A DNA stretch of 62,151 nucleotides, taken from a virus. The notes under the pieces were generated by a model. It did no database searches. It saw nothing but the letters and a program-made list of their open reading frames with translations, and was not told where the DNA came from. Each line of letters opens with the position of its first letter. The first letter of the stretch is position 1. The translations under genes were made by a program, and so were the position numbers. Below are positions 1 through 62,151 of the stretch, piece by piece. The stretch spans positions 1-62,151 of the IMG/VR virus record IMGVR_UViG_3300048831_000054; one strand, 5' to 3'.

Positions 1-1735
1 GGCGGTACGAGCCGCCGTCGTACGGCAGGAACGACACGCCCGACATCTCATCGAAGTGCTCCCACACGAACGCCCCGACCGCAGGCCACTCCTTCTCAGT
101 CACGTTGATGGTGACAGATGGCTTGTGCTCGCAGTAGTGGCGCTGGAACACCAGCCAGAGCTTGAGGTGCTGGATGGCGGAGAGCTGCTCGCGCAGCAGC
201 GCGCCCTCTGGCGCCTTCTTCGGGAAGGTGAACACCGTCGTGCTGTCCGGCTTCATGACGTCTGGCTCGGCGGGAACGCCGGCGGCGATCATGAACTTGG
301 TCAGCGGGTCCTTGTTGTCGGCGCGGACGCGGCGGAAGTAGAACTTGGCGTGGCGCGCGTGCAGGCCGCTGGCGCTGTCTACCTTCTGGGACACCGTGCC
401 GGATGGCTTGATGCAGGTGATGGCGGCTGACTGCTGGATGCCGAGGACCTCTGCGAACTCCTTATTGGTCTCGACGGCGACCTGGCGCAGCTCCTCAAGG
501 CGGGCCGGCAGCTCTGGGTCATCTGGGTTGTTGAGCAGCGGGTTGTCCAGCACGCCGGTCATTGACACGCCCAGCAACCGCTCCTCTTCCGTGTTGTTCT
601 TCCAGATCTTGCGCAGGTACGGGAAGTGCGTCAGCGTGGACTGGTACGTGCCGAGGATGGTGGCGATGCGGAACTTCCTCTTCAGCGTCTCCATCGTGTC
701 CCACGCGCGCACCACAACTTCCGTGAGGTTGCAGAACTGATACGGCCGGAGGATGATCTCGCTGCACGGGTTGGTGCCGAACTCGAAGTCGAACTTGCGG
801 CGCCCGTTGCGCTTGACCACCAGCTTGGCGGCCTCGCGGTTGAAGATGCCTCGCTCGCCTGACTTCGACTCATAGAGTGACAGCCACTCCTGCATGAAGA
901 TGCCGACGTCCGGGCGCTCAGTGTAGCACGCGCTGTTGTTGGCCAGGGCCCGCTGCGGCTGGCTCTCCCACCAGGCGCCTGCCTTGGCGTGGCGCATGCG
1001 GTCGTCAGAGAGGTTGGACAGGGAGATCATGGCCGAGCGGCGCACGCCACCGACGACCACCACCTCACCGATCTTGCACATGATGTCGTGGCACTCGAGG
1101 CTGGTCAGCTTGCGGCCGGCGGCTGCCTTGAACGTCTTCGTGACGAACTTGAACAGCTCGATCAGCGGGCCTGGGCCAGAGGCACGGCCGCCGAACGTCT
1201 TCAGGCGAGCACCGGCAGGGCGCACCTTTGAGGTGTCCCACTTAGGCGCCTCACCCGAGTACAGCATGGCGATGAGCTGGCGCAGCGCCTTGGCCCAACC
1301 TTCCTTGCTGTCATGCACGACGATGATGGAGTCGCTGTCAAAGATCAGCTCAGGGATCTCAGGCAGCTTGGTGACGTACTGGCGCTCGACGCTGAAGCCG
1401 ACGCCGGTACCGCAGAGGAGGATGTACATGGCCTCGTCAAAGGCCTTCTGGTCGTCAATCGGCAGGTACGAGCAGTTGTAGCCGGCCGTGTTGTCGCGCT
1501 CGAGGGCGGGGCCAGCCGTCATGATGGCCCGCATCGATGGCATCACGTGGTCGCCCTCAACGTTGGACTGCAGCTCCTTCAGCAGCTCAGGTGGGATGGT
1601 GTAGGTGAACTTTTCAAGCAGGTGCTTCGAGATGAAGTCAAAGTAGCGTTGCGCCGACTCTGCCCAGTTCTCTCGCCGTTTCTTGTCATCAAGGTAGCGA
1701 GCGTACCGGGATTTGGAAATGAACGTCTCATACAT
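1..1735 (-). CDS. nrdJ: Adenosylcobalamin-dependent (class II) ribonucleotide reductase, 3' end cut by window
   Basis: Reduces ribonucleoside triphosphates to deoxyribonucleotides for phage DNA synthesis. About 578 codons are present and the C-terminus lies beyond the left edge. The translation matches monomeric RTPR-type class II enzymes. A finger-loop NPCSEI is at about residues 322-327, whose Cys would be the thiyl radical site, and a downstream SGTVSQ..DSASG segment is typical of this family. The start is ATG at 1735-1733, with GGAGAG just upstream. T4 uses a class I NrdA/NrdB pair instead, so cofactor use differs: this enzyme needs B12 and no oxygen-dependent NrdB partner. The C-terminal redox cysteines cannot be checked here. 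Confidence 0.88.
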   Translation of the reverse strand, partial: MYETFISKSRYARYLDDKKRRENWAESAQRYFDFISKHLLEKFTYTIPPELLKELQSNVEGDHVMPSMRAIMTAGPALERDNTAGYNCSYLPIDDQKAFDEAMYILLCGTGVGFSVERQYVTKLPEIPELIFDSDSIIVVHDSKEGWAKALRQLIAMLYSGEAPKWDTSKVRPAGARLKTFGGRASGPGPLIELFKFVTKTFKAAAGRKLTSLECHDIMCKIGEVVVVGGVRRSAMISLSNLSDDRMRHAKAGAWWESQPQRALANNSACYTERPDVGIFMQEWLSLYESKSGERGIFNREAAKLVVKRNGRRKFDFEFGTNPCSEIILRPYQFCNLTEVVVRAWDTMETLKRKFRIATILGTYQSTLTHFPYLRKIWKNNTEEERLLGVSMTGVLDNPLLNNPDDPELPARLEELRQVAVETNKEFAEVLGIQQSAAITCIKPSGTVSQKVDSASGLHARHAKFYFRRVRADNKDPLTKFMIAAGVPAEPDVMKPDSTTVFTFPKKAPEGALLREQLSAIQHLKLWLVFQRHYCEHKPSVTINVTEKEWPAVGAFVWEHFDEMSGVSFLPYDGGSYR

Positions 1736-1828
1736 TTTTCTCTCTCCAACAATATACAAAGATCCGCCACCAGAGCGGTCCCCTTTTTCTAGAGCAAAAG
1801 ATCCCCTCGACGCGTCACTGCGTCAAAA

Positions 1829-2410
1829 TTAACGCCACACTCTTTGGAGGGTAAAGTCTCTTACTTCAGATATCCTGCGCATCCACCCGTTCAGGAAGAT
1901 GGTCTGTGATGGGTCTCTCTCAACGATCCGCCTGTAGAAGGCCTCTCTCAAGTCAGCGATGTTATTTATGACGGCCAGCCCATTCGCGTTCCTGAGAAGT
2001 CCGAACGTTTCTGGACCAAGGACGCCGTCGACCGTCGCGCCGAGCGCCTGCTGCAGGAACTTGATCGCGCGTACCACCCCGTGGTTTACAGCGCCGTCGA
2101 AGTGGATGATTGTAAGCGGGTCTGACAGCTGGTCACAGCCTGAGCCCTCCCAGTACCGCACGTAGTAGATCTCCATCGTCTGGGCCAGGTCGAGCGCCGC
2201 CACGTTCACGTCAGGGTTGGCGTTCTGCGCCACGCCGTACTTCGTCTCACCGCCTCGGTCGGCGCGCTCGTTCACGTACCCTACCTTGCGCCGCTGCAGC
2301 GCCGTATCCATGGCGCCACGAATGACATCTGGGTCGGTGGGGTCCCAGTGGGCGCCCACCTCATACAGCATGGCATGGTTGAAGGCCTCGGTGAAGTCCC
2401 GTGGGTACAA
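1829..2410 (-). CDS. Endolysin, GH108 lysozyme with peptidoglycan-binding domain
   Basis: Cleaves peptidoglycan for lysis. The N-terminal half has the GH108 pattern: an early Glu in LYEVG, then DRGGETKYGVAQ, with an insertion of about 24 residues between them. The C-terminal half has a PG-binding-3 type repeat (VDGVLGPETFG). No signal peptide is seen, so it probably needs a holin, none of which is recognised here. Start choice: GGAGG at 2420-2416 is five bases from an in-frame TTG at 2410-2408. The in-frame GTG at 2416 overlaps the Shine-Dalgarno and is less likely. A late promoter and an RBS-sequestering hairpin lie directly upstream. About 193 aa. Confidence 0.85.
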   Translation of the reverse strand: MYPRDFTEAFNHAMLYEVGAHWDPTDPDVIRGAMDTALQRRKVGYVNERADRGGETKYGVAQNANPDVNVAALDLAQTMEIYYVRYWEGSGCDQLSDPLTIIHFDGAVNHGVVRAIKFLQQALGATVDGVLGPETFGLLRNANGLAVINNIADLREAFYRRIVERDPSQTIFLNGWMRRISEVRDFTLQRVWR

Positions 2411-2415
2411 GCGCA

Positions 2416-2434
2416 CCTCCCTGAATCAGGGAGG
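2416..2434 (-). promoter_or_regulatory. Hairpin that can hide the endolysin ribosome binding site
   Basis: On the minus strand CCTCCCTG (2434-2427) and CAGGGAGG (2423-2416) form an 8-bp perfect stem with a 3-nt loop. The 3' arm contains the GGAGG used by the endolysin. A transcript starting at the predicted late start (about 2429) lacks most of the 5' arm. Read-through RNA from upstream contains both arms. This is the layout known for T4 gene e. Confidence 0.7.
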
Positions 2435-2440
2435 TATTTA
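2435..2440 (-). promoter_or_regulatory. T4-type late promoter core (endolysin)
   Basis: TAAATA on the minus strand, preceded by GG. Predicted start is near 2429, about 19 nt before the TTG start codon. Confidence 0.65.
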
Positions 2441-2451
2441 CCGGCGCCGTG

Positions 2452-2967
2452 TCAGTGGGTGAGTAGGTCACCGACGACCTTGCTGCCAATGTACTTGTGA
2501 AGGTCGTGCGGTCCGATGACGACGGCGAGCTGCAGGACGCTGCCGTTTGGCTGCGTCACGGGGCCGACTGGATGCACCAGCGCCGTGGCCTTGTTGATCA
2601 TTGGGTGCACCACTGAGATCCTGTCACTGTAGTCAATGACGCGGACCTCAAGCGTTCGCAGGTTCATCTCGGTCGGCGAGAAGGAGTAGGCGAAGTACTG
2701 CGTGGTCGCGCAGTTTGGCACCGGCACCGTGTCGAGCTGGTACGTCTCGTGGTCGGTCACGAGGATGTTCCAGCAGGACGGGACCCAGAACTCGAAGTTG
2801 TTAACGCGGATCTTCATCCCTGGGCCTGTCGTCTCCTCGAGGTAGGTGATCTTTGACTGCACGAAGTCGCACAGCGTCGCGCTGAATGACCAGTGGTACT
2901 TCACCATCACTGGCGCCGTCAGGCTGTCAATGATGTACGGCTTGCCGTAGTCCGGTAGAATTAGCAT
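2452..2967 (-). CDS. Conserved phage protein of unknown function
   Basis: 171 aa, soluble, no signal peptide or membrane segment. It starts with ATG and its start lies two bases from the stop of uvsW upstream, so the two are probably co-translated. A central segment (FWVPSCWNILVTD) and a later HPMINKA segment look like conserved cores. I recall similar proteins beside uvsW in other T4-like phages, but no function is known to me. Not recognised as an enzyme. Confidence 0.7.
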   Translation of the reverse strand: MLILPDYGKPYIIDSLTAPVMVKYHWSFSATLCDFVQSKITYLEETTGPGMKIRVNNFEFWVPSCWNILVTDHETYQLDTVPVPNCATTQYFAYSFSPTEMNLRTLEVRVIDYSDRISVVHPMINKATALVHPVGPVTQPNGSVLQLAVVIGPHDLHKYIGSKVVGDLLTH

Positions 2968-2968
2968 C

Positions 2969-4390
2969 TCACTCCTTTACCTTGAGAACCTGCTTCTTGG
3001 ATATTGGGTACCTGGCCTCGTTGTAGTACTTCTGGCGCTCCTTGAAGTGCTTTCGTGACCACTTCAGCTTGCTGTGAATGTCAACGACGTGGACCGCCTG
3101 CTTGTCGTCGGCCAGCCGCAGCCCCCGGCCGATGGACTGGATGGCCTTGATGAATGACTTCCCAGGGTCAACCATCATAAGGCAGAACACGCGGTCGATG
3201 CTGATGCCCGTTGACGCGATGCCTGCCGAGGCGATCACGATGAGGTCGTTGCGCTGCTCGAACATGTCGTAGTGCTCACGGCGCAGGTCCTTGGGTGAGT
3301 CACCGTAGAGGAACACGCAGTCCTTGATAAGCATTGACAGCTTCTTGCCGAAGTCGATCGAGTTCACCAGCACGAGCGTGTTGCCGTGGGCCGCGCACTT
3401 GGAGATGATGAGATTGGCGATGATCTCCATCCGCGCTGGCGACTTGGACACGAACGCCTTCTCGGCGGCGTAGTCAGGGAACTCCTCGTCGACGTACGTC
3501 TCATTGAGCTCGATCGGCTCGATCTCAAGCTTGGCGAGGTAACCATTGTCTATGAGCCATGAGGCCGGGATCTCCTTGAGGATCGGGCCGATTGCTGACT
3601 GCAGGGAGAGCTGGTCCGACTGCGGCTTGGGGAAGGTGCCAGTGACGCCGAACCGGAACGGGATGTGCTTGCCGTCCTCATTCAGCAGCTTCTGCGCGAC
3701 GCTCGCCTTGATGCCGTGGGCCTCGTCCCAGATCAAGACCTGAAAGTCACGCAGGATGGCTGGGTTGTACTGCAGCGCCTGCCACGTGGCCACGACGTTC
3801 GCCTTGGTCACGTCCTTCTGGTCGCCGCTGTAGCAACCTGTCTCGAGCCCAAGCGCTGCATACCACTCAGCCGTCTGGTCGACGAGGTCAGCTGACGGCA
3901 CGATGGTGATGGTGCGGTACTCGGCGCGTGAGTAGATGTAGGCGATGCCTGCGGTGATTGAGGTCTTCCCGGCGCCGGTGCCTGCGATGATGAAGCCGCT
4001 GCCAGCGTCGATGCACGCGTTGATGCACTCAACCTGGTAGGGCCGCAGCTTGAACTTCTTACCGTACACCTCACGGTGCAGGAACATCAGCTCAGTGGCC
4101 GACTCGGCCGGGTTGGGCCAGACCTTTCGGTGGTCGACCAGCTCTACCTCGTAGCCCCACCCCTCAAGGTAAGGCAGCACCTGTGAGAGCAGGCGCTGGT
4201 AGGTCTTGCCGGTCTTCTCGAAGAAGCGGATCTTGCCGTCCCACCTGCCTAGCTTGTAGGCAGGCATGAAGAAGTAGCCGTCGACGTGCACGCCGAACTT
4301 GTTCCACAGGAACTCGATGTCCTGCGGCTCAAGCCCTCCCAGCGTGCACCAGACCTCGTCCCTGACGGTAAGGACGCACCGCTTAGGCAT
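2969..4390 (-). CDS. uvsW: UvsW-type ATP-dependent DNA/RNA helicase
   Basis: SF2 helicase that in T4 unwinds R-loops and branched DNA and switches replication from origin- to recombination-dependent mode. 473 aa. The T4 UvsW-like N-terminal domain spans roughly residues 1-100 (VDGYFFMPAYKLGRWDG), then Walker A GTGAGKT (137-143), DEAH (222-225), motif III VTGTF (249-253) and motif VI QSIGRGLR. It overlaps the upstream gene by 8 nt. It sits with uvsY and uvsX, forming a recombination-replication block. Confidence 0.95.
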   Translation of the reverse strand: MPKRCVLTVRDEVWCTLGGLEPQDIEFLWNKFGVHVDGYFFMPAYKLGRWDGKIRFFEKTGKTYQRLLSQVLPYLEGWGYEVELVDHRKVWPNPAESATELMFLHREVYGKKFKLRPYQVECINACIDAGSGFIIAGTGAGKTSITAGIAYIYSRAEYRTITIVPSADLVDQTAEWYAALGLETGCYSGDQKDVTKANVVATWQALQYNPAILRDFQVLIWDEAHGIKASVAQKLLNEDGKHIPFRFGVTGTFPKPQSDQLSLQSAIGPILKEIPASWLIDNGYLAKLEIEPIELNETYVDEEFPDYAAEKAFVSKSPARMEIIANLIISKCAAHGNTLVLVNSIDFGKKLSMLIKDCVFLYGDSPKDLRREHYDMFEQRNDLIVIASAGIASTGISIDRVFCLMMVDPGKSFIKAIQSIGRGLRLADDKQAVHVVDIHSKLKWSRKHFKERQKYYNEARYPISKKQVLKVKE

Positions 4391-4964
4391 CGTTCAGGAA
4401 GACGTAGATGGTGTCGCCGGTGGTGTCGTAGGAGTCCTTGCCTCCGCCTGCAGTGAAGTGCCGGACGATATTGAGGTTGTGGATCAGCATTGACCAGCTG
4501 ATCTCCACGGGCTTGTTGTTGCCAGTGAGCGTCGTGACAGTGACGACAGAGAGGTACGATGACACCGTATTGATGAACTTCGTGATGCCGATCATCTCCT
4601 TGGGAGTGATTGGGTTTTTCTCCGTCAGCTCAAGCGTTGAGCCATCGCGCAGGACGATGACGTAGGAGATGTCGGTCTTCACGGTGCTGGCTCCTTGAAT
4701 GAAGTTCAACTTTGGGGTGGCACTTGACTTCGCCACGTTGACATTGATGGTGCCACCAGTCGGAGCGAAGACACCGCCTGTGCCCTGGTTGCCGCCCGCT
4801 GGCTGGTAGTTCCCGCCGCCAGCCGGGGCGAAGGGTTGGCTGCCATCATCGTCAATGATGATGGTGATGGTCCCGTCGTCGTTCAACGTGACGTCAGTAC
4901 CACCGACATTGGAGAAGTCGAACTCAAAGTCCTGGATGTCGTCCGCGTCGGCCTGCTGGTGCAT
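4383..4964 (-). CDS. Hypothetical protein with acidic and Gly-rich N-terminal half
   Basis: 193 aa. Residues 5-45 are rich in Asp (DFEFDF, then IIIDDDGSQ). Residues 45-80 are Gly/Pro-rich and contain repeated FAP(A/T)GG units. The C-terminal 110 residues look globular. The ATG at 4964 has AAGGGAG upstream. It lies between uvsY and uvsW and overlaps uvsW, suggesting a role in the recombination block. Function not recognised. Confidence 0.65.
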   Translation of the reverse strand: MHQQADADDIQDFEFDFSNVGGTDVTLNDDGTITIIIDDDGSQPFAPAGGGNYQPAGGNQGTGGVFAPTGGTINVNVAKSSATPKLNFIQGASTVKTDISYVIVLRDGSTLELTEKNPITPKEMIGITKFINTVSSYLSVVTVTTLTGNNKPVEISWSMLIHNLNIVRHFTAGGGKDSYDTTGDTIYVFLNDA

Positions 4965-4974
4965 GGTTGCTCCC

Positions 4975-5436
4975 TTAAAGAATCGCGTCCTGCAGCTCAG
5001 CGACGCGCAGTTTCGTGATGTGCGAGATCATCCAGCCCAGCTGCTTGAGGGCCTCAACGATGGCTCCCGCCTGGTCCTTGTGCAGCTTCACCTCGATCAG
5101 GATCTGGTTGAGCTCAACGATCTCTGGCTCACCGGCGATGTACGCCTGGATGTCCCGCGTCGAGAGCTGCCGTGAGTAGCCCTCGTTGTACTTCTTCCAC
5201 AGGCGCGACGTGACCTTCTCCTTCAGGTTCAGTACCCAGTCCTCCAGTGCCTTCAGCTCTTGGTGCGTCTGGTCGTAGCTCGACTGGTAGTGCGGCAGCG
5301 TTCGCGCGATCTCCTCCAGCCGCCTGCCCTCGACCTTGAAGATCGGCGCGGCGGCCTGGATCTTCTCCTCGTAGGAGGGCAGCACTGAGGCGAACTCAGT
5401 GAGCTTGTCTGACTCGAACTTCATGAGGAACGACAC
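4975..5436 (-). CDS. uvsY: UvsY-type recombination mediator
   Basis: In T4, UvsY loads UvsX onto gp32-coated ssDNA. About 153 aa. The C-terminal half aligns by eye with T4 UvsY: the stretch from LSTRDIQ through LKLGWMISHITKLR-like residues mirrors the T4 KHIQDMRA end. The middle is helical and coiled-coil-like. Start: GTG at 5436-5434, four bases after AGGAGG and directly after the TAG of the upstream gene (5440-5438); ATG at 5424 is the alternative. Closeness to uvsX and gene 32 supports the call. Confidence 0.72.
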   Translation of the reverse strand: MSFLMKFESDKLTEFASVLPSYEEKIQAAAPIFKVEGRRLEEIARTLPHYQSSYDQTHQELKALEDWVLNLKEKVTSRLWKKYNEGYSRQLSTRDIQAYIAGEPEIVELNQILIEVKLHKDQAGAIVEALKQLGWMISHITKLRVAELQDAIL

Positions 5437-5437
5437 G

Positions 5438-5680
5438 CTACCTCCTAATGACGATCTCACGACTCTCAGCGTCGTAGTCGATCAGCAAGTTTTCAATCAG
5501 CAGCGCGCCCTCGTTGATGACTATGAGGGGGTCGGCATTGACAATTATACCACCAGCACTGCCGCCGGAAAACGGCGTGAAGTGAAAGAGGCTGTTCGGT
5601 GCCAGGTGAATGTTCACGCCAGTGTACCCACCGCTCCTCAACAGGTCGGAGATCTTCTGGCGCGCGGCGGCGGTGATCAT
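5438..5680 (-). CDS. Small hypothetical protein
   Basis: 80 aa. Begins MITAAARQK and ends in a beta-rich segment (LLIDYDAESREIVIR). No Shine-Dalgarno is visible before the ATG at 5680, and a strong terminator lies just upstream, so expression may be low or use another start. Its TAG stop is part of the uvsY ribosome binding region. Not recognised. Confidence 0.5.
   Translation of the reverse strand: MITAAARQKISDLLRSGGYTGVNIHLAPNSLFHFTPFSGGSAGGIIVNADPLIVINEGALLIENLLIDYDAESREIVIRR
5544..5552 (-). promoter_or_regulatory. Extended -10 promoter candidate before uvsY
   Basis: Minus-strand TGGTATAAT fits TGnTATAAT. It lies inside the small gene just upstream of uvsY and downstream of the terminator at 5691-5721, so it could restart transcription for uvsY-uvsW. 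Confidence 0.4.
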
Positions 5681-5690
5681 CGTGGGTGAG

Positions 5691-5721
5691 AAAAACGGGT
5701 CCAGGCGCGGGGCCTGGACCC
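5691..5721 (-). terminator. Rho-independent terminator after uvsX block
   Basis: Minus-strand perfect 10-bp stem GGGTCCAGGC / GCCTGGACCC (5697-5706 with 5712-5721), 5-nt loop, followed by G and TTTTT. Strong canonical terminator. Confidence 0.85.
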
Positions 5722-5754
5722 TAAGTAGCTCTCGAAGAGGAGAAACGTGAGAGC

Positions 5755-5946
5755 TTATTCCTTGTCGGCGGGGACCAGGCTCAGGTCACCGATGACCTCC
5801 TTGACGCGCTTGAACAGCTTACCTGGGCTGTTCAGCACCTCACGCGTGGTCTCAGTGAACTCACCGGTCTCGCCCTTCGATGGGTAGGTCAGGATGAACC
5901 CGCCCTTGACGACGTCGATCGTGACTGCTTCTCCGTAGCTATTCAT
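5755..5946 (-). CDS. Small hypothetical protein downstream of uvsX
   Basis: 63 aa starting MNSYGEAVTIDVV. The ATG at 5946 has GGAGAGAAGG directly upstream, inside the end of uvsX (8-nt overlap), so it is translationally coupled to uvsX. It ends just before a strong terminator, so it is the last gene of the uvsX transcript. Function unknown. Confidence 0.7.
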   Translation of the reverse strand: MNSYGEAVTIDVVKGGFILTYPSKGETGEFTETTREVLNSPGKLFKRVKEVIGDLSLVPADKE

Positions 5947-7012
5947 CCTTCTCTCCTTCCTTTGCTTCCTCAGTCCAGGACTCTTTATCGTCCATGAGCT
6001 GGAGGACATTGCGTTCGGCCTCGACCACGATCGGGTGGCTGAGGATCTTCTTGACCAGCTCGGCGTCAAGGTGCTTGGTCTGGAACTTGATGGGGTCCTG
6101 ACCCGGCAGCTCGACTGACTTCCAGGACCCAGCCGTCTTGACGACGCCCATGTCCTCCATCATGTCGAGGAAGCCTGAGTAGGGGTCCATGCCTGCGTCC
6201 CACGGGACCTCGACCTCGGTCTTCTGACCGACCTGCGCGAAGCGGGACTTGTAGGTCTCGACCTTCATGCGCACGCCGACCACCTCGGTACCTTCCTTCA
6301 GCTTGGCAGGGACGATGAGGAGGATCTGCGACGCCGAGTAGCGGATGGCGTTGTTGATGATCCAAAGGCCCTGGCCATTCATGAGGTCAGTGTTCGGGAA
6401 GACCTGGTGTGTCAGGCAGAATGCCATCGGCCCGCGCTTGATGCGCGACACGATGGTGCGCAGCATGTGCTTCGCCTGCTTGGCGCGCTGGCCTTGGTCG
6501 CCCTTCTGCACGCCCGACTTGAAGTGCTCGTCCTCGCTGTCGGTGATGAGCATGTCGAGTGAGTCCAGCGCGATGATGACGCGCGGGGCGTCAAAGTTGC
6601 GCATGCCGTACGACTTCTCGTACTGCCCGATGAACTCAGACACGACGTTGACGACGTCGTTGAACGTGGTCACGCCGGCGTACATGAACTTGTCCTCAGA
6701 CACGTCCATGCCGATGCGCTTCAGCCAGCCAATGTCGAGCGCATTCTCGCTGTCAAGCAGCAGGATAAAGGCGCCCTCTGCCTGCGCGTTCTTCAACGCG
6801 TTGCACAGGATGAACGACTTGCCAGCGCCGGACGGGCCGGCGAAGCAGGTGACGCGCCCCTGTGGGATGCCACGCGTGAAGCTGCCAGAGATCCGCTTGT
6901 TGAGCGCCAGGTTGCCAGTACTCGCCCAGAAGCGGGGCGGGCTGAAGTCCGTGATGATGTTGTCCATCTTGGACACGGTCTTCTTGAAGTCCTTGAGAAA
7001 GGAAAGCGTCAT
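5939..7012 (-). CDS. uvsX: UvsX RecA-like recombinase
   Basis: Forms filaments on ssDNA and drives strand exchange in recombination-dependent replication. 357 aa. Walker A GPSGAGKS (59-66), a Walker B-like region LLLDSENALD, and RecA-fold loops. T4 UvsX is of similar length (about 390). Upstream is gene 32 and downstream a coupled small gene. The start ATG at 7012 has AAGGAG about 8 nt upstream. Confidence 0.95.
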   Translation of the reverse strand: MTLSFLKDFKKTVSKMDNIITDFSPPRFWASTGNLALNKRISGSFTRGIPQGRVTCFAGPSGAGKSFILCNALKNAQAEGAFILLLDSENALDIGWLKRIGMDVSEDKFMYAGVTTFNDVVNVVSEFIGQYEKSYGMRNFDAPRVIIALDSLDMLITDSEDEHFKSGVQKGDQGQRAKQAKHMLRTIVSRIKRGPMAFCLTHQVFPNTDLMNGQGLWIINNAIRYSASQILLIVPAKLKEGTEVVGVRMKVETYKSRFAQVGQKTEVEVPWDAGMDPYSGFLDMMEDMGVVKTAGSWKSVELPGQDPIKFQTKHLDAELVKKILSHPIVVEAERNVLQLMDDKESWTEEAKEGEKDE

Positions 7013-7030
7013 AGGTAACTCCTTAGAGAG

Positions 7031-7056
7031 AGGAGGGCGGCCAAGACCACCCTCCT
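7031..7056 (-). promoter_or_regulatory. Imperfect hairpin between gene 32 and uvsX
   Basis: AGGAGGGTGG and CCGCCCTCCT pair with one mismatch around a 6-nt loop in the 51-nt gap. There is no U-run, so it may be an mRNA processing or stability element, or a weak terminator, rather than a full terminator. Confidence 0.45.
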
Positions 7057-7063
7057 GTTAGAG

Positions 7064-7933
7064 TTACTTCGCGGCCTGAGCAGCCTTCGCGCGGGCGCGC
7101 AGCTGCTCAAGGACGGACGACGTGCTCTTCGTTGGCTCAGCTGCTGCTACGGGAGCCGTGGCGGCAGGTGCCTCCTCGGTCTTGACCGCAGCGACGGCGG
7201 CCAGCACTTGGGCCGGCGCGGCCTCTTCCTCGTCCTCATCCTCGGCCTTGAAGGCCTTGCCCGTCTGGTCAGCGATGAGCATCGCCTCCAGTGTGGCGCG
7301 GTCGATCTGCTTGGTGCGGAACGTCTTGAGGTCGTACAGCTCGATGCGCTCGATGATGGAGTCATCGAGGTCCGTCTGCTTCGGCGCGAAGTTGGACGTC
7401 GTGTACGAGTTCTGGCCGGAGCCTGTCTTCGTCTTGCGGAAGCGGAAGTTGTAGCCGCCCTTCAGCTCGAAGGGAGCCTCTTCCAGGTCACCAGACTGGA
7501 ACGCCGCCTGGATCTGCTTGAAGACCTGCGGGCCGAACTCAACCAGCTTGACGAGCTGGGACTGGTCGTGCTCGATCGGCGACTCGATCACGATGACCTG
7601 GCCGATGTAGCCCTTCTTCTTGTAGTACTTCTTGCCCATCGCCTCGTTCTCTTCGTCGTAGTACTTGCGCGCGAGGTCGCACACTGGGCAGGACTCGCCG
7701 TACATCGAGAGGCAGGGGACCTTCTTCTTCTCACCGTTGACGATGAGCTCGTGATTGAGGTTCTCAACCAGGAAGCCGAGGGGGTTCTCCTCGTCCAGGT
7801 CAGGCAGGAAGCGCACGACTGCGGTCGCACCTTCTTCCATCTTCCAGAAGGGGTAGAAAAGTTTCCAGGAGGGGTCTCCACCGCCGGTCTTCTGGGTGAA
7901 GGAGGCTTTCAGGGCGTCGAGGGATCGTTTCAT
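7064..7933 (-). CDS. 32: gp32-type single-stranded DNA-binding protein
   Basis: Coats ssDNA in replication, recombination and repair. 289 aa, close to T4 gp32 (301). Zinc ligands fit the T4 pattern: H61, C74, C82 and C85 (T4: H64, C77, C87, C90). An acidic stretch (KAEDEDEEE) is followed by an Ala/Pro/Glu-rich linker and an Ala/Lys-rich C-terminus, unlike the strictly acidic T4 tail. The 5' region carries a late promoter, a leader stem and an upstream attenuator-like terminator, suggesting layered control. Confidence 0.93.
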   Translation of the reverse strand: MKRSLDALKASFTQKTGGGDPSWKLFYPFWKMEEGATAVVRFLPDLDEENPLGFLVENLNHELIVNGEKKKVPCLSMYGESCPVCDLARKYYDEENEAMGKKYYKKKGYIGQVIVIESPIEHDQSQLVKLVEFGPQVFKQIQAAFQSGDLEEAPFELKGGYNFRFRKTKTGSGQNSYTTSNFAPKQTDLDDSIIERIELYDLKTFRTKQIDRATLEAMLIADQTGKAFKAEDEDEEEAAPAQVLAAVAAVKTEEAPAATAPVAAAEPTKSTSSVLEQLRARAKAAQAAK

Positions 7934-7980
7934 GGTTCAAACTCCTTGTGCAAAGGTTCAAAATGCAAACAGTGAAAGTA

Positions 7981-7998
7981 CGTAAGCACTTGCTTACG
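7981..7998 (-). promoter_or_regulatory. Stem-loop in the gene 32 leader
   Basis: Minus-strand CGTAAGC-AAGT-GCTTACG is a perfect 7-bp stem with a 4-nt loop, 48 nt upstream of the gene 32 start and just after the late start site. T4 gp32 represses its own mRNA through a leader pseudoknot; by position this stem could serve a similar role. That is inference. Confidence 0.5.
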
Positions 7999-8004
7999 CA
8001 TCAC

Positions 8005-8012
8005 TATTTATA
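8005..8012 (-). promoter_or_regulatory. Full-consensus T4 late promoter (gene 32)
   Basis: Minus-strand TATAAATA, identical to the T4 late consensus, about 72 nt before the gene 32 start codon. Confidence 0.8.
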
Positions 8013-8050
8013 GTGGCCGCTCAATCGAGCGTCCCTGTCAGCGGAGGGAA

Positions 8051-8075
8051 AGAAGGCCCGCCAGGACGGCGGGCC
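8051..8075 (-). terminator. Rho-independent terminator or attenuator upstream of gene 32
   Basis: Perfect 8-bp stem GGCCCGCC / GGCGGGCC (8055-8062 with 8068-8075) followed on the minus strand by TTCTTTCC. It ends the upstream operon and could attenuate transcripts from the extended -10 at 8111-8119. Confidence 0.75.
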
Positions 8076-8110
8076 TCAAGTCAGCGGAGTTACTAAGAGA
8101 TGCAAGAACT

Positions 8111-8119
8111 ATTCTAACA
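8111..8119 (-). promoter_or_regulatory. Extended -10 promoter candidate upstream of gene 32
   Basis: Minus-strand TGTTAGAAT (TGnTAGAAT). A start near 8104 would meet the terminator at 8075-8051 after about 30 nt, giving a short leader RNA or an attenuation point. Confidence 0.35.
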
Positions 8120-8139
8120 CCCTGGCGGGTGCAGAAAAC

Positions 8140-8922
8140 TTACAGCCCACCGGCGGCGATCAGCTCCTTGATGAGCGGCTTCGTCGCCTGCCCGAACTCG
8201 CGGATCCAGCTGTCAGGCAGGCCCTGCTCGCGCCGCCGGTTCATCACCAGCTGGAGCGCGGCCGACTCAATCGCACCTTGGCCGCGCGTGCGAGGCACGC
8301 CCTCAAACGGCTCGAGCGTGCCCTCGTGGAACGTGACCTCACCGTTCTCAAGCAGCATTGTCACCACTGGCGCGCTGTTAGGCTCACCCTGCTCGGCGTT
8401 CATCAGCGTCAGCCAGAGCTTGACGTAGGGGAACGCCGCGCCGATGGTCTCCAGGTCAGTGGCGACCTCCTTCACCTCGGGCCACTTGCCGACGTTGTCA
8501 CAGTGGTAGATGCGCCCGTCAGGGTGGCACCAGCCGTAGGGGCCGTAGATGTACGCGCACGACGCCCAGCTGTTGGTGACGTACTCGGTCACCACCATCT
8601 TGAGCCGGTGCTTCAGCTCCTGCTCAACCTGCCATACCTTCTGCTGCCGCTCGCGTCGCTCGTCGGTCCACTCACCGCCAGCACCGTAGTCGTTGAGCTT
8701 GGTGATCAGGTCGTAGCCGAGCTCCTGCCGCGCCCACTCGTTCCACGCGTGGTTGTTGCCACCAGCGTACGGGCTGAAGTTCTGCAGGAAGTAGTCAGTG
8801 CGAAAGATGATGTCCTTCGCCTGTTCCGGCGTCACGGCAGGCCCGGTGATCAGGCACTGCGGCCACTTTGGCAGGCCGCGCGCGAGCGCGGCAACACGGT
8901 CGATCTTAAGCATAGAGGTCAC
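8140..8922 (-). CDS. Conserved hypothetical protein
   Basis: 260 aa, soluble. Aromatic- and Cys-rich middle (YIYGPYGWCHPDG, then HCDNVGKWPEVK), ending in a helical segment. The GTG at 8922 overlaps the kinase upstream by 17 nt; the ATG at 8913 is the alternative. Neither has a clear Shine-Dalgarno, implying coupling to the kinase. Function not recognised. Confidence 0.6.
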   Translation of the reverse strand: MTSMLKIDRVAALARGLPKWPQCLITGPAVTPEQAKDIIFRTDYFLQNFSPYAGGNNHAWNEWARQELGYDLITKLNDYGAGGEWTDERRERQQKVWQVEQELKHRLKMVVTEYVTNSWASCAYIYGPYGWCHPDGRIYHCDNVGKWPEVKEVATDLETIGAAFPYVKLWLTLMNAEQGEPNSAPVVTMLLENGEVTFHEGTLEPFEGVPRTRGQGAIESAALQLVMNRRREQGLPDSWIREFGQATKPLIKELIAAGGL

Positions 8923-9469
8923 TCGTGAAGTTAAGGTTGCTGTTGTCGACGGTGCCGTCGACGACGATCAGCTCATCGCACTCGGTACCGAACATGAGGC
9001 CTTCCTGTCGCATGTACATCGCGCGCACGGCCTCCTCAGGCACTGACTTGTCGGCGCGTGACGCCTGCCGCGCGATCACCACTGCCAGCGGCGCCAGCAC
9101 CTCGACGCCAGTGATCGTGAACTTCTTCGCGCGCAGGTCATTCACCCAGCGGGCGCGCGACTTGCGCGTCAGGTTCGTGTTGTCGACGATCACCACGTCA
9201 TTCTCGGTGATGGCCTGGTTCCAGCGCTTCGTCACGTACTCGCTGAACAGCTGCGGGTTGTCGTTCGCGAACTTGAACGCCTCGGCGTACGCGCGCTTCG
9301 GGCAGCCGTGCTGCTGGTCCCACAGGTCCAGGCGCACCTGGTCCAGCGAGAAGATCGTCAGCTTCGGGCGGTTCACCCACGCGTACGGGCGCGTGATGAG
9401 GTCAACAACCGTCGACTTGCCTGAGCCCGACGGCCCGACCATCAAGAACGCCTGTTTTCTCCAAGCCAT
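8906..9469 (-). CDS. P-loop nucleotide/polynucleotide kinase-like protein
   Basis: 187 aa. Walker A GPSGSGKS (12-19), then an IFSLDQVR segment and VVIVDNTN, a pattern shared with polynucleotide-kinase-like P-loop proteins. It could phosphorylate nucleic acid 5' ends in end repair. The start ATG at 9469 has AAGGAAAC upstream. The same frame stays open to a GTG at 9562, which forms a GTGA overlap with the HD gene and has GGAGTGGAGG upstream. That would add 31 residues including a short hydrophobic stretch, so the true start is uncertain. Confidence 0.75.
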   Translation of the reverse strand: MAWRKQAFLMVGPSGSGKSTVVDLITRPYAWVNRPKLTIFSLDQVRLDLWDQQHGCPKRAYAEAFKFANDNPQLFSEYVTKRWNQAITENDVVIVDNTNLTRKSRARWVNDLRAKKFTITGVEVLAPLAVVIARQASRADKSVPEEAVRAMYMRQEGLMFGTECDELIVVDGTVDNSNLNFTSDLYA

Positions 9470-9558
9470 GTTAGTTTCCTTGTTCCGAGACGCACCGCTT
9501 CGGCTGCAGCGTCTGACGGCGGCAAGCGCAAGCAGCACTGCAATTTGATTCCAGAAGT

Positions 9559-10158
9559 TCACAGCGTCCTCCACTCCTTCAGCCACGCATTTACCGCGGC
9601 CAACTTCTGCTCCTGGTCATCCGAGGTCCTACCGTGCTGGTCGCACCAGAGCAGGCTGAGCCACGCGTCGTGAACGCCACGCTCGATCATCGATAGCTTC
9701 AGGGCCTTGCGCTTGCGCTCGTCCTTGAGCTGGAATGGAACGTGGTGCTCGATCATGAAGGCGATGTGCGACACGTCCATGACATCGAGCTCAAGCGCAG
9801 CGAGATCGTCCTTGTGTCGGAGCGCGTAGTCGACCCACATGCGAGCAGAGAGCTGCTCATGTCCATGGTAGGCGCGGTACTCGCCGCGGTCCTCCTTGAA
9901 CTTGATCACCTCGGCCGGCGGCTTGCCCACGTCGTGGAACAGGCAGGCGATGCCAGTCAGCGTGCAATCACGCGGTGAAAGGGCCTTCGCAACGTCGCGC
10001 CACAGCACGTCAAGCAGCATCTCCGTGTGGACCGCGACGTTGGCCTCACGGTGCCACGGCGAGTCCTCGACAGTACGCACCATGGCAGCCCACTCCGGGG
10101 ACTGCTTGAAGCGGGCCTCGAATGAGATGAACTCAACAATTTGCTGCACGGCGTCCAT
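9559..10158 (-). CDS. HD-domain phosphohydrolase
   Basis: 199 aa. HD-superfamily metal ligands H44, H75-D76 (LFHDVGKP) and a following HGHEQLSARM segment. It resembles the HD domain found C-terminally in CCA-adding enzymes and predicted 2',3'-cyclic phosphodiesterases. With the adjacent P-loop kinase this resembles an RNA or DNA end-healing pair (T4 Pnkp-like idea). The start ATG at 10158 has AAGGAGTG upstream. Substrate unknown. Confidence 0.75.
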   Translation of the reverse strand: MDAVQQIVEFISFEARFKQSPEWAAMVRTVEDSPWHREANVAVHTEMLLDVLWRDVAKALSPRDCTLTGIACLFHDVGKPPAEVIKFKEDRGEYRAYHGHEQLSARMWVDYALRHKDDLAALELDVMDVSHIAFMIEHHVPFQLKDERKRKALKLSMIERGVHDAWLSLLWCDQHGRTSDDQEQKLAAVNAWLKEWRTL

Positions 10159-10165
10159 CAAAGTG

Positions 10166-10441
10166 TCACTCCTTGAAGATCTCGTCCAGAACGGCGTCGA
10201 GGAAGCGGAACGGCTCGCTGTCGGTGGCGCCCACTGCCTCGTATTCGCCCATGATCCGTACCATCGCGCGGTACGTTTCCTCGCGCGAGTACCCAGCGTT
10301 GACAAACTCGCTGAGCTTCTCGCTCAACGTCCGGGCGGCGCGGTCAGCGATCTCACCCATGGAGATGTAGAGCTGCCACTGCTGGGCAGTGAACTGCGCC
10401 AGGACCTTCACCGTCACCTGTCTCGTCAGTCCTCTCATCAC
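10166..10441 (-). CDS. Small hypothetical protein
   Basis: 91 aa, mainly helical by appearance. It starts within the stop of the upstream gene (4-nt ATGA-type overlap at 10438-10441) and ends just before the HD gene's Shine-Dalgarno. No motif recognised. Confidence 0.6.
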   Translation of the reverse strand: MMRGLTRQVTVKVLAQFTAQQWQLYISMGEIADRAARTLSEKLSEFVNAGYSREETYRAMVRIMGEYEAVGATDSEPFRFLDAVLDEIFKE

Positions 10442-10722
10442 ATGCTCCAGTAGGTCTCGCTCGACGGGTCGCAGCAGAGCGGTGTGTTGACCGGCTGCGT
10501 GAACTCTTGGCCCGACAGCAGGTTGCGCTTCGTCTCCTGCTTCTCGATGTGCGTGTAGAACTCACTGGCCTCGGCGATCGCGTAGTCGTCGCGATTGACC
10601 TTGCCCGCGTTGACCGCCCGCGTCAGGCCGGCCTTGGCCGAGCTGAGGTCGGCGTAGGTTCTGGCCCCGTTGCGCCGCTTCAGGATCCGCGTGGACTCTT
10701 TGTTGTAGATGACGAATGACAT
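10438..10722 (-). CDS. Conserved small phage protein of unknown function
   Basis: 94 aa, starting MSFVIYNKEST and ending PLCCDPSSETYWSM. I recall this ending in many T4-like cyanophage and other large-phage proteins of this size. The twin Cys and the conserved C-terminus suggest a defined role. The ATG has TGAGGAG upstream. Confidence 0.7.
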   Translation of the reverse strand: MSFVIYNKESTRILKRRNGARTYADLSSAKAGLTRAVNAGKVNRDDYAIAEASEFYTHIEKQETKRNLLSGQEFTQPVNTPLCCDPSSETYWSM

Positions 10723-10732
10723 GATGCGCTCC

Positions 10733-10978
10733 TCAGAAAGGTTGGCACATGTTCGGGAACCGCTCGGTGTCGTTGAACTGCTTCACCGCCCGCAGTCCAC
10801 CCAGCCACGCCGCGTCGCTGTCCGTGAAGACGAAGCCCGACGTGACGGTCGCGCAGACGTACTGGCGTGCGATGGGGAACTCCGGGGTGGGAGCTACGTG
10901 GCGAACGACGTCCATCTCAACCGCGAACTTGTCCAGCCGGCCGATAACTGCCTTGACCTTCGCTTCCACCTGGTTCAT
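10733..10978 (-). CDS. Small hypothetical protein
   Basis: 81 aa from ATG at 10978, chosen because GGAGG lies 5 nt upstream; a start at 10993 would sit before this Shine-Dalgarno. A TATAAT at 11005-11010 suggests its own promoter. No motif recognised. Confidence 0.6.
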   Translation of the reverse strand: MNQVEAKVKAVIGRLDKFAVEMDVVRHVAPTPEFPIARQYVCATVTSGFVFTDSDAAWLGGLRAVKQFNDTERFPNMCQPF

Positions 10979-11004
10979 CCGTACCTCCACCATCCGATAG
11001 AAGC

Positions 11005-11010
11005 ATTATA
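11005..11010 (-). promoter_or_regulatory. -10 hexamer of a sigma70-type promoter
   Basis: Perfect TATAAT on the minus strand, preceded by TTG, about 26 nt before the start at 10978. No clear -35. Confidence 0.4.
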
Positions 11011-11059
11011 CAACAGGTCCCCGGAAAAGTACACAGGTTGACCCGGAATTGTAACAGGG

Positions 11060-11320
11060 CTACCGGCGCTTCCTCCAGGTGTATTCCTCACCGTCCGGGG
11101 TCTTTCCATCAACGATGCCATCAACGCCGGGCTTCGTGACGTTGTCTGAGTGCTCCATGGAGATGCAGACGTGCCTGAACCCCTCGTTGCGCTGCCGGTT
11201 GGCAAAGGCCAGCGCGTCGGTCAGTTGCAGTTCGGTGAACGTGCGGGCCTGCGGCTCGGACATGTTTGGGAACAGCCCCTCACCCGACCCTGGCTTGATC
11301 CAAAAGACGACAATGCTCAT
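11060..11320 (-). CDS. Small hypothetical protein, possibly leaderless
   Basis: 86 aa, beginning MSIVVFWIKPG. There is no Shine-Dalgarno: the six bases before ATG (11320-11318) are TCAACC, directly preceded by an extended -10 and a perfect TTGACA. Function not recognised. Confidence 0.6.
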   Translation of the reverse strand: MSIVVFWIKPGSGEGLFPNMSEPQARTFTELQLTDALAFANRQRNEGFRHVCISMEHSDNVTKPGVDGIVDGKTPDGEEYTWRKRR

Positions 11321-11326
11321 GGTTGA

Positions 11327-11353
11327 ATTCTATCACACCTCAGGCGTTGTCAA
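11327..11353 (-). promoter_or_regulatory. Sigma70-type extended -10 promoter placed for a leaderless mRNA
   Basis: TTGACA (11353-11348), 15-nt spacer ending in TGA, then TAGAAT (11332-11327). The -10 ends exactly 6 nt before the ATG, so the predicted start falls on the start codon. Confidence 0.65.
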
Positions 11354-12383
11354 AACCCGCCCGCAGCAGGTTCAGCTGCCTCTCGACCCGCCGCTCGAAC
11401 AGCTCGACCTGCCTTGGTTCTCGAAAGTCGCCATTGTACAGGTCGACACGCCTGACATCAGGCAGGTCATGGTAGGTCGAGGTGTAGAAGTCCCGCACCC
11501 ACACCGTGTTGTGAATGTTCAGCAGCAGGCCCCGCAGCACCTGGTAGGTCGTTGACTTCGCGGCGTCCACCTCCAGCACCAGCCGCGCCAGCGGCAGGCA
11601 GGCCTGCTCAAGCCGCGACTTTGAGCGCACGGCGTGGATGAGCGCGTTCACCTCAGTTACGGAGAACTGCTCAGAGGCCAGGATGTCCTCAACGTACCTG
11701 TCAAAGAGGTCGCTGCAGAGCTGCGGGTCGTCAAGGTCAAAGCTCGCCATCGTGATGGCGTGGCTGGCAAGCTCGCTGCGGTTGCCACGCGTCAGCTCAG
11801 GGTTGTCAAGGGACTTCAGCAGCAGCTCAAAGTACAGCCGCTTCTTGTGGAGCGGGCGCTCCATCTCCGACTCGAGGTGATCGATCGTCAGCGCATTGAC
11901 CTCCACCACGCTGACGTGGTGGTCTGGCAGGAACCCCTCGTGCACGTGGCCGACCCACCGGCCGGCCAGCTCGGTTGAGAAGCCACGAGTGAGCCAGGTG
12001 AAAAAGAGCCCAGAGCTGTCGGCGCGGCGAATGCTCCACGCCTCCGCCTCCGGCAGCGCCACCTGGTGCTGCCGCAGCCGCTCGTCAGTGTCCACCCAGA
12101 TGAAGTAGCTGGCGTCCTCCACCAGCGGGGCCGCCAGCTCAAGCAGGCAGTTCCTGAACGCTGAGAAGTTCACCTCGGCAAACGCGTTGCGGAAGATGAA
12201 CACGTTGTCGAAGTTCCTGGCGGTCTCTGCCGCCCCCTCAGCTGAGCCATCGGTCGCCCCTGTGTCCAGCATGATGACCTTGCTGGCCAGCGGCGCGTGG
12301 TGCGTGATGAAGTCCGCGACGTGCTTGACGTCGTCCCTGAAGATGTTCAGGATGATGGCGTCACGCCGAATGTCGAGAGTCAT
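11340..12383 (-). CDS. Family 2 (GT-A) glycosyltransferase
   Basis: 347 aa. N-terminal Rossmann-like start (AIILNIFRD), nucleotide-sugar motif DTGATDGS (from D40) and a DxD-type metal site WVDTDERL (about 96-103). Helical C-terminal half. It could add sugars to DNA bases, virion proteins or other glycans; acceptor unknown. It overlaps the upstream gene by 23 nt. Confidence 0.8.
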   Translation of the reverse strand: MTLDIRRDAIILNIFRDDVKHVADFITHHAPLASKVIMLDTGATDGSAEGAAETARNFDNVFIFRNAFAEVNFSAFRNCLLELAAPLVEDASYFIWVDTDERLRQHQVALPEAEAWSIRRADSSGLFFTWLTRGFSTELAGRWVGHVHEGFLPDHHVSVVEVNALTIDHLESEMERPLHKKRLYFELLLKSLDNPELTRGNRSELASHAITMASFDLDDPQLCSDLFDRYVEDILASEQFSVTEVNALIHAVRSKSRLEQACLPLARLVLEVDAAKSTTYQVLRGLLLNIHNTVWVRDFYTSTYHDLPDVRRVDLYNGDFREPRQVELFERRVERQLNLLRAGFDNA

Positions 12384-12987
12384 AGATCTTTCCTAGGGAA
12401 GGCAGCAGGGTCTCAAACAGGCCAGAGAGGCTGGTCTTGTGCAGCTCCTCACGCACCTCAATGAATACCTCTCTTGGGTAGACATGCTGCAGCCACGCGT
12501 CGAGATAGGAGTAGTGGCCCCACACGTACAGCTTGATGAGCTCCTTGGCGATGGTGACCCACTCGTTCTTTGGGCTAAAGTCAAAGCGGTGCTCAGAGAC
12601 AACGATGTGCCGGGATGGCAGGAACAGGTTCGCGCTCACCTCAAAGTTGCGGTGGATGTGCACGTTCGTCAGCTGACGACGCGCCGCCTCAGTGTCCAGC
12701 ACCTTGACACCGCCGTGCTCATACGTAATCTCGTACTTGTTGGTCGACCAGTACTTGACCGGTCCTGTCTCATCCAGCACGGCTGTGACGTTGTCCAGCA
12801 CGTAGTTGTCGCCCTCGATCATCATGAACCTAGGACTGCGCACCTGGTCAAGCAGCCGCTCATAGGCGTTCTTGATCGAAGTGGCGCCAGAGCCGTCAAT
12901 CGCCGTGACCTTGCCTAGCACGTGCCGCGCACGGGCCAGGTTCTCCTCCCAGTTCAGCTCACCCGAGTATAAGAAGACGACATCCAC
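12361..12987 (-). CDS. Putative glycosyltransferase-associated protein
   Basis: 208 aa. MDVVFLYSGE opening and an MIEGDNYVLD segment resembling a metal/nucleotide-sugar site suggest a GT-A-like fold, but I cannot place it in a family. GTG start at 12987 with GAGGAG upstream; overlaps the neighbours on both sides. Co-transcribed with the GT2 enzyme. Confidence 0.55.
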   Translation of the reverse strand: MDVVFLYSGELNWEENLARARHVLGKVTAIDGSGATSIKNAYERLLDQVRSPRFMMIEGDNYVLDNVTAVLDETGPVKYWSTNKYEITYEHGGVKVLDTEAARRQLTNVHIHRNFEVSANLFLPSRHIVVSEHRFDFSPKNEWVTIAKELIKLYVWGHYSYLDAWLQHVYPREVFIEVREELHKTSLSGLFETLLPSLGKIYDSRHSA

Positions 12988-13261
12988 CTACCTGCTCCTC
13001 GCTGAAGGTATCTCGGAACTCGTTTCGCGTGAGTGACCTGAACAGCTCAACCTTGTCCTCGACGTGGTCGCGCTCATTGAAGCGGTAGGCGAGGAAGGAA
13101 CCGGCGCTGCCAAAGTGGGCGTCCAGCTTGCAGGCACAGTACATCGTCATGGAGTTGATGTAGCGGTGCACGTGGCCGTGCCGCTCCCAGTCCAGCTTGA
13201 ACGCGACGTCGTAGTTGCCTAGGACAGCGTCCCTCAGGTGCTCAAAGGTTGGTTCACTCAT
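12959..13261 (-). CDS. Hypothetical protein starting next to a late promoter
   Basis: 100 aa, no recognised motif. ATG at 13261; the sequence between the late core TAAATA and ATG is only CCGTGC (6 nt), with no Shine-Dalgarno, so the late mRNA may be leaderless. First gene of the late unit that runs into the glycosyltransferase. Confidence 0.55.
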   Translation of the reverse strand: MSEPTFEHLRDAVLGNYDVAFKLDWERHGHVHRYINSMTMYCACKLDAHFGSAGSFLAYRFNERDHVEDKVELFRSLTRNEFRDTFSEEQVGGCRLLILG

Positions 13262-13267
13262 GCACGG

Positions 13268-13273
13268 TATTTA
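13268..13273 (-). promoter_or_regulatory. T4-type late promoter core
   Basis: Minus-strand GGTAAATA in the 19-nt gap downstream of terL; predicted start near 13262, one base before ATG. Confidence 0.6.
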
Positions 13274-13280
13274 CCGCGCG

Positions 13281-14825
13281 CTAGACCACCATGAAAGGCA
13301 TAGGTTCATCGCCGAACGTGTCCACCATGTCGGCGTCAGGTTCAACTGCCTCGTACACCAGCTGTCGCGCCGCCTCGTCGTAGGTCGACAGGCGGTTGAG
13401 CACCTTCATGACGACCAGCAACGCGGAGATGGCGTCGTCGGTGGCGCCGAGCTTTGCCTGGTACGTACCGTTGGCCGCGATGAAGTTCTTCAGCTCATAG
13501 ATGATGGTCTCGCTGTTGAGCTTGATCCCACCAGAGATCTTCTCGACCAGGTTCTTGAGTTGCATGCAGGCGACCAGCTTCGACTTTCCGGTGGTGTAGA
13601 CACCGAGCCGGCCAGGCGTCTCGTTGTACAGCTCGACGCCGTCGAGGTAGATGCCACCCTCAGGCGTCTCATCGTTCTGGATCATGGCGACGATCGCCTC
13701 ACCGACGCCGTTCCGCTCAAATGACCACATGACGTCGGCGCGCTGGCCCTTCTCATCTGGCTCGCGCAGGTGCTTCAGCAGCCACTTGAGCTTGGAGTAG
13801 ATGAGCGGGATGTTCACCGTGTTCAGCCTCAGCTCCGCCACCTGCACCAGCGCCGGGAACTCCAGCACCTGGATCGCAGTGAAGTCATTGCCGTTGCCTG
13901 TGGCCGGGTCCATCCCAACGAGGTAGGTCTTGTTCCCACCGATCTTGTCAGTCCAGAACTTGAACCCCATGTTCTCAGAGACCGGCACCTTGGGCGTCAG
14001 GTACACCAGCTTGATGCTGTCGATCAGCATGGCGTCGGAGGACAGGAACTCACACAGCACCTCCTGCCTGAACTTGCGCTCGCCTAGCTGGCCGCGCATC
14101 TCCTTCAGGTACTCCTCACCTCGCTCTGGGTGGCGGTCCCATGGGTAGTACAGCGGCTTGAAGCTGTTCTGCTCAGCATTGGCGGCGCGCCAGAGCTGCG
14201 CGAACAGCTCAGTGTCGCCATTCGGCGTGGAGCTGATGATGGCTGAACCGCCAGTCGACAGCGTCGGGGCCAGCGACGCCCACATGTTCTCTTGAATGCG
14301 CGGGTTGATGAACGCCAGCTCATCGAGGTACAGCTTGGAGATTGAGAGACCACGGCCCGTCTTCTCAGTCGTCGCCTCTGACTTGATGCGAGAGCCATTG
14401 TCAAACTCGATGTTGTGCTTGTTGTAGTACTTGCAGCCTGCCTTCAGCCAGTGCGGCATCTCCTCGTAGGCGAAGCGGATGCGGTCCATGATCTCCATGG
14501 CGTGGCCGTTGTTCTTCGAGGCGATGAGGATGGTCTGGTCATCATTGAACATCGCGTACCACAGCAGGTACATCGAGACCGTCTGCGTCTTGCCCATCTG
14601 GCGCGACAGGAGGGCGATCAGCCAGCGCTCCTGCTGCAGGTGCCGCACGAGCTCCTCTTGGTAGTCGTAGAGGTCAAAGAGGATCTTGCCGCGCGTCGGG
14701 TGCTGCAGGTAGACGTAGTTCTTGATGAAGTGCACCGGGTCGCGACCGCACCGGCGCAGCTCCTGTACGTTCGCAGGAGTGAACTCAGTCTCAGTGTGCG
14801 GGCGCTTGATGAATGGGTTTGGCAT
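13281..14825 (-). CDS. 17: Terminase large subunit (gp17-like)
   Basis: ATPase-nuclease motor that packages DNA into proheads. 514 aa. Walker A-like SRQMGKT (74-80), Walker B LYLDE (165-169), and RNase H-like nuclease acidic residues in GMDPATG (D306) and near the C-terminus (ATDDAISALL). It starts by a TAATG overlap with the upstream hydrolase gene, without its own clear Shine-Dalgarno, implying coupled translation. Confidence 0.95.
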   Translation of the reverse strand: MPNPFIKRPHTETEFTPANVQELRRCGRDPVHFIKNYVYLQHPTRGKILFDLYDYQEELVRHLQQERWLIALLSRQMGKTQTVSMYLLWYAMFNDDQTILIASKNNGHAMEIMDRIRFAYEEMPHWLKAGCKYYNKHNIEFDNGSRIKSEATTEKTGRGLSISKLYLDELAFINPRIQENMWASLAPTLSTGGSAIISSTPNGDTELFAQLWRAANAEQNSFKPLYYPWDRHPERGEEYLKEMRGQLGERKFRQEVLCEFLSSDAMLIDSIKLVYLTPKVPVSENMGFKFWTDKIGGNKTYLVGMDPATGNGNDFTAIQVLEFPALVQVAELRLNTVNIPLIYSKLKWLLKHLREPDEKGQRADVMWSFERNGVGEAIVAMIQNDETPEGGIYLDGVELYNETPGRLGVYTTGKSKLVACMQLKNLVEKISGGIKLNSETIIYELKNFIAANGTYQAKLGATDDAISALLVVMKVLNRLSTYDEAARQLVYEAVEPDADMVDTFGDEPMPFMVV

Positions 14826-15406
14826 TACTTGAAGATGAATTCCTTGATGGCCTTGACGGTGGCCTCGTCCTGCACCGCCTCAAAGTGGTTGGCGTACACG
14901 TCAACCTTCTTCTTGGCCAGTGACTTGCGCTGGGACTCCACCGTCACCACGCCGTCGTTGTCGCCAGAGATGAACGGCAGCGCGCCAGAGACGCTAATCA
15001 CTGACAGGAACGGTTGCTTTGGCTTGACCGTGGTGACCTCCCTGATGATCTTGCTGTGCGGTGACAGGTCCCTCAGGACATGGTAGCCGCCGTAGAACCA
15101 CTTCAGCGTCGAGGCCACGTGGCTGCCGCCGAACGGGGTGCCGATCGTGGCGATGCCGTTGATCTTCAGCCCAGGGGTCGCCCTCACGGCGAGCAGGTGG
15201 GCGATGATCCCGCCCAGGCTGTGGCCAACTATCCAGGTCGGCTCGCTGTCCGTGAGCTCCTCCAGCGCGGTGTGAAAGGAGTTCTCAATGTACTCACCGC
15301 TGTTGTACTCGATGAACTGCGCCTTGTGCTTGGGCAGCTGCGTCTTGATGAAGTTGAAGATCTTCGCTGAGCAGTTCAGACCGTGAATGTAGGTGATCTT
15401 TTCCAT
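14825..15406 (-). CDS. Alpha/beta-hydrolase (lipase/esterase-like)
   Basis: 193 aa. Oxyanion region HGLN (8-11), nucleophile elbow GHSLGG with Ser63, likely acid Asp149 or Asp151 (SGDNDGVV) and His174 (ANHFEAV) make a complete triad. The lid-like middle (TPFGGSHVAS) resembles triacylglycerol lipase/PGAP1-type enzymes. No signal peptide or targeting peptide. It is fused by TAATG to the terminase gene, an unusual place for such an enzyme. Substrate unknown; lipid or ester cleavage during lysis or entry is conjecture. Confidence 0.8.
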   Translation of the reverse strand: MEKITYIHGLNCSAKIFNFIKTQLPKHKAQFIEYNSGEYIENSFHTALEELTDSEPTWIVGHSLGGIIAHLLAVRATPGLKINGIATIGTPFGGSHVASTLKWFYGGYHVLRDLSPHSKIIREVTTVKPKQPFLSVISVSGALPFISGDNDGVVTVESQRKSLAKKKVDVYANHFEAVQDEATVKAIKEFIFK

Positions 15407-15663
15407 GACTCGTTTAGCTGCCTCCTCACCGCCGGCCCAAATTTCAGGTTGATCGCCGCGTCGAGGTTTCGCTGGATGATGGCTAACCTAATTAGGTCAT
15501 TCCTAAACCTGTCAATCTGCGGTGCCGTTGGGCGAATTCCCTCGCGGTGGGCCTTGGCGATGGCCTGCATCAGCAGCTGGTCAACGACGTCGCTGTAGTG
15601 ATTGACACGCGCGCTGGTGACGGTAAAGGCCACGCGCGGTGGCCTGTCAGTGTCATCACGCAC
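15376..15663 (-). CDS. Small hypothetical protein
   Basis: 95 aa; GTG start at 15663 with AGGG upstream. Helical, basic C-terminus. Overlaps the hydrolase by 31 nt. No motif. Confidence 0.5.
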   Translation of the reverse strand: MRDDTDRPPRVAFTVTSARVNHYSDVVDQLLMQAIAKAHREGIRPTAPQIDRFRNDLIRLAIIQRNLDAAINLKFGPAVRRQLNESWKRSPTFTV

Positions 15664-15665
15664 GG

Positions 15666-16010
15666 TCAGCCCTGCTCAGCCGCCCAGACTGCCTTCAGCT
15701 CGTCGCCAAATTCTCTCTCCATGTAGTCGCCGATCCAGGCAGATGGGTCACCTGTACGCGCCTTCATTGTGCCGTACGGCATCTCACTGTGCAGCTCATC
15801 ATAGAGAAAGTCCTCTACCTTGTCATCTGTGGCATTGTCAGCCAGCCAGGCGGCGATGCGCTTGACCATGTCAGCGTCCCCGTCAAGCTTGAAGTGATCT
15901 GCAATTGCATCCTCAAGAGCGGCACGGGCATCTCGCGCTGCATCACCGGCCTTGTCGAGTGGGTCTGGAGACGACTCACGGATGGACAGAAGTTCTCGAA
16001 TTAGGTTCAT
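15666..16010 (-). CDS. Candidate packaged head protein, class B targeting peptide
   Basis: 114 aa, beginning MNLIRELLSIRESS. This resembles the T4 Alt-type N-terminus (MELITELFDE) and has a candidate gp21 site IRE|S after residue 12. The rest is acidic and helical. ATG at 16010 with GAGAGGAA upstream. Lies in the run of targeting-peptide genes. Mature function unknown. Confidence 0.55.
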   Translation of the reverse strand: MNLIRELLSIRESSPDPLDKAGDAARDARAALEDAIADHFKLDGDADMVKRIAAWLADNATDDKVEDFLYDELHSEMPYGTMKARTGDPSAWIGDYMEREFGDELKAVWAAEQG

Positions 16011-16023
16011 TGCTTCCTCTCAG

Positions 16024-16338
16024 TTATTCACCGACCTTAGCACGGTGCACCTCGCGGTCGAGGTTGGGTTTTGTGACAAATTGCTGGTACATCAGCGCGT
16101 AGGCCTGACGGTCAGTGATGTCACGGCCATGCAACTTCTTGAACATGTTGATCACCCGCTCGGCGGCGTCACCTGGGCGTGACCAGCGCGGCTGAATCAA
16201 CCACGCGGCGGCCTGCACGTACTCGTCATCAGTAAAGGTGGCGTCGTACTCGTTGCGCATCGCCTTGGCCACCTTCCTCGTGATGAGCGGGAAGTTGACC
16301 GCCTCGGTCAGCGCCAGCAGCTCTCGAATGATGCTCAT
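16024..16338 (-). CDS. Candidate packaged head protein, class B targeting peptide
   Basis: 104 aa, beginning MSIIRELLALTEAV with candidate cleavage LTE|A after residue 12, the same position as in the next gene downstream. Remaining part helical and basic. Overlaps the upstream 686-aa gene by 4 nt. Function unknown. Confidence 0.58.
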   Translation of the reverse strand: MSIIRELLALTEAVNFPLITRKVAKAMRNEYDATFTDDEYVQAAAWLIQPRWSRPGDAAERVINMFKKLHGRDITDRQAYALMYQQFVTKPNLDREVHRAKVGE

Positions 16339-18395
16339 TCGCTGAGGTCCTCGAACTCCACCTCAAGGTAGCCATCGAAGTTCAGCTTGTCTCGCAGGTC
16401 ATCACGAAACTTCTCAAGGTTGAAGCCCTTCTTCGGGTAGAACGCCACGGTCCAGAGCGTTGAGCCGCCGCTGTAGCCCTGGTGCTCAATGTCAATGCCA
16501 AGGTCCTTGACTGCCTTCACCAGCCGGTCACGCAGGCCCTGGCCGGCTGTCACGACGACACCTGGCACCTTCATCTTGGGCCAAGGCTTGTTCTCATACT
16601 TCTTGACTGGCTTCTTTTTCTTGGTCTTGTCCTCGGCACTCATGTCATCCAACCACTTGTCAAGTCCCACCTTGCGGCCGCTTGAGAACCGCACCTCGTC
16701 TGCCTCTTTTACTGGCCACCTGAATGTCAGCTTACCAATGTAGGCCAGGCCTACCTGGTTCGCGCCCAGGAAGCGAGGAGTGTTGAACTCCACGTGAACG
16801 TCGTGACCGGAGAACTTTCGTGCGATCTTCCACACTTGATTCTGATCTAGGTTCGCTGACCGCGCCTTGCTGAAGATGATGTTGACGCTGAAGGTGTCTT
16901 TCTTCTTTCCCCACGGCGCGATGATGACAGAGTCGGCCTTTAGCTCTCGGCGCAGGGCCTTCTCAAGGTCGGGGATGAAGTTCGTCTTGAGCGGGGCCGC
17001 AGCCTCCTGCACTGATTCCTGGTGCAGGTAATCACGGTATGGAGCTGCCCAGTACTTGAACTGCGCCACAGATGATTGGCGGTTGGCTGTCTTCGTGAGG
17101 TGTAGTGCGTGGTCCTTCGCCTCCTGCTCGCTACTGAACTTCAGCAGCTTGCCACCCTGGCGCACGGGAGCGGTGCGATTGCCAGTGACGCCACCTGAGA
17201 CGTTGGCCATGATGATGAACGTCTCGTCCGCTTCCTTCACGTTCTTGGGTGCCTTGTAAGGCTCAACCCAGTAGTTCATGAAGTCATAACCTAGCTTCTT
17301 TCGTTTCGCGTACGGTATGTTGTAGGCGTCCTTCGAAAGTTCCCGGGCGCGTGCCTCGGCCGCTGCCTTCGTTTGGTAGAGCCAGGGCTTGCTGGTGTCG
17401 ATCTTGAACTTCTGGTTGAACACCGGCTTGTATTCCTCTGGTTCTGTGAACTTGCCCATGATGTGCTTTCGTGACTTGATGACGTACTTGCGTCCCTCAT
17501 CAATTTCACGTCGGTCATGGATTACCAGGTCCTCAAGGTGCATGAGCTCGTCAAGCTCCTTGGTCGTCAGCTTGCGCTCCTTCTGCAGGGCGCGCAGCTC
17601 GTACATGCGGCGGCGCCACTTGTCAGTAGTAGCATCTTCCTTTAGCTTGAGCTGCCCTGCCAGCTTCGCGACCTTGAGGTCAAACAGCTTCGCGAGCTGC
17701 TGCACGTACTTCTCGTGCATCTCCTCATCAACGTTAAGAAACAGGTCAAAGACCGCGAATGAAGAAGGAAGCTGAGAAACGTACTTGGCTGGCACGCGGT
17801 CAGGGTACTGCCGCTTGAGGCGCTCGATTACCTCGTACGCGGCTTTGACTGCTGCGTCGCGGATCAGTGACACCTGCTCATCAGAGAAGCCAGTGCGCTT
17901 CAACTGTTCAACGGCAACCTTTGACGGCAAGAAGCGGCGCTTGTCACGGCTGATCATTAGGTCACTGAACCACTGATTCAGCTTGTTCCCAAGGCCTGGA
18001 CCGTACTTCTGGCCACGCACGATCTTCTTGGCAAGCTCCGCATCTTCCTTAATGCGACCATTCTGCAGTGACAACAGATAGTCCTCATCGCTGGCGGAGC
18101 AACCATACTCCTCTATGAAGTCATCAACATCGCCGACGGACATCTCAGATGGGTGCATGCCATCTGACCAGCGCATGAACTTCTGCAGCAGCGCCTTCTT
18201 GTCCGTCTGGCGCTGTTTGCCTTCAGTGACTTGCTTTCCGGCCTTGCGGTCATACGTGCCTACGCACTTGTCGCCCTTCATGGCGACGGTGCAGTCCATC
18301 TCCGCCTTCTCAAACTTGACGTCCTTGCCATGCTCGGCCCGGATGATCTTCATCCAGTCGGTGATGGTCGACTCTAGGATCTCACGGAATTTCAT
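16335..18395 (-). CDS. Large multidomain candidate internal head protein with repeated cleavage-like sites
   Basis: 686 aa, beginning MKFREILES (candidate ILE|S after residue 8). Further hydrophobic-x-E|small or acidic sites occur at VTE58|G, IKE117|D, LKE253|D, IDE300|G, VKE388|A, VQE464|A and VKE564|A, several at apparent domain borders. Residues about 335-382 and 416-456 look like two copies of one module ending YW(V/A)(E/A)PY. Two further basic domains follow. It may be a polyprotein cut by the prohead protease. No enzyme motif recognised. Its stop abuts the start of the gene at 16338. Confidence 0.6.
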   Translation of the reverse strand: MKFREILESTITDWMKIIRAEHGKDVKFEKAEMDCTVAMKGDKCVGTYDRKAGKQVTEGKQRQTDKKALLQKFMRWSDGMHPSEMSVGDVDDFIEEYGCSASDEDYLLSLQNGRIKEDAELAKKIVRGQKYGPGLGNKLNQWFSDLMISRDKRRFLPSKVAVEQLKRTGFSDEQVSLIRDAAVKAAYEVIERLKRQYPDRVPAKYVSQLPSSFAVFDLFLNVDEEMHEKYVQQLAKLFDLKVAKLAGQLKLKEDATTDKWRRRMYELRALQKERKLTTKELDELMHLEDLVIHDRREIDEGRKYVIKSRKHIMGKFTEPEEYKPVFNQKFKIDTSKPWLYQTKAAAEARARELSKDAYNIPYAKRKKLGYDFMNYWVEPYKAPKNVKEADETFIIMANVSGGVTGNRTAPVRQGGKLLKFSSEQEAKDHALHLTKTANRQSSVAQFKYWAAPYRDYLHQESVQEAAAPLKTNFIPDLEKALRRELKADSVIIAPWGKKKDTFSVNIIFSKARSANLDQNQVWKIARKFSGHDVHVEFNTPRFLGANQVGLAYIGKLTFRWPVKEADEVRFSSGRKVGLDKWLDDMSAEDKTKKKKPVKKYENKPWPKMKVPGVVVTAGQGLRDRLVKAVKDLGIDIEHQGYSGGSTLWTVAFYPKKGFNLEKFRDDLRDKLNFDGYLEVEFEDLSE

Positions 18396-18935
18396 TTAGA
18401 TCCCCGCTGACAGGTATTCCATTGATGGGAGCTCAAGGATCTTATCTGCGGCCTTGAGTACCTTCGTCGCCTTCTTCCAGTCATCTTTCGTCTGCAGCAT
18501 CAGGGTTCCCTTCTCAAAGTAGGCGTCAACGCCGGCGTCCTTGAGAACTGCCAGCACCTTGCGCTCGTAGCCCTCAGTCAAGGCCCCTTCCTCGATGGCA
18601 GACCCACGCGCGTGGAACTTTGCGCTGTGAGTCAGGTAGTCACGCAGCTCATCAAGAAGATCTTCAAGAGTTCCCCTCTCTTTGTTCTCGGTTTGAGAAG
18701 AGAAGCCCCAGTCACCGTCCTTTGTCTGGTAAACGTGGATCCTCTCATACCCAGGCTGTCCACGCTTTGCCTTGTAGACCACCCGTACGATCCACTCCTC
18801 ACTGGAGTCGTCGTCCTCAGCCGCCATAGGTTCATAGATCTTGACTCCCTTCAGGCCCTTCAGCGCCTTCATGATCTTCACATTTGTGCCGCCGAGCGAG
18901 ATGCGGCTGGCTTCAAAGAGTTCGTTGACCTTCAT
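18396..18935 (-). CDS. Candidate packaged head protein
   Basis: 179 aa, beginning MKVNELFEAS (LFE|A after residue 8). Later candidate sites IEE116|G and LTE121|G split it into two small alpha/beta-looking domains. ATG at 18935 with GAGGGAAA upstream; a late promoter is 32 nt upstream. It abuts the 686-aa gene, so both are late genes. Confidence 0.58.
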   Translation of the reverse strand: MKVNELFEASRISLGGTNVKIMKALKGLKGVKIYEPMAAEDDDSSEEWIVRVVYKAKRGQPGYERIHVYQTKDGDWGFSSQTENKERGTLEDLLDELRDYLTHSAKFHARGSAIEEGALTEGYERKVLAVLKDAGVDAYFEKGTLMLQTKDDWKKATKVLKAADKILELPSMEYLSAGI

Positions 18936-18966
18936 TGTTTTCCCTCAGGTTAATGAGCTGCGTTGC

Positions 18967-18972
18967 TATTTA
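18967..18972 (-). promoter_or_regulatory. T4-type late promoter core
   Basis: Minus-strand GATAAATA in the 37-nt gap; predicted start near 18961. Would serve the 18935 gene and on through the hydrolase and gene 17. Confidence 0.65.
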
Positions 18973-19596
18973 TCACTCGCCACGAACGAGCTTCATAAAG
19001 TGCTGATAGCTCTGGTACTGCTCCAGCAGGTATTCGTGGTTGACGAGGACGACCTCATCGCACAGGAGCATGATCTCCGCGCCGCCCGCAAGCGCGCGGT
19101 CCATGTCAGTCGTCTTCCAGGTGACTTTGTCCAGAAAGTAGGCGGTGATCTCAGGCAGGTCCTCAACCGGCTTGGTGCGCGCCCTGTCACGGATCCACGT
19201 CGACAGCGTCAGCGAGTCGCCAAGCGGCCGGTCCTTCAGCATCGGGTTGTTTGAATAGCCGCCGGCCCAGAAGTACTTGAACTTGCCGACAGGGAAGACG
19301 CAGTGGACCGTGCCGTACGACCTAGCCTGCAGGAAGTGGCTCGTGCAGAAGACGGCCTCAGACCGGAGCCGGGCGCCAAACTTCCTCTCGAACCAGTCAT
19401 CCATTGCCTTGTGCACGTGCGGCTCAGTGTCAACCGGCCTGCGCTGCTTGTTGACTTTCTCGACTCGTACCGAGCTGCCTTTGCCTGTACCGCGCAGCAG
19501 CGGGTCCTCAACATTCATGGCGACGAAGGGCTGGCAACGCTCGGCAACCAGCTTGACGGCGTCAGCTGGTTTGGAAATGAAGTCACGGAAGCGCAT
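18973..19596 (-). CDS. ADP-ribosyltransferase-like candidate ejected protein, paralogue 1
   Basis: 207 aa, beginning MRFRDFISKP, a variant targeting peptide without the usual Glu. ART-like order: R35 (LLRG), FCTS (83-86), the hydrophobic strand HCVFPVGKFKY, and E174 (GGAEIML). It is similar over its full length to the genes at 20141-20773 and 20770-21411. If active it would use NAD+ to modify host proteins, as T4 Alt does; that is inferred. Starts via TGATG with the upstream gene. Confidence 0.6.
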   Translation of the reverse strand: MRFRDFISKPADAVKLVAERCQPFVAMNVEDPLLRGTGKGSSVRVEKVNKQRRPVDTEPHVHKAMDDWFERKFGARLRSEAVFCTSHFLQARSYGTVHCVFPVGKFKYFWAGGYSNNPMLKDRPLGDSLTLSTWIRDRARTKPVEDLPEITAYFLDKVTWKTTDMDRALAGGAEIMLLCDEVVLVNHEYLLEQYQSYQHFMKLVRGE

Positions 19597-20144
19597 CAGT
19601 CGGCCCTGTCAGCGTAGGTCCAGAAGTGCATCTGTCCCTTGTTGTTGGTCGTCCACCGGTAGGCCTTGCGCCCGTCCACAGTGATCTCCTCAACGTTAGC
19701 AGGCAGCGTGCCACGGTTCTTCACAGCGAATGGAGCATGGTGGTGCTTGACACCATTGATGACGCGCAGTCCCTCTTCATCCTTGTTCTTGGCCGCCATG
19801 GTGCCAGCGGCAATACCACCGGCCACGAGGCCAGCGATCGCCAGGTCCTTCCAGCCCTCCTCAAGCTGGAACTCATCCTCGTTGTCATGGTAGACGCGGC
19901 AGGTGAGGGTGTTCAGGCGCTGCATCGGGTGCAGGCGCAGGCGCTGCTGCACCTTCTGCGTCAGGTCTGGCTGGAAGCCCTCCTCACGTGGCACGTCCTG
20001 ACAGTCGGCGTGGATGTCAATGCGGTTGTCACCCTTGTCGATGACGTGGTGCACCTTGCACGCGACCAGCTCCTCCTCAGCGATGTGGTGGATCAGGTCC
20101 TCAAACTTCTCGACGGTGCTCTCAAGGAACTGCTTGAACCTCAT
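19596..20144 (-). CDS. Candidate packaged protein with one membrane segment
   Basis: 182 aa, beginning MRFKQFLEST (FLE|S after residue 8). A second site LEE96|G directly precedes a Gly/Ala-rich hydrophobic segment (99-118), so cleavage could release a C-terminal membrane-inserting piece of about 86 residues. The C-terminus is a compact beta-rich tail with Trp. Overlaps the upstream paralogue by 4 nt. A membrane role at DNA entry is conjecture. Confidence 0.55.
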   Translation of the reverse strand: MRFKQFLESTVEKFEDLIHHIAEEELVACKVHHVIDKGDNRIDIHADCQDVPREEGFQPDLTQKVQQRLRLHPMQRLNTLTCRVYHDNEDEFQLEEGWKDLAIAGLVAGGIAAGTMAAKNKDEEGLRVINGVKHHHAPFAVKNRGTLPANVEEITVDGRKAYRWTTNNKGQMHFWTYADRAD

Positions 20145-20773
20145 TTTCCAAACTCCTTGGCAATTAGCGGCAGCACCTGTTCATTGAAGAAGGGGCTGTC
20201 GTGTTGAAACGCGTAGTAGCTGCTGCAGGACACCATGATCTCATGCCTGGACTTCAGGGCCTCAGGCAGGTCCTTATCTGACCATGAAAAGCCGGTGAGG
20301 TCATTCTGAAAGTGGATCTCGTTGGTTTCCCAGTCCTCGTCCCAGTCATCATCAAGTAGCGGTTCAACGAGGTCACCATAGACGTCCTCAATCTCCTCTG
20401 ACCACACGAACTTGAACTCCCCGATAGGAAACACCACGTGCGTGGGACCAAAGGTGCGAGCAAATATGTCACTGCCAGTGACGAACAGTCCATCGCGCGC
20501 GTTCCACCCAAACCTTCGCTTGAACATCTCGTTCATCGCGTTGTGCACCAGCAGCGGGGTGTCCTTTGGCTTTCGGTACTTGGTGTGCTCAATGATGGCC
20601 CAGCCAGTCTTGGCGGTGCGAGTCGGTGGCATGCCACGAAATGGCACCTTGTAGCTGACGTCCTGCTCCGGGTCCTTGCTCAGTTCTAGCTGCGACAGGC
20701 AGGGGTGGCAGTCCTGGATGAACCGCTTCTCGTCAAACTTGGTCGCCTCAGTGATGAACTGCCTGAACCTCAT
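20141..20773 (-). CDS. ADP-ribosyltransferase-like candidate ejected protein, paralogue 2
   Basis: 210 aa, beginning MRFRQFITEA, the closest match here to the T4 internal protein leader MKTYQEFIAEA, with site ITE|A after residue 9. ART-like positions: R46 (PFRGM), TGS (99-101), strand HVVFPIGEFKF and E178 (RHEIMV). An Asp/Glu/Trp-rich loop (139-150) is particular to this copy. ATGA overlaps on both sides put it in a tightly coupled set. Confidence 0.62.
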   Translation of the reverse strand: MRFRQFITEATKFDEKRFIQDCHPCLSQLELSKDPEQDVSYKVPFRGMPPTRTAKTGWAIIEHTKYRKPKDTPLLVHNAMNEMFKRRFGWNARDGLFVTGSDIFARTFGPTHVVFPIGEFKFVWSEEIEDVYGDLVEPLLDDDWDEDWETNEIHFQNDLTGFSWSDKDLPEALKSRHEIMVSCSSYYAFQHDSPFFNEQVLPLIAKEFGK

Positions 20774-21411
20774 GTCACGTACCCCTCAGCCTTCAGCGTG
20801 GTGAGAAACTCTGGCGAGAAGTCCGTCGCCACTTCAATCAGGTAGTACTTGCCGTCCATGGACTTCAGCATCACCTCATTGCCGGAGGTGGCCGCCCGCT
20901 TGAGGTCAGTGTTGAACTTCCAGTCTATGGTGCTGCCCACCTGCTTGATGAGCTCCTCAATGGCCGCGTCCGTACGGTCCTCGAAGGAGAGGCCTGGCTG
21001 CTTGTGGCGCAGGTCGTTCTTCACGTTGTCGAAGTTGTGCACGAGGTCAACGACGTCCTCTGACCAGAGGTACTTGAATTCACCTACTGGAAAGATGAGG
21101 TACACGACACCGAACTCCTTGATCATCGAGTAGTCAGAGCTCACGAAGATGGCGTCGGACCGCGCCGCCCAGTTGAACTTCTGCCTGAAGATCGCGTCAA
21201 CGGCGTAGTGGACCTCGCGCTTGCTGTCACGCGGGCGGGTGCGCACCACGTGGCTCTTCATTCCCCAGTCATCTGGCCCATTGCTGGAGGCGTGCTTCAG
21301 CAGGTGGTGCGTTGACAGCCCCTTGATCTCGCTTAGGAACGGAGCGCAGTCCTTGAAGAACTTGTCGAAGTTGAACGAGGTGCCCTCAGCCAGGAAGTCC
21401 TTGAACCTCAT
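20770..21411 (-). CDS. ADP-ribosyltransferase-like candidate ejected protein, paralogue 3
   Basis: 213 aa, beginning MRFKDFLAEG (LAE|G after residue 9). Conserved positions VSS (90-92), strand YLIFPVGEFKY and E179 (GNEVML) are kept, but the position matching the catalytic Arg appears to be K39 (LLKHAS). The copy may therefore be inactive or altered. Shares the DC.PFLS segment near residue 21 with paralogue 2. ATGA overlaps on both sides. Confidence 0.58.
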   Translation of the reverse strand: MRFKDFLAEGTSFNFDKFFKDCAPFLSEIKGLSTHHLLKHASSNGPDDWGMKSHVVRTRPRDSKREVHYAVDAIFRQKFNWAARSDAIFVSSDYSMIKEFGVVYLIFPVGEFKYLWSEDVVDLVHNFDNVKNDLRHKQPGLSFEDRTDAAIEELIKQVGSTIDWKFNTDLKRAATSGNEVMLKSMDGKYYLIEVATDFSPEFLTTLKAEGYVT

Positions 21412-22139
21412 GACTTGTACCAGCCCTCTGTCTTCTTGCGGAGCTGCTCCTCGGGCATGATGGTCGGCACTAGGTACTTGCTGCCTTGCTTCCGCAGCTT
21501 GTCAAGCACCTGCCTACCGACCGGGTTGCTCACTGGCGCCGCGTAGAAGCCCTGCACCTTGCGGTAGGCGTCGAGCAGGAGGTCGTCTGTCAGCTCGTTG
21601 TCGTCGTTCTTCAGCACCTTGAAGAAGTCAAACTTGCCCTGAAAGTAGCGCTGGTCGGCCGCCGTCTGCTCGTGCACCTGCCGGATGAAGTCCTCATCGA
21701 TCACGCGGCCCACCTTCTGCGCGCGCTCATTCGCGCGGCGGATGGAGGTCTCAAGTGACGTGTCAACGAAGATCATGCCGACGTCGTAGCCCAGCGACTC
21801 GAGGATGCCGGTGCGGTGCAGGATGTTGGAGACGTCGTTGGACGTACCGTCAATGAAGAGCGGCAGCATGCCATTGAGGTTCGAGTACAGCGCGCCGCTC
21901 GTCATGCGCTGCGCCGCCTCCTTGAAGAAGGGCCAGTTCTCTGACGTCACGGCCCGCTTGAACTTCCTGGCGAGAAACTCGGAGGCGCGGTCAGTGTTGA
22001 CGACCCGCGGCTGCACGTCGCCAGCCAGGCGAGAGACCGTGTAGCTCTTGCCGGAGCCGGGCTCACCTGTCACGAAGATGGCCTTGAACAGGCCAGCGTC
22101 ATTGATCGACTCGTCTAGAAACTGTCTGAATGTTTTCAT
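21408..22139 (-). CDS. Zeta-toxin-like P-loop kinase with capsid-targeting-like N-terminus
   Basis: 243 aa. MKTFRQFLDES gives site LDE|S after residue 10, followed by a P-loop kinase: Walker A GEPGSGKS (25-32), a Thr/Asp-Arg segment (VNTDRASEF), PLFIDGTSND and MIFVDTSLE. The fold resembles zeta toxins and AAA_33-type small kinases. Cleavage would leave the kinase intact. Substrate unknown; zeta toxins act on UDP-activated sugars, others on nucleosides or nucleic acids. ATGA overlaps with both neighbours. Confidence 0.72.
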   Translation of the reverse strand: MKTFRQFLDESINDAGLFKAIFVTGEPGSGKSYTVSRLAGDVQPRVVNTDRASEFLARKFKRAVTSENWPFFKEAAQRMTSGALYSNLNGMLPLFIDGTSNDVSNILHRTGILESLGYDVGMIFVDTSLETSIRRANERAQKVGRVIDEDFIRQVHEQTAADQRYFQGKFDFFKVLKNDDNELTDDLLLDAYRKVQGFYAAPVSNPVGRQVLDKLRKQGSKYLVPTIMPEEQLRKKTEGWYKS

Positions 22140-23131
22140 TTGTCAAACACGAATCCCAAGTTACCCTTCAGCCGGCTTCCTACCTTTATACCAGGTTCCT
22201 GCAAGATCTTGTAAAACGTGTCTACTGAGATGCCAACGCACTGTCCTGAGAACCAGGCCTCACCCATTAACCTGAGCTCACCGGGCAGCTGCACTGAAAG
22301 TCGAAGCACTTTCGGATCCATATAGAAGTCAGCAATGACATTCAGACGGCGAGAGCGGTTATCTCGCAGCAGCGCCAGCAACTTACTGCCAGTCGGATTG
22401 ATTGACTGATTGACAGCGCGTCTAGCCAGCTTCATATCCATCTTGGTCTCAGCGTTGCGAGATAAGATGTTTCTCATGCTGCCACGGGTGCTTGCCTTGT
22501 TGTAGGCATCATCGACGTCATCTATGTTTCCAAGATCAAAGTTGTCAATCATTGAGTAAATGATTGCCTCTGGAGACTTTTCCGCCAGCGCAGCATTGAT
22601 GCGCGCTGCGCTGATGTACTTACTCTGCTTGTCTGGCTTTATGCCTAAATCGTACAGCGCGTCTCTTAGGAAACTATCAAAGTACTCAATATCCATGCTG
22701 CGCGTCAAGTTTTTATTGATGAAGTCATCTTCTCTTGAGACTGCCACTGGCGTTCCGTCAAAAGGCAGCATCACATACAAGTTTTGCCAGCTGTGTGAAA
22801 ATTGCCTCGCGTAGTGCATGTCTGATGAGCAGATGAATGACGCAGATCGTTTTGGGACTCCCTTGAGGTTGCTTGAGATGTCCATTGCCAGTTGGTAGAG
22901 GTTGCTGCTGTCTTTTGAAGTGCGTAGCGCGGCTGTGCTATCAAACACCATGACGCTTGATCCCGGTGACTGCTTGAACCCGCGAAACAGCACATTGCTG
23001 CTGGCAACATCACTTAGCGACTTGCGACAATGCTCATTTAGCAGCTCAATGCCACGCTTGACATTGACCTTTGACACCTTCCACTTTGAGGTGATCACTG
23101 TGGCCTCTGCTAGAAACTGCCTGAAGTTCAT
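22136..23131 (-). CDS. ADP-ribosyltransferase-like candidate ejected protein, second subfamily
   Basis: 331 aa, beginning MNFRQFLAEA (LAE|A after residue 9). R50 (LFRG), then KGVPKRSASFICSS with CSS at 101-103, then strand LYVMLPFDGTPVAVSREDD with E134. The block KG(V/Y)PKRSxS(F/Y)ICSS is shared with the gene at 32577-33485, so these two form a subfamily. The helical C-terminal half (140-331) has no recognised domain. Somewhat more AT-rich than its neighbours. ATGA overlap with the small terminase gene. Confidence 0.6.
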   Translation of the reverse strand: MNFRQFLAEATVITSKWKVSKVNVKRGIELLNEHCRKSLSDVASSNVLFRGFKQSPGSSVMVFDSTAALRTSKDSSNLYQLAMDISSNLKGVPKRSASFICSSDMHYARQFSHSWQNLYVMLPFDGTPVAVSREDDFINKNLTRSMDIEYFDSFLRDALYDLGIKPDKQSKYISAARINAALAEKSPEAIIYSMIDNFDLGNIDDVDDAYNKASTRGSMRNILSRNAETKMDMKLARRAVNQSINPTGSKLLALLRDNRSRRLNVIADFYMDPKVLRLSVQLPGELRLMGEAWFSGQCVGISVDTFYKILQEPGIKVGSRLKGNLGFVFDK

Positions 23132-23586
23132 TTCGACTTGTCCACCTGCGCGTCATCGACCTGGATCATTCGCAGCAGCTCATTGCGGTCGGCCACGATC
23201 AGGTTGTTGGTTGTCTTGTTGCCGCTGCCGAAGGGCACAAACGTGCTTGCGCGCTTGCGCTCGATCTTGATCTTGGCACGGCTGTTCGCGGCGTTCAACG
23301 CGATGTTGAGGTAGTTGGCGGCGACCTCGGCGTTGCGGGCGGCGTAGCGCGGCTCGACCATCTCGGTCAGCGCAGTCTGGTTCTCAAAGGCGCCCATGGC
23401 AGCGTCGTAGACGTCATCGATCTTCTTCTCGATGATGATGTCCTCCTCGTCCTTCTGAGTGGCCTCTGCGACCGTGGCGCTCACCTCAGCCGTCATCGCG
23501 TACTGCTGCTCAATGTCAATGCTTGAGCTGCCTGACTCGATGTTCAGGACGTCCTCGAGCGGGTGCTCAATCTTGATCTTGCTCAT
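23128..23586 (-). CDS. 16: Terminase small subunit (gp16-like)
   Basis: Recognises DNA and regulates gp17 in packaging. 152 aa, close to T4 gp16 (164). A central helical block (DDVYDAAMGAFENQTAL...NIALNAANSRAKIK) matches the T4 coiled-coil core, and the NNLIVADRNELLRMI end mirrors the T4 NATVFVGSPTELM region. Head-proximal position between gene 4 and the packaged-protein cluster, on the same late transcript as gene 17, supports the call. Confidence 0.72.
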   Translation of the reverse strand: MSKIKIEHPLEDVLNIESGSSSIDIEQQYAMTAEVSATVAEATQKDEEDIIIEKKIDDVYDAAMGAFENQTALTEMVEPRYAARNAEVAANYLNIALNAANSRAKIKIERKRASTFVPFGSGNKTTNNLIVADRNELLRMIQVDDAQVDKSK

Positions 23587-24038
23587 GCTCTCTTCCTTGG
23601 CCTTCTTGGCTGCTTGGGCGCCTGCTTGAACAGGCTCGCCTCTGTGATGACTCGAAACTTCATGCCGTGCTGGCGGGCAAACAGGTCAGCCGCCTTCCAC
23701 TTGGCGTCATTGATGATCAGTGACAGCTTGTCATAGTCTGTCATGTTGGCGCGCTGCACTGATTCCTTCAGCGGCTTGATCTCAATGATCTCCTTCTGCA
23801 CGGCGCCGGCCTTGTCACGGTACACCACGATGAAGTCAGGGTAGTAGTAGTGCACCCTCGCGTCGGTCGGCTTCAGGTATGGGATCTTCAGCTCCTCGCT
23901 GCCCCACTTCAGCACCGCCTCAGACGCGTCGAAGAACTTCATGGCGCGCACCTCCCACGCCGACCTGAAGAAGATCTTCGTGGGGTCTCCCAGGTACTTG
24001 TCTGGGAACTTAGGTAGGAACCGTCCGCGGGCTGCCAT
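23583..24038 (-). CDS. 4: Head completion protein gp4-like (PD-(D/E)xK fold)
   Basis: 151 aa, like T4 gp4 (150). RGRFLPKFPDKYLGDPTKIFFRS and HYYYPDFIVVY...KEIIEIKP give a nuclease-like Asp and ExK pattern. In T4 gp4 closes filled heads before tail joining. A basic C-terminal tail (RRPRKRA) fits DNA contact. Overlaps gene 16 by 4 nt. Confidence 0.85.
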   Translation of the reverse strand: MAARGRFLPKFPDKYLGDPTKIFFRSAWEVRAMKFFDASEAVLKWGSEELKIPYLKPTDARVHYYYPDFIVVYRDKAGAVQKEIIEIKPLKESVQRANMTDYDKLSLIINDAKWKAADLFARQHGMKFRVITEASLFKQAPKQPRRPRKRA

Positions 24039-24041
24039 GGC

Positions 24042-25352
24042 TTATGGGAACGTCCCCGTCGGCGAGCCGCCGGTGCTCGAGTCCTTGACAGGGGCCGGAG
24101 GCGCGGTGCCAAAGACGGCGCCAGTGCTGAAGATGCTCTTCGTGGCGCTGAACAGCGACTTCTGCGCCTGCGTTGCCAGGCCCTGCCCAACGCGCGAGAG
24201 CTCACCCGCGACGATCGTGCCGCCCGGCGTCTTGCCGAGCGTCTTGAGCAGGAAGTTTGAGACCGACTGGTTGGCGGCGCGGATGGCCTGGTTGCCGATC
24301 ATCTCCGTCGCCTTCTGTGCGAAGTTGCCGAACAGCGACTGGCCACCAGGGCTGGCCGTCTCATTGCGGTAGACGGACGAGTCGTAGTTGCCGGCCTCTG
24401 ACAGGATGTCTTTGCCCTCCATCACCGGCGCGGTGTTGGCGAGGGTCGCCTGCTGGGCGTACGACATGTGCAGCGCGTCAAAGTTGAATGACAGCGACAG
24501 GTTGCTTGGACCACCACCGCTCGAGTAGTCGAGGTCATCCATGTTGATGTTGGTGATGCGTGGGTTGATGAAGTCGAAGTGAACGACCTTCACCCAGCTC
24601 TTTGGGTCTGAGTACCACGAGCCGCGTTCCACGAAGATCTGGCTGATGCGGATGCGGGTGAGTGGCTGGTTAGCCACCCCGCTGGAACTTGCGGGAATTG
24701 CCTGCAGCCCGCCACCGTCCAGGCCACCAAACGGCGGCGTGAACTCCATGCCACGGCGGTCAAAGCTCTGCACCGCCGCGTCGGTCACCGGCCGAGAGAT
24801 CGGCTGGTAGATCATGCGGTAGATGTTGGCGAAGTCCAGCGCGCGGTTACCGACGTCGTCTGTCAGCGTCATGCTGAGCTCGCGGTGCTTGATGCGCGTG
24901 AGCACGTGCGTCCGGTAGTTGTACATGTTCACCTCCTCGTACTCAAAGTCGACCTGTGGGCGGTCGATCTGAGTCACCATGAAGGTGAGGTTCTCCTCAA
25001 AGTCACGCGTCGTGACGTTGGTCCCGAACTGCTGGATGTACTCGTTCAGCGCCGGGTGAAAGGTAAAGCTGACCTTGAACAGGAACTTGAGCTTCGGGTC
25101 GAAATCGACCTGAAAGGCCTCAGTCAGGGCGGCGGCATAGCGGGTGGAGTCGCTGATGCGCGTCTGCGGGTCCTGCTGCGCGATGACGGTCTGCGCGTCG
25201 GTAGGGCCCGCGCCTGGTGGGTTCGTCTGGCCAAAGATGCTGCCCAGGGCGCCAGAGGCGAGGCCGCCGATGGCCGCGCCGAATGCGGCAAAGGCCTGCT
25301 GCTCAAGGGCGACGCCTGTGCTCTTGACAATGCCTGAGATGTCTGGGCTCAC
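24042..25352 (-). CDS. Tail-tube-like baseplate/initiator protein (gp54-like)
   Basis: 436 aa. The middle (about 110-330) repeats the tube-protein pattern: TQIDRPQVDFEYEEVNMYNYR matches the gp19 segment MIDRPNVEFQEVEIHRYNS, and MDDLDYSS matches WGDLDYSS. Long Ala/Gly-rich ends flank it. T4 gp54 and gp48 are tube-fold initiators; a gp48-like gene is at 60449-61630, so this is probably gp54 or an equivalent tube adaptor. GTG start at 25352 with AGGATC upstream; late promoter 26 nt before. Confidence 0.6.
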   Translation of the reverse strand: MSPDISGIVKSTGVALEQQAFAAFGAAIGGLASGALGSIFGQTNPPGAGPTDAQTVIAQQDPQTRISDSTRYAAALTEAFQVDFDPKLKFLFKVSFTFHPALNEYIQQFGTNVTTRDFEENLTFMVTQIDRPQVDFEYEEVNMYNYRTHVLTRIKHRELSMTLTDDVGNRALDFANIYRMIYQPISRPVTDAAVQSFDRRGMEFTPPFGGLDGGGLQAIPASSSGVANQPLTRIRISQIFVERGSWYSDPKSWVKVVHFDFINPRITNINMDDLDYSSGGGPSNLSLSFNFDALHMSYAQQATLANTAPVMEGKDILSEAGNYDSSVYRNETASPGGQSLFGNFAQKATEMIGNQAIRAANQSVSNFLLKTLGKTPGGTIVAGELSRVGQGLATQAQKSLFSATKSIFSTGAVFGTAPPAPVKDSSTGGSPTGTFP

Positions 25353-25377
25353 GTGTGATCCTAAGGTGCGCGTTGCC

Positions 25378-25383
25378 TATTTA
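25378..25383 (-). promoter_or_regulatory. T4-type late promoter core
   Basis: Minus-strand GATAAATA; predicted start near 25372, just downstream of the terminator at 25397-25427. Confidence 0.65.
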
Positions 25384-25396
25384 TCAGGTCGCCAAG

Positions 25397-25427
25397 CAAA
25401 AAGAAAGGAAGCCGAAGCTTCCTTTCT
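25397..25427 (-). terminator. Rho-independent terminator with TTCG loop
   Basis: Perfect 11-bp stem AGAAAGGAAGC / GCTTCCTTTCT (25402-25427), TTCG loop on the minus strand, then TTTTT. Ends the tail-tube transcript. Confidence 0.9.
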
Positions 25428-25444
25428 GTTGAGCGTCAGGCTGA

Positions 25445-26101
25445 TTAGGCCGCGATGACGGCTGCCGTGTCGTTCGACACTGCGGTGTCGGCACCAGCTG
25501 CGTTCGTCGCAGTGACCTCGACGTGCAGGACCGCACCAACGTCGCCGACAACTGGCGTGTAGGTGTTGGCCGTGGCGCCACCGATGGCGACGTCGTCGGC
25601 AAACCACTGGTACGTGTAGACGATGGTGCCACCACCTGTCCATGTGCCGTTGCTGACTGACAGTTCCTGACCTTCCTGCGCGGTGCCGGTGATGGCAGGC
25701 GCGACGGTGTTGGCTGGAACGTCGATGACGGCGGCGGTACCAGCAGATGTTGCCGAGGCAGCGCCGTCGACGTTCGTCGCGGTGACGGTACAGGTGATGA
25801 CGGCGCCGAGGTCGGCGAGTACCAGCGTGTACGTGCTGGCTGTCGCACCGCCGATCGCAACACCACCGCGCTTCCACGCGTACGTGTAGCTGATGCCACC
25901 GCCGGTCCAAGTGCCCGTCGTGACGGACAGCTGCTGACCGACCCACGCGCTGCCTGAGATCACAGGCAGGGCAGTGTTGGCAGGAACGCCAGCAGCGGCG
26001 TCGAAGTCGGTGCGCCAGTCCTCACGGGCATCCTCCCTCCAGTCCTCTTTCCAGTCCTTGCGAACTCCAGCGACGGAGTCAAGCATTGTCGCGATAGTCA
26101 T
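25445..26101 (-). CDS. Virion protein with two tandem Ig-like domains
   Basis: 218 aa. An N-terminal Trp/Asp/Arg repeat segment (WKEDWRED then DWRTDFDA) is followed by two near-identical 85-90 residue beta-sandwich repeats (about 38-127 and 128-218), each with a GTWTGGG...YTY.W core and a (V/I).VTATN.(A/D)GA strand. Such domains decorate phage capsids and tails and may bind host surface glycans. It is co-transcribed with the tail tube gene, ends at a terminator, and is not present in T4. Confidence 0.78.
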   Translation of the reverse strand: MTIATMLDSVAGVRKDWKEDWREDAREDWRTDFDAAAGVPANTALPVISGSAWVGQQLSVTTGTWTGGGISYTYAWKRGGVAIGGATASTYTLVLADLGAVITCTVTATNVDGAASATSAGTAAVIDVPANTVAPAITGTAQEGQELSVSNGTWTGGGTIVYTYQWFADDVAIGGATANTYTPVVGDVGAVLHVEVTATNAAGADTAVSNDTAAVIAA

Positions 26102-26116
26102 TTCGTGCGTCTCCTA

Positions 26117-26707
26117 TTAGAGGTTGCCGTTGAGGGCAGTGCCGTAGCCCGCACCCGTCAGCTCGTGGCGAGCGTGATCGAAGCGGATCGACAGTTGAAT
26201 GGTAACTGCGTCTGAGGAGCTGTAATCAAGGTCGCCCCAGTTCGCAGATGCGATGTAGCAGCCCTCAAGCTTCCATGTCTCGACGACGGCCTCGTTGCCG
26301 TCAAGCTGCTCGAGGATCGTGCCGAACTTGTAGTCACTGCCGGTCGCAGCGCTGTTCAGCCACTGGCCAGGAAGGTCAGCACCGATGAGGCGCTTCTGCG
26401 TCTCAAGCTGTCCCTGCACGGCGTACGATGCCAGGCCGGTAATGTCGTCCTCGATCGTGAGGTTGATCGGCTGGTACGTGTGCTTGCCGGCAACGTAGGC
26501 CACGCTGTTGTAGCGGTGAATCTCAACCTCTTGGAACTCGACGTTCGGGCGGTCAATCATTGTGGCTTGTCTTGTGATCTCACGCGAGCTCGCTCCTGGT
26601 ACCAGGCGGGCCAGACCAACGAAGGTCACCTGCCAGCGGTACTTCTGCTTTGGCATCAAGACACCGAAGCCGGCGCCCGGGATACCCATGTTTGAAAGTG
26701 TGGCCAT
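26117..26707 (-). CDS. 19: Tail tube protein (gp19-like)
   Basis: Polymerises into the inner tube through which DNA passes. 196 aa (T4 gp19 is 163). Tube-fold beta pattern: MIDRPNVEFQEVEIHRYNS, a WKLEGCYIASANWGDLDYSS strand pair and an LSIRFDHARH end. Directly downstream of a late promoter. Confidence 0.9.
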   Translation of the reverse strand: MATLSNMGIPGAGFGVLMPKQKYRWQVTFVGLARLVPGASSREITRQATMIDRPNVEFQEVEIHRYNSVAYVAGKHTYQPINLTIEDDITGLASYAVQGQLETQKRLIGADLPGQWLNSAATGSDYKFGTILEQLDGNEAVVETWKLEGCYIASANWGDLDYSSSDAVTIQLSIRFDHARHELTGAGYGTALNGNL

Positions 26708-26758
26708 TGTTTCTCCTTTTACTTGCCTGTGGTGTCAAGAGCGTGTCTTACACCGTTT

Positions 26759-26764
26759 TATTTA
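26759..26764 (-). promoter_or_regulatory. T4-type late promoter core (tail tube)
   Basis: Minus-strand GATAAATA; predicted start near 26753, 46 nt before the gp19 ATG. Confidence 0.7.
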
Positions 26765-26791
26765 TCGGGTCAACCTAATTTCCGGTCCCGG

Positions 26792-27148
26792 TCACACGAG
26801 GTTCTCAAGCTTGTACTTTGCCTTGTACACCATGGAGATCAGCGTGTCCCAGTCATTGAGCAGGTGGGTGTCAGCGGGATTGAAGGAGGCCTTGGCCCCC
26901 TCCGCAAAGGTGGCAAGCTCACGCACGAAGGTGACCGCGTCCTGGCGGTTGAATGGCTGGACGACGGCGCTCGTCAGGTCAAGCAGGCCGTACTTGCCCT
27001 GGTACGTCTCAGCGAGCGCGTCGGCCTGGGCAAGGATGCCATCATACAGGTCACCAAGGGCAAGGTGGGCGGCGAATGAGCGGGTCTTCAGGTGCAGCTC
27101 GTGAGCTACGTCCCTGGCCTGAAACAACGTGGCGATGAGATCTTTCAT
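26792..27148 (-). CDS. Ferritin/Dps-like small protein
   Basis: 118 aa helical protein. Two long helices with H-x-K-T-x-x-F-A-x-H-x-A-L-G and DLYDGILAQADAL resemble ferritin-like families common in T4-like phages. Might bind metal or DNA; unproven. A perfect 10-bp hairpin ends 6 nt before the ATG and no Shine-Dalgarno is visible, so translation may be weak or regulated. Confidence 0.65.
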   Translation of the reverse strand: MKDLIATLFQARDVAHELHLKTRSFAAHLALGDLYDGILAQADALAETYQGKYGLLDLTSAVVQPFNRQDAVTFVRELATFAEGAKASFNPADTHLLNDWDTLISMVYKAKYKLENLV

Positions 27149-27154
27149 GTCAGT

Positions 27155-27178
27155 TGGTAGGGCCTTGCGGCCCTACCA
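27155..27178 (-). terminator. Strong stem-loop between tail sheath and ferritin-like gene
   Basis: Perfect 10-bp stem TGGTAGGGCC / GGCCCTACCA with GCAA loop on the minus strand. No U-run, so either a partial terminator that lowers downstream expression or an RNA stabilising 3' structure for the abundant sheath mRNA. Confidence 0.55.
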
Positions 27179-27186
27179 TCCGTTGG

Positions 27187-29031
27187 TTAGCCCGGCATCT
27201 GCGCGCCAGTTGCCAGCACGCGGATTGGGATGTAGATGAATTCAGCCGCCTTGACTGGCTTGATCGCGACGTCGAGGTACATCTCGTTACGGTCAATACG
27301 GTCTGGCGTGTTGTTCGACTCATCGCACAGCGTGGCAAAGTCGTACAGACCGCGCTTGGCCATGATGTCGTTCAGGAAGCCATCTGCCGACGCCTTGAAG
27401 TTGTCGCGCGTGATCTTGTCGTTCGGTTCGAAGACGAACGGGAACGAGTTCTTGCGCAGCTGACGCTTCATGTACATCACCAGGCGCATTACGTTGATGC
27501 GATCAAGCGCTGAGGCAGCCGGCGCCGAGGTCTTCTGACCCCAGACCAGCAGGCCGCGGCCTGGGAAGAACACGATCGGGTTGATGTTCTTGAAGAACTC
27601 GTACAGGTCGTCACGCTGGCCTTGGTTCAGGTTGGCGACGTTGAACGTCGTTGCCTGACCCAGCGTGCCTGAGACGTAGCCGACCTCAGCGACACCCGAG
27701 ACCACGCCGCGCCGAGCGCCGGCTGGGGCGAACCAGACGTACGACTGGTTGTCGCTGTAGGCGTAGGTGCGGGCGGCGATACCCGACGGGGCGCAGCAGA
27801 CGTTGCGGCCGTCGAGGTTGGAGGCGAGGCCCCATGGGTAGTAGTACGCGACGTTCGTTGACGACTCGCGCTCCGAGGAGAGCGCCCAGACGGCGACCTG
27901 CTCAGGGGTCTTGGTGACCGGCGTGTCGGCGATGACGAAGGCCTCGTCCTGCACAGTGTTGCTCAGGGCGATCAGCTCGTCGACGACCTCTGGGTAACCA
28001 GGGCAGAGGATCAGGTTGTACTCGTAGATCTCCGAGCGGACTTCCTGGTTGCTGTTGATCTCCGACTGCAGGGCCGTCACGATCGAGACGCGCTTGGCAG
28101 CGTCGTTCGCGCCCAGCGGGTTGTTGATGTTGACGTTGGCGAACGTGATGGTGAACTCATCACCGGCCACAAAGGCAGTGGTGCCAGCGGTGATCATGAA
28201 GCTGATGTAGTCGCTGACGTAGGCCGTGCCGACGATGCCCGGCAGGATGGTGCCAGTGATCGAGCCGGTGACGGTGAAGTTGGTCGCGTTCGTGAACTCG
28301 ACGGTCCAGACCTCAGCGATGGCGTCCTCACCTGGCAGCAGGCTCGTCATCGTGCCGTTGCCGGTGGCTGGGACTGTCGTCGGCGCGTAGACCAGGTCGA
28401 ACTCGAAGTAGTCGCCGGCGACGAACGGGGTCGAGCCAGAGGTGACCGTGAAGTTCACCTTGGTTGACGTGAAAGCCACGCCGACGGTGCCGTTGCCAAT
28501 GATGCCGGAGACCGAACCTTGGACGGTGAACTCGGTGGCAGACGTGAAGATGATGTCGATGCTCTCCAGCCGCACGAACGGCGAGGAGGCGGTCGGCGTG
28601 GTCATCGTGCCGTTGCCGGCGGCGGTCAGGACCGGGGTCGTCGCCACTGGAACGCCAGCGCCGATGAATGTGACGGCGGCGTCTGACAGGTCAACATTGG
28701 CACGGACAACGTAGGCGCGGTTGCCGATGCCGAGGAACTGGTTGAGGGCGAACAGGCCGTACTCATTGCGGGCGTCGCCGTGGAACTCATTGCCACCACC
28801 GTCGCGCCAGAAGTAAGGGATGCCGTACAGCTGCGTGCTCTGGCCGATGGAGGTAACCGTGCGGACGACCGAGTGCTCGTTCGTGCCAGCGGCCGGGGTG
28901 ATGCCATTCGGCTGCGTCTTGCCAGCGCGCGTCGCGACGAAGAACAGCGGGACAGTTGGGGCCGCTGCTGGGATGTAGAACGACTCGTCGATGACCGTTA
29001 CGCTGACGCCTGGGCTGACTAGTGTTGCCAT
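27187..29031 (-). CDS. 18: Tail sheath protein (gp18-like) with duplicated inserted domain
   Basis: Contractile sheath subunit, 614 aa. N-terminal LVSPGVSVTVIDES and C-terminal domain (VAIKPVKAAEFIYIPI region) are typical of T4 gp18. Residues about 139-213 and 224-298 are two copies of a beta-rich module, each starting GNGTMT and ending (P/A)FVAGD; a third copy is in the gp14-like protein. These probably project from the sheath surface. Follows its own late promoter. Confidence 0.93.
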   Translation of the reverse strand: MATLVSPGVSVTVIDESFYIPAAAPTVPLFFVATRAGKTQPNGITPAAGTNEHSVVRTVTSIGQSTQLYGIPYFWRDGGGNEFHGDARNEYGLFALNQFLGIGNRAYVVRANVDLSDAAVTFIGAGVPVATTPVLTAAGNGTMTTPTASSPFVRLESIDIIFTSATEFTVQGSVSGIIGNGTVGVAFTSTKVNFTVTSGSTPFVAGDYFEFDLVYAPTTVPATGNGTMTSLLPGEDAIAEVWTVEFTNATNFTVTGSITGTILPGIVGTAYVSDYISFMITAGTTAFVAGDEFTITFANVNINNPLGANDAAKRVSIVTALQSEINSNQEVRSEIYEYNLILCPGYPEVVDELIALSNTVQDEAFVIADTPVTKTPEQVAVWALSSERESSTNVAYYYPWGLASNLDGRNVCCAPSGIAARTYAYSDNQSYVWFAPAGARRGVVSGVAEVGYVSGTLGQATTFNVANLNQGQRDDLYEFFKNINPIVFFPGRGLLVWGQKTSAPAASALDRINVMRLVMYMKRQLRKNSFPFVFEPNDKITRDNFKASADGFLNDIMAKRGLYDFATLCDESNNTPDRIDRNEMYLDVAIKPVKAAEFIYIPIRVLATGAQMPG

Positions 29032-29095
29032 TGAATTTCTCCTTGTCTCTTAGTTGTACCGGTTCTAAACCATCACGCCGGTGTTTGGACAGGGA

Positions 29096-29101
29096 TATTT
29101 A
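29096..29101 (-). promoter_or_regulatory. T4-type late promoter core (tail sheath)
   Basis: Minus-strand CGTAAATA; predicted start near 29090, 59 nt before the gp18 ATG. Confidence 0.65.
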
Positions 29102-29138
29102 CGGGAGTGACAATTTTTCCGGTCAAATTTCAAGCAAC

Positions 29139-29924
29139 TTACGACTCGTGCTGGGGCAGGCCGGGCAGCTTGAAGTTCGGGTCGGTTGAGTCCATCTCGA
29201 AGTTGCCGTAGATGATCTCGAACGGCACCATGTTGCCGTTCTCGTCGAACTCATTGACGTTGAAGCCCTTGAGGTCACCGATCTGCACGAAGATCTTGCG
29301 CACCATCTCGTCCTTGATGTCGACGGGCGCCGAGATCCAGATCGGGATGCTGAACGAGAGGGACCAGGTGATGATCCGGCGGTCGCCGCCTGGCGCGTAG
29401 TTCTCCTCATTGCTGATGCCGATCAGCTCAACCGTCGTCAGCTTGGACCAGTCGAAGGCAGCGTCAGACGTCTGGATCTGCAGGCCAGGGTCAAACAGCA
29501 TCAGGATCTGTTCAATGATCTGGTGCAGCTGGTTGGTGTTTGACGCGTAGATGGACAGCTCGACCGTCATCTGGTACGGGATCGGCATGACGCGCGTGAC
29601 CGTGCGCAGGTCCTCAGGGTAGACGCCCCCGCGTGGCAGGAACACGCGCTTGTCAACGACTCCCGTGCCCTTCCTGTACGGAGAGAGGTCGATGCTGGAG
29701 ATGTGGGCGGCCATGATGGGCAGCACGAACGGCTTGTTCTGCGTGTTGCCGGCCTGCAGCGCGGCCACAACGCGATCCTTGCTGCCAACGGTGATCGGGA
29801 CGGTGATGTACTCGGGAACGTCGCACTCACCGACTCCGGTCTGCACCCGCAGCCCGCTGAAGATGTTGCAGAACTGCAGCAGGAAGCTGCGCAGCTGGCC
29901 CTCGTAGAAGTAGAAGTCAATCAT
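29139..29924 (-). CDS. 15: Tail completion/sheath stabiliser (gp15-like)
   Basis: 261 aa from ATG at 29924 (AAAGGACG upstream). Matches T4 gp15 (272 aa): (I)TVPITVGSKDR, IIEQILMLFDP and RRIITWSLSFSIPIW correspond to VPITYASKEH, IVEQILPYFQP and RRRIEWSLTFEV. Caps the tail and joins it to the neck. Overlaps the upstream gene by 8 nt. Confidence 0.88.
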   Translation of the reverse strand: MIDFYFYEGQLRSFLLQFCNIFSGLRVQTGVGECDVPEYITVPITVGSKDRVVAALQAGNTQNKPFVLPIMAAHISSIDLSPYRKGTGVVDKRVFLPRGGVYPEDLRTVTRVMPIPYQMTVELSIYASNTNQLHQIIEQILMLFDPGLQIQTSDAAFDWSKLTTVELIGISNEENYAPGGDRRIITWSLSFSIPIWISAPVDIKDEMVRKIFVQIGDLKGFNVNEFDENGNMVPFEIIYGNFEMDSTDPNFKLPGLPQHES

Positions 29925-30609
29925 TGTCGTCCTTTGGTGGTGTGAGCTTGGTGCTACCAACGTACTTGAGGTGTGAGGTATTGAACCACACCGTAGACTC
30001 AACATCCCAGCCGTAGGTGAATGAATCGGAGTCACTGTAGCCGCTGTGGTGAGCAGCGTCAAAGTACTTGGCCAGCAGGTCCCATGGGAAGTGCACGCGC
30101 AGGTAAGACGAGCCAGAGGGCTCGTCTTTTCCGACCAGGTCCTGGTCCTGCGCCCAAAAGTAGAACTGCTCGGCGTACGACAGGTCAAAGACCCGCGGCT
30201 CGCCCTCAATTTTAAGCAGGTAACCTTCACTTGGGACCCACGACTTGAAGTTCTGCCGCATGAACTTCAGCCAGTCGCTCCAGTGCGTGCCGCCTGGGCC
30301 CTTTCTCGCGGTGCTCGTCCAGAGGCCCTGGTTTGGCTTGTTGCCACCGGCGCGTGGCACGTAGTTGACGAGGACCGGTGGCCGGTCCTCAGTGACCTCC
30401 TTCGCGGCAGTGTAGTAGCGCCAATCTCGCTGGCGCTTTAGCCGCTCGGCAGGGTCTATCCTCTTCGGAACAAACAGCTGCAGCCTGTCAATTTCAAACA
30501 GGTGCCACGTCAGGTGGTTCTGCATGTCCCTGAGCGTGTCAAAGGCTCGCCCACCTGATAGAGTTTCAGGGGCCTTTTTTCTTGCCTCGAGGAACGTCTT
30601 GAACCGCAT
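29917..30609 (-). CDS. Candidate packaged protein, possibly ADP-ribosyltransferase-like
   Basis: 230 aa, beginning MRFKTFLEAR (FLE|A after residue 8). An LWTSTA segment (96-101) resembles the STS motif of ARTs, after a possible Arg in NYVPRAGG and before a late ESTVWF segment. The assignment to ARTs is weak and it is not clearly related to the paralogues near 20 kb. Coupled to gp15. Confidence 0.5.
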   Translation of the reverse strand: MRFKTFLEARKKAPETLSGGRAFDTLRDMQNHLTWHLFEIDRLQLFVPKRIDPAERLKRQRDWRYYTAAKEVTEDRPPVLVNYVPRAGGNKPNQGLWTSTARKGPGGTHWSDWLKFMRQNFKSWVPSEGYLLKIEGEPRVFDLSYAEQFYFWAQDQDLVGKDEPSGSSYLRVHFPWDLLAKYFDAAHHSGYSDSDSFTYGWDVESTVWFNTSHLKYVGSTKLTPPKDDND

Positions 30610-30617
30610 GTCTCAGC

Positions 30618-30683
30618 CTAGGGTGTCGGCGATGTGCTTCCGTAGTCCACTTTTGGCAGTTGGAAGATCTCTGTCAGTTTCAT
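30618..30683 (-). CDS. 21-codon micro-ORF encoding a lone targeting-like peptide
   Basis: ATG at 30683-30681 with an ideal AAGGAGA 5 nt upstream, stop TAG at 30620-30618. The product begins MKLTEIFQLP and is 21 residues, resembling the packaged-protein leaders (MKVNELF, MKFREIL). It sits between the gp14-like stop and the packaged gene at 30609, which itself has only a weak ribosome site, so it may also act by coupling. Could instead be a decayed gene remnant. Confidence 0.5.
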   Translation of the reverse strand: MKLTEIFQLPKVDYGSTSPTP

Positions 30684-30693
30684 TGCTATCTCC

Positions 30694-32577
30694 TTAGATC
30701 TGCTTCTTTCCTAGCCCGACGCGGGTGCTCGAGTCTAGGATCTTGCGTACGGACGGCTTCGTCGATGAGTATTGGCCCCGCCGGTCGGTCTCGACGTATA
30801 GCCAGCGGTTCTTGTAGGCCGAGTAGCGGTACAGGCGAGGGGCGATCTCAAGGTTCTGCGGGTAGTACAGGCGGAAGTAGTCGCCATCATTGACGGTGGT
30901 GACGTCAGGCAGGCGGCTGCCCTCGCCGTACGGCTCGCCGTTAGGTGGCAGGCCGTCCTCAATGTAGTTGCCCTGCGTGCCGTCAAATGGCGCAGCTGGT
31001 GGGTTGCCGTGCTCATTGACCGGCAGCTGCACTCGCGGCAGCACGGCGCCGATGGTAGACGTCTGGTCGTCTGAGCCGACCTCAGGCACCGCCTTCGCCG
31101 CCTGCTTGGCGATCTCCTCGCTGATGGTCAGCGGCGTCGTGTCGATCTGGTCACCCACGCCGTCGGCGAGGATGCTGTCAGTCGTGAGGTACTTCTGCGT
31201 GTCAATGGTGCCGAAGATGTCGCGCGTCTCCTGCGACGGTAGCGCCTGCTGCGCGCTGAAGCGGTATAGCGTTGGGCGCCACGCCGTGGCGTAGCCCTCT
31301 GCCGCCCAGCCAGTGTCGGTCACCTCAAGGAACTTCCTGACGGGCAGGAGGTTCTGATCGTACTGCAGGTCTGGGCGCACCTCGATGATGTCACCAGTGA
31401 TGATTGGCCGGCCAAGCACCGCCACCATCGTGTTGAACGAGCAGGTGAAGGAGTACTGGTCCAGGATCTGCAGGCCAAACTTGCTGAGGTCAGAGATCGA
31501 GTCAATAGGTGAGTACTGGCACTTCAGCTGCAGCGAGACCGGCGCGTAGTCACGGTCACGGTTCTCATTGAAGAACAGGTCCTGGATGTCGTTGATGTTC
31601 GACGGCGCGCTGTCGAGCACGTCAAGGGCCATCACCTCCCAGCTGCCAGTGCCGGTGAAGAGCGTCGGTGAGATGCGAACGGCCTTGGCGAGCAGCGGTG
31701 ACTGGAACTTCAGGAAGGTGGAGTTGATCGTCTGCTGCAGGTTGAATACGCCCTGGCGCCGCCACACGTAGTTCAGCGGCACCGTGAAGAGGTCACCCGC
31801 GACGAAGGGGACCGTTCCGTTGGTGATCGTGAATTCAACGAGCGGGGTTGAGAACTTCACGCCGACCGTGGCGACGCCGTAGGCCTGCAGCGGGCGGCCG
31901 GGGATGGTGGCGGCGACGAGGAACGTGGTAGGCGACGTGGCCATCACGCTGACGACTGCCTGAGTCGCGCTGAGGCCGAGCTGGTCGATGGTCAGCGTGC
32001 CGTCACCAGCGCCGCTGAACTGGATGGTGCCGACCTCAGTCTCCCCGTCGGCCGTGTCGATCCTGACCTGGCGCGCGTACGCGTTGACGTTGTTTGCCTG
32101 AGTGATGGCGATGCCGGCGATCTCCTGCCAGTTGGGCCGAGGCGCCTCGTTCTGCGGGTACTGCGTGTCGTCGAAGTACTTGAAGCCGAAGTCAAGGGCG
32201 ATGAAGCTGCCAAGCACACCAGGCCCAGTACCGGCGGACGCCCAGCCAGCGCCGCCCAGCTCATCAAGCCCACGACCAGGGAGGAAGGGGCTCGAGAACA
32301 GCGTGCCGTTGGCCAGCACCGAGCCCTGCCCCTGCTCGTGGACGCCGAGCAGTTTGTAGACGTTGATCGGCGCGCCGTTGATGTTGAGCACCTCAGCAAC
32401 GTAGGATTCCTGGTTGGCGAGCTCCTGGTTGGAGCACTCGTCGTCCTTCCCTGAGATCTGCCACTCACCGACGCACGTCTCAACGGGCGTGTATGGTGGC
32501 GGTAGGACTGGAGGCGGGTTGTTCGGGTCGTTGAGACTTCCGGCACCGGCGTCGCAGGCTAGAGTTGGTAGCGGCAT
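30694..32577 (-). CDS. 14: Neck protein (gp14-like), enlarged
   Basis: 627 aa versus 256 in T4. The C-terminal half carries the gp14-like core: LSKFGLQILDQYSFTCSFN, GRPIITGDIIEVRPD and a later YRFSAQQ segment. The N-terminal 270 residues are extra. Residues 189-268 contain the same beta module found twice in the sheath (GDGTLT ... PFVAGD). Two Cys near the N-terminus. Order gp13-gp14-gp15 as in T4 supports the call. Confidence 0.68.
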   Translation of the reverse strand: MPLPTLACDAGAGSLNDPNNPPPVLPPPYTPVETCVGEWQISGKDDECSNQELANQESYVAEVLNINGAPINVYKLLGVHEQGQGSVLANGTLFSSPFLPGRGLDELGGAGWASAGTGPGVLGSFIALDFGFKYFDDTQYPQNEAPRPNWQEIAGIAITQANNVNAYARQVRIDTADGETEVGTIQFSGAGDGTLTIDQLGLSATQAVVSVMATSPTTFLVAATIPGRPLQAYGVATVGVKFSTPLVEFTITNGTVPFVAGDLFTVPLNYVWRRQGVFNLQQTINSTFLKFQSPLLAKAVRISPTLFTGTGSWEVMALDVLDSAPSNINDIQDLFFNENRDRDYAPVSLQLKCQYSPIDSISDLSKFGLQILDQYSFTCSFNTMVAVLGRPIITGDIIEVRPDLQYDQNLLPVRKFLEVTDTGWAAEGYATAWRPTLYRFSAQQALPSQETRDIFGTIDTQKYLTTDSILADGVGDQIDTTPLTISEEIAKQAAKAVPEVGSDDQTSTIGAVLPRVQLPVNEHGNPPAAPFDGTQGNYIEDGLPPNGEPYGEGSRLPDVTTVNDGDYFRLYYPQNLEIAPRLYRYSAYKNRWLYVETDRRGQYSSTKPSVRKILDSSTRVGLGKKQI

Positions 32578-33485
32578 TAGAGTCCCAGCTTCTTGTTGAG
32601 GTCGTACTTGTCGAAGAGGTCGGCAATCGGGTCGGTGTTCTCGGCGTGTGTGTACGCCTCAAGATTGACCAGCCCGACATCACCCTGCACCCACACCTCC
32701 CGCTTGAAAGGAACGTTTAGATTCAGCCCTGTCTGGATCTCGAAGTTGTGCTTCACTGGGTTGATCACCCTCGTGAAGTACGCGTACATGTTCTTGACGC
32801 CCTGCTGCTCCATCAGCTCGATCAGCTCTGTCAGGCCGTTGACTGAGTTCTCGCGGATGATGAAGGAGCGAAGTTCACCGTCCTCGTCCTGCTCGCGCGC
32901 CTTCTTCAGCTCGGCCTCCATCTTCTCGCGCTGCCTGGACAGGCTCTCAATAGTGACGTCCTGCAGCGCGTCGAGCAGCTCATGTCTCTCCGTCGGGTGA
33001 TCAATGCGCAGCAGCTTGAAGGCCGTGCTGAGGTCATCCATCAGGCCGTCAAGTGAGTCCACGCTCGGCCTGAATGAGTTCCAGAGGTCGTCACCTGGGC
33101 AGATCGCCACCTTCGCGTTGTCAGGGATCAGCACGAAGTGCACGGTGCCAAATGACTCCGCCACCTTGGGGCTGCTGCTGCAGATATAGGACTTTGACCG
33201 CTTCGGGTAGCCCTTCCACACCTCGGAGTTGTCCATCCACAGGGTGTAGTAGTTCTCCGTGTTGGCGGAGACGCGCGTGAAGTCATTGGTGTTCTTGCGC
33301 CCAAAGAGGACGTCGCTTTCCATGCCGCGAAATATCGCGCTGTGCTTGGCGTTCTGCAGGTACCCGCGGCAGTTCGCCAGCGCCCAGTCGGCCAGCTCCT
33401 GAGCGTCTACGCGCGTGACGTTGTAGTCACCGCGGCCGTCAGTGTGGTACTGGTTGATGGACTCAATGAACTGTCTAAAGCGCAT
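32577..33485 (-). CDS. ADP-ribosyltransferase-like candidate ejected protein, second subfamily
   Basis: 302 aa, beginning MRFRQFIES (FIE|S after residue 8). R53 (IFRGM), KGYPKRSKSYICSS with CSS at 102-104, strand VHFVLIPDNAKVAICPGDD; the usual catalytic Glu position is Asp132/133. Related to the gene at 22136-23131 but far from it in the window. C-terminal half has a charged coiled-coil (QREKMEAELKKAREQDEDG). TAATG-type junction with gp14 downstream. Confidence 0.6.
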   Translation of the reverse strand: MRFRQFIESINQYHTDGRGDYNVTRVDAQELADWALANCRGYLQNAKHSAIFRGMESDVLFGRKNTNDFTRVSANTENYYTLWMDNSEVWKGYPKRSKSYICSSSPKVAESFGTVHFVLIPDNAKVAICPGDDLWNSFRPSVDSLDGLMDDLSTAFKLLRIDHPTERHELLDALQDVTIESLSRQREKMEAELKKAREQDEDGELRSFIIRENSVNGLTELIELMEQQGVKNMYAYFTRVINPVKHNFEIQTGLNLNVPFKREVWVQGDVGLVNLEAYTHAENTDPIADLFDKYDLNKKLGL

Positions 33486-33488
33486 CGA

Positions 33489-35408
33489 TCACCCAACCAG
33501 GAAGGCGCAGTTGCCGAAATTGACGCCACCATTGCCGACCTCGTAATCATTGATCTGGCGGAGCAGCTCCTCGAAGTCAGCGCGCGCCTCTGAGATCAGC
33601 AGGTCACCGTTAAGCGTCAGACCACCGTTCGGTCCAGGCAGCGTGCTGTACTTGCTGCGGATCATGCCGAGCATCTCCTTCAGCTCAGCGTGCGCCCAGC
33701 CCTGGATCCACTGCTTGGCCCAGCGGTCAAGCAGCAGCTCCTGCTCGGTGCGCTCAAGCGCGCACTCCAGCACCACTCGCTCCGCGTCCTTCATGGCGCG
33801 CCGGTGGATGGTCAGCTGGCGGGACGGCTCGTGCCAGGTGAAGGTGATGTTGCCAGCGAAGATCTTCTCGAAGCGCTCTGAGGCCTCATGCATCAGGTGC
33901 AGCGCGAGCGTGTCGACAAAGGCGCCGTTGAAGTACTGCTGGAAGAACGCCTGCGCGTAGAGGTTGGCCTCCGTCGACAGGGCGGTCACGCCCAGCATGC
34001 TGATGCGGTGGATCTTCAGCACGTTCACGATCTTGTGGCTGTCATCACGTGGGTCATTCAGGTAGTACGTGGTCTGCCCCTTCTTCAGGGTGAACAGCAC
34101 GTAGCGGTGCTCGTACGCGTTGTCTGCGCGGCGCCGAAACTCATCCAGCGCGTTGTCGATGGCGACGTTGAACTGCTCCTCGCCCAGCTCGACGCAGACG
34201 CTCGGCCAGCCCATCTGCCCCTTGAGGATGCGGATCAGGCGCAGGCGCTCGTCATACGAGCCGTCGGTACCGACGCCCACCTTGTCGGTGCTCGGCGTGC
34301 CCTCCTCCTTGGAGTCGGCCTTGACCCACTCAGAGCCGGTCCAGATGAGCAGGTCGTGCACGGTACGGTCATAGAAGAAGTCACCGACCTTGGGGACCTT
34401 CGGGCGGACCGGACCGAAGTACGGGTCCATCAGCTGGATGTTCACCCACTCCGTGCCATTGTAGAACTGCACGAGGTCATTTGACAGCTGGAACCACTGG
34501 CCTAGCGTGAAGACGTACGCGTCACCGTAGGCGTGGCCGCCAGACGGCGCGTTGTTCGTCTTGAAGAAGATGGTGCCAGGGTCTGGGTTCTCTGGGAAGG
34601 TGGCGCTGTTGGCGACCGTCCCATTGGGCAGCGTCAGCCACGCGGCACCTGCCTTGACGCGCAGGGTCGCAGGCACTGCCACGACGTCGTCTGGCGCGGT
34701 ATTACCGATGCTGCCTAGGCCCTGTACCCAGTCGCCGTTGTGGAACACGAACAGGTGGTTGGCGGCGGTGTCAACGAAGGCGGCGTTCGGCCAGGTGGGT
34801 GGGCGCGGGCCTGTAGGAACCGTCTCGGACGAGGCGGGGACCCATGCCTGCACGGTTGAGTTCCAAGACAGCACCCGCCCCGTAGAGACGTCGTAGTAGA
34901 CCTGTCCGTTCGTCGGGTTGCTGGGTGGGACGTTCGCCACGTCGATAGAGCCGGCGTAGGTGTCTGAGCTCTTCTCAAAGCGGGACGACTCGAGCGGGTA
35001 CGACTGCACGCCGATCGGAAAGTACTGGAGCACGCTTGACGCGGCGTGGATGGAGGCGTAGTAGATGGTGTTGTCCTGGACGTTCGTGACGTCCACGAAC
35101 AGCTGGTCATCGATGTCGTCGCCAAAGTAGCCGTACTTGGCGGCGATGACCACTGAGTCGTCGATCTTGTCTACCGGCGCCAGCCAGTCGGTTGACGGGG
35201 CGTAGCGTGTGCCGTCCTCTGGGAAGTCAAGGCCAGAAAATGGCTTGTCTGACAGCAGCACCACGTAGCCGTCCGTCACCTCGAGGGGCGCGGTCGGGAG
35301 CGTCCAGGAGACGCGGAGAGTCGTCGCACCTGTCTTCTGCAGGGTGACGGTCATCTCGCGACCTTCAACCCAGAGCTCGTGGGTGGTCTGCTGAAGCGTG
35401 TCGGCCAT
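33489..35408 (-). CDS. 13: Neck protein (gp13-like) with decorated N-terminal extension
   Basis: 639 aa versus 309 in T4. The C-terminal part (about 390-639) is gp13-like: MGWPSVCVELGEEQF, ALDEFRRRADN, WAKQWIQGWAHAELKEMLG. The N-terminal part has an FN3-like domain (TLRVSWTLP, GYVVLLSD; about 20-150) and four to five short beta units of the form YD.....L..W.GS.WV. These units resemble fibre or whisker decorations. Late promoter directly upstream. Confidence 0.75.
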   Translation of the reverse strand: MADTLQQTTHELWVEGREMTVTLQKTGATTLRVSWTLPTAPLEVTDGYVVLLSDKPFSGLDFPEDGTRYAPSTDWLAPVDKIDDSVVIAAKYGYFGDDIDDQLFVDVTNVQDNTIYYASIHAASSVLQYFPIGVQSYPLESSRFEKSSDTYAGSIDVANVPPSNPTNGQVYYDVSTGRVLSWNSTVQAWVPASSETVPTGPRPPTWPNAAFVDTAANHLFVFHNGDWVQGLGSIGNTAPDDVVAVPATLRVKAGAAWLTLPNGTVANSATFPENPDPGTIFFKTNNAPSGGHAYGDAYVFTLGQWFQLSNDLVQFYNGTEWVNIQLMDPYFGPVRPKVPKVGDFFYDRTVHDLLIWTGSEWVKADSKEEGTPSTDKVGVGTDGSYDERLRLIRILKGQMGWPSVCVELGEEQFNVAIDNALDEFRRRADNAYEHRYVLFTLKKGQTTYYLNDPRDDSHKIVNVLKIHRISMLGVTALSTEANLYAQAFFQQYFNGAFVDTLALHLMHEASERFEKIFAGNITFTWHEPSRQLTIHRRAMKDAERVVLECALERTEQELLLDRWAKQWIQGWAHAELKEMLGMIRSKYSTLPGPNGGLTLNGDLLISEARADFEELLRQINDYEVGNGGVNFGNCAFLVG

Positions 35409-35441
35409 TTGGCAACTTCCTAGGTAAGTCGATCCAAGCTA

Positions 35442-35447
35442 TATTTA
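35442..35447 (-). promoter_or_regulatory. T4-type late promoter core (neck genes)
   Basis: Minus-strand CGTAAATATAG; predicted start near 35436, 28 nt before the gp13 ATG. Confidence 0.65.
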
Positions 35448-35454
35448 CGTGCAA

Positions 35455-36390
35455 TCACGTGGTGGGCGCACGTTTCCTGGTGATGTCCTTCCAGGCCGCG
35501 ATGAAGTCAAGCGGGTCGATGGTCGGTGACCAGCCATCGGGGCGCAGTGAGGGGTCGGCCATGGTCAGGTGCGGCTCGCTAATGAAGGCAGGTCGAGGCT
35601 TGACCCTGAGGGTGGTGCCCTGCGCGAAGGCGGCGATGATGTCGTTGTCAGAGTACTTGGCGTTGCTGGCCCCGAGCTCATAGGTGGGGCGGCACGTGGA
35701 GCGCAGCATGCCGCTCATCAGCTCGGTGAGGACGGCCTGCAGGCCTCTCACCACGTCGGCGACGTGGGTGTGATCTCGAACCTGCGTGCCATCGCCGCTC
35801 ACCTCAAAGTCCGTCCCCATCATGATGCACTCCTGGCAGCGCCGGAAGATTGAGCTGTCCTGGCCACGGAACGGTTCACCTGGCCCAAACACGCTGAACA
35901 ACCTGACGGTCGTCGCGATCACGTCAAACGTCTGACTGTAGAGGCGGGTCAGCTGCTCGCCCTGCTGCTTCGACAGGGCGTGAGGGTTCAGGGTAATGCT
36001 GTCGAGCATGGCGTCACCGCTTGAGATGTACATGAAGCGGGTGAACGGGTGACGGCGGCAGTACTCAAGCAGCGTGAGCGTGCTGCGGTAGCTGCTTGAC
36101 AGGGTGTCACCGGGCCGCTCAAGCGACAGCGCGTGGCCTGGAAGGTCAGCCAGGTGGATGATGACGTCAAAGCCGGGGTGGGGCCGGCCAATGATGTTCA
36201 TGAGGTTCGGGATGACGCGCCACAGGCCAATGTCGTGCATGAAGTCAGTGACGGTACCAGCGAAGCTAACGACACGCTCATCGCGGGTGGTGCCTGCGGC
36301 GTCGACGCTGACGACCTCATGCTGCCCAGCCAAGGCGGTGCACAGGTGAGTGCCAATGAAGCCGGCCCCGCCGGTCACGAGGATTCTCAC
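35455..36390 (-). CDS. NAD-dependent sugar epimerase/dehydratase
   Basis: 311 aa short-chain dehydrogenase of the GalE/RmlB type. Rossmann motif GGAGFIGTHL at the N-terminus; active-site region YISSGDAML then HALSKQQGEQL, where YxxxK appears replaced by an H..SK arrangement, so catalytic Tyr needs checking. Converts a nucleotide-sugar for the local glycosyltransferases. GTG start at 36390 with GGAG upstream; late promoter at 36457-36462. Confidence 0.8.
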   Translation of the reverse strand: MRILVTGGAGFIGTHLCTALAGQHEVVSVDAAGTTRDERVVSFAGTVTDFMHDIGLWRVIPNLMNIIGRPHPGFDVIIHLADLPGHALSLERPGDTLSSSYRSTLTLLEYCRRHPFTRFMYISSGDAMLDSITLNPHALSKQQGEQLTRLYSQTFDVIATTVRLFSVFGPGEPFRGQDSSIFRRCQECIMMGTDFEVSGDGTQVRDHTHVADVVRGLQAVLTELMSGMLRSTCRPTYELGASNAKYSDNDIIAAFAQGTTLRVKPRPAFISEPHLTMADPSLRPDGWSPTIDPLDFIAAWKDITRKRAPTT

Positions 36391-36404
36391 GCCATTCTCC
36401 AGGA

Positions 36405-36410
36405 TAAATA
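36405..36410 (+). promoter_or_regulatory. Plus-strand late promoter core
   Basis: GATAAATA; predicted start near 36416, 19 nt before the GTG at 36435. Confidence 0.65.
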
Positions 36411-36434
36411 AGCCACCGAGAACAGGAGGCGCAC

Positions 36435-36620
36435 GTGCAAAGATTTAAGCATCACGTATTTATGCCTGGCGAGACGGTCCAGGCCGTGCTACGCCGGTAC
36501 AACGGGCAGGTACTGACGCCCGCTCAGCTCACGGAGTTGGGAAGGGAGTACAACAGGTTGAATGGGACGAACGTCCCGCGCGCCGGTGACCAGCGCAAGG
36601 TCCCACTGCTAGAGCGGTAG
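36435..36620 (+). CDS. Small LysM-like protein
   Basis: 61 aa, GTG start with AGGAGG upstream and its own late promoter. GETVQAVLRRYNG ... LGREYNRLNGTNVPRAGDQRKVPL follows the LysM pattern (GDT..I...YG...... aNg.....G..l.iP), with an N-terminal basic segment. It may bind peptidoglycan or be a baseplate-associated module. It is a lone plus-strand gene between minus-strand genes and overlaps the GNAT gene by 12 nt tail to tail. Confidence 0.6.
   Translation: MQRFKHHVFMPGETVQAVLRRYNGQVLTPAQLTELGREYNRLNGTNVPRAGDQRKVPLLER
36457..36462 (-). promoter_or_regulatory. Late promoter core for the epimerase, inside the opposite gene
   Basis: Minus-strand CATAAATAC; predicted start near 36451, 61 nt before the epimerase GTG. 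Confidence 0.5.
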
Positions 36621-37064
36621 CAGCACGAAGCAGTTCAGCTCTGCCGTCTCGGTCTTGAACCAGTCGGTCGACTGCCTGAACCCCGCCGCCTCGTAGGCCG
36701 GCAGCGCCTGCTGCCGAGGGATCGACCAGACGTAGCGCTTCTTCTCGAGCCGTGCCTGCTCAATCGTCGCCCCAAGCAGCAGCCTTGAGAGACCGAGGCC
36801 GCGGTAGAGCGGGTGCACGTAGAGGCCGCGCGAGCGGTACATCTTCCACGTTGCGTGACCTGAGTTGACGGCGACGAGGTTGCCGCCCTCAAACACCCCG
36901 AAGAAAGAAGGTATCTGCTTGATCAGTTCCCAGTAGTCGTAGATGTATGGGTGGAACCCATACATGATCGTTGACACTGGCTCGATCTTTGAGGAGCGTC
37001 CTGGCCACAGCTCAGTTTCCCAAACGGTAGAGATCTCTTCCCAGGTAACTCGCTCAACCTTCAC
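36609..37064 (-). CDS. GNAT-family N-acetyltransferase
   Basis: 151 aa. Acetyl-CoA binding region LYVHPLYRGLGLSRLLL (motif A, R/Q-x-x-G-x-G/L like) and a C-terminal ALPAYEAAGFRQ typical of GNATs. GTG at 37064 chosen because GGAATAAA directly precedes it, right after the upstream stop. Substrate could be an amino sugar made by the neighbouring island. Confidence 0.8.
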   Translation of the reverse strand: MKVERVTWEEISTVWETELWPGRSSKIEPVSTIMYGFHPYIYDYWELIKQIPSFFGVFEGGNLVAVNSGHATWKMYRSRGLYVHPLYRGLGLSRLLLGATIEQARLEKKRYVWSIPRQQALPAYEAAGFRQSTDWFKTETAELNCFVLLPL

Positions 37065-37065
37065 T

Positions 37066-37275
37066 TTATTCCGTGAGGTACCGCTGCAGGGCATTTAGCT
37101 TGAACTCAAGCACGTGCTTTTCTGTCCGTAACGCTGCTAAGGTCTCAACACAGGTATCGTTGCCCAGCGAGCGAACGTTCATGTTCCAGCTGCCGCGTAG
37201 GTCCTTGATTGCCTCGTTGACCAACGTAAGCTCTTCAGCCAGCCGTTGGGCATTTTCTTGTGAAAGTGGTCTCAC
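37066..37275 (-). CDS. Small coiled-coil hypothetical protein
   Basis: 69 aa from GTG at 37275 (GGAGACAACA upstream). Helical with heptad-like Leu spacing (LAEELTLVNEAIKDL; LAALRTEKHVLEFKLNALQ). Unknown function. A start at 37356 would run through the preceding gene and is rejected. Confidence 0.6.
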   Translation of the reverse strand: MRPLSQENAQRLAEELTLVNEAIKDLRGSWNMNVRSLGNDTCVETLAALRTEKHVLEFKLNALQRYLTE

Positions 37276-37285
37276 TGTTGTCTCC

Positions 37286-38038
37286 TTAGAGGACGGCGCT
37301 CGCCTTGAAGGTCTTAGCGATCGCGCCAACTGCCTCAGGCGTTCCATAAAGTTCATTCAAGTTTCTCACTAATGTCGTGACGCTGTCTGCGGCGGGGCTC
37401 TTCTTCTTGCTGAGGAACTTGCTGGCGTCAGCCGCCCTCGCCGCTGGATCTCCAAGCACCCACACCCTGCGCACTCTGTCAAGGAACCAAGGCGGCACGT
37501 CGCCGTGCTTCCACTTGGCGAAGCGCCACTTGCTGCCCGCGTAGTAGTTGCGGTAGGACTCCACCACGTCCGCAGTCTTGTAGCAGTCAGGCATCGCAGG
37601 CGGCGGCAGCGTAAAGCCACCCGACTTCAGGTTCTTGGGCGGGAACTTGAGGAACGGCAGCACCGTCTCGGCAGACTTGTACGTGCGGCCGTAGCGACGC
37701 TTGTACTCGTCCAGCAGCTCAAGCAGGAACTGCACGTGAAATTCGTAGTTCTCGCGCGACGCCATCGTCCACCTCGTGGTGGGGTGGTTGACGTGCGACT
37801 GCGCGTAGCACTTCTGGTCCTTGATGCCAAAGCGCTCGCCGTCGAAGTGAAACGTCTCACCGGTCAGCACGTAGAACTTTTTCTTTCTGGGAGTGAGCGC
37901 GGTGACCATGTCGCCGTCAAGCAGCCTGTGCGCGGTTGACAGCATCTGGCAGGACTCAAGCGGCATCTTGACGATGTGCTTGTCAACGTGCCAGCGCGCG
38001 GCCAGGATGGGGTCGTGATCGAGGTAGAAGAGGTTCAT
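37286..38038 (-). CDS. Conserved phage protein, possibly leaderless
   Basis: 250 aa, starting MNLFYLDHDPILAARWHVDKHIVKM. I recall this opening from conserved proteins of unknown function in cyanophages and other large phages. Rich in His, Trp and Arg, suggesting an enzyme or nucleic acid binder. No Shine-Dalgarno: an extended -10 ends 6 nt before the ATG at 38038. Confidence 0.7.
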   Translation of the reverse strand: MNLFYLDHDPILAARWHVDKHIVKMPLESCQMLSTAHRLLDGDMVTALTPRKKKFYVLTGETFHFDGERFGIKDQKCYAQSHVNHPTTRWTMASRENYEFHVQFLLELLDEYKRRYGRTYKSAETVLPFLKFPPKNLKSGGFTLPPPAMPDCYKTADVVESYRNYYAGSKWRFAKWKHGDVPPWFLDRVRRVWVLGDPAARAADASKFLSKKKSPAADSVTTLVRNLNELYGTPEAVGAIAKTFKASAVL

Positions 38039-38044
38039 GCAGGT

Positions 38045-38053
38045 ATTATATCA
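38045..38053 (-). promoter_or_regulatory. Extended -10 promoter placed for a leaderless mRNA
   Basis: Minus-strand TGATATAAT (TGnTATAAT); 6 nt (ACCTGC) to the ATG at 38038, the same spacing as at 11327-11332. Confidence 0.65.
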
Positions 38054-38074
38054 CACTGCTGAACCAGGGTGAAA

Positions 38075-39283
38075 CTACAGGCCGACGGTCCCGATCAGGT
38101 CAACGTGCTGCAGAACGTCGTCAAGCGTGTACTGGATCCTGACGAGTGACTGCGCATTGTACAGGTTGAGCCCTGCAGTGTTCACCCTGTGCAGGCCCCG
38201 CCTGCCTGCCTCAAACGCCGCGTTCAGCTTCTCGACCATGCGGTCAGAGCTGGTAGGGTCGGCCTTGAAGGCGTCGTCGATCCACGCGATGTCGTCAGAC
38301 ACCACGACTGGGACACCGACGGAGACGGCGTCGGCGGTCACGATGTTGAAGGTCTCGCTGAAGCTGACCTGCATGGTGAGGTCCATTGTGGCAACGAACG
38401 GCACGAACACCGCGTGCGGCATCCACGTGTGCTCCACCAGCTCAATCCCGGTCTGGCCACCGAAGACGCTGGCCAGCGCGTTGTAGACTGCGTTGCTGCC
38501 GCTGTTCTCAAGCCGAGAGACGTTCATGTGAAAGCGCAGCTGGCGCCCTACCTGCCTCGCGAAACGGATGGCGGCGATCGCCTGGATCAGCTGGTTCTTG
38601 AGGGGACGGATCGCGCCGAAGCAGCCGATGTCAATCGTCAGGGACTGGTCGTCGTGGACCCAGTTGTCAGGGTACTCGGCGTAGTAGTAGTTGGTAAACT
38701 CGACGACCTTCTGCGCCGCCTCCTCAGGCGTGAGGCCGGCGCGCTGGATGACCACCTCGCGCAGGTCGCGCAGGGAGGCCAGCGAGTTGGTGGCAACGTA
38801 CACGTTCCTGATCTTGACCAGCTCTGGGATCCAGGCCAGTGGGAAGCCCTCAAGCGCCAGGAACGGGATGTTGCTGTGGTTGCGCACCACCCACTTCACC
38901 GTCGGGTGCAGCTGACGCAGCACTCGCAGCTTCGCAGGCGTGACCCAGAAGGCCTCAATGATCACGATGTCTGGGCGAAAGCGGAACACCTCTCGGTCAA
39001 TGGAGTTGGCGTCGATGACCTGGATGACCTCAGACAGCACCTCCTCGTTGTTGATCCCGCTCTCACCTAGGATGAGGCTGACCATCCTGGCAGAGTTCGC
39101 CAGGCCGGATGACAGGCCGGATGAGTAGCCGCCCTCGCTGTACACGCCCTCGCTGTAGCCACCCTCGCTGTACACCGGCGCGCACGAGTCGCTGTATGGG
39201 TTGCTGTACGTCCCGCTGTACGTGTCGTACGCGTCGGCGTACGGCGACTCACGGAACTTGATTAGGAACTGGATCTTGATCAC
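38075..39283 (-). CDS. GT-B (family 4) glycosyltransferase with repeat-rich insertion
   Basis: 402 aa. C-terminal donor-site motif SFSETFNIVTADAVSVGVPVV matches the GT4 EX7E region; the acceptor half begins MIKIQFLIKF. Between the first strand and the next helix (residues about 13-62) is a low-complexity Tyr/Ser/Gly insertion built from tandem DNA repeats. GTG start at 39283 with GGGGGT upstream and a late promoter. Likely glycosylates a virion or other glycan target. Confidence 0.82.
   Translation of the reverse strand: MIKIQFLIKFRESPYADAYDTYSGTYSNPYSDSCAPVYSEGGYSEGVYSEGGYSSGLSSGLANSARMVSLILGESGINNEEVLSEVIQVIDANSIDREVFRFRPDIVIIEAFWVTPAKLRVLRQLHPTVKWVVRNHSNIPFLALEGFPLAWIPELVKIRNVYVATNSLASLRDLREVVIQRAGLTPEEAAQKVVEFTNYYYAEYPDNWVHDDQSLTIDIGCFGAIRPLKNQLIQAIAAIRFARQVGRQLRFHMNVSRLENSGSNAVYNALASVFGGQTGIELVEHTWMPHAVFVPFVATMDLTMQVSFSETFNIVTADAVSVGVPVVVSDDIAWIDDAFKADPTSSDRMVEKLNAAFEAGRRGLHRVNTAGLNLYNAQSLVRIQYTLDDVLQHVDLIGTVGL
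39101..39172. repeat. Short tandem repeats inside the GT4 gene
   Basis: Two exact copies of a 12-mer caggccggatga (39101-39112, 39113-39124), then three exact 11-mers ccctcgctgta with a 15-nt period (39132, 39147, 39162). Degenerate gctgtac units continue to about 39220. All keep the reading frame. Confidence 0.85.
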
Positions 39284-39307
39284 GAAACTACCCCCACGTT
39301 GGTGAGG

Positions 39308-39313
39308 TATTTA
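39308..39313 (-). promoter_or_regulatory. T4-type late promoter core (GT4)
   Basis: Minus-strand TGTAAATAC; predicted start near 39302, 19 nt before the GTG. Confidence 0.55.
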
Positions 39314-40000
39314 CACTGCCCTCTGGAAAACTCTCAAGCAGTGCGTGTGGCTGGGGCCTTCAGTGCCTGCAGGGACGCGCGGAAAGATATCAACTCCCGC
39401 GCTGTTGAAGAACTCGGTGCTCCGCTGCAGGGTGCTCTGGTTGCCGATGATGGTACTGATGCAGGGAATAGAGAAGTCATGGCGCCAGGTCGCGCCGACC
39501 AGGTCCTTGATGATGACGATGCCACCTACCTTCAGCTGGCTGTCCAGCCCGGCAAAGATTTCGCGCTGAAAGTTCCAGCCTCCGTTGAAGAACCGGTACG
39601 GGTTGACCGTGTCATCAGCTGGAAGCTGCTCACTCAGAGGCGCGTTGCAGATGATGACGTCAAATGGCAGCTCAGGCAGCGGGTCAACCGTGACCTGCCA
39701 CACGTCAGCTACGTAGCTGCGCACGCGCGCCTGCTTCTCCGGCGGCAGCAGGCGCTTGGTGTTCTCGATGGCGAAACCTACTGAAGTCGCATCGATATCC
39801 GTCATCACGAGCTCAGTGATAGCATCAAGGGCCAGCAGTGTGATACCAATCGCCCCGCAGCCGCAGCCGAGATCTAAAGCGCGCCGCTGTCCCGGCACGA
39901 GCAGGTCATCGATGATGGTCTGGCAGAGCGACACCATGTGCAGCCCACCGCAGCCGACCCAGCTGTTGGTGACAAAGTTGTTTTCCGTCAGAGTGGCCAT
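39311..40000 (-). CDS. SAM-dependent methyltransferase (HemK/RsmC-like)
   Basis: 229 aa. Motif I LDLGCGCGAIG, acidic end of strand 2 MTDIDA, and ICNAPL in place of the NPP(Y/F) motif of N-methyltransferases. This points to N-methylation of protein, RNA, DNA base or amino sugar; the target is unknown. Overlaps the aminotransferase by 13 nt. Confidence 0.8.
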   Translation of the reverse strand: MATLTENNFVTNSWVGCGGLHMVSLCQTIIDDLLVPGQRRALDLGCGCGAIGITLLALDAITELVMTDIDATSVGFAIENTKRLLPPEKQARVRSYVADVWQVTVDPLPELPFDVIICNAPLSEQLPADDTVNPYRFFNGGWNFQREIFAGLDSQLKVGGIVIIKDLVGATWRHDFSIPCISTIIGNQSTLQRSTEFFNSAGVDIFPRVPAGTEGPSHTHCLRVFQRAV

Positions 40001-40893
40001 TGCTGCCTCACTTGTGGTAAGAACGCGCCGAAGCTGACCCGCTGGTAGACACCGTCCTTGTCAAACGCGCTCCACTCGGGAGAGCCATCACCTAGCCCAA
40101 ACAGAATGCTGTGGCTCGGCATCAGCCTTAGCTCCTGACAGATGCGCAGCTGGGTGTCACGGTACTTCTCGTAGAGGTAGTCGCTTCCGAACTGGTGAAA
40201 GAGCGGCAACACCGCCGCCATGCCGGTGCGGGCAACGTAGCCCCTGATGTGTAGCAGCGCGACGCTTGGCGGCGGGTTCTTTGAGAAGATCATGCCGACG
40301 CGCATGAACGGAACGTTAAAGCACTTGCTCACGCTGAACGCGACGGTCTCAACGTCATAGCTCGCGAGGTCAACCTTGACGTTAGAGCAGAAGCCAAAGA
40401 AGGCGCAGTCAACGAGCACTGGTGCACCTGCGTCCTTTGCCTGCTGCAGCACCTGCTCGGTGAGGGGGTGCTGACAGCCGCTACCTGCAAATGGCACGCT
40501 GATGATGAGGGCGTCACCCTGGCCCAGCGACGGTTCGTCCTCGTACCACTTCCAGTTCATGCCGTTCTGCTCAAGCAGCAGCCTCGTTCCTGGGTATTCT
40601 GCCTTCAAGATCCTGAAGCGTCGCTCGCGGTGCTGCAGCAGGAACTGCTCAATTACGTGTGTCACGGCGAAGCTGCACATGCGCTGGTAACCTGTGAGGG
40701 TGCCTAGGAAGTTTCGCTTCGAGCTGAGGATCCAGTCGGCGTATGTGTCAGTGAATTCCTTGATCAGGTTCGCGTCACCAACCTTCAAGTGAATGTCTGT
40801 CAGCTGCTGTGAGTTAAGCTGCGCACGGATCTCTAGGTCACGAACTGGCTCAGCGGCGGCCTTGGCCCTACCAAGCGGTGTATCTCTAAACAT
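39988..40893 (-). CDS. PLP-dependent aminotransferase-like enzyme
   Basis: 301 aa, fold type I pattern: PVLVDCAFFGF, where the Asp would bind the PLP ring nitrogen, and VAFSVSKCFNVPFMRVGMI, where the Lys would form the Schiff base. Shorter than usual (about 380), with a reduced N-terminus. Could make an amino sugar or amino acid derivative for the glycan island. Overlaps the oxygenase gene by 8 nt. Confidence 0.72.
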   Translation of the reverse strand: MFRDTPLGRAKAAAEPVRDLEIRAQLNSQQLTDIHLKVGDANLIKEFTDTYADWILSSKRNFLGTLTGYQRMCSFAVTHVIEQFLLQHRERRFRILKAEYPGTRLLLEQNGMNWKWYEDEPSLGQGDALIISVPFAGSGCQHPLTEQVLQQAKDAGAPVLVDCAFFGFCSNVKVDLASYDVETVAFSVSKCFNVPFMRVGMIFSKNPPPSVALLHIRGYVARTGMAAVLPLFHQFGSDYLYEKYRDTQLRICQELRLMPSHSILFGLGDGSPEWSAFDKDGVYQRVSFGAFLPQVRQQWPL

Positions 40894-41491
40894 TGTTGTA
40901 GACTCCTTCCAGTCGCTCGCGTCGGTATGGCATTAGGTCGGCGCCTGGGTCATACGTGTCAAACAGCAGGTGAATTCTTAGATTGACATTCAGCGCATTG
41001 ATGGCGGTGTGCAGCTTTCGAGGGTTCAGTGAGTAGAGGCGGCCCTCTTCAGGCATGCGCAGCACCACCTCGTCAACGATGAACATGCAGAGCTGTGGGT
41101 GCGTCTTAAGTGGAACGTGGTACCTGATGGGATCAACGTCTATGTGGTAGCTGTAGCAGCTCCTGGCGCGCAGGACCGCCCAGCGGATCCTGCCAACTGG
41201 AAATTCTGACAGCGCCCGGACCTCCTCAATGACCTGTTCGGTGTACGTTCCCTTGAGACGCGGGTGCAGGAACTTGAACTCATCTAGCGCGACGTCCTTC
41301 ACGCCGTTCTTGACATAGGCGAGGGACCCAACAAAGTCGTTCAACATTGCCACCTCATCTGTCGTCTCACCTCGGTGAGACAGCGTGCGAGACTGGTCCA
41401 TTGGGACCTGCAGCGCAGTGAAGATTGAAGTGACTTCCTGGGTGATGCGGGCGGCGTCGAACCTCTGCTCGAGCTCTGTGATGTCTGGCAC
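40886..41491 (-). CDS. 2OG-Fe(II) / aspartyl-hydroxylase-like oxygenase
   Basis: 201 aa. HxD in YHIDVDP, then EEGRLYSLNPRKLHTAINAL with the distal His and RIHLLFD with a possible 2-oxoglutarate Arg: the double-stranded beta-helix pattern of Asp/Asn beta-hydroxylases and related phage enzymes. GTG start at 41491 with GGAG upstream. Likely hydroxylates a sugar, amino acid or virion protein. Confidence 0.7.
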   Translation of the reverse strand: MPDITELEQRFDAARITQEVTSIFTALQVPMDQSRTLSHRGETTDEVAMLNDFVGSLAYVKNGVKDVALDEFKFLHPRLKGTYTEQVIEEVRALSEFPVGRIRWAVLRARSCYSYHIDVDPIRYHVPLKTHPQLCMFIVDEVVLRMPEEGRLYSLNPRKLHTAINALNVNLRIHLLFDTYDPGADLMPYRRERLEGVYNNV

Positions 41492-41514
41492 GGTGTGCTC
41501 CTCTGCTGGTGCCG

Positions 41515-41520
41515 TATTTA
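41515..41520 (-). promoter_or_regulatory. T4-type late promoter core
   Basis: Minus-strand TGTAAATAC; predicted start near 41509, 18 nt before the oxygenase GTG; starts transcription of the oxygenase-aminotransferase-methyltransferase set. Confidence 0.6.
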
Positions 41521-41527
41521 CAGTGAC

Positions 41528-41554
41528 AAAAAGGGGAGCCGAAGCTCCCCTTTT
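41528..41554 (-). terminator. Rho-independent terminator after the major capsid gene
   Basis: 11-bp stem AAAAGGGGAGC / GCTCCCCTTTT with TTCG loop on the minus strand, then a T-run. Same TTCG loop design as the terminator at 25397-25427. Confidence 0.9.
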
Positions 41555-41581
41555 GGATGGTGCGTTTGCTGCCGTCGTGGA

Positions 41582-42802
41582 TTAGACGAACGTCAGGTTG
41601 GCAACCGAGATGCGGCCGTAGTAGTCCGCCGAGTTGCCCAGCGACGTGGAGGTCGACGTGAACGTCGCCTTGCCGTAGCGGGTCATCAGCGAAACGTGTG
41701 GGTTGAACGTGTTAGGATCAACCACGACACCCGACGACATCAGTGGGATGTATGGGCAGTAGAAGTAGCCGGCGTCCATCTCACCCGAGCCACCCTTGAA
41801 GCCGAGGAGGACGTCCTCAGTGCCAGTCTGGTGGTAGATGTAGGTGTAGACCTTGATCGAGCCGTTCAGCGTGCCGACCAGCTTGGTGTTGTTCGGACCA
41901 TCGAACGAGCCGGCGACGGCTGGCGCGAAGACCGACTTGGAAGCGCTCTGCAGGACAGAGACCACCAGTGGGGAGACAACGATCCAGTTGGCTGGACCAC
42001 GACGCGTCTTGCGAGCGATCTCGTTCGCGACCTTGTTGACCAGGACGCCCAGGACTGCGTGGCGGTCGCCAACGTAGTTCGGAACACCCGTGAACGTGCC
42101 GTTCATGTCGAAAGCTTCGACAGTGCCGGCCAGCGTGGTCAGGTCAGCGATGATCTCGTTGTCGATTTCACCAACGATCGCTGCGGACAGCGAGGCGGTG
42201 ATTTCGGCTTCGAGATCGAGACCGTGCGATGCCTTGAGGTCCTGCATGGCTTCTGGCGTCCAGCGGGCCTGCAGCTTGCGCGAGCCAGCCGTGACCGTCT
42301 GCTTCAGGACTTCCAGCGTCATGTGCTTACCACCGAAACCTTCGTAGTCGGCAGTGTCAGCGGCCAGGCCGTCAGACGTGGCAGCCGTCAGGGCTGGCGG
42401 GTAGCCAGTCGTGCCGACGTCAGCTGACGAGTAGAAGCGACGCATCTTGCCAGCGACATTGCTGAACACCTCATCACCGGCGACGATGTCGGTGCCCGTT
42501 GGGGCATCGGCAGCCTCGGTGAACAGGAAGCGCAGCGAGTACACCAGGCCGACCGGGCCGGACATCGGCTGAACGCCGACGAGCTCGGTGGCGATGGTGC
42601 CCGGGATGATACGGCGGATCATCGGGATGACGATCTTCTGGAAGTTGCCGATGGCAGCGGCGTTGGTGCCGAGAGCCGAGGCAGTTTCCGCCAGGTAGGC
42701 CTTCTGGTTCTCCAGAACGGGAGCGACGATGGCCTTCTTGCGCTCTGACAGACCTTCCAGGAGGGTCTCCTTGGTTTCGGTCCAGTTTTCAAATAGTTCC
42801 AT
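41582..42802 (-). CDS. 23: Major capsid protein (gp23-like)
   Basis: 406 aa from ATG at 42802 (AGGAG 8 nt upstream). HK97-type fold; FQKIVIPMIRRIIPG...ELVGVQPM is the conserved gp23 segment. A likely gp21 site is LAE|T around residues 32-35 (YLAETAS), so the first 35 or so residues would be removed on maturation. No separate gp24 vertex protein is seen. Ends at a strong terminator. Confidence 0.95.
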   Translation of the reverse strand: MELFENWTETKETLLEGLSERKKAIVAPVLENQKAYLAETASALGTNAAAIGNFQKIVIPMIRRIIPGTIATELVGVQPMSGPVGLVYSLRFLFTEAADAPTGTDIVAGDEVFSNVAGKMRRFYSSADVGTTGYPPALTAATSDGLAADTADYEGFGGKHMTLEVLKQTVTAGSRKLQARWTPEAMQDLKASHGLDLEAEITASLSAAIVGEIDNEIIADLTTLAGTVEAFDMNGTFTGVPNYVGDRHAVLGVLVNKVANEIARKTRRGPANWIVVSPLVVSVLQSASKSVFAPAVAGSFDGPNNTKLVGTLNGSIKVYTYIYHQTGTEDVLLGFKGGSGEMDAGYFYCPYIPLMSSGVVVDPNTFNPHVSLMTRYGKATFTSTSTSLGNSADYYGRISVANLTFV

Positions 42803-42830
42803 GTGGTTTCTCCTCTTCGAGAACTTGGTG

Positions 42831-43742
42831 TTATTGGAGGCCTGCAAGGCGGCGCAGTTGGGCTTTCGCGTCACTGGCTGGTGCCTGCTTGGCTTGAGCT
42901 GCAGCTTCAACTACCGCTGCTTCCTCGCCTGTTACGACAACGTTAGCCTGCTCGGTGAGAACAGGTGCTGCAGCGTCAGAGGCCTTGGCATCGGCAGGAG
43001 CGTCTTGCTTTTGCTCCTCTTTCAGCACACGACCAATGAAGTGGTTGTAGGCTTCTTCCAGGCGGGTCGTCTCGACGTTCGCCAGTACGAAAGCCATCTG
43101 CTCACGCTTCTTACCTGACAGCGGAGCAAGGATCTTTTCAAGCTTCGACTCGCGGACCAGCTTGGCCTGCGCTTCTTCCAGCTTGTTGATGTTCTGCTGC
43201 GCATCACGCAGCTTGTCGAGGGCAGCCGTCAGCTGGGCCTGCACTGAGTCCTCGTCCGCGAACTTCATATACTCGTTCACGAACGCCTCGAAGATGCGGC
43301 GGCCAAACTCGTTCTGCTTGACAACGTCCAGGTCCTCGCGAAGCTCCTCGAGTTCTTCCGACAGGCGGAGCTCGAAGAAGGCGTCCATCTTGTCAACGAG
43401 CTGGTCCAGCTCCTTGGCAAGCTCTTCAGCCATGCGGTGCTTCTCCTCGACCAGCTGGGCAGCTGCCTCAGCCTTGAGGTCGCGGTAGTCCTGGATGTCT
43501 CCGATCAGCTCGGCAACTTCCTCTTCAAGCTTGGAAGCCACGAACTTCTCAACGCTCTCGATCAAGGCCTCACGCTCGGTTGCCCACTGTTCTGCAAGCT
43601 CGCTGCGCACCTCGACGGAGACTTCCTCGCGAACGATCGTCTTGTACTGCTCGACGGCGGCCGTCCACTGAGATGAGATCTCTGCCTTGGCTTCCTCGCT
43701 GAGGAGCTCGGAGCTCAGCAGTTTTTGAAGGATTTCATCCAT
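42831..43742 (-). CDS. 22: Prohead scaffolding/core protein (gp22-like)
   Basis: 303 aa, very acidic and coiled-coil rich; EFGRRIFEAFVNEYMKF and LEEAYNHFIGRVL match gp22 motifs. Located between core genes and gene 23 as in T4. Ala/Glu-rich C-terminus with several hydrophobic-x-E sites would be degraded by gp21. Leader of about 99 nt from the late promoter. Confidence 0.88.
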   Translation of the reverse strand: MDEILQKLLSSELLSEEAKAEISSQWTAAVEQYKTIVREEVSVEVRSELAEQWATEREALIESVEKFVASKLEEEVAELIGDIQDYRDLKAEAAAQLVEEKHRMAEELAKELDQLVDKMDAFFELRLSEELEELREDLDVVKQNEFGRRIFEAFVNEYMKFADEDSVQAQLTAALDKLRDAQQNINKLEEAQAKLVRESKLEKILAPLSGKKREQMAFVLANVETTRLEEAYNHFIGRVLKEEQKQDAPADAKASDAAAPVLTEQANVVVTGEEAAVVEAAAQAKQAPASDAKAQLRRLAGLQ

Positions 43743-43846
43743 GGGTTCTCCTTTATTCGTTAGGGGATTAGAGCGAGCTTTTCGCGCGGCTCTAACAACT
43801 CAAATTCGCGCTCTCAAACTAGAAACATGATGCAATTAAGCGTTTC

Positions 43847-43852
43847 TATTTA
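43847..43852 (-). promoter_or_regulatory. T4-type late promoter core (scaffold/capsid)
   Basis: Minus-strand CATAAATAG in an AT-rich 178-nt gap; predicted start near 43841. Confidence 0.65.
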
Positions 43853-43920
43853 TGAAAACGCGCCAAAAAGCGCCAAAAACCAAGCGTTTCTGGCGCCAAG
43901 AAAGCTGCTAAGAAGCGTTC

Positions 43921-44148
43921 TTACTCTGTCGTCGTGTCGTCGGTACCTGTCGGTTCGCCGTCGGTTAGGTCAGCGTCAGCAGCGGTCGTTACCTCCGGCT
44001 CCACGTCAGCCTCAGGTGCCAGACCGGCAAGGTCCCGCATCTTTGACGTCAGGTAGTTGTGAAGGTCCATCGTTGCCTCCTCGGGCTTGTCATTGATGAG
44101 CCCGTTCAGCATGCTTCTTAGAAGTTCTCGCTTGTCTTGGTCGGCCAT
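43921..44148 (-). CDS. Small prohead core protein (gp67/68-like position)
   Basis: 75 aa. Helical start (ELLRSMLNGLINDKPEEATMDLHNYLTSKM) and very acidic Thr/Asp-rich tail (from about residue 45). Similar short proteins precede the scaffold gene in T4-like phages and form the prohead core. Full-consensus late promoter 50 nt upstream. Confidence 0.62.
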   Translation of the reverse strand: MADQDKRELLRSMLNGLINDKPEEATMDLHNYLTSKMRDLAGLAPEADVEPEVTTAADADLTDGEPTGTDDTTTE

Positions 44149-44197
44149 TCTCTATCTCCTTATGTGGCGCGGGCTGTGAGACCGCGTTGTGGGGAAG

Positions 44198-44205
44198 TAT
44201 TTATA
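44198..44205 (-). promoter_or_regulatory. Full-consensus T4 late promoter
   Basis: Minus-strand TATAAATA; predicted start near 44192, leading to the small core protein and scaffold. Confidence 0.75.
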
Positions 44206-44231
44206 GGACCCTTCCCATTAGTCCTAAGCGT

Positions 44232-44429
44232 TCAACGATCTTGAACTGCTGCGGCCTTGATGTGACTGTTCAAAAACGTCTTCCAGTCCCTGAACGGCAT
44301 GGACTTCTGCGTTGCCCAGGCCCAGAGCAGATTCTCACGCTCAGCCTCCGTCTTCTGAAGAAAGTCAGCAACTGAAATTCCCTCGCAGAGGTTGTAGGCG
44401 GTCAGTTCCTTCAGGCGCGCGAGGTCCAT
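44232..44429 (-). CDS. Small hypothetical protein in the prohead core cluster
   Basis: 65 aa, helical, Trp-rich middle (ENLLWAWATQK). Starts two bases after the stop of the gene upstream. No cleavage motif seen. Possibly a core component. Confidence 0.55.
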   Translation of the reverse strand: MDLARLKELTAYNLCEGISVADFLQKTEAERENLLWAWATQKSMPFRDWKTFLNSHIKAAAVQDR

Positions 44430-44431
44430 TG

Positions 44432-44860
44432 TCAGTCTCCCTTGGCGATAAAGGCCTTGAGACGTTTCACGACGCCGGCGTAGCCAGCCTGTCCCTTCCA
44501 GTCGCTCTTCTCCAGCTTTTCCAGGACATCTTTAGCCAGGTCCTGCAGGTGGTCCTCAGAGGCCCATGGCTGGAGGCGCTCGCCGATGATCATCGCGACG
44601 TTCATGACGCCGTCCGTGTTGTACTGGTTGCCCTTGTCCTTGAGCGCCTTGCGGAGCTCCCTCACGATGACGCCTGTCATGTCGTAGGCGAGGTCTGCTG
44701 CAGAATCTGAACCGCCGACAGTCAGGCCAGAGAAGCCCTCAGTGACGCTCAGCCCATGGATCGGGCACTTCGAGTTGGCGCGCTTCTCGGTTGGGCAGGT
44801 GCAGCCCTTGAGCCGCTCGTCCTTCCACTTCCCGTCAAGCAGTTCCTTGAGGATGCTCAT
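44432..44860 (-). CDS. Candidate prohead core or packaged protein with putative zinc site
   Basis: 142 aa, beginning MSILKELLDG. C20, C22, C32 and H35 could bind zinc, followed by a cleavage-like VTE41|G. The C-terminal 100 residues are helical. The same xTEG(Y/F) motif appears in the next gene and at 18396-18935. ATGA overlap with the upstream gene. Confidence 0.55.
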   Translation of the reverse strand: MSILKELLDGKWKDERLKGCTCPTEKRANSKCPIHGLSVTEGFSGLTVGGSDSAADLAYDMTGVIVRELRKALKDKGNQYNTDGVMNVAMIIGERLQPWASEDHLQDLAKDVLEKLEKSDWKGQAGYAGVVKRLKAFIAKGD

Positions 44861-45159
44861 TGGGCCCTCTCGATGATGTGCTGGTACATGTTCTGGAAAG
44901 CAACGATCGCCTCTTCCAGCTTGACCTGCGCACGGCGGCTCAGCTCGACTGACGAAGTGTCAAAGTTCCTGTCGGTGGCCTTGAGGTGGGCTTTCCAGTC
45001 ATCCGAGATCACGATGTCACGGGCCTCTTCCAGCAGCTTCTGCAGCTTGTCAACATCCGCGTCAAATTCGCTGGACTCGTCGTAACCTTCAGTAACTGCC
45101 GCCTCAAGTGCAACATTGGGCTGAACACCAAGTGAAAGCAGGTCTTGAATGAGCGACAT
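44857..45159 (-). CDS. Candidate prohead core or packaged protein
   Basis: 100 aa from ATG at 45159 (GAGGAAG upstream). Begins MSLIQDLLSL, like the class B targeting peptides, with VTE24|G. Acidic and helical afterwards. Directly downstream of the prohead protease gene, as core genes are in T4. Confidence 0.6.
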   Translation of the reverse strand: MSLIQDLLSLGVQPNVALEAAVTEGYDESSEFDADVDKLQKLLEEARDIVISDDWKAHLKATDRNFDTSSVELSRRAQVKLEEAIVAFQNMYQHIIERAQ

Positions 45160-45160
45160 G

Positions 45161-45772
45161 TTACTTCCTCGTGATGGAATCGATGAATTTCTTGATCTCG
45201 GCGGCGAAGAACTTCTGCGCCTTCGAGTCGTGCAGCACGGCCTCAGCCAGCGTCTGCACCTTCGGTGCCTCAAGCGCCTCGCGCACGACATCTGGGTAGC
45301 AACCCGGGCCGGATGGCTGGGCGACGATGTCAACCGTCACGAACTGGAAGTCCTCGACCATGCCCTCGTTGGTGACGTTGCCGGTGCCGCGTGAGGAGAC
45401 ACCCAGCTTCATGCCACCCTCAATGAGCTGGCGAACGATCATGCCGCTCGGGGTGTTCAGGACCTTGCACTTGCCGACGGCGTTGTCACCGTCCATGTAC
45501 GCCTCGGTGATGATGTGCGAGACGTTCTTGAGGTCGATGGACAGGTTGTCGGGGTGGTTGAGCTCACCGGCGACGTACGTGCCTTCCTTGGCGCGCTCAT
45601 TGATGACACCCACCGCCTTCTCAATCTCTGAGCGAGGGTACACGCGCTGGTTGAGGTTCTTCTGCTCGGCGGCCATCATGCGGCCGGCCAGGTAGAGGTT
45701 CTTCGCAGCGTCGCGCGACTCGATCAGCTGGGCCTGCGCAGGCGTGAAGTGCTCGATGAGAACTTGCTTCAT
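45161..45772 (-). CDS. 21: Prohead core protease (gp21-like)
   Basis: 203 aa serine protease of the herpes/T4 prohead type. Catalytic His73 in GELNHP and Ser126/127 in VSSRG; T4 gp21 has the same GE(L/M)NHP...SSRG layout. It would cleave scaffold, capsid and the targeting peptides after hydrophobic-x-Glu. Late promoter and a leader hairpin lie upstream. Confidence 0.93.
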   Translation of the reverse strand: MKQVLIEHFTPAQAQLIESRDAAKNLYLAGRMMAAEQKNLNQRVYPRSEIEKAVGVINERAKEGTYVAGELNHPDNLSIDLKNVSHIITEAYMDGDNAVGKCKVLNTPSGMIVRQLIEGGMKLGVSSRGTGNVTNEGMVEDFQFVTVDIVAQPSGPGCYPDVVREALEAPKVQTLAEAVLHDSKAQKFFAAEIKKFIDSITRK

Positions 45773-45789
45773 TGTGGCTCCTTTTGTCC

Positions 45790-45807
45790 GGGAAGCGTTC
45801 GCTTCCC
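45790..45807 (-). promoter_or_regulatory. Leader hairpin upstream of gene 21
   Basis: Perfect 7-bp stem GGGAAGC / GCTTCCC with 4-nt loop, between the late start and the AAAGGAG of gene 21. May stabilise the mRNA. Confidence 0.5.
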
Positions 45808-45825
45808 TTGCCTAACTTGTAGGCC

Positions 45826-45831
45826 TATTTA
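45826..45831 (-). promoter_or_regulatory. T4-type late promoter core (gene 21)
   Basis: Minus-strand GATAAATAGG, just after the portal stop. Confidence 0.65.
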
Positions 45832-45857
45832 TCAGGAGGAGCCTGAAAACCTGCTAA

Positions 45858-47519
45858 TTACGCCTCACCGGCTGCCTTCGCCGCCGCGGCAGGCTTGGGA
45901 CCCTTAGGAGGTGGGGCCTCCTCAGGCGGCGGCTCCTCGGGCGGGAGTCCCTCTTCCGGCGGCAGGCCTTCGTCTGGAGGTACCTCCTCAGGCTCGCTCA
46001 CCGTGATCTCCTTACGGTTCTCGTAGACGGCTGGGTCGTAGATCTGCTGGATGTCAGCGACCTCACCCTCCTCACCCATGGCCGTGTCATTGATGCTGCG
46101 CTCCTCCTTGATCATGGCCTCGTTCATCTGGATGTCATCGTCTGTCAGGCCGAGGTAGCGCTTCAGGATGAAGCGGCGTGACAGGTACTTCACGCCCTCG
46201 ATCGAGTTGAAGGAGTTGATGAGGTCGGCGTCGAGGGCGGCCTGGCGGTACAGCGCGAAGTTCTGCGGGTCTGGCAGGACCAGGTTGAAGATGTCGTAGT
46301 CGAGGTTGATGCCGGCGACCTGGAGGTAGATCTTGAACTGCTCGTCAAACACCTCCTCGAGCGAGGCCTGCAGGCGGATGACGAAGTTGGCGAACCGCAG
46401 CTCCTCGATGTAGGCGATGCCCACCTTGCCGTCGCTGTACTGGGCGCCCTGCGCGTCCTGGCCGACCATGTAGGAAGTCGGCACGCGCAGGCCGCGGAAC
46501 AGCTTGTCAGTGAACGTCTTGAGGGTGACGGTGCCGAAGTCCTCAGTACCACCAGGCAGAGTCTCAACGCGCGAGCCCCGGCCAGTGGCCGAGACCGGAA
46601 AGAAGTAGTCCTCTTGGATGGAGTCCGGGTTGTACTGCGAGTCCGTCTGGTTCATGTTCTGCGTGTTCGGGATCCGCTTCTGCCGGATGTCATTGCGGAT
46701 CTGCTCGAGGTACTGCTTCACGCGCTGCGGCGGGATGTTACCGACGTCAACGTAGAACACGCGGCGCTCTGGGGCGCGCACGATGCGGTAGATGATGATC
46801 GAGTCCTCAAGCATCGTGATCTTCTGCCAGACGTTGAAGACCGGCTGCAGGACGGACATGCCGAACGGTTGGTTCTCACCCATCTCGTCGCCCAGCGTGA
46901 AGTGCAGCATGGCGGCGGCAGGGATGATCTCAACGGTCTGGTCGCTCAGGGCCCGGCCATTGGCGGTGAACGCGGATGGCCGCACGTGGTAGGCGATCTT
47001 CTCACCCTCTGGCGAGACCTCAATGCCGATGACGCGCGTTGGGTCAATGTACTCCCAGGGCTGCGTGTCTGACTTCTTGCGGAAGAAGCAGTCGCCGTAC
47101 TTCACCAGGGTGCGCGCGATCTTGTACACCTTCGTCTTCAGGTTGTGCAGCTTGGACCAGTGGCGCAGCGCGGCGCGGATGGTCGTCATGACGTTGTCGG
47201 CGACGTCTTGGTTGTCCTCGGTCTGGTAGTCGATGGTGAATGGCAGGCCGGTGCGCTTGTCTGGGTTAGAGATCTCCTCGGCGATGATGTCGAGGGCGCG
47301 TGCGACGTCGTCACGGTCCATCTGCTCGTACTGCTTGTAGCGCATCATGCGTGACGACGCGCCCTTCAGCAGGTTCGAGAACCACGACATTGACGAGAAG
47401 CCGGCGTAGCCGGCAACGTTCAGGTTGTACGCGTCGTCGAGCACCTGGCTCTTAGGCTGGTACGCGGCCTTGCGTGAGGCCGGTGTAACGATTCGCCAGA
47501 AGTCTACGAGGGTTGCCAT
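45858..47519 (-). CDS. 20: Portal protein (gp20-like)
   Basis: 553 aa (T4 gp20 524). Portal vertex ring for packaging and neck attachment. Conserved WFSNLLKGASSRMMRYKQYEQMD and PERRVFYVDVGNIPP...YL segments. The C-terminal about 45 residues are Pro/Glu-rich repeats (PPEE and EGLPPEE units) then Ala/Lys, likely disordered. Start eight bases after the tape-measure stop. Confidence 0.95.
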   Translation of the reverse strand: MATLVDFWRIVTPASRKAAYQPKSQVLDDAYNLNVAGYAGFSSMSWFSNLLKGASSRMMRYKQYEQMDRDDVARALDIIAEEISNPDKRTGLPFTIDYQTEDNQDVADNVMTTIRAALRHWSKLHNLKTKVYKIARTLVKYGDCFFRKKSDTQPWEYIDPTRVIGIEVSPEGEKIAYHVRPSAFTANGRALSDQTVEIIPAAAMLHFTLGDEMGENQPFGMSVLQPVFNVWQKITMLEDSIIIYRIVRAPERRVFYVDVGNIPPQRVKQYLEQIRNDIRQKRIPNTQNMNQTDSQYNPDSIQEDYFFPVSATGRGSRVETLPGGTEDFGTVTLKTFTDKLFRGLRVPTSYMVGQDAQGAQYSDGKVGIAYIEELRFANFVIRLQASLEEVFDEQFKIYLQVAGINLDYDIFNLVLPDPQNFALYRQAALDADLINSFNSIEGVKYLSRRFILKRYLGLTDDDIQMNEAMIKEERSINDTAMGEEGEVADIQQIYDPAVYENRKEITVSEPEEVPPDEGLPPEEGLPPEEPPPEEAPPPKGPKPAAAAKAAGEA

Positions 47520-47526
47520 CTGCGTC

Positions 47527-50500
47527 CTATTGTTTCACGGAGTAGTAGAGCCGCTGCGGCGGTAGGCCGGTGGTCGGCACCTTCAGGTTGATCACCTTCG
47601 AGTCCTCCGCAGTTTCAATGAGCTTACCAAGCGCGGTGTTTGTTTCCTTCACGAGGGCCAGCAGGTCAGGGAAGCCGCTGATCGCGAGTACTGCCGGGGC
47701 CGTGTCAGCGGTATTTAACGATTGATTGTCCTTAGCGGTACGGGCCTCGTCGATGGTGGCGCCCTGTGCCACCTTGCGATCTGCATCTGCCGTTGGAACC
47801 TCAACCTTTGCAGGTTTTGGCGGCTCTACCTCAGCCTTCACTCCAGTGGCGTTCCAGTCATCAACTATGGCGCCAATCAGGCCACCGCCAGCAGTGCCGA
47901 TCAGGGTGCCAAAGAGCGTGCCAAGCCCAGGAATTACCGATCCTGCGATGCCGCCGACCAGCGCACCAAGCTGAGCGCCGGTCTGGGCGCCCGAGCCAGC
48001 GCCAAGCGCGCCCGCGCCAGCGGCCGCAACACTTCCAGCCGCCGCGCCTGCCAGGCCACCAAGGCCAGCCCGCCCAATTCCACGCGCCAGCGGCGCCGCC
48101 GCGGACGCGCCCGCCGCGATAGCCGCCCGGGCACCAGCCCCTGCCAGCGCGTTGAGCGCGGCGGTGGAGGCCACTGTCGCTAGCAGGTGCGCCCCGAGGG
48201 CGGCCGCCGAGGCCGCCAGCATTCCTGGCAGCGAGTTCTGCAGGAACGCCTTGAAGATGTTGAAGCCCTCCATCACGTCTGCGACCGCGCGGGCACCTTG
48301 CGCGGCCTTGGCCGCGGCGTCACGCTCAGCCTGCGTCGTCACCGCGCCCTGCTGCTCGGCCTGCCGCATCTTCAGCGCGGCCTGCGTCTGCGCGTCCAGG
48401 TTCAGGAACCCACCTGCCTCCGCGATGACGTCCATGATGGCGCGCTGCGCCTCTGAGGCGCCGGGCCCGCGCCGCTCCATGTAGCGCTCCTGCAGCTTCG
48501 CCAGCAGGTTCAGGCGCTCGGTCTCTTCCTCAGGGGTACGGTAGCCGCTGCGCTCCAGCTGGTTCAGGCGCATGGCCTCCTGCGTGCTGAAGCCCATGCC
48601 GATGGCGCCCGCCATCAGGCGGCCTGCCTTGCCGAAGCGCTCCCTGAACGAGGTGCGGCGCTGCTCGGCCTGCAGCTGCACCAGCCGCATCGCCTCTTCC
48701 TTCTGCAGCCCGAGCACCTGGTAGTTGTCCTTGAGCGCGATCAGCTCTCTGGCCCGCGCCGTCCTGGCCTCGCCCTGCAGGCCCATGAGCTCCTCAAAGA
48801 TGACGCCTGAGCCAGTCAGCTCGGAGTTCTGCCGCAGGTACTCCTCAGCGGTGATGTCCACCACTCCAGCGAGGCGCTGGAAGTTGGTCATCGTCTCCTT
48901 GATGTAGCGGTTCATGCCGTCACGGTCACGCACGTTGACGCCAGAGGTGAATGCCTGCGTGATGGCCGGGCCGAACATCTGCGCTGACTGCGCAGTGGTG
49001 TAGCCGAAGTCCCTGAACGTCTGACCAACGTCCTTCAGCGTCTGGTCAAAACCCTTTGCCCCGCCCTGCACGGCCATGAAGCGCTTGTTCTCCTGCAGCA
49101 GCTTGACCATGTCACCAAAGGCCATGCCCATGCGCAGCGCCTGCCAGTGAACGCCGAGGAAGGTGTCAGGGACCTGCTTGATGTTGAAGTCCTCAAGCTC
49201 CCTCCACGCGGTTGCGATCTTGCCGGCGATGGCGGCGGCCGACCCAAAGGCGGCGAGCTTGCCAATGACTTTATCGATCCCACCAGTCAGCAGGAGCAGG
49301 CGACCATTGGAGGTACCTAGCTGCTGGACCATTCTTCCAAGCGGCGTCAGGTTGGACAGCACCTGCGTCCTGAACTGGCCGAGGGCGCCAGAGGTGGAGC
49401 CAAACATCCTGCCAAGCTGGTTCAGCGTGTTCTGCGCCGCCGCGCCCGCGCCAGGGGTCGGGCCCAGCTGCTGCTGGGCGGCATAAGTCTGCAGCGCCGC
49501 GTCAAGGGCGCGGTCAGCGCGTCGAACGTCGTCAGCGCCGCCAAACAGCCGCGCGTTGGCGAGCGCGTCCTGCAGGCGAATGATCTCGTCCTGCAGGTCA
49601 CCCATTGGCAGCAGCGACGCCCTGAACTTCGCGACGAACTCGTCAAAGGTGAGCGGGATCCCCTCGACCACTGGGTTGAGGATGCCCTCGGCGCCCTCAA
49701 GCATGCCGGCGGCGTGCTGCTGAAGGAGCGTGCGGTAGATGGCCTGCAGAGAGTTGAGGTCCTCAGCGGCGAGATGCGTCGCCGTCAGCCCGCCTGCGGT
49801 GATGCGCTCAAGCAGCCGCTGCGTCACGGCTGTCAGGTTACCGCCGACCTCTCCGGCAAAGCGCTCGGCCGCCACCTGCTGCGCCGCCTGCGTCTCCATC
49901 ATCGCGTGATGGATGTTGCGCATGTCAGCGAAGTTGAGGTCTGCCCTCAGCAGGTTGGTGTCGGCGTCGATCGCGTTCATGCGGCGCAGCATCTGCGCGC
50001 CGAGAGAGCTTGACTGACGGAAGACCTCTAGCTCAGCGCGAAAGCGCTCCCTGAACACTGCCTGCTGCGCCGCCGTCATGTCATTGAGGTTCTGCATGCC
50101 CTCATTGATGCTGACGTTCATCGCGTAGTTGGTGCGCGCGGCGTCAGTGGCGAGGCGGCTGAGGTTGCTTACCAGCCCGCGGCTCTGCACTCCAAAGCCA
50201 AGGATGCTGGTGCCAAGCAGGGACTGCGACTGTGCCAGGTCATTGGTTGACCGCATCAGGCCGCTGAGCGCCTGTGACTGGCTGCGGTAACGCGTTGTCA
50301 GCTCTGCGGCGGAGGTGCCGGCGACGTTGGCGCCTTCCGTGAAGTCATCAAGCGAGGAGGCGGCCTCATCGAGGGCGTTGCGGTACTCGTCGCTGTGGTC
50401 TCGGCCGCGCCGCGGCCTGCCAGGCTGCCCAAAGCCGGCGGTGGTGTCAAGACCAGGGTTGAGGTTGCCGCCGGCACGGACGCCCTGCGCGCGCAGCGCC

Positions 50501-50565
50501 TGGACCTGAAGGTCATACAGGCGGTTCAGCGATCTGACGATCTCTTGGGAATCAAGGTCGGCCAT
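47527..50565 (-). CDS. Probable tail tape measure protein
   Basis: 1012 aa. N-terminal half largely helical; residues about 770-900 are very Ala/Gly-rich hydrophobic segments (SAAALGAHLLATVAS; GIAGSVIPGLGTLFG) typical of tape measure proteins that insert into membranes. T4 gp29 is 590 aa and lies with the baseplate genes; here the gene is joined to the portal. Basic RPRRGRD segment near residue 50. Late promoter 61 nt upstream. Confidence 0.6.
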   Translation of the reverse strand: MADLDSQEIVRSLNRLYDLQVQALRAQGVRAGGNLNPGLDTTAGFGQPGRPRRGRDHSDEYRNALDEAASSLDDFTEGANVAGTSAAELTTRYRSQSQALSGLMRSTNDLAQSQSLLGTSILGFGVQSRGLVSNLSRLATDAARTNYAMNVSINEGMQNLNDMTAAQQAVFRERFRAELEVFRQSSSLGAQMLRRMNAIDADTNLLRADLNFADMRNIHHAMMETQAAQQVAAERFAGEVGGNLTAVTQRLLERITAGGLTATHLAAEDLNSLQAIYRTLLQQHAAGMLEGAEGILNPVVEGIPLTFDEFVAKFRASLLPMGDLQDEIIRLQDALANARLFGGADDVRRADRALDAALQTYAAQQQLGPTPGAGAAAQNTLNQLGRMFGSTSGALGQFRTQVLSNLTPLGRMVQQLGTSNGRLLLLTGGIDKVIGKLAAFGSAAAIAGKIATAWRELEDFNIKQVPDTFLGVHWQALRMGMAFGDMVKLLQENKRFMAVQGGAKGFDQTLKDVGQTFRDFGYTTAQSAQMFGPAITQAFTSGVNVRDRDGMNRYIKETMTNFQRLAGVVDITAEEYLRQNSELTGSGVIFEELMGLQGEARTARARELIALKDNYQVLGLQKEEAMRLVQLQAEQRRTSFRERFGKAGRLMAGAIGMGFSTQEAMRLNQLERSGYRTPEEETERLNLLAKLQERYMERRGPGASEAQRAIMDVIAEAGGFLNLDAQTQAALKMRQAEQQGAVTTQAERDAAAKAAQGARAVADVMEGFNIFKAFLQNSLPGMLAASAAALGAHLLATVASTAALNALAGAGARAAIAAGASAAAPLARGIGRAGLGGLAGAAAGSVAAAGAGALGAGSGAQTGAQLGALVGGIAGSVIPGLGTLFGTLIGTAGGGLIGAIVDDWNATGVKAEVEPPKPAKVEVPTADADRKVAQGATIDEARTAKDNQSLNTADTAPAVLAISGFPDLLALVKETNTALGKLIETAEDSKVINLKVPTTGLPPQRLYYSVKQ

Positions 50566-50597
50566 TGGCAGTGATTTTTAACCTGGTCAGTGAGGTG

Positions 50598-50603
50598 TAA
50601 ATA
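50598..50603 (+). promoter_or_regulatory. Plus-strand late promoter core
   Basis: TGTAAATAGG; predicted start near 50609, 61 nt before the gp26-like ATG. Confidence 0.6.
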
Positions 50604-50625
50604 GGTACCGTACAGCGTCAGGTCA

Positions 50626-50631
50626 TATTTA
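50626..50631 (-). promoter_or_regulatory. Minus-strand late promoter core (tape measure)
   Basis: GATAAATATG on the minus strand; predicted start near 50620. With the plus promoter, the two transcripts would overlap by about 11 nt. Confidence 0.6.
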
Positions 50632-50669
50632 TCCCCACCAGAAATTATCCAGATTCACAGAGGAAGCGC

Positions 50670-51449
50670 ATGACACAACCTGCAAACCCACTGCTTGAGA
50701 AGCTGAAGCTGCCAGGCAGGATCTTTGAGCTACCAAGTCGAGGCCTCTTCTACACCAACGGTGAGCTCGCCGGCGGGGCCGAGATCCACGTCCACGCGCT
50801 CTCGGCGATGGACGAGATCAACCTCAAGAACCCAGATCAGCTGTTCAGCGGCAAGGCGGTCGAGGCCGTGCTGCCCAGCTGCGTCGACGGTGTGCTGAAG
50901 CCAAATCAGCTGCTGGCCAAGGACGTCGACGCCATCATGCTGTTCCTGCGCACCGTCACGTACGGGCCAGCCCTTGAGCTGCGGGCGCGGCACACGTGTG
51001 AGAACGCGAAGGAGCACTCCTACACGCTCAACGTTGACGAGATCATCGCTGACATGAAGCCGATCGACCCGACGACGGTCGAGGCCAGCTTCACGGTGAC
51101 GATGCCGAACGGTCAGGTCGTCAAGCTCCGGCCATCCAGGTACTCCAACATGGTGGAGCTGATCAAGGAGAACACCAACAAGAAGACGTTCTCAGTGGAG
51201 GACCAGAAGCACAACCTGCTACGGATGCTGCTTGACCTGATCAAGTCGGTCGACGGGATCGAGGATGAGAAGCTGATCAGTGAGTGGCTGCAGCAGGTGC
51301 AGACGACCTGGGTGTCTCAGATCACGCAGCAGATCGAGAAGGCCCACGCGTGGGGGCCAGACCTGTCAAGGAAGGTGAAGTGCAAGGACTGCGGTGAGGA
51401 GTTCACCATCGACGTCCCCATCAACCCAATATCTTTTTTCACCGAATGA
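50670..51449 (+). CDS. 26: Baseplate hub assembly protein (gp26-like)
   Basis: 259 aa. Contains the T4 baseplate protein pattern LPSRGLFYTNGE...EI.VHALSAMDEINLKNPDQLFSG and VLPSCVDG. A CKDCGEEF knuckle near the C-terminus may bind metal. Followed by a 4-nt overlapping small gene. ATG at 50670 with AGAGGAAGC upstream. Confidence 0.8.
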   Translation: MTQPANPLLEKLKLPGRIFELPSRGLFYTNGELAGGAEIHVHALSAMDEINLKNPDQLFSGKAVEAVLPSCVDGVLKPNQLLAKDVDAIMLFLRTVTYGPALELRARHTCENAKEHSYTLNVDEIIADMKPIDPTTVEASFTVTMPNGQVVKLRPSRYSNMVELIKENTNKKTFSVEDQKHNLLRMLLDLIKSVDGIEDEKLISEWLQQVQTTWVSQITQQIEKAHAWGPDLSRKVKCKDCGEEFTIDVPINPISFFTE

Positions 51450-51670
51450 TCAGTACTGGAGATGGGCCCGCCATCCAGAAGATGATGAACTCGCTGGGCG
51501 GAGAGATCCGCGCGCTGGTGAAGCAGGCCTTTGAGCTGTCGTACTTCTCCCGCGGGGCCTGGTCCTACAGCGCCGTGCTGCAGATGACGGCGGCCGAGCG
51601 AGAGATCGCTGCTGAGTTCCTGAACGAGCGGCTGAAGCTGGCGTTCAAGATGCAGCACCCAGTATTCTGA
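51446..51670 (+). CDS. Small baseplate assembly/chaperone-like protein (gp51-like)
   Basis: 74 aa, ATGA overlap with the gp26-like gene. ELSYFSRGAWSYSAVLQMTAAEREIAAEF resembles the YF.RG...Y..ML.M...ER segment of T4 gp51 and tail chaperones. Much shorter than gp51 (249 aa), so equivalence is partial. Last plus-strand gene before convergent minus genes. Confidence 0.65.
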   Translation: MISTGDGPAIQKMMNSLGGEIRALVKQAFELSYFSRGAWSYSAVLQMTAAEREIAAEFLNERLKLAFKMQHPVF

Positions 51671-51720
51671 TCAGTCCCTGAGTTCAGACACTTCTAGGGG
51701 ACGCAGGCTGATTTGTGATG

Positions 51721-52251
51721 TTATTCAAGTTCTAACAAGGAGCGTTCACCGGCCACATAACAGAGAAGTCGACCATGATTGATCCCTAAAGTTTCAGCGG
51801 TTCTGCGCCATGACCCAAGTGGGTTTGTATTTTTCTTCGGTTGTGGGTGCGCCATGGGACCCATTTCCAAAGCTTTCTTATACAGCGCTTTTTCCTGTTC
51901 AGATAGCTTAGTTCGTGGGAGGCGACACTGACGTTTTACGCTCTCTCGTGTTACTTGCTTATGTCGAGGGTGAATCATTTTCGATGGCGAAGCTTTATGA
52001 CTTTCTAGGAACTCAATTATGTTGTCGAAGAATGTTCTGGCTTCTATGTGCTGTAGTGACCATTCGATAAATCCTAAGGCACGATTACATCGGTCATGCA
52101 TCACCGATCGTATGAATCCATTTGAATGATCATGGTCTAGAACTAGATCATGCATTTCAATCTCAGTCTTACAGAGTGGACACTGTCGTTTTTGATTTTC
52201 CCACAACTGTAATTTTAGCGGGTGACATTCGCTGTGTTTCAGTCGGCGCAT
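51721..52251 (-). CDS. HNH/endonuclease VII-type homing endonuclease
   Basis: 176 aa. CPLC (24-27), LDHDH (38-42), then R..MHDRCN (H52, C55, N56) matches the endonuclease VII/HNH fold. The C-terminal part has a helix-turn-helix-like segment (RTAETLGINHGRLL). Clearly more AT-rich than its neighbours, and its start overlaps the polymerase-like gene by 83 nt. It has its own full-consensus late promoter, as T4 homing enzymes often do. Probably a mobile free-standing endonuclease. Confidence 0.8.
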   Translation of the reverse strand: MRRLKHSECHPLKLQLWENQKRQCPLCKTEIEMHDLVLDHDHSNGFIRSVMHDRCNRALGFIEWSLQHIEARTFFDNIIEFLESHKASPSKMIHPRHKQVTRESVKRQCRLPRTKLSEQEKALYKKALEMGPMAHPQPKKNTNPLGSWRRTAETLGINHGRLLCYVAGERSLLELE

Positions 52252-53512
52252 CTTCAGATTCCTTGACGGTAATTTTCAAGTTAAGCTCAGTCAATATTCT
52301 TGACATGAGCTTCTCAGTCGTTTCGTTATTTATAATGCCGTCAAGACCGTCATGCAATTGAATTCCTTGATTACCAAGGGCCTGCCAGAGGGCGTGGCGC
52401 GCCGACCGCTCCCACTGGAAGTAGAGGGTGAACACCTCCTTCTGGCCGGCGAGCGTCGGTTTCTTACCGAGAAACAGGCACACCTCGCGCTTCGCCTTCC
52501 TGTACTGCTTCGCCAGGTGTGACAGCCGGTCACCGCAGGTGATGAGCTGGGTGGTGGAGAGGTGCGGCGCGAACTGCCTCACTATACGGACCGCCTCTGA
52601 CCGGCCGCTGCCAGCGGCGAGCATCGTGCCTGAGATGTTTGACCCGTTGGCCAGCGACATGACCAGCCGCTTGACGACCGACAGGTTCTCCTCAGTCACG
52701 TCGAGGTGCAGGAGCTTCCCGCAGATCTCGGCCCTGAACTCCTTCTTCGTCTCGTCAAGCCTGAACAGGTCAGGGAACTTGAGGCGCAGCTGCTGCTCCC
52801 TGCCGGCGTGCTTGCGCTTGAGGTAGGAGAGCAGGAACTGCGTAAAGGCGTTCTCGATGTCGACGGACGTGCCGAACAGCTGGTGCCTAAGCCAGCTCGG
52901 CCAGGTCTCAATGGCGCGGATGGGCCAGACTGACGTGTCACGGGCCTTCAGCCTGCCTGACGGGCGAAAGTAGAAGTCGACGACCGGGCCCTGCCGCTGC
53001 AGCCACTCGACCTGCGCGATGAGGTCCAGCCGGCCATCGGCCCGCAGGCGCGTGAGCACCGCCTGGCTGACTGGCCGCACGCTGACGGCGCTCTTGAGAA
53101 AGACCGACGCGTTGGGTGGCCGGCCTGGGTCAAACGTGACGCGCTCAGCCAGCCGCTCGATCTCGGCCACCAGCCTAGGTGACAGCTTCTTGGCGCGGAC
53201 GAGGGTCGGCGCCGCGTTCCCGTTGATGTTGAAGCCGAGGCGGTCGATCGTGAAGAACTTCTCCAGGATCACCCGCGCGTCTGCTGACCCGCCTGGCACC
53301 CGCGACAGGTACAGCTCCTCAGTGAGGAAGCCAGGGGACGAGCGCTGGTGCCTGGTCAGGCGGTGCCAGGCGAGGGCCACCGAGATGATGAGGCCCTGCC
53401 GCTGGCGGCGCTTGCGCCACCAGGTGCCCTTGAGCTGAAAGAATTTCCCTACGTAGAGGGGGTGCTCGCGCGGCAGCTCGTCGCCAAGCTTGACCGCGTT
53501 AAAGAGGAGCAC
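52169..53512 (-). CDS. Putative single-subunit polymerase-like protein (T7 RNAP/Pol A palm)
   Basis: 447 aa. Ordered motifs: RPSGR (183-187); motif A-like SVDIENA with D218; motif B-like KRLVMSLANGS (281-291), very close to T7 RNA polymerase KRSVMTLAYGS; motif C-like LHDGLDG with H387-D388. The N-terminal 170 residues are basic and unrecognised. Function could be RNA polymerase, primase or DNA polymerase; unproven. GTG start at 53512. The last 75 codons, including motif C, lie in AT-rich DNA near the HNH gene. Confidence 0.5.
   Translation of the reverse strand: MLLFNAVKLGDELPREHPLYVGKFFQLKGTWWRKRRQRQGLIISVALAWHRLTRHQRSSPGFLTEELYLSRVPGGSADARVILEKFFTIDRLGFNINGNAAPTLVRAKKLSPRLVAEIERLAERVTFDPGRPPNASVFLKSAVSVRPVSQAVLTRLRADGRLDLIAQVEWLQRQGPVVDFYFRPSGRLKARDTSVWPIRAIETWPSWLRHQLFGTSVDIENAFTQFLLSYLKRKHAGREQQLRLKFPDLFRLDETKKEFRAEICGKLLHLDVTEENLSVVKRLVMSLANGSNISGTMLAAGSGRSEAVRIVRQFAPHLSTTQLITCGDRLSHLAKQYRKAKREVCLFLGKKPTLAGQKEVFTLYFQWERSARHALWQALGNQGIQLHDGLDGIINNETTEKLMSRILTELNLKITVKESEDAPTETQRMSPAKITVVGKSKTTVSTL
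52327..52334 (-). promoter_or_regulatory. Full-consensus late promoter for the HNH homing gene
   Basis: Minus-strand TATAAATA inside the polymerase-like gene; predicted start near 52321, 70 nt before the HNH ATG. Confidence 0.65.
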
Positions 53513-53801
53513 TGGTCACCACCTTCTCGGTGACCTCCTCCTGCGTGGCTGGTGTGACAGGGCCGTCCCACGGCATTGGGAGCTTGCGCCTGCCGTTCGC
53601 GCGGCGCTTCAGCTCACGGTAGACGCCCTTGGGGCACTTGGGGTCCAGCACGGTCGGTCCTTGAATTGGGCCAGCGGTTCCTGCGTTAACACCAGGAATC
53701 TGAAAGTGGCCGTAGCGTGCCCACTCTTTTCCATCAATGACACCTTTTTCAGCAAACTGCCGGGTCAAGAGGCGGAGCTTCTTTGCAAGTTTCTCGTTCA
53801 T
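53499..53801 (-). CDS. Small hypothetical protein
   Basis: 100 aa, basic (RELKRRANGRRKLP). Overlaps the polymerase-like gene by 14 nt and the upstream gene by 4 nt. No motif; may be a partner of the polymerase-like protein. Confidence 0.55.
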   Translation of the reverse strand: MNEKLAKKLRLLTRQFAEKGVIDGKEWARYGHFQIPGVNAGTAGPIQGPTVLDPKCPKGVYRELKRRANGRRKLPMPWDGPVTPATQEEVTEKVVTSAPL

Positions 53802-54445
53802 AGTTTTCCTGAGTAGCGAGGGTTGAGGTCAGAGTCCACGTGATCGACCAGGTAGCCGTGGGGCTGGCGGTAGAGGAGGACCTCCCACCTGTCAACGCTC
53901 GCGGTCCCTAGCTTTCCAAGCTTCGGTCTGACTATTATAAACTGCACGGCCTCAGTTGGTAACTTCAGGCCCTCGATGTAGACCGGGGCCTCACCGCCAA
54001 AGACCGTCAGGCTGTGCAGCTCTCCGAGCGCCGAGTGCCGGTGCAGCTGAACCTCTGACTTGTCCTGCACCTTCCTGAGGTCAAAGGTGCTGGCGGGGAA
54101 CTGCGCCGAGTGGTGCGTCGTTGGGTTGGGCGTGATCATGGTGCGCCGGCCCTTGGACCTGGCAAGGTGCGAGCAGATGGCCTCGAGGAAGGCCGAGTGG
54201 GCGCGGGCGCTCAGCTGTGGCCGCACCTTGCCGATGGCGGTGCGCAGCTCATCGCGCTCAGGTGGCATGAAGGGCAGGTTGGAGCTGGCCTGGCGGGAGA
54301 TGTACGGGGCGACGTACTCAGCGGCGCGGTAGTACAGCTCGTAGTACGCCGCGACGACCTTCAGCAGGTCGCCGAAGTCGGGGTGCTGCGCGGTGCGATA
54401 GAGGTCGTGCTTGGCGGCCCAGCGTGGTGTCAGGTGCTCAGTCAT
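53798..54445 (-). CDS. Hypothetical protein
   Basis: 215 aa, rich in His and Arg, with a helical N-terminus (LLKVVAAYYELYYRAAEYV) and a beta-rich C-terminus. ATGA overlaps on both sides tie it to the nuclease and polymerase-like genes. Not recognised. Confidence 0.55.
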   Translation of the reverse strand: MTEHLTPRWAAKHDLYRTAQHPDFGDLLKVVAAYYELYYRAAEYVAPYISRQASSNLPFMPPERDELRTAIGKVRPQLSARAHSAFLEAICSHLARSKGRRTMITPNPTTHHSAQFPASTFDLRKVQDKSEVQLHRHSALGELHSLTVFGGEAPVYIEGLKLPTEAVQFIIVRPKLGKLGTASVDRWEVLLYRQPHGYLVDHVDSDLNPRYSGKL

Positions 54446-55056
54446 TCTGGAACTTTGATGTCAAACGCTGGGACAGGCTCAAGCGGAGGGCCCGTGTACG
54501 CCTTGTCGTACCAGAAGTAGGGAAACTTCAGCAGCGTGTTGAGCTCAAACACGTCAACCATCAGGCGCTGGCCCTCGAAGGTGTAGGAGATGGAGATGTT
54601 CGGTGGTGTCGGCCTCAGGCCAACGGTGGTCAGGACCGCGGCGAAAGTGGGCGTGTGGTTCCACTTGAAGATCAGCATCGCCATCTTTCCAACCTTGGCG
54701 GCGTCAGTCTCCGCCTCGTTGAACCACTTGAAGAAGTTGGCCGAGCCGGTCACCAGCGACGTGAAGTTGTCGGGGGTCTTGTAGAACTTGGTCTCGATGG
54801 AGAAGTTGAACCTCAGGTTGGTGTCCTTCTCGTTCGTCGGCACGACATCCCCGACGAACAGCTTGAGGGCGTCAGCGCCGAACAGCTTGCCGATCGTGTC
54901 GAAGTTCTTACCGCCCACCCGCGCGCCTGAGCCCTGGGTGCGGATGAAGTTGAGCGGCTGTAGGTGCTGCGTCAGCAGTTTTGCCACCTGTGACTCAAAC
55001 CCGTTACCTTTAGATTTGGAGTTAGTTCGTTTCTTTTTGTCTTTGGGCACGTCCAT
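54442..55056 (-). CDS. PD-(D/E)xK nuclease (Holliday-junction-resolvase-like)
   Basis: 204 aa. Basic N-terminus, then GNGFESQVAKLL (E21), QGSGARVGG, VGDVV (D70) and SIETK (E88, K90): the conserved E-...-D-ExK catalytic set of Hjc-like resolvases and related nucleases. The C-terminal domain is beta-rich. Probably cuts branched DNA or processes ends together with the neighbouring genes. Confidence 0.75.
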   Translation of the reverse strand: MDVPKDKKKRTNSKSKGNGFESQVAKLLTQHLQPLNFIRTQGSGARVGGKNFDTIGKLFGADALKLFVGDVVPTNEKDTNLRFNFSIETKFYKTPDNFTSLVTGSANFFKWFNEAETDAAKVGKMAMLIFKWNHTPTFAAVLTTVGLRPTPPNISISYTFEGQRLMVDVFELNTLLKFPYFWYDKAYTGPPLEPVPAFDIKVPE

Positions 55057-55750
55057 CTTTTTCCATCCTTGCTAACTGGCGAGACGTGATACCCAGCTGA
55101 CGCTCAGCATCTTTTCCCGAGTTATACGTAACACCATCAATGACAAAACGAACAGCATTGCTTGGCGTCTTACCTAGGTTCTTTTTCCCGACACTTTTCA
55201 TGGCAATCGCAAGTTCAGGAGCTCGTTTCTTTTGGGCTAATGACATCTTTTGTCGAGTTTCAGCACTTTTGCATTTTCCTCTTAGACCTTCAGAAGTTCT
55301 TGCCTTGTGATATTCGGATAGCGGTTTACCGCGTCTAGCATTTCCCCAGAGAGCCTTTCGTTCTGCTTCGCTCAATGAAGCCGCAAAATTTTTCAATGAT
55401 GCACTTATTTTTGCAGCTATCTCATCTTTTCGCTCGAACGTTTGTGGACCCCATCCACCTGCTGCCCTTGCAATGTTGAATAGCTTCCGTCCTGATGAAG
55501 CCAATGCATCAATGTGAGCGTTTTCACGTTCAAAGAATTCTGTCTTGCTGTATGTCTCAATTGATTCGAGAATAACAAAGGAAAAACTTCCTGCCCCGTA
55601 TTTTTCCCACGCGCGCTGGAGATTGATGTTAAAATGCTTGCCGGCATTTAAGAGGTTCTGATGTTCCTTCCAGCGCCCTGAGAAATTTTTGGCGGAGCCA
55701 ACGTACACCTTACCGTTGGCTCGACAGCAAATTTTATAGATCCCTCCCAT
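55022..55750 (-). CDS. GIY-YIG homing endonuclease (Seg-like)
   Basis: 242 aa. GIY (3-5), VYVGS (15-19), NFSGRWKEH, catalytic Glu region FEREN; the C-terminal region has repeated modular DNA-binding (NUMOD-like) segments ending in a helix-turn-helix-like GITSRQLARM. AT-rich relative to neighbours; overlaps the nuclease gene by 35 nt. Late promoter core ends 4 nt before the ATG. Confidence 0.85.
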   Translation of the reverse strand: MGGIYKICCRANGKVYVGSAKNFSGRWKEHQNLLNAGKHFNINLQRAWEKYGAGSFSFVILESIETYSKTEFFERENAHIDALASSGRKLFNIARAAGGWGPQTFERKDEIAAKISASLKNFAASLSEAERKALWGNARRGKPLSEYHKARTSEGLRGKCKSAETRQKMSLAQKKRAPELAIAMKSVGKKNLGKTPSNAVRFVIDGVTYNSGKDAERQLGITSRQLARMEKDGRAQRQKETN

Positions 55751-55754
55751 GCGT

Positions 55755-55760
55755 TATTTA
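55755..55760 (-). promoter_or_regulatory. Late promoter core directly before the GIY-YIG gene
   Basis: Minus-strand TGTAAATAACGC then ATG; only 4 nt separate the core from the start codon. Confidence 0.5.
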
Positions 55761-55784
55761 CATTGTGAAGGGAAAACAAAGGGC

Positions 55785-57557
55785 TCAGGTCAAGGCCTCC
55801 TCTACCTCATCTATCTGCGCATCATGGTCAACGATGCTTGAGAAACCGTTCTGCTTGCGAACGATGATCTGCCTGTCAAACCGTCCAATGGCCTCAGGCC
55901 GGTGGGAGATGATCCACAGCCCCAGCCCGTCGTCACGTGTCTTCTGCTTCAGCAGCTTGAACACCGCCTCAACTCCAGCGCCGTCCAGCGACGCGTCAAT
56001 CTCGTCAATGAACAGGCAGTTCACCTTGCTGTGCAGGTGGTGCAACACGTCCCTGAAGGCCAGCGAGAGCGAGAGGTTGACGCGCTTCTTCTCACCGCTG
56101 GATAGGTTGCCGAAGTCCAGCTCACGCCCAAACTCAGACACTGTGCAGCTCATGTCGTCGTCAAACTTCACCACGTGCGGCAGGCCTAGCTGCTTGGTGT
56201 AGTGAATTAGTCGCGCGTTCAGGAACGGGATGGTGCGGTTGATGATGCGGCGGCGGATGAAGGAGTTCTTGTCGGTCAGCAGCTTCAGCAGGAACTGCTG
56301 GTGCTCCTGCTCCTTCTTCAGCTCGTCAAGCACGTCGTACGTCACCTTCTTTACCGCGTGCTGCTTGAGCGCCTCATACGCCTCAACGTGCGGGTTGGTA
56401 GCGTTCACCGTCTCGTCGATGCGCTGCTGCGCGGTGAGGGCGCTGGTCTCGGCGCGGACGGCGTCGGCCAGTGACTTGAACTTCATGAGCTCTCGCGCAC
56501 CTGCCAGCTGGCCCTCGACGTCCGCCAGTTCAGTCTCAAACTGATCAATGACCGTCTCAAGCTCCTTCAGCCGTGTCTTACGCTTATCTAGGAACGTCTG
56601 CTTCTCCACCAGCCTGTCAGCCGCGCCTTCATACTGCTGCAGGCAGTAGGGGCACTTGTCCTCTGTCAGGTGCTTCAGCTCCGTCTCGACCTTCTTGATG
56701 TCGGCGGTAACGCTCGAGCGGTCCTTCCTGGCGATGCTGAGGTGCGAGGTGACGCTGACCTGCCTGGTAGACAGCTGCTCCACTAGCGCGTGTAGCTCCC
56801 TCTCGGTGGCCATGTCGCAGTCGCTCAGCAGCTCAAGCTCCCCCTCAAGATTCTTGAGGTAGCTCACGCGGTCATCTTCCCAGCGCTTGACCCTCGCCTC
56901 AGCGTCGGTCAGCTGCTTGTTGTAGAGCGCGACAGCGGCCTCCTGCTCCTTGATGATTGCCTCTTGCACGCTGATGGAACCTTCCGTCCCCTTGATGATC
57001 TCCTTCAGCTTGACGGCCTTCTCTGTCAGCAGCGTGATGTTAAACAGCTCCTCAATGAGCTGGCGCTGCGGGTGAACCGGCAGCAGCAGGAACGGGGTGG
57101 AGTTGCCCGAGAAGATGATGATCTTGGTGAAGAGGTCGTACGACAGGCCGATGATCTCCTCAACGAACCGGTCATTCTCACTGACGCTGTCGAGCGTCAC
57201 GTCCTGGTTGTTGCAGAAGATCTGGATGTTGGTCTGCTCACCGCGGCAGCGGTAGATCTCGTACTCGTCCTCACCCTTGGTAAAGGTGAGTCGCACCTCC
57301 ATCAGCGTGCTGCGCGCCCCGTTCGTGGAGTTGATGAGGCGCTGCAGACCGATGTTGTCAAACGGCTTGTTGTAGATGGCGTAGCAGATGGCGTTGATGA
57401 TGGTGGTCTTCCCAGCCCCGTTGTTGCTGCTGGCGTCAACGTTCTCACCCTGGATGAGGGTGCTGCCGTAGTTGCCTAGGTCAACCTCAGTCAGCTGGTT
57501 GCCGAAGCTGAGAAAGTTGCGCAGCTGCAGCGCCTTGAAGGTGATGGGAATGCTCAT
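55785..57557 (-). CDS. 46: gp46-like SMC-type recombination endonuclease subunit
   Basis: Rad50-like ATPase that with gp47 resects DNA ends. 590 aa (T4 560). Walker A NNGAGKTT near residue 47, long coiled coil, zinc hook CPYC at the middle, C-terminal signature NLSSGEKKR, and Walker B CLFIDEID. ATG at 57557 with AAGG upstream. Paired with gene 47 nearby. Confidence 0.95.
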   Translation of the reverse strand: MSIPITFKALQLRNFLSFGNQLTEVDLGNYGSTLIQGENVDASSNNGAGKTTIINAICYAIYNKPFDNIGLQRLINSTNGARSTLMEVRLTFTKGEDEYEIYRCRGEQTNIQIFCNNQDVTLDSVSENDRFVEEIIGLSYDLFTKIIIFSGNSTPFLLLPVHPQRQLIEELFNITLLTEKAVKLKEIIKGTEGSISVQEAIIKEQEAAVALYNKQLTDAEARVKRWEDDRVSYLKNLEGELELLSDCDMATERELHALVEQLSTRQVSVTSHLSIARKDRSSVTADIKKVETELKHLTEDKCPYCLQQYEGAADRLVEKQTFLDKRKTRLKELETVIDQFETELADVEGQLAGARELMKFKSLADAVRAETSALTAQQRIDETVNATNPHVEAYEALKQHAVKKVTYDVLDELKKEQEHQQFLLKLLTDKNSFIRRRIINRTIPFLNARLIHYTKQLGLPHVVKFDDDMSCTVSEFGRELDFGNLSSGEKKRVNLSLSLAFRDVLHHLHSKVNCLFIDEIDASLDGAGVEAVFKLLKQKTRDDGLGLWIISHRPEAIGRFDRQIIVRKQNGFSSIVDHDAQIDEVEEALT

Positions 57558-57564
57558 CTTGGCC

Positions 57565-57795
57565 TTATTCCGTGACGGCGAACGTCCTGACGAAGGCCTC
57601 TTCCTCGGCAGACAGCGGGCCAAAGCTGCCGCCGACCACCTTCAGCAGCCAGCCCTCGGTCTCCTCCCTGCTGATCTTGCCAAGGAAGTCGTTGATGCGC
57701 TCCTGCGTGATGATGCACTCGCTGCCATTGGCAGCGAACACCAGCTCCTGCTTGCCGGTCTCTGGTCCTACTCGCTTCTGACATGTCAGTCTCAT
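57565..57795 (-). CDS. Small hypothetical protein between genes 46 and 47
   Basis: 76 aa, beginning MRLTCQKRVGPETG; T4 also has small open frames between 46 and 47. ATG with AAGGAG upstream. Helical C-terminus. Unknown function. Confidence 0.6.
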   Translation of the reverse strand: MRLTCQKRVGPETGKQELVFAANGSECIITQERINDFLGKISREETEGWLLKVVGGSFGPLSAEEEAFVRTFAVTE

Positions 57796-57805
57796 TTGCT
57801 TCTCC

Positions 57806-58852
57806 TTACAGGCGGTGGTAGATGTTGATGAGGCGCTCAGGGTCTATCGTGCTGGTGCCGGTAACGCCGGTCTGCAGCAGCTTCACGACGGCGTCATTGA
57901 GAGAGCTGAGCTCGAAGCTCTCAATGCTGTCATCGCCGGCGATGGCCTCCTGCCGTTCGAACAGGTTCTCCTCAAGGGCGAACTCACGCAGTCCAAGGCT
58001 GGTCACCATCTCCTCTCGCAGGGCCTGCGCCTCCGAGTAGAGGATCTCGGTGTCGATCGTGCACCGCACCCGGCACTTCGGTGGAAAATCGGTGTGGCCC
58101 TCAAGGACCTTTGACAGCCGGATCTTTCTGAAGGACGGTGCCTGGTCCCAGTTCAGGAACCAGACGGACTCATCGGCGGTGTTCAAGAAGCAGCACCCCC
58201 GCTCATCATCGCCCGCATCACCGTAGTCCATCGGAAACGTGTTACCTATGTAGATGACGTTGTCACGCACCTGTCGCTTGTGAAAGTGCCCTGAGAAGAT
58301 GTACTTTGGGTCCTTGAAGAGCGTGTGCTCGGGACCATGCTCCATGACCCGGTCTGACCCGGTCACCAGAAAGTTCCTGAACTCAAAGTGGCCCAGCCAG
58401 TATTTAACCTTTCCGAACTTGACCAGCTCTGGGTACTCACCCTTGAACATGAATGGGCAGAGCAGCAGGTCCTCGAAGACCTCAGGTTCATTGATGAGCC
58501 GGACGTTCGGCAGGTCCTCAAAGACGCGCGTGGAGAAGATCTTGCGGTTCTCACGGTGGTAGAGGTCGTGGTTGCCAATCACGATGAAGATCGGCAGCCC
58601 AAGTGAGTTCAGCTCCTTCAGTGCCTCGTGCGCGTACGTGAGCGTCAGCACGTTGACGGCGTTGCGGTTCTCGAACCAGTCACCCAGGAAGGCAACGTGC
58701 GTCACGCCACCCTCCCTCTTCACCTGCTGGCAGAACCACTTGACGAAGTCGAGGCAGTCCTGGTTGTGCTGGATGGAGTTGCTGCGCTTGCCAAAGTGGA
58801 TGTCAGTGAACATCGCCACTTTCTTGGCGGCGAACTTCTTCGGTGCCGCCAT
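57806..58852 (-). CDS. 47: gp47-like Mre11-type nuclease subunit
   Basis: 348 aa metallophosphoesterase: MFTDIHFG (Asp, His), VAFLGDWFENR, VIGNHDLY and a later FSGHFHKRQ supply the Mre11 metal ligands. T4 gp47 is 339 aa. Partner of gp46. Starts directly after the gp55 stop. Confidence 0.95.
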   Translation of the reverse strand: MAAPKKFAAKKVAMFTDIHFGKRSNSIQHNQDCLDFVKWFCQQVKREGGVTHVAFLGDWFENRNAVNVLTLTYAHEALKELNSLGLPIFIVIGNHDLYHRENRKIFSTRVFEDLPNVRLINEPEVFEDLLLCPFMFKGEYPELVKFGKVKYWLGHFEFRNFLVTGSDRVMEHGPEHTLFKDPKYIFSGHFHKRQVRDNVIYIGNTFPMDYGDAGDDERGCCFLNTADESVWFLNWDQAPSFRKIRLSKVLEGHTDFPPKCRVRCTIDTEILYSEAQALREEMVTSLGLREFALEENLFERQEAIAGDDSIESFELSSLNDAVVKLLQTGVTGTSTIDPERLINIYHRL

Positions 58853-59587
58853 TTACTTCTTGGCCTTCTTCGTCTTCAGCAGCTTCTTCGTCTTCTTGAC
58901 GGCCGTCTTTGCCTTCTTTGCCACCTCCTTCGGAACTCTCGGCTTCTTCTCCTTGACGACGACCTGGCCGTCAACGATCTCCACCTGCGACTTCTTGTAG
59001 ATGGTCACCTTTCCTGGCAGCATGGACGCCGGCACCCGCCGCTTGGCGACGACCTTTGGCACGTAGGCGGCGGGGCTGATGTTCTCTGGTAGGATCTGCT
59101 CCTCATCCTCAGGCTCTGCGTGCTCCTTCTCCAGGTTCTCAGGAAGTGGCAGGTCATCAGACTCGATCGCCTCAAGCAGCCGCTCCTCCTTCTCCTTCTC
59201 AAGGAAGTTGAACGAGGGGTTCGCGCCGGCGTCGACCAGCAGCGAGTCACGGATGTTGCGGTGCTTCCGCTCGTCGTGCTTGTACTGCTGGAAGCAGTTG
59301 TGGATCGCGGTGGTGTAGTAGGCGAAAGGGTTGCTTGACTTGGCAGGGTCGAACTTCAAGGCGTTCTGGCACAGGTTGGCCATGGCGAGCGCCACCATGT
59401 CCTCCCGGTACGAGTAGCCGGAGAACCAGGACTTACGGGAGTACCGCTCGGCGATCAGCAGGAGCATCCTGGCGAGCCGGTCTGTCACTCGCCCGAGCTG
59501 CTTTGCCTCGAGAACTGCGGGAAGGAGCTGCGCGTTTGTTACGTAGTGGCCCTTCGTGCTGGTGGCCTTCTCTCTCTTTACCTTCAA
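58853..59587 (-). CDS. 55: Late-transcription sigma factor (gp55-like)
   Basis: Directs host RNA polymerase to TATAAATA late promoters. 244 aa (T4 185). The sigma-like core YREDMVALAMANLCQNALKF and NPFAYYTTAIHNCFQQYKHDERKHR is well kept. The C-terminal about 60 residues are Lys-rich and longer than in T4, where the end contacts the sliding clamp. Start TTG at 59587 with AGGAGA upstream. Expressed from an extended -10 promoter; target promoters abound in this window. Confidence 0.93.
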   Translation of the reverse strand: MKVKREKATSTKGHYVTNAQLLPAVLEAKQLGRVTDRLARMLLLIAERYSRKSWFSGYSYREDMVALAMANLCQNALKFDPAKSSNPFAYYTTAIHNCFQQYKHDERKHRNIRDSLLVDAGANPSFNFLEKEKEERLLEAIESDDLPLPENLEKEHAEPEDEEQILPENISPAAYVPKVVAKRRVPASMLPGKVTIYKKSQVEIVDGQVVVKEKKPRVPKEVAKKAKTAVKKTKKLLKTKKAKK

Positions 59588-59634
59588 AGTGTTGTCTCCT
59601 CGACGACGGTTGATCTTTCGCGTGGAGATGTTAC

Positions 59635-59643
59635 ATTATAACA
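59635..59643 (-). promoter_or_regulatory. Extended -10 promoter for gp55-47-46
   Basis: Minus-strand TGTTATAAT, perfect TGnTATAAT; predicted start near 59628, about 41 nt before the gp55 start. No clear -35. Confidence 0.6.
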
Positions 59644-59696
59644 CGCGAGGTGGTGCTGAAAAACGGAAGTGCGTTTTGGGAGAATCTTTTGCAGGA

Positions 59697-59702
59697 TAAA
59701 TA
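59697..59702 (+). promoter_or_regulatory. Plus-strand late promoter core
   Basis: GATAAATATCC; predicted start near 59708, 28 nt before the nucleotidyltransferase ATG. Confidence 0.65.
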
Positions 59703-59735
59703 TCCAAGCCTCACTACTGTCCATAGGGCGCCCGC

Positions 59736-60449
59736 ATGAACCTCGACGAGCAACTTGAACTTTCCGTCCTCCTCGAGGACGTTCCACCACCTGGAGACAA
59801 GCGGGTGGCCGTTGCCATTGGCCGCTTCAACCCACCGACCAAGGGCCACTACAAGCTGATTGACACCGTGAAGAAGTTCATCAGGGAGCGCAAGGACCTG
59901 AACCTGCAGGCCTCACCGGCGGTAGTGGTGATTGGTGGTGGTAAGTCCGATCAGGACAAGCAGCGCAACCCGCTCTCAGTGGACGAGCGTATTTACTACA
60001 TGCAGAACTCAGGAAATGCCAATGGCGTGACCTTCAGGTCAGCGAAGAACGCGTTCGAGGCCTTCGCGCAGCTGCGTACCTCCGGCCTTGAACCTATCGC
60101 CATCGCCGCCGGGTCCGACCGCGCGGAGGACTACCTGCGGATGCTGGACCAGTACTGGAAGGATGAGAAAGGCCGGCCAATCAAGCACTACAAGATTGAC
60201 CTGCCGCGCGCAGACAGCGCTGTCAAGGACAAGGGCGGTGACAAGGTGCAGCAGATGGATTCGATCCTCGCCGCCCTCAAGGACGGTGACGGCGTTGGGA
60301 TCGAGCACGTCTCAGGTTCGCTGGCCCGTCGCGCCGCCGAGCTGGGCTACTTTGAGGAGTTCGTGAAGATCACCGGCCTTGAGAAGAACGTGGCGGTCGC
60401 CAAGAGCCTGTACAAGAAGGTCCGCGCCGCCATTGGGAGCAAGGAATAA
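59736..60449 (+). CDS. Nucleotidyltransferase (NMN-adenylyltransferase-like), possibly packaged
   Basis: 237 aa. GRFNPPTKGH (29-38) is the class I nucleotidylyltransferase signature; NPLSVDERIYYM and AGSDRAEDYLRM fit the NMNAT/cytidylyltransferase fold. The first 15 residues (MNLDEQLELSVLLED) resemble an Alt-type targeting peptide with LLE|D. Located at the head of the late baseplate operon. Might make NAD+ for ADP-ribosylation or modify nucleotides; inferred. Confidence 0.72.
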   Translation: MNLDEQLELSVLLEDVPPPGDKRVAVAIGRFNPPTKGHYKLIDTVKKFIRERKDLNLQASPAVVVIGGGKSDQDKQRNPLSVDERIYYMQNSGNANGVTFRSAKNAFEAFAQLRTSGLEPIAIAAGSDRAEDYLRMLDQYWKDEKGRPIKHYKIDLPRADSAVKDKGGDKVQQMDSILAALKDGDGVGIEHVSGSLARRAAELGYFEEFVKITGLEKNVAVAKSLYKKVRAAIGSKE

Positions 60450-61630
60450 TGTCCCTGTTCTCCAGCCTCGGCCAGCTCGCCAGCTCCACGATTGGCAGCT
60501 CACTTGGCGGGGTAGTGTCGGCGGGCATCGGCTCGGTGACGCAGGCTGCGCAGGCCGGTCTCGCCGCGGCCGGCCAGATCTTCAGCGACGCCAACCCGTC
60601 CGTGACGCAGAAGAAGGCTGAGGCCATTGGCCAGCTTGGTTCATCGGGTCAGCTGCCGTCATTCAAGAAGGTGTCAGACGTCACCATTGAGACGAGCGAC
60701 GACCAGACAAACACACCGAGCGGCTTCAATCAGGTCCGGCTTGACCCGTTTGGTAAGCCGATCGTGCGCGTGCAGTCGCAGGCCAGGACAATGCCCACAA
60801 TGGGCAGCACGGAGTCTGACAACAAGACGCTTGACTTCATGGTGAGCCTGAGGGCCCAGACGGCGTCGGTTGACTCTGCGACCGGCGCGGTTGCCGTTCG
60901 CGCCCAGGTGCTCTTCACCGTCTCACCCACGATCTCTGAGCGTAGGTCGGCCGACTACGATCAGCTGCAGCTGCTTCACCACCCCGGGCAGATCCTCAAG
61001 TACAAGTGGACCAACACCCGCTCATGGACGATCAACGGCCGGCTGGTGTCAAGGAACGGCGAGGAGGCCGAGAGGAATCTCACCTACCTGAACTACATCC
61101 GCTCGTGGGTGATGCCGTTTACCGGTGAGGGAACGGCCGCCGCCAAGGAGACGAAGGCGTGGCTGGGTGCACCTCCGCCGGTCCTCGTGCTGTCTGCGTA
61201 TGGGGAAAAGATGGTCGGACCCGTGCCTGTGGTGCTGAAGGACTACAGCTGGGAATTCCCAAATGAGGTCGACTACATTGAGACGTCGGTTACCAAGGTC
61301 CCGTTCCCGACAATTATCACCGTGGCGCTGAACGTGGACGAGGCCTACTCACCGGCCGAGTACAGCGGGTTTGACTGGATCAAGTACCTCGAGGGCAACC
61401 TAGATGGCAGCGCCTTCAGGGCAGTGAGCGCGGCGCAGGTGAGAAAGAACAAGACGACGGCCGCGGAAACACCGGTGTCTGCCACGGCCGACAGCGGCCT
61501 GTCAGAGCTGAGTTCGGTTGATGACCTGATCAAGAACGCGAGCGCCGACTACAACCGATTCACAGATTCAATAAGCTCGGCGCCTACCGCGCTGGCATCA
61601 TGGGTTGATGGAGCCATCAGTGGCGGCTAA
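60449..61630 (+). CDS. 48: Baseplate tail-tube cap (gp48-like)
   Basis: 393 aa (T4 364). Hydrophobic Gly/Ala N-terminus, then tube-like domain with LNYIRSWVMPF and YGEKMVGPVPVVLKDYSWEFPNEVDYI. Starts the tail tube on the baseplate with gp54. Overlaps gp53 start. Confidence 0.78.
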   Translation: MSLFSSLGQLASSTIGSSLGGVVSAGIGSVTQAAQAGLAAAGQIFSDANPSVTQKKAEAIGQLGSSGQLPSFKKVSDVTIETSDDQTNTPSGFNQVRLDPFGKPIVRVQSQARTMPTMGSTESDNKTLDFMVSLRAQTASVDSATGAVAVRAQVLFTVSPTISERRSADYDQLQLLHHPGQILKYKWTNTRSWTINGRLVSRNGEEAERNLTYLNYIRSWVMPFTGEGTAAAKETKAWLGAPPPVLVLSAYGEKMVGPVPVVLKDYSWEFPNEVDYIETSVTKVPFPTIITVALNVDEAYSPAEYSGFDWIKYLEGNLDGSAFRAVSAAQVRKNKTTAAETPVSATADSGLSELSSVDDLIKNASADYNRFTDSISSAPTALASWVDGAISGG

Positions 61631-62003
61631 GAACAACCAGAACAGCCTGTTCGCGACTCAGTCCCGCTTCATCAAGGGCGGCACTGCTGAGACTGCCAAC
61701 AACCGGATCGAGTGGTGGGAGAGGACGATCTTCCAGCCTGACGTCACCGACGTGTTCTACGTGATCGAGGACATCTACGACCGTAGGCCTGACCAGATCG
61801 CCGCGGTCTTCTTCAATGACCCGCGCCTGTGGTGGTTCATCGCTCAGTTCAACAACATTCTTGACCCATTCAGCGAGATGGTCACTGGCACCGTGCTGCG
61901 CCTGCCCACCGCCGAGCGCGCCTCGCTCATGCTGACTGGTAAGCCTGGCGGCATTGCATCGAAGCGCGAGCTCACACCCACCATCTCAGCAGTAATCGTC
62001 TGA
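61620..62003 (+). CDS. 53: Baseplate wedge protein (gp53-like)
   Basis: 127 aa from GTG at 61620, chosen because GGAG lies 6 nt upstream within the end of gene 48. NNRIEWWERTIFQPDVTDVFYVIE and DPRLWWFIAQFNNILDPF match gp53 wedge proteins. ATG at 61608 is the alternative start. T4 gp53 is 196 aa and has a LysM-like end that is absent here. Confidence 0.85.
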   Translation: MAAKNNQNSLFATQSRFIKGGTAETANNRIEWWERTIFQPDVTDVFYVIEDIYDRRPDQIAAVFFNDPRLWWFIAQFNNILDPFSEMVTGTVLRLPTAERASLMLTGKPGGIASKRELTPTISAVIV

Positions 62004-62151
62004 TGTCTGACTTTGACAACGTTCTCGACTCTTACCGGTCGTACTCTTACCATCACCTGCTGCTCGTCGCCAACAACACGGAGAGCCTGCGAAAGCTAAC
62101 TGACAGCACAAATGGCAACGCGTCGTTTCTTGAGGCGGTGCAGAAGGCAGG
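62003..62151 (+). CDS. Partial virion/baseplate gene, cut by right edge
   Basis: ATG at 62003-62005 overlaps the gp53 stop (TGATG). About 50 codons are visible: MSDFDNVLDSYRSYSYHHLLLVANNT. Similar openings occur in large structural proteins of T4-like phages next to gp53. Function unknown. Confidence 0.6.
   Translation, partial: MSDFDNVLDSYRSYSYHHLLLVANNTESLRKLTDSTNGNASFLEAVQKA

Follow-up and report, generated by a model that had tools for sequence, protein, structure and literature searches.

A candidate accessory A-superfamily polymerase encoded in a recombination gene cluster of jumbo phages

The polymerase gene and its neighbours

The window analysed here, a stretch of 62,151 nucleotides of viral DNA (IMG/VR record IMGVR_UViG_3300048831_000054), contains on its minus strand a reading frame of 447 amino acids with a GTG start (positions 52169–53512), annotated as an A-family/TV-Pol-like polymerase and here called POL. 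A sequence-only reading had singled out this reading frame as a divergent single-subunit polymerase; its coordinates and the motifs it quoted, namely SVDIENA with D218, KRLVMSLANGS with K281, and LHDGLDG with H387-D388, are accurate, and the strand, which it left unstated, is the minus strand. The conserved elements of POL comprise a beta-hairpin segment (RPSGRLKARDTSVWPI, residues 183–198; 52919–52966) with invariant G186, L188, R191, and W196-P197, motif A (GTSVDIENAFTQFLLS; 52826–52873) with invariant D218 and an aromatic residue (F/Y223) at D+5 in all 22 sequences, motif B on the O-helix (NLSVVKRLVMSLANGSN; 52637–52687) with invariant K281, M285, A288, N289, and G290, and motif C (GIQLHDGLDGII; 52331–52366) with invariant H387-D388-G389 and D391-G392, which lies in a predicted beta-hairpin turn. 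The N-terminal domain, delimited by predicted secondary structure (residues 1–145; 53078–53512), is not assigned to any family. The order of its helices and strands in the AlphaFold model resembles that of a winged helix, and several winged-helix proteins occur among the non-significant Foldseek matches of POL, which gives at most a weak hint of a possible winged helix. The C-terminal tail (about residues 420–447) is of low confidence in the model and is not kept in relatives.

The neighbouring genes on the minus strand agree with the replication or repair module proposed in the sequence-only reading: POL sits within a cluster of recombination and repair genes that includes gp46, gp47, and a resolvase. 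The two unknown genes with overlapping ends that it had listed are present, as is the linked PD-(D/E)xK nuclease. The first of the unknowns, u100 (53499–53801), encodes a small protein of 60–100 amino acids across relatives, of which the N-terminal 70 or so residues are conserved; nearly all relatives have it upstream of POL, although the two are not always directly adjacent. The second, u215 (53798–54445), is conserved in most relatives but has no match among cultured phages, and the ends in this part of the cluster overlap by 4–14 bp. The motifs THHSAQF and RPKLGKLG of u215 recur in most of the loci that carry POL. The PD-(D/E)xK endonuclease, a RusA-like Holliday junction resolvase (54442–55056), matches PF24608 (E 2.6e-20) and phrog_244. 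On the other side of POL, the start of a recombination endonuclease VII resembling T4 gp49 (51721–52251) overlaps the end of POL by 83 bp; this gene adjoins POL in some relatives only.

Beyond the resolvase, also on the minus strand, are a gp46/SbcC-like recombination nuclease subunit (55785–57623), a gp47/SbcD-like subunit (57806–58852), and a gp55-like late sigma factor (58853–59587), which yields the order gp55, gp47, gp46, (GIY-YIG), PD-(D/E)xK resolvase, u215, u100, POL, (endonuclease VII), u74, and a gp26-like baseplate gene. UvsX, gp32, and a helicase are also encoded in the window. The GIY-YIG homing endonuclease, which has an I-TevI-type DNA-binding domain, lies between gp46 and the resolvase (55022–55750) and is found in only a few relatives (loci L004, L005, L006, and L011). 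In two loci (L017/L018, 4203–4717), gp46 is interrupted at residue 72/73 by about 510 bp, possibly an intron or insertion, and in locus L012 a second, weaker match to a late sigma factor (32% identical; 7712–7996) lies directly upstream of POL. Elsewhere in the window, two tail-tube-family proteins of unequal size are encoded close together (24042–25352 and 26117–26707).

Distribution, conservation, and predicted fold

Single-sequence searches with POL gave no match in Pfam, NCBIfam, or PDB sequences and no meaningful PHROG match, and yielded no relative from 50,697 phage records or from 72,556 plasmids; a single-sequence pattern search of IMG/VR and about 85,000 genomes was likewise negative. 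Relatives were reached stepwise, using the adjacent gp46 as bait, then tblastn inside the loci so obtained, and finally an alignment search. This yielded 22 distinct sequences including that of the window, with one more found later in a 368-kb contig, so that the family comprises at least 23 distinct sequences from jumbo-phage contigs in IMG/VR, 43–48% identical to the POL of the window. All homologues share one conserved locus (gp55, gp47, gp46, resolvase, u215, u100, POL, baseplate genes), with u215 present in most and u100 in nearly all, and POL is present in all eight gp46-bait relatives whose locus extends to this region. Several POL-bearing contigs measure 140–368 kb, and the window is therefore considered part of a larger jumbo-phage genome. 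The terminases closest to the one it encodes are those of Xanthomonas phage XacN1, the PA5oct group, Sinorhizobium phage Phosso, and Stenotrophomonas phage RAS14; POL is missing from the corresponding locus of PA5oct and Phosso. A consensus POL query gave no credible match in cultured phages, nor did genome contigs searched by motif yield POL.

Fifteen residues (G186, L188, R191, D218, R260, K281, M285, A288, N289, G290, H387, D388, G389, D391, and G392) are invariant in all 22 sequences. The dN/dS ratios of six close-to-moderate homologue pairs (0.05–0.13) indicate that POL is a real gene under purifying selection.

Single-sequence AlphaFold modelling of POL was of no use (pLDDT 36); the 22-sequence alignment gave a model with a pLDDT of 83.6 and a pTM of 0.74. 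The model has two short helices (150–158 and 162–174; the TV-Pol feature compared is a two-helix coiled-coil thumb) followed by a hairpin (177–185/191–196), a strand (216–219) bearing D218 and then a helix, the O-helix (274–288) with motif B at its end, a long helix (354–378), and a second hairpin (384–386/389–391) with H387-D388 in its turn, before another helix and the last strand. In this prediction, the order of elements is that of the palm and fingers of A-family polymerases. The first four Foldseek matches in the PDB, Mycobacterium smegmatis Pol I (probability 0.99), human Pol nu (0.98), T7 DNA polymerase, and Pol theta, are all A-family DNA polymerases; the matches are modest (E 0.014–0.45, TM-scores about 0.3) and thus supportive of an A-family fold rather than decisive. 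Among viral models, ten matches had E ≤ 0.001, and the next was a virophage helicase/primase/polymerase (E 1.3e-3). Two putative metal-binding aspartates, D218 and D388, and the order of motifs A, B, and C are present in all 22 sequences. The proposal of a single-subunit palm polymerase of the A-superfamily type in a T4-like phage, for which the sequence-only reading had suggested a structure prediction and search, thus agrees with both AlphaFold and Foldseek. POL represents a genuine, previously unclassified family in the known A-superfamily, adding an undescribed and strongly conserved member to the group that joins DNA polymerase I, TV-Pols, and T7 RNA polymerase.

Motif affinities and choice of substrate

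The likeness of motif B to that of T7 RNA polymerase, on which the sequence-only reading was built, withstands comparison: NLSVVKRLVMSLANGS is in exact register with K631, M635, G640, and S641 of the T7 enzyme (TRSVTKRSVMTLAYGS, residues 626–641). As a lone 16-mer it is only weakly above chance (3/300 shuffles), whereas, with a family profile of motif B followed by motif C, none of 1000 shuffles of T7 RNA polymerase reached the score of the real sequence. Profile–profile comparisons of POL with T7 RNA polymerase, T7 DNA polymerase, and divPolA2 gave nothing significant, those with the two T7 enzymes being based on shallow alignments.

When 284 ORFs of at least 300 amino acids from the loci examined were ranked by a position-specific score for the hairpin and motifs A, B, and C in order, Ma-LMM01 gp030 came first and a protein of Polaromonas plasmid pH8NP1 second, besides one further POL homologue. 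Of three TV-Pol-type proteins, two had a significant score (gp030, 0/1000 shuffles; the pH8NP1 protein, 1/1000; a second Polaromonas protein, 58/1000); T7 RNA polymerase reached 8/1000 overall, and PolA (55/1000), T7 gp5 (425/1000), and divPolA2 (802/1000) had no support. Ma-LMM01 gp030 and the plasmid proteins are taken to be TV-Pols, because a TV-Pol element was reported in Ma-LMM01 by Iyer et al. (PMC2579912) and because gp030 adjoins transposase genes and a recombinase gene is found close to the pH8NP1 relative. Annotated as a hypothetical protein, Ma-LMM01 gp030 (locus L272, 3453–4973) is apparently the TV-Pol that this cyanophage carries; with IHNS at motif C, it may no longer have the catalytic aspartate. 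A pairwise BLAST of POL with the TV-Pol-type protein P0003 was not significant, and scans of viral contigs for relatives of divPolA2 and TV-Pols found none.

The resemblance to TV-Pols can be read in the pH8NP1 protein, where SGRLYA...YDIENCH...VKQALLALIYGAS...LQHDGF corresponds to SGRLKA...VDIENAF...VKRLVMSLANGSN...LHDGLDG of POL. Shared features are a hairpin with a conserved arginine (R191 in POL, 22/22, in hairpin 177–185/191–196), which reads SGRL in pH8NP1, the DIEN motif A, again in pH8NP1, the HDG motif C in Polaromonas, the motif B pattern VK....L..[YN]G, with Asn in Ma-LMM01, an Arg conserved within the helix that precedes the O-helix (R260 in POL, R303 in both Polaromonas proteins), and a stand-alone protein of about 420–540 amino acids. 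In the RxxxK register, K281 is invariant but position K-4 is L, I, M, or T; the three TV-Pol-type proteins likewise have no Arg there, and the published RxxxK may therefore be placed elsewhere. By contrast, the D+5 residue is His in the TV-Pols compared but F/Y in POL, and similarity outside the motifs is not detectable. TV-Pols occur in resolvase/transposase or D5-helicase elements, whereas the neighbours of POL are those of a jumbo-phage recombination operon (gp46/47, the Holliday junction resolvase, and baseplate genes). Judged by motifs, POL appears closest to the TV-Pol group; since the element or helicase context is absent, formal membership is not claimed.

DNA polymerases I (E. coli PolA, M. 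smegmatis Pol I, and Pol nu) are the best matches among solved structures and share the hairpin Arg, the two metal-binding Asp, and the O-helix Lys, and the D-K-D spacing of POL (63/107) is near that of PolA (53/124), as opposed to that of T7 RNA polymerase (94/181); but POL lacks both exonucleases and equivalents of E710, R754, Y766, and E883. The divPolA1 and divPolA2 enzymes of tailed phages resemble POL in being an extra divergent PolA beside the main replicative polymerase, with no active exonuclease and a novel N-terminal domain; divPolA2 has about 430 amino acids (PMC11348598). However, divPolA2 keeps a PolA-like Glu at D+5, the motif B Tyr, and a DE motif C, and membership of POL in this group was rejected (hhalign probability <2%, motif score at shuffle level). 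Like divPolA1 and divPolA2, POL is thus a supplementary enzyme, but it represents another lineage.

The residues of POL are altered exactly at the sites where enzymes of this superfamily choose between DNA and RNA building blocks. The fetched reference sequences have E710, R754, K758, Y766, and E883 in E. coli PolA and G542, R627, K631, Y639, and S813 in T7 RNA polymerase; the matching sites of POL are F/Y223 (22/22), position 277 without Arg (L/I/M/T), K281, N289, and G389. T7 RNA polymerase handles ribonucleotides via G542 and Y639, and in family B polymerases and reverse transcriptases ribonucleotides are kept out by a steric gate, an aromatic residue at Asp+5 of motif A. By analogy with the latter enzymes, F/Y223 probably excludes ribonucleotides, so that dNTP use would be favoured, and POL most likely makes DNA. 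The superfamily part of the sequence-only proposal is supported by motifs, AlphaFold, and Foldseek, whereas the nearness to T7 RNA polymerase is not supported as a functional label, given F/Y223 in place of G542, N289 in place of Y639, the lack of an O-helix counterpart of R627, the compact motif spacing, the absence of a PF00940 match, and an ordered-motif agreement with TV-Pol-type proteins that is no poorer than with the T7 enzyme.

Proposed role of the polymerase

Among the relatives, PolB is encoded in five of six larger ones, a DnaB-type helicase in all six, and a gp61-type primase in all seven large contigs tested, so that POL is an extra enzyme. With the gp55 gene, the host-RNA-polymerase/late-sigma route is also intact (58853–59587), and because this factor is present and the relatives keep PolB, POL replaces neither that route nor PolB. 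Replacement of the primase was rejected as the main reading on account of gp61. Replacement of the gp59 loader was also considered; gp59 was detected neither in phages with POL nor in those without.

It is fairly probable that POL is an accessory, exonuclease-free A-superfamily polymerase with TV-Pol-like motifs, which would synthesise DNA in recombination or repair beside a T4-type replisome. The recombination or repair role is the most likely one given the gene neighbourhood, because POL is encoded with gp46/gp47, the RusA-like resolvase, and sometimes endonuclease VII. In such a scheme, R191 of the hairpin, together with the N-terminal domain, would hold the template, K281 of the O-helix would bind the incoming nucleotide, F/Y223 would block ribonucleotides, and two-metal catalysis on D218 and D388 would drive polymerisation. 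POL would act on intermediates of recombination or repair, making DNA for gap filling, D-loop extension, or restart alongside the PolB, primase, and helicase of the phage, and might also prime de novo, as do CcPol-type enzymes. This suggests that, in some jumbo phages, recombination may have a DNA-synthesis enzyme of its own, in addition to the main one; because POL is short and stands alone, it is directly testable. A more specific and tentative version would see in POL a separate lineage of phage-borne extra A-family polymerases whose sugar-selection site has been remodelled (aromatic D+5, Asn for Tyr, and HDG) and which would serve, in jumbo phages with a full T4 replisome, as DNA prim-pols coupled to recombination.

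Somewhat less likely still, POL might be a dedicated prim-pol that makes DNA primers de novo like CcPol-MP of SCCmec and, alongside gp61 or instead of it, serves recombination-dependent restart, with u100 perhaps as a DNA-binding partner. The motif kinship with TV-Pol-type proteins, for which a prim-pol function was proposed (PMC2579912), is consistent with this, as is the small gene conserved near POL. PolA-SSB primases are counted in the TV-Pol group, and for CcPol-MP the prim-pol function was shown with dNTPs; they share with POL an A-family palm, the lack of an intact exonuclease, and a small neighbouring gene (PMC7581432, PMC10061031). However, POL has neither a demonstrated SSB/OB partner nor a helicase gene associated with it, a primase is already encoded by the phage itself (gp61-type in all seven large relatives tested), u100 has only 60–100 amino acids and a variable adjacency, and no D5 helicase neighbours POL among the annotated genes of the window.

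That POL is a compact T7-like RNA polymerase, the direction in which the sequence-only reading pointed, and transcribes a subset of phage genes or makes RNA primers, is improbable and disfavoured. The register of motif B (K631-M635-A638-G640-S641) and the IHD motif C of the T7 enzyme, the match of motifs B and C beyond all 1000 shuffles, a motif C with HD followed by a small residue instead of HDE, and the possible winged-helix N-terminus point in this direction. Against it, the sites of G542, Y639, and R627 are replaced (by F/Y, by N, and with no counterpart, respectively), POL and its homologues have 418–447 amino acids, about half the 883 of the T7 enzyme, and a late sigma factor is present. 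POL has no match to PF00940, its 21 homologues match no RNA_pol family in Pfam, the window has no PF00940 match, and no relative exceeds the cut-off.

Least probable of all is a catalytically dead or structural palm protein that binds DNA or has a regulatory function within the recombination cluster. This reading would accord with the unusual active-site surroundings (N289 and HDG) and with the precedent of PolA-SSB-type relatives, some of which lack their aspartates (PMC10061031), but runs counter to the invariance of both metal-binding aspartates, the O-helix lysine, and the hairpin arginine (22/22) and to strong purifying selection (dN/dS about 0.1).
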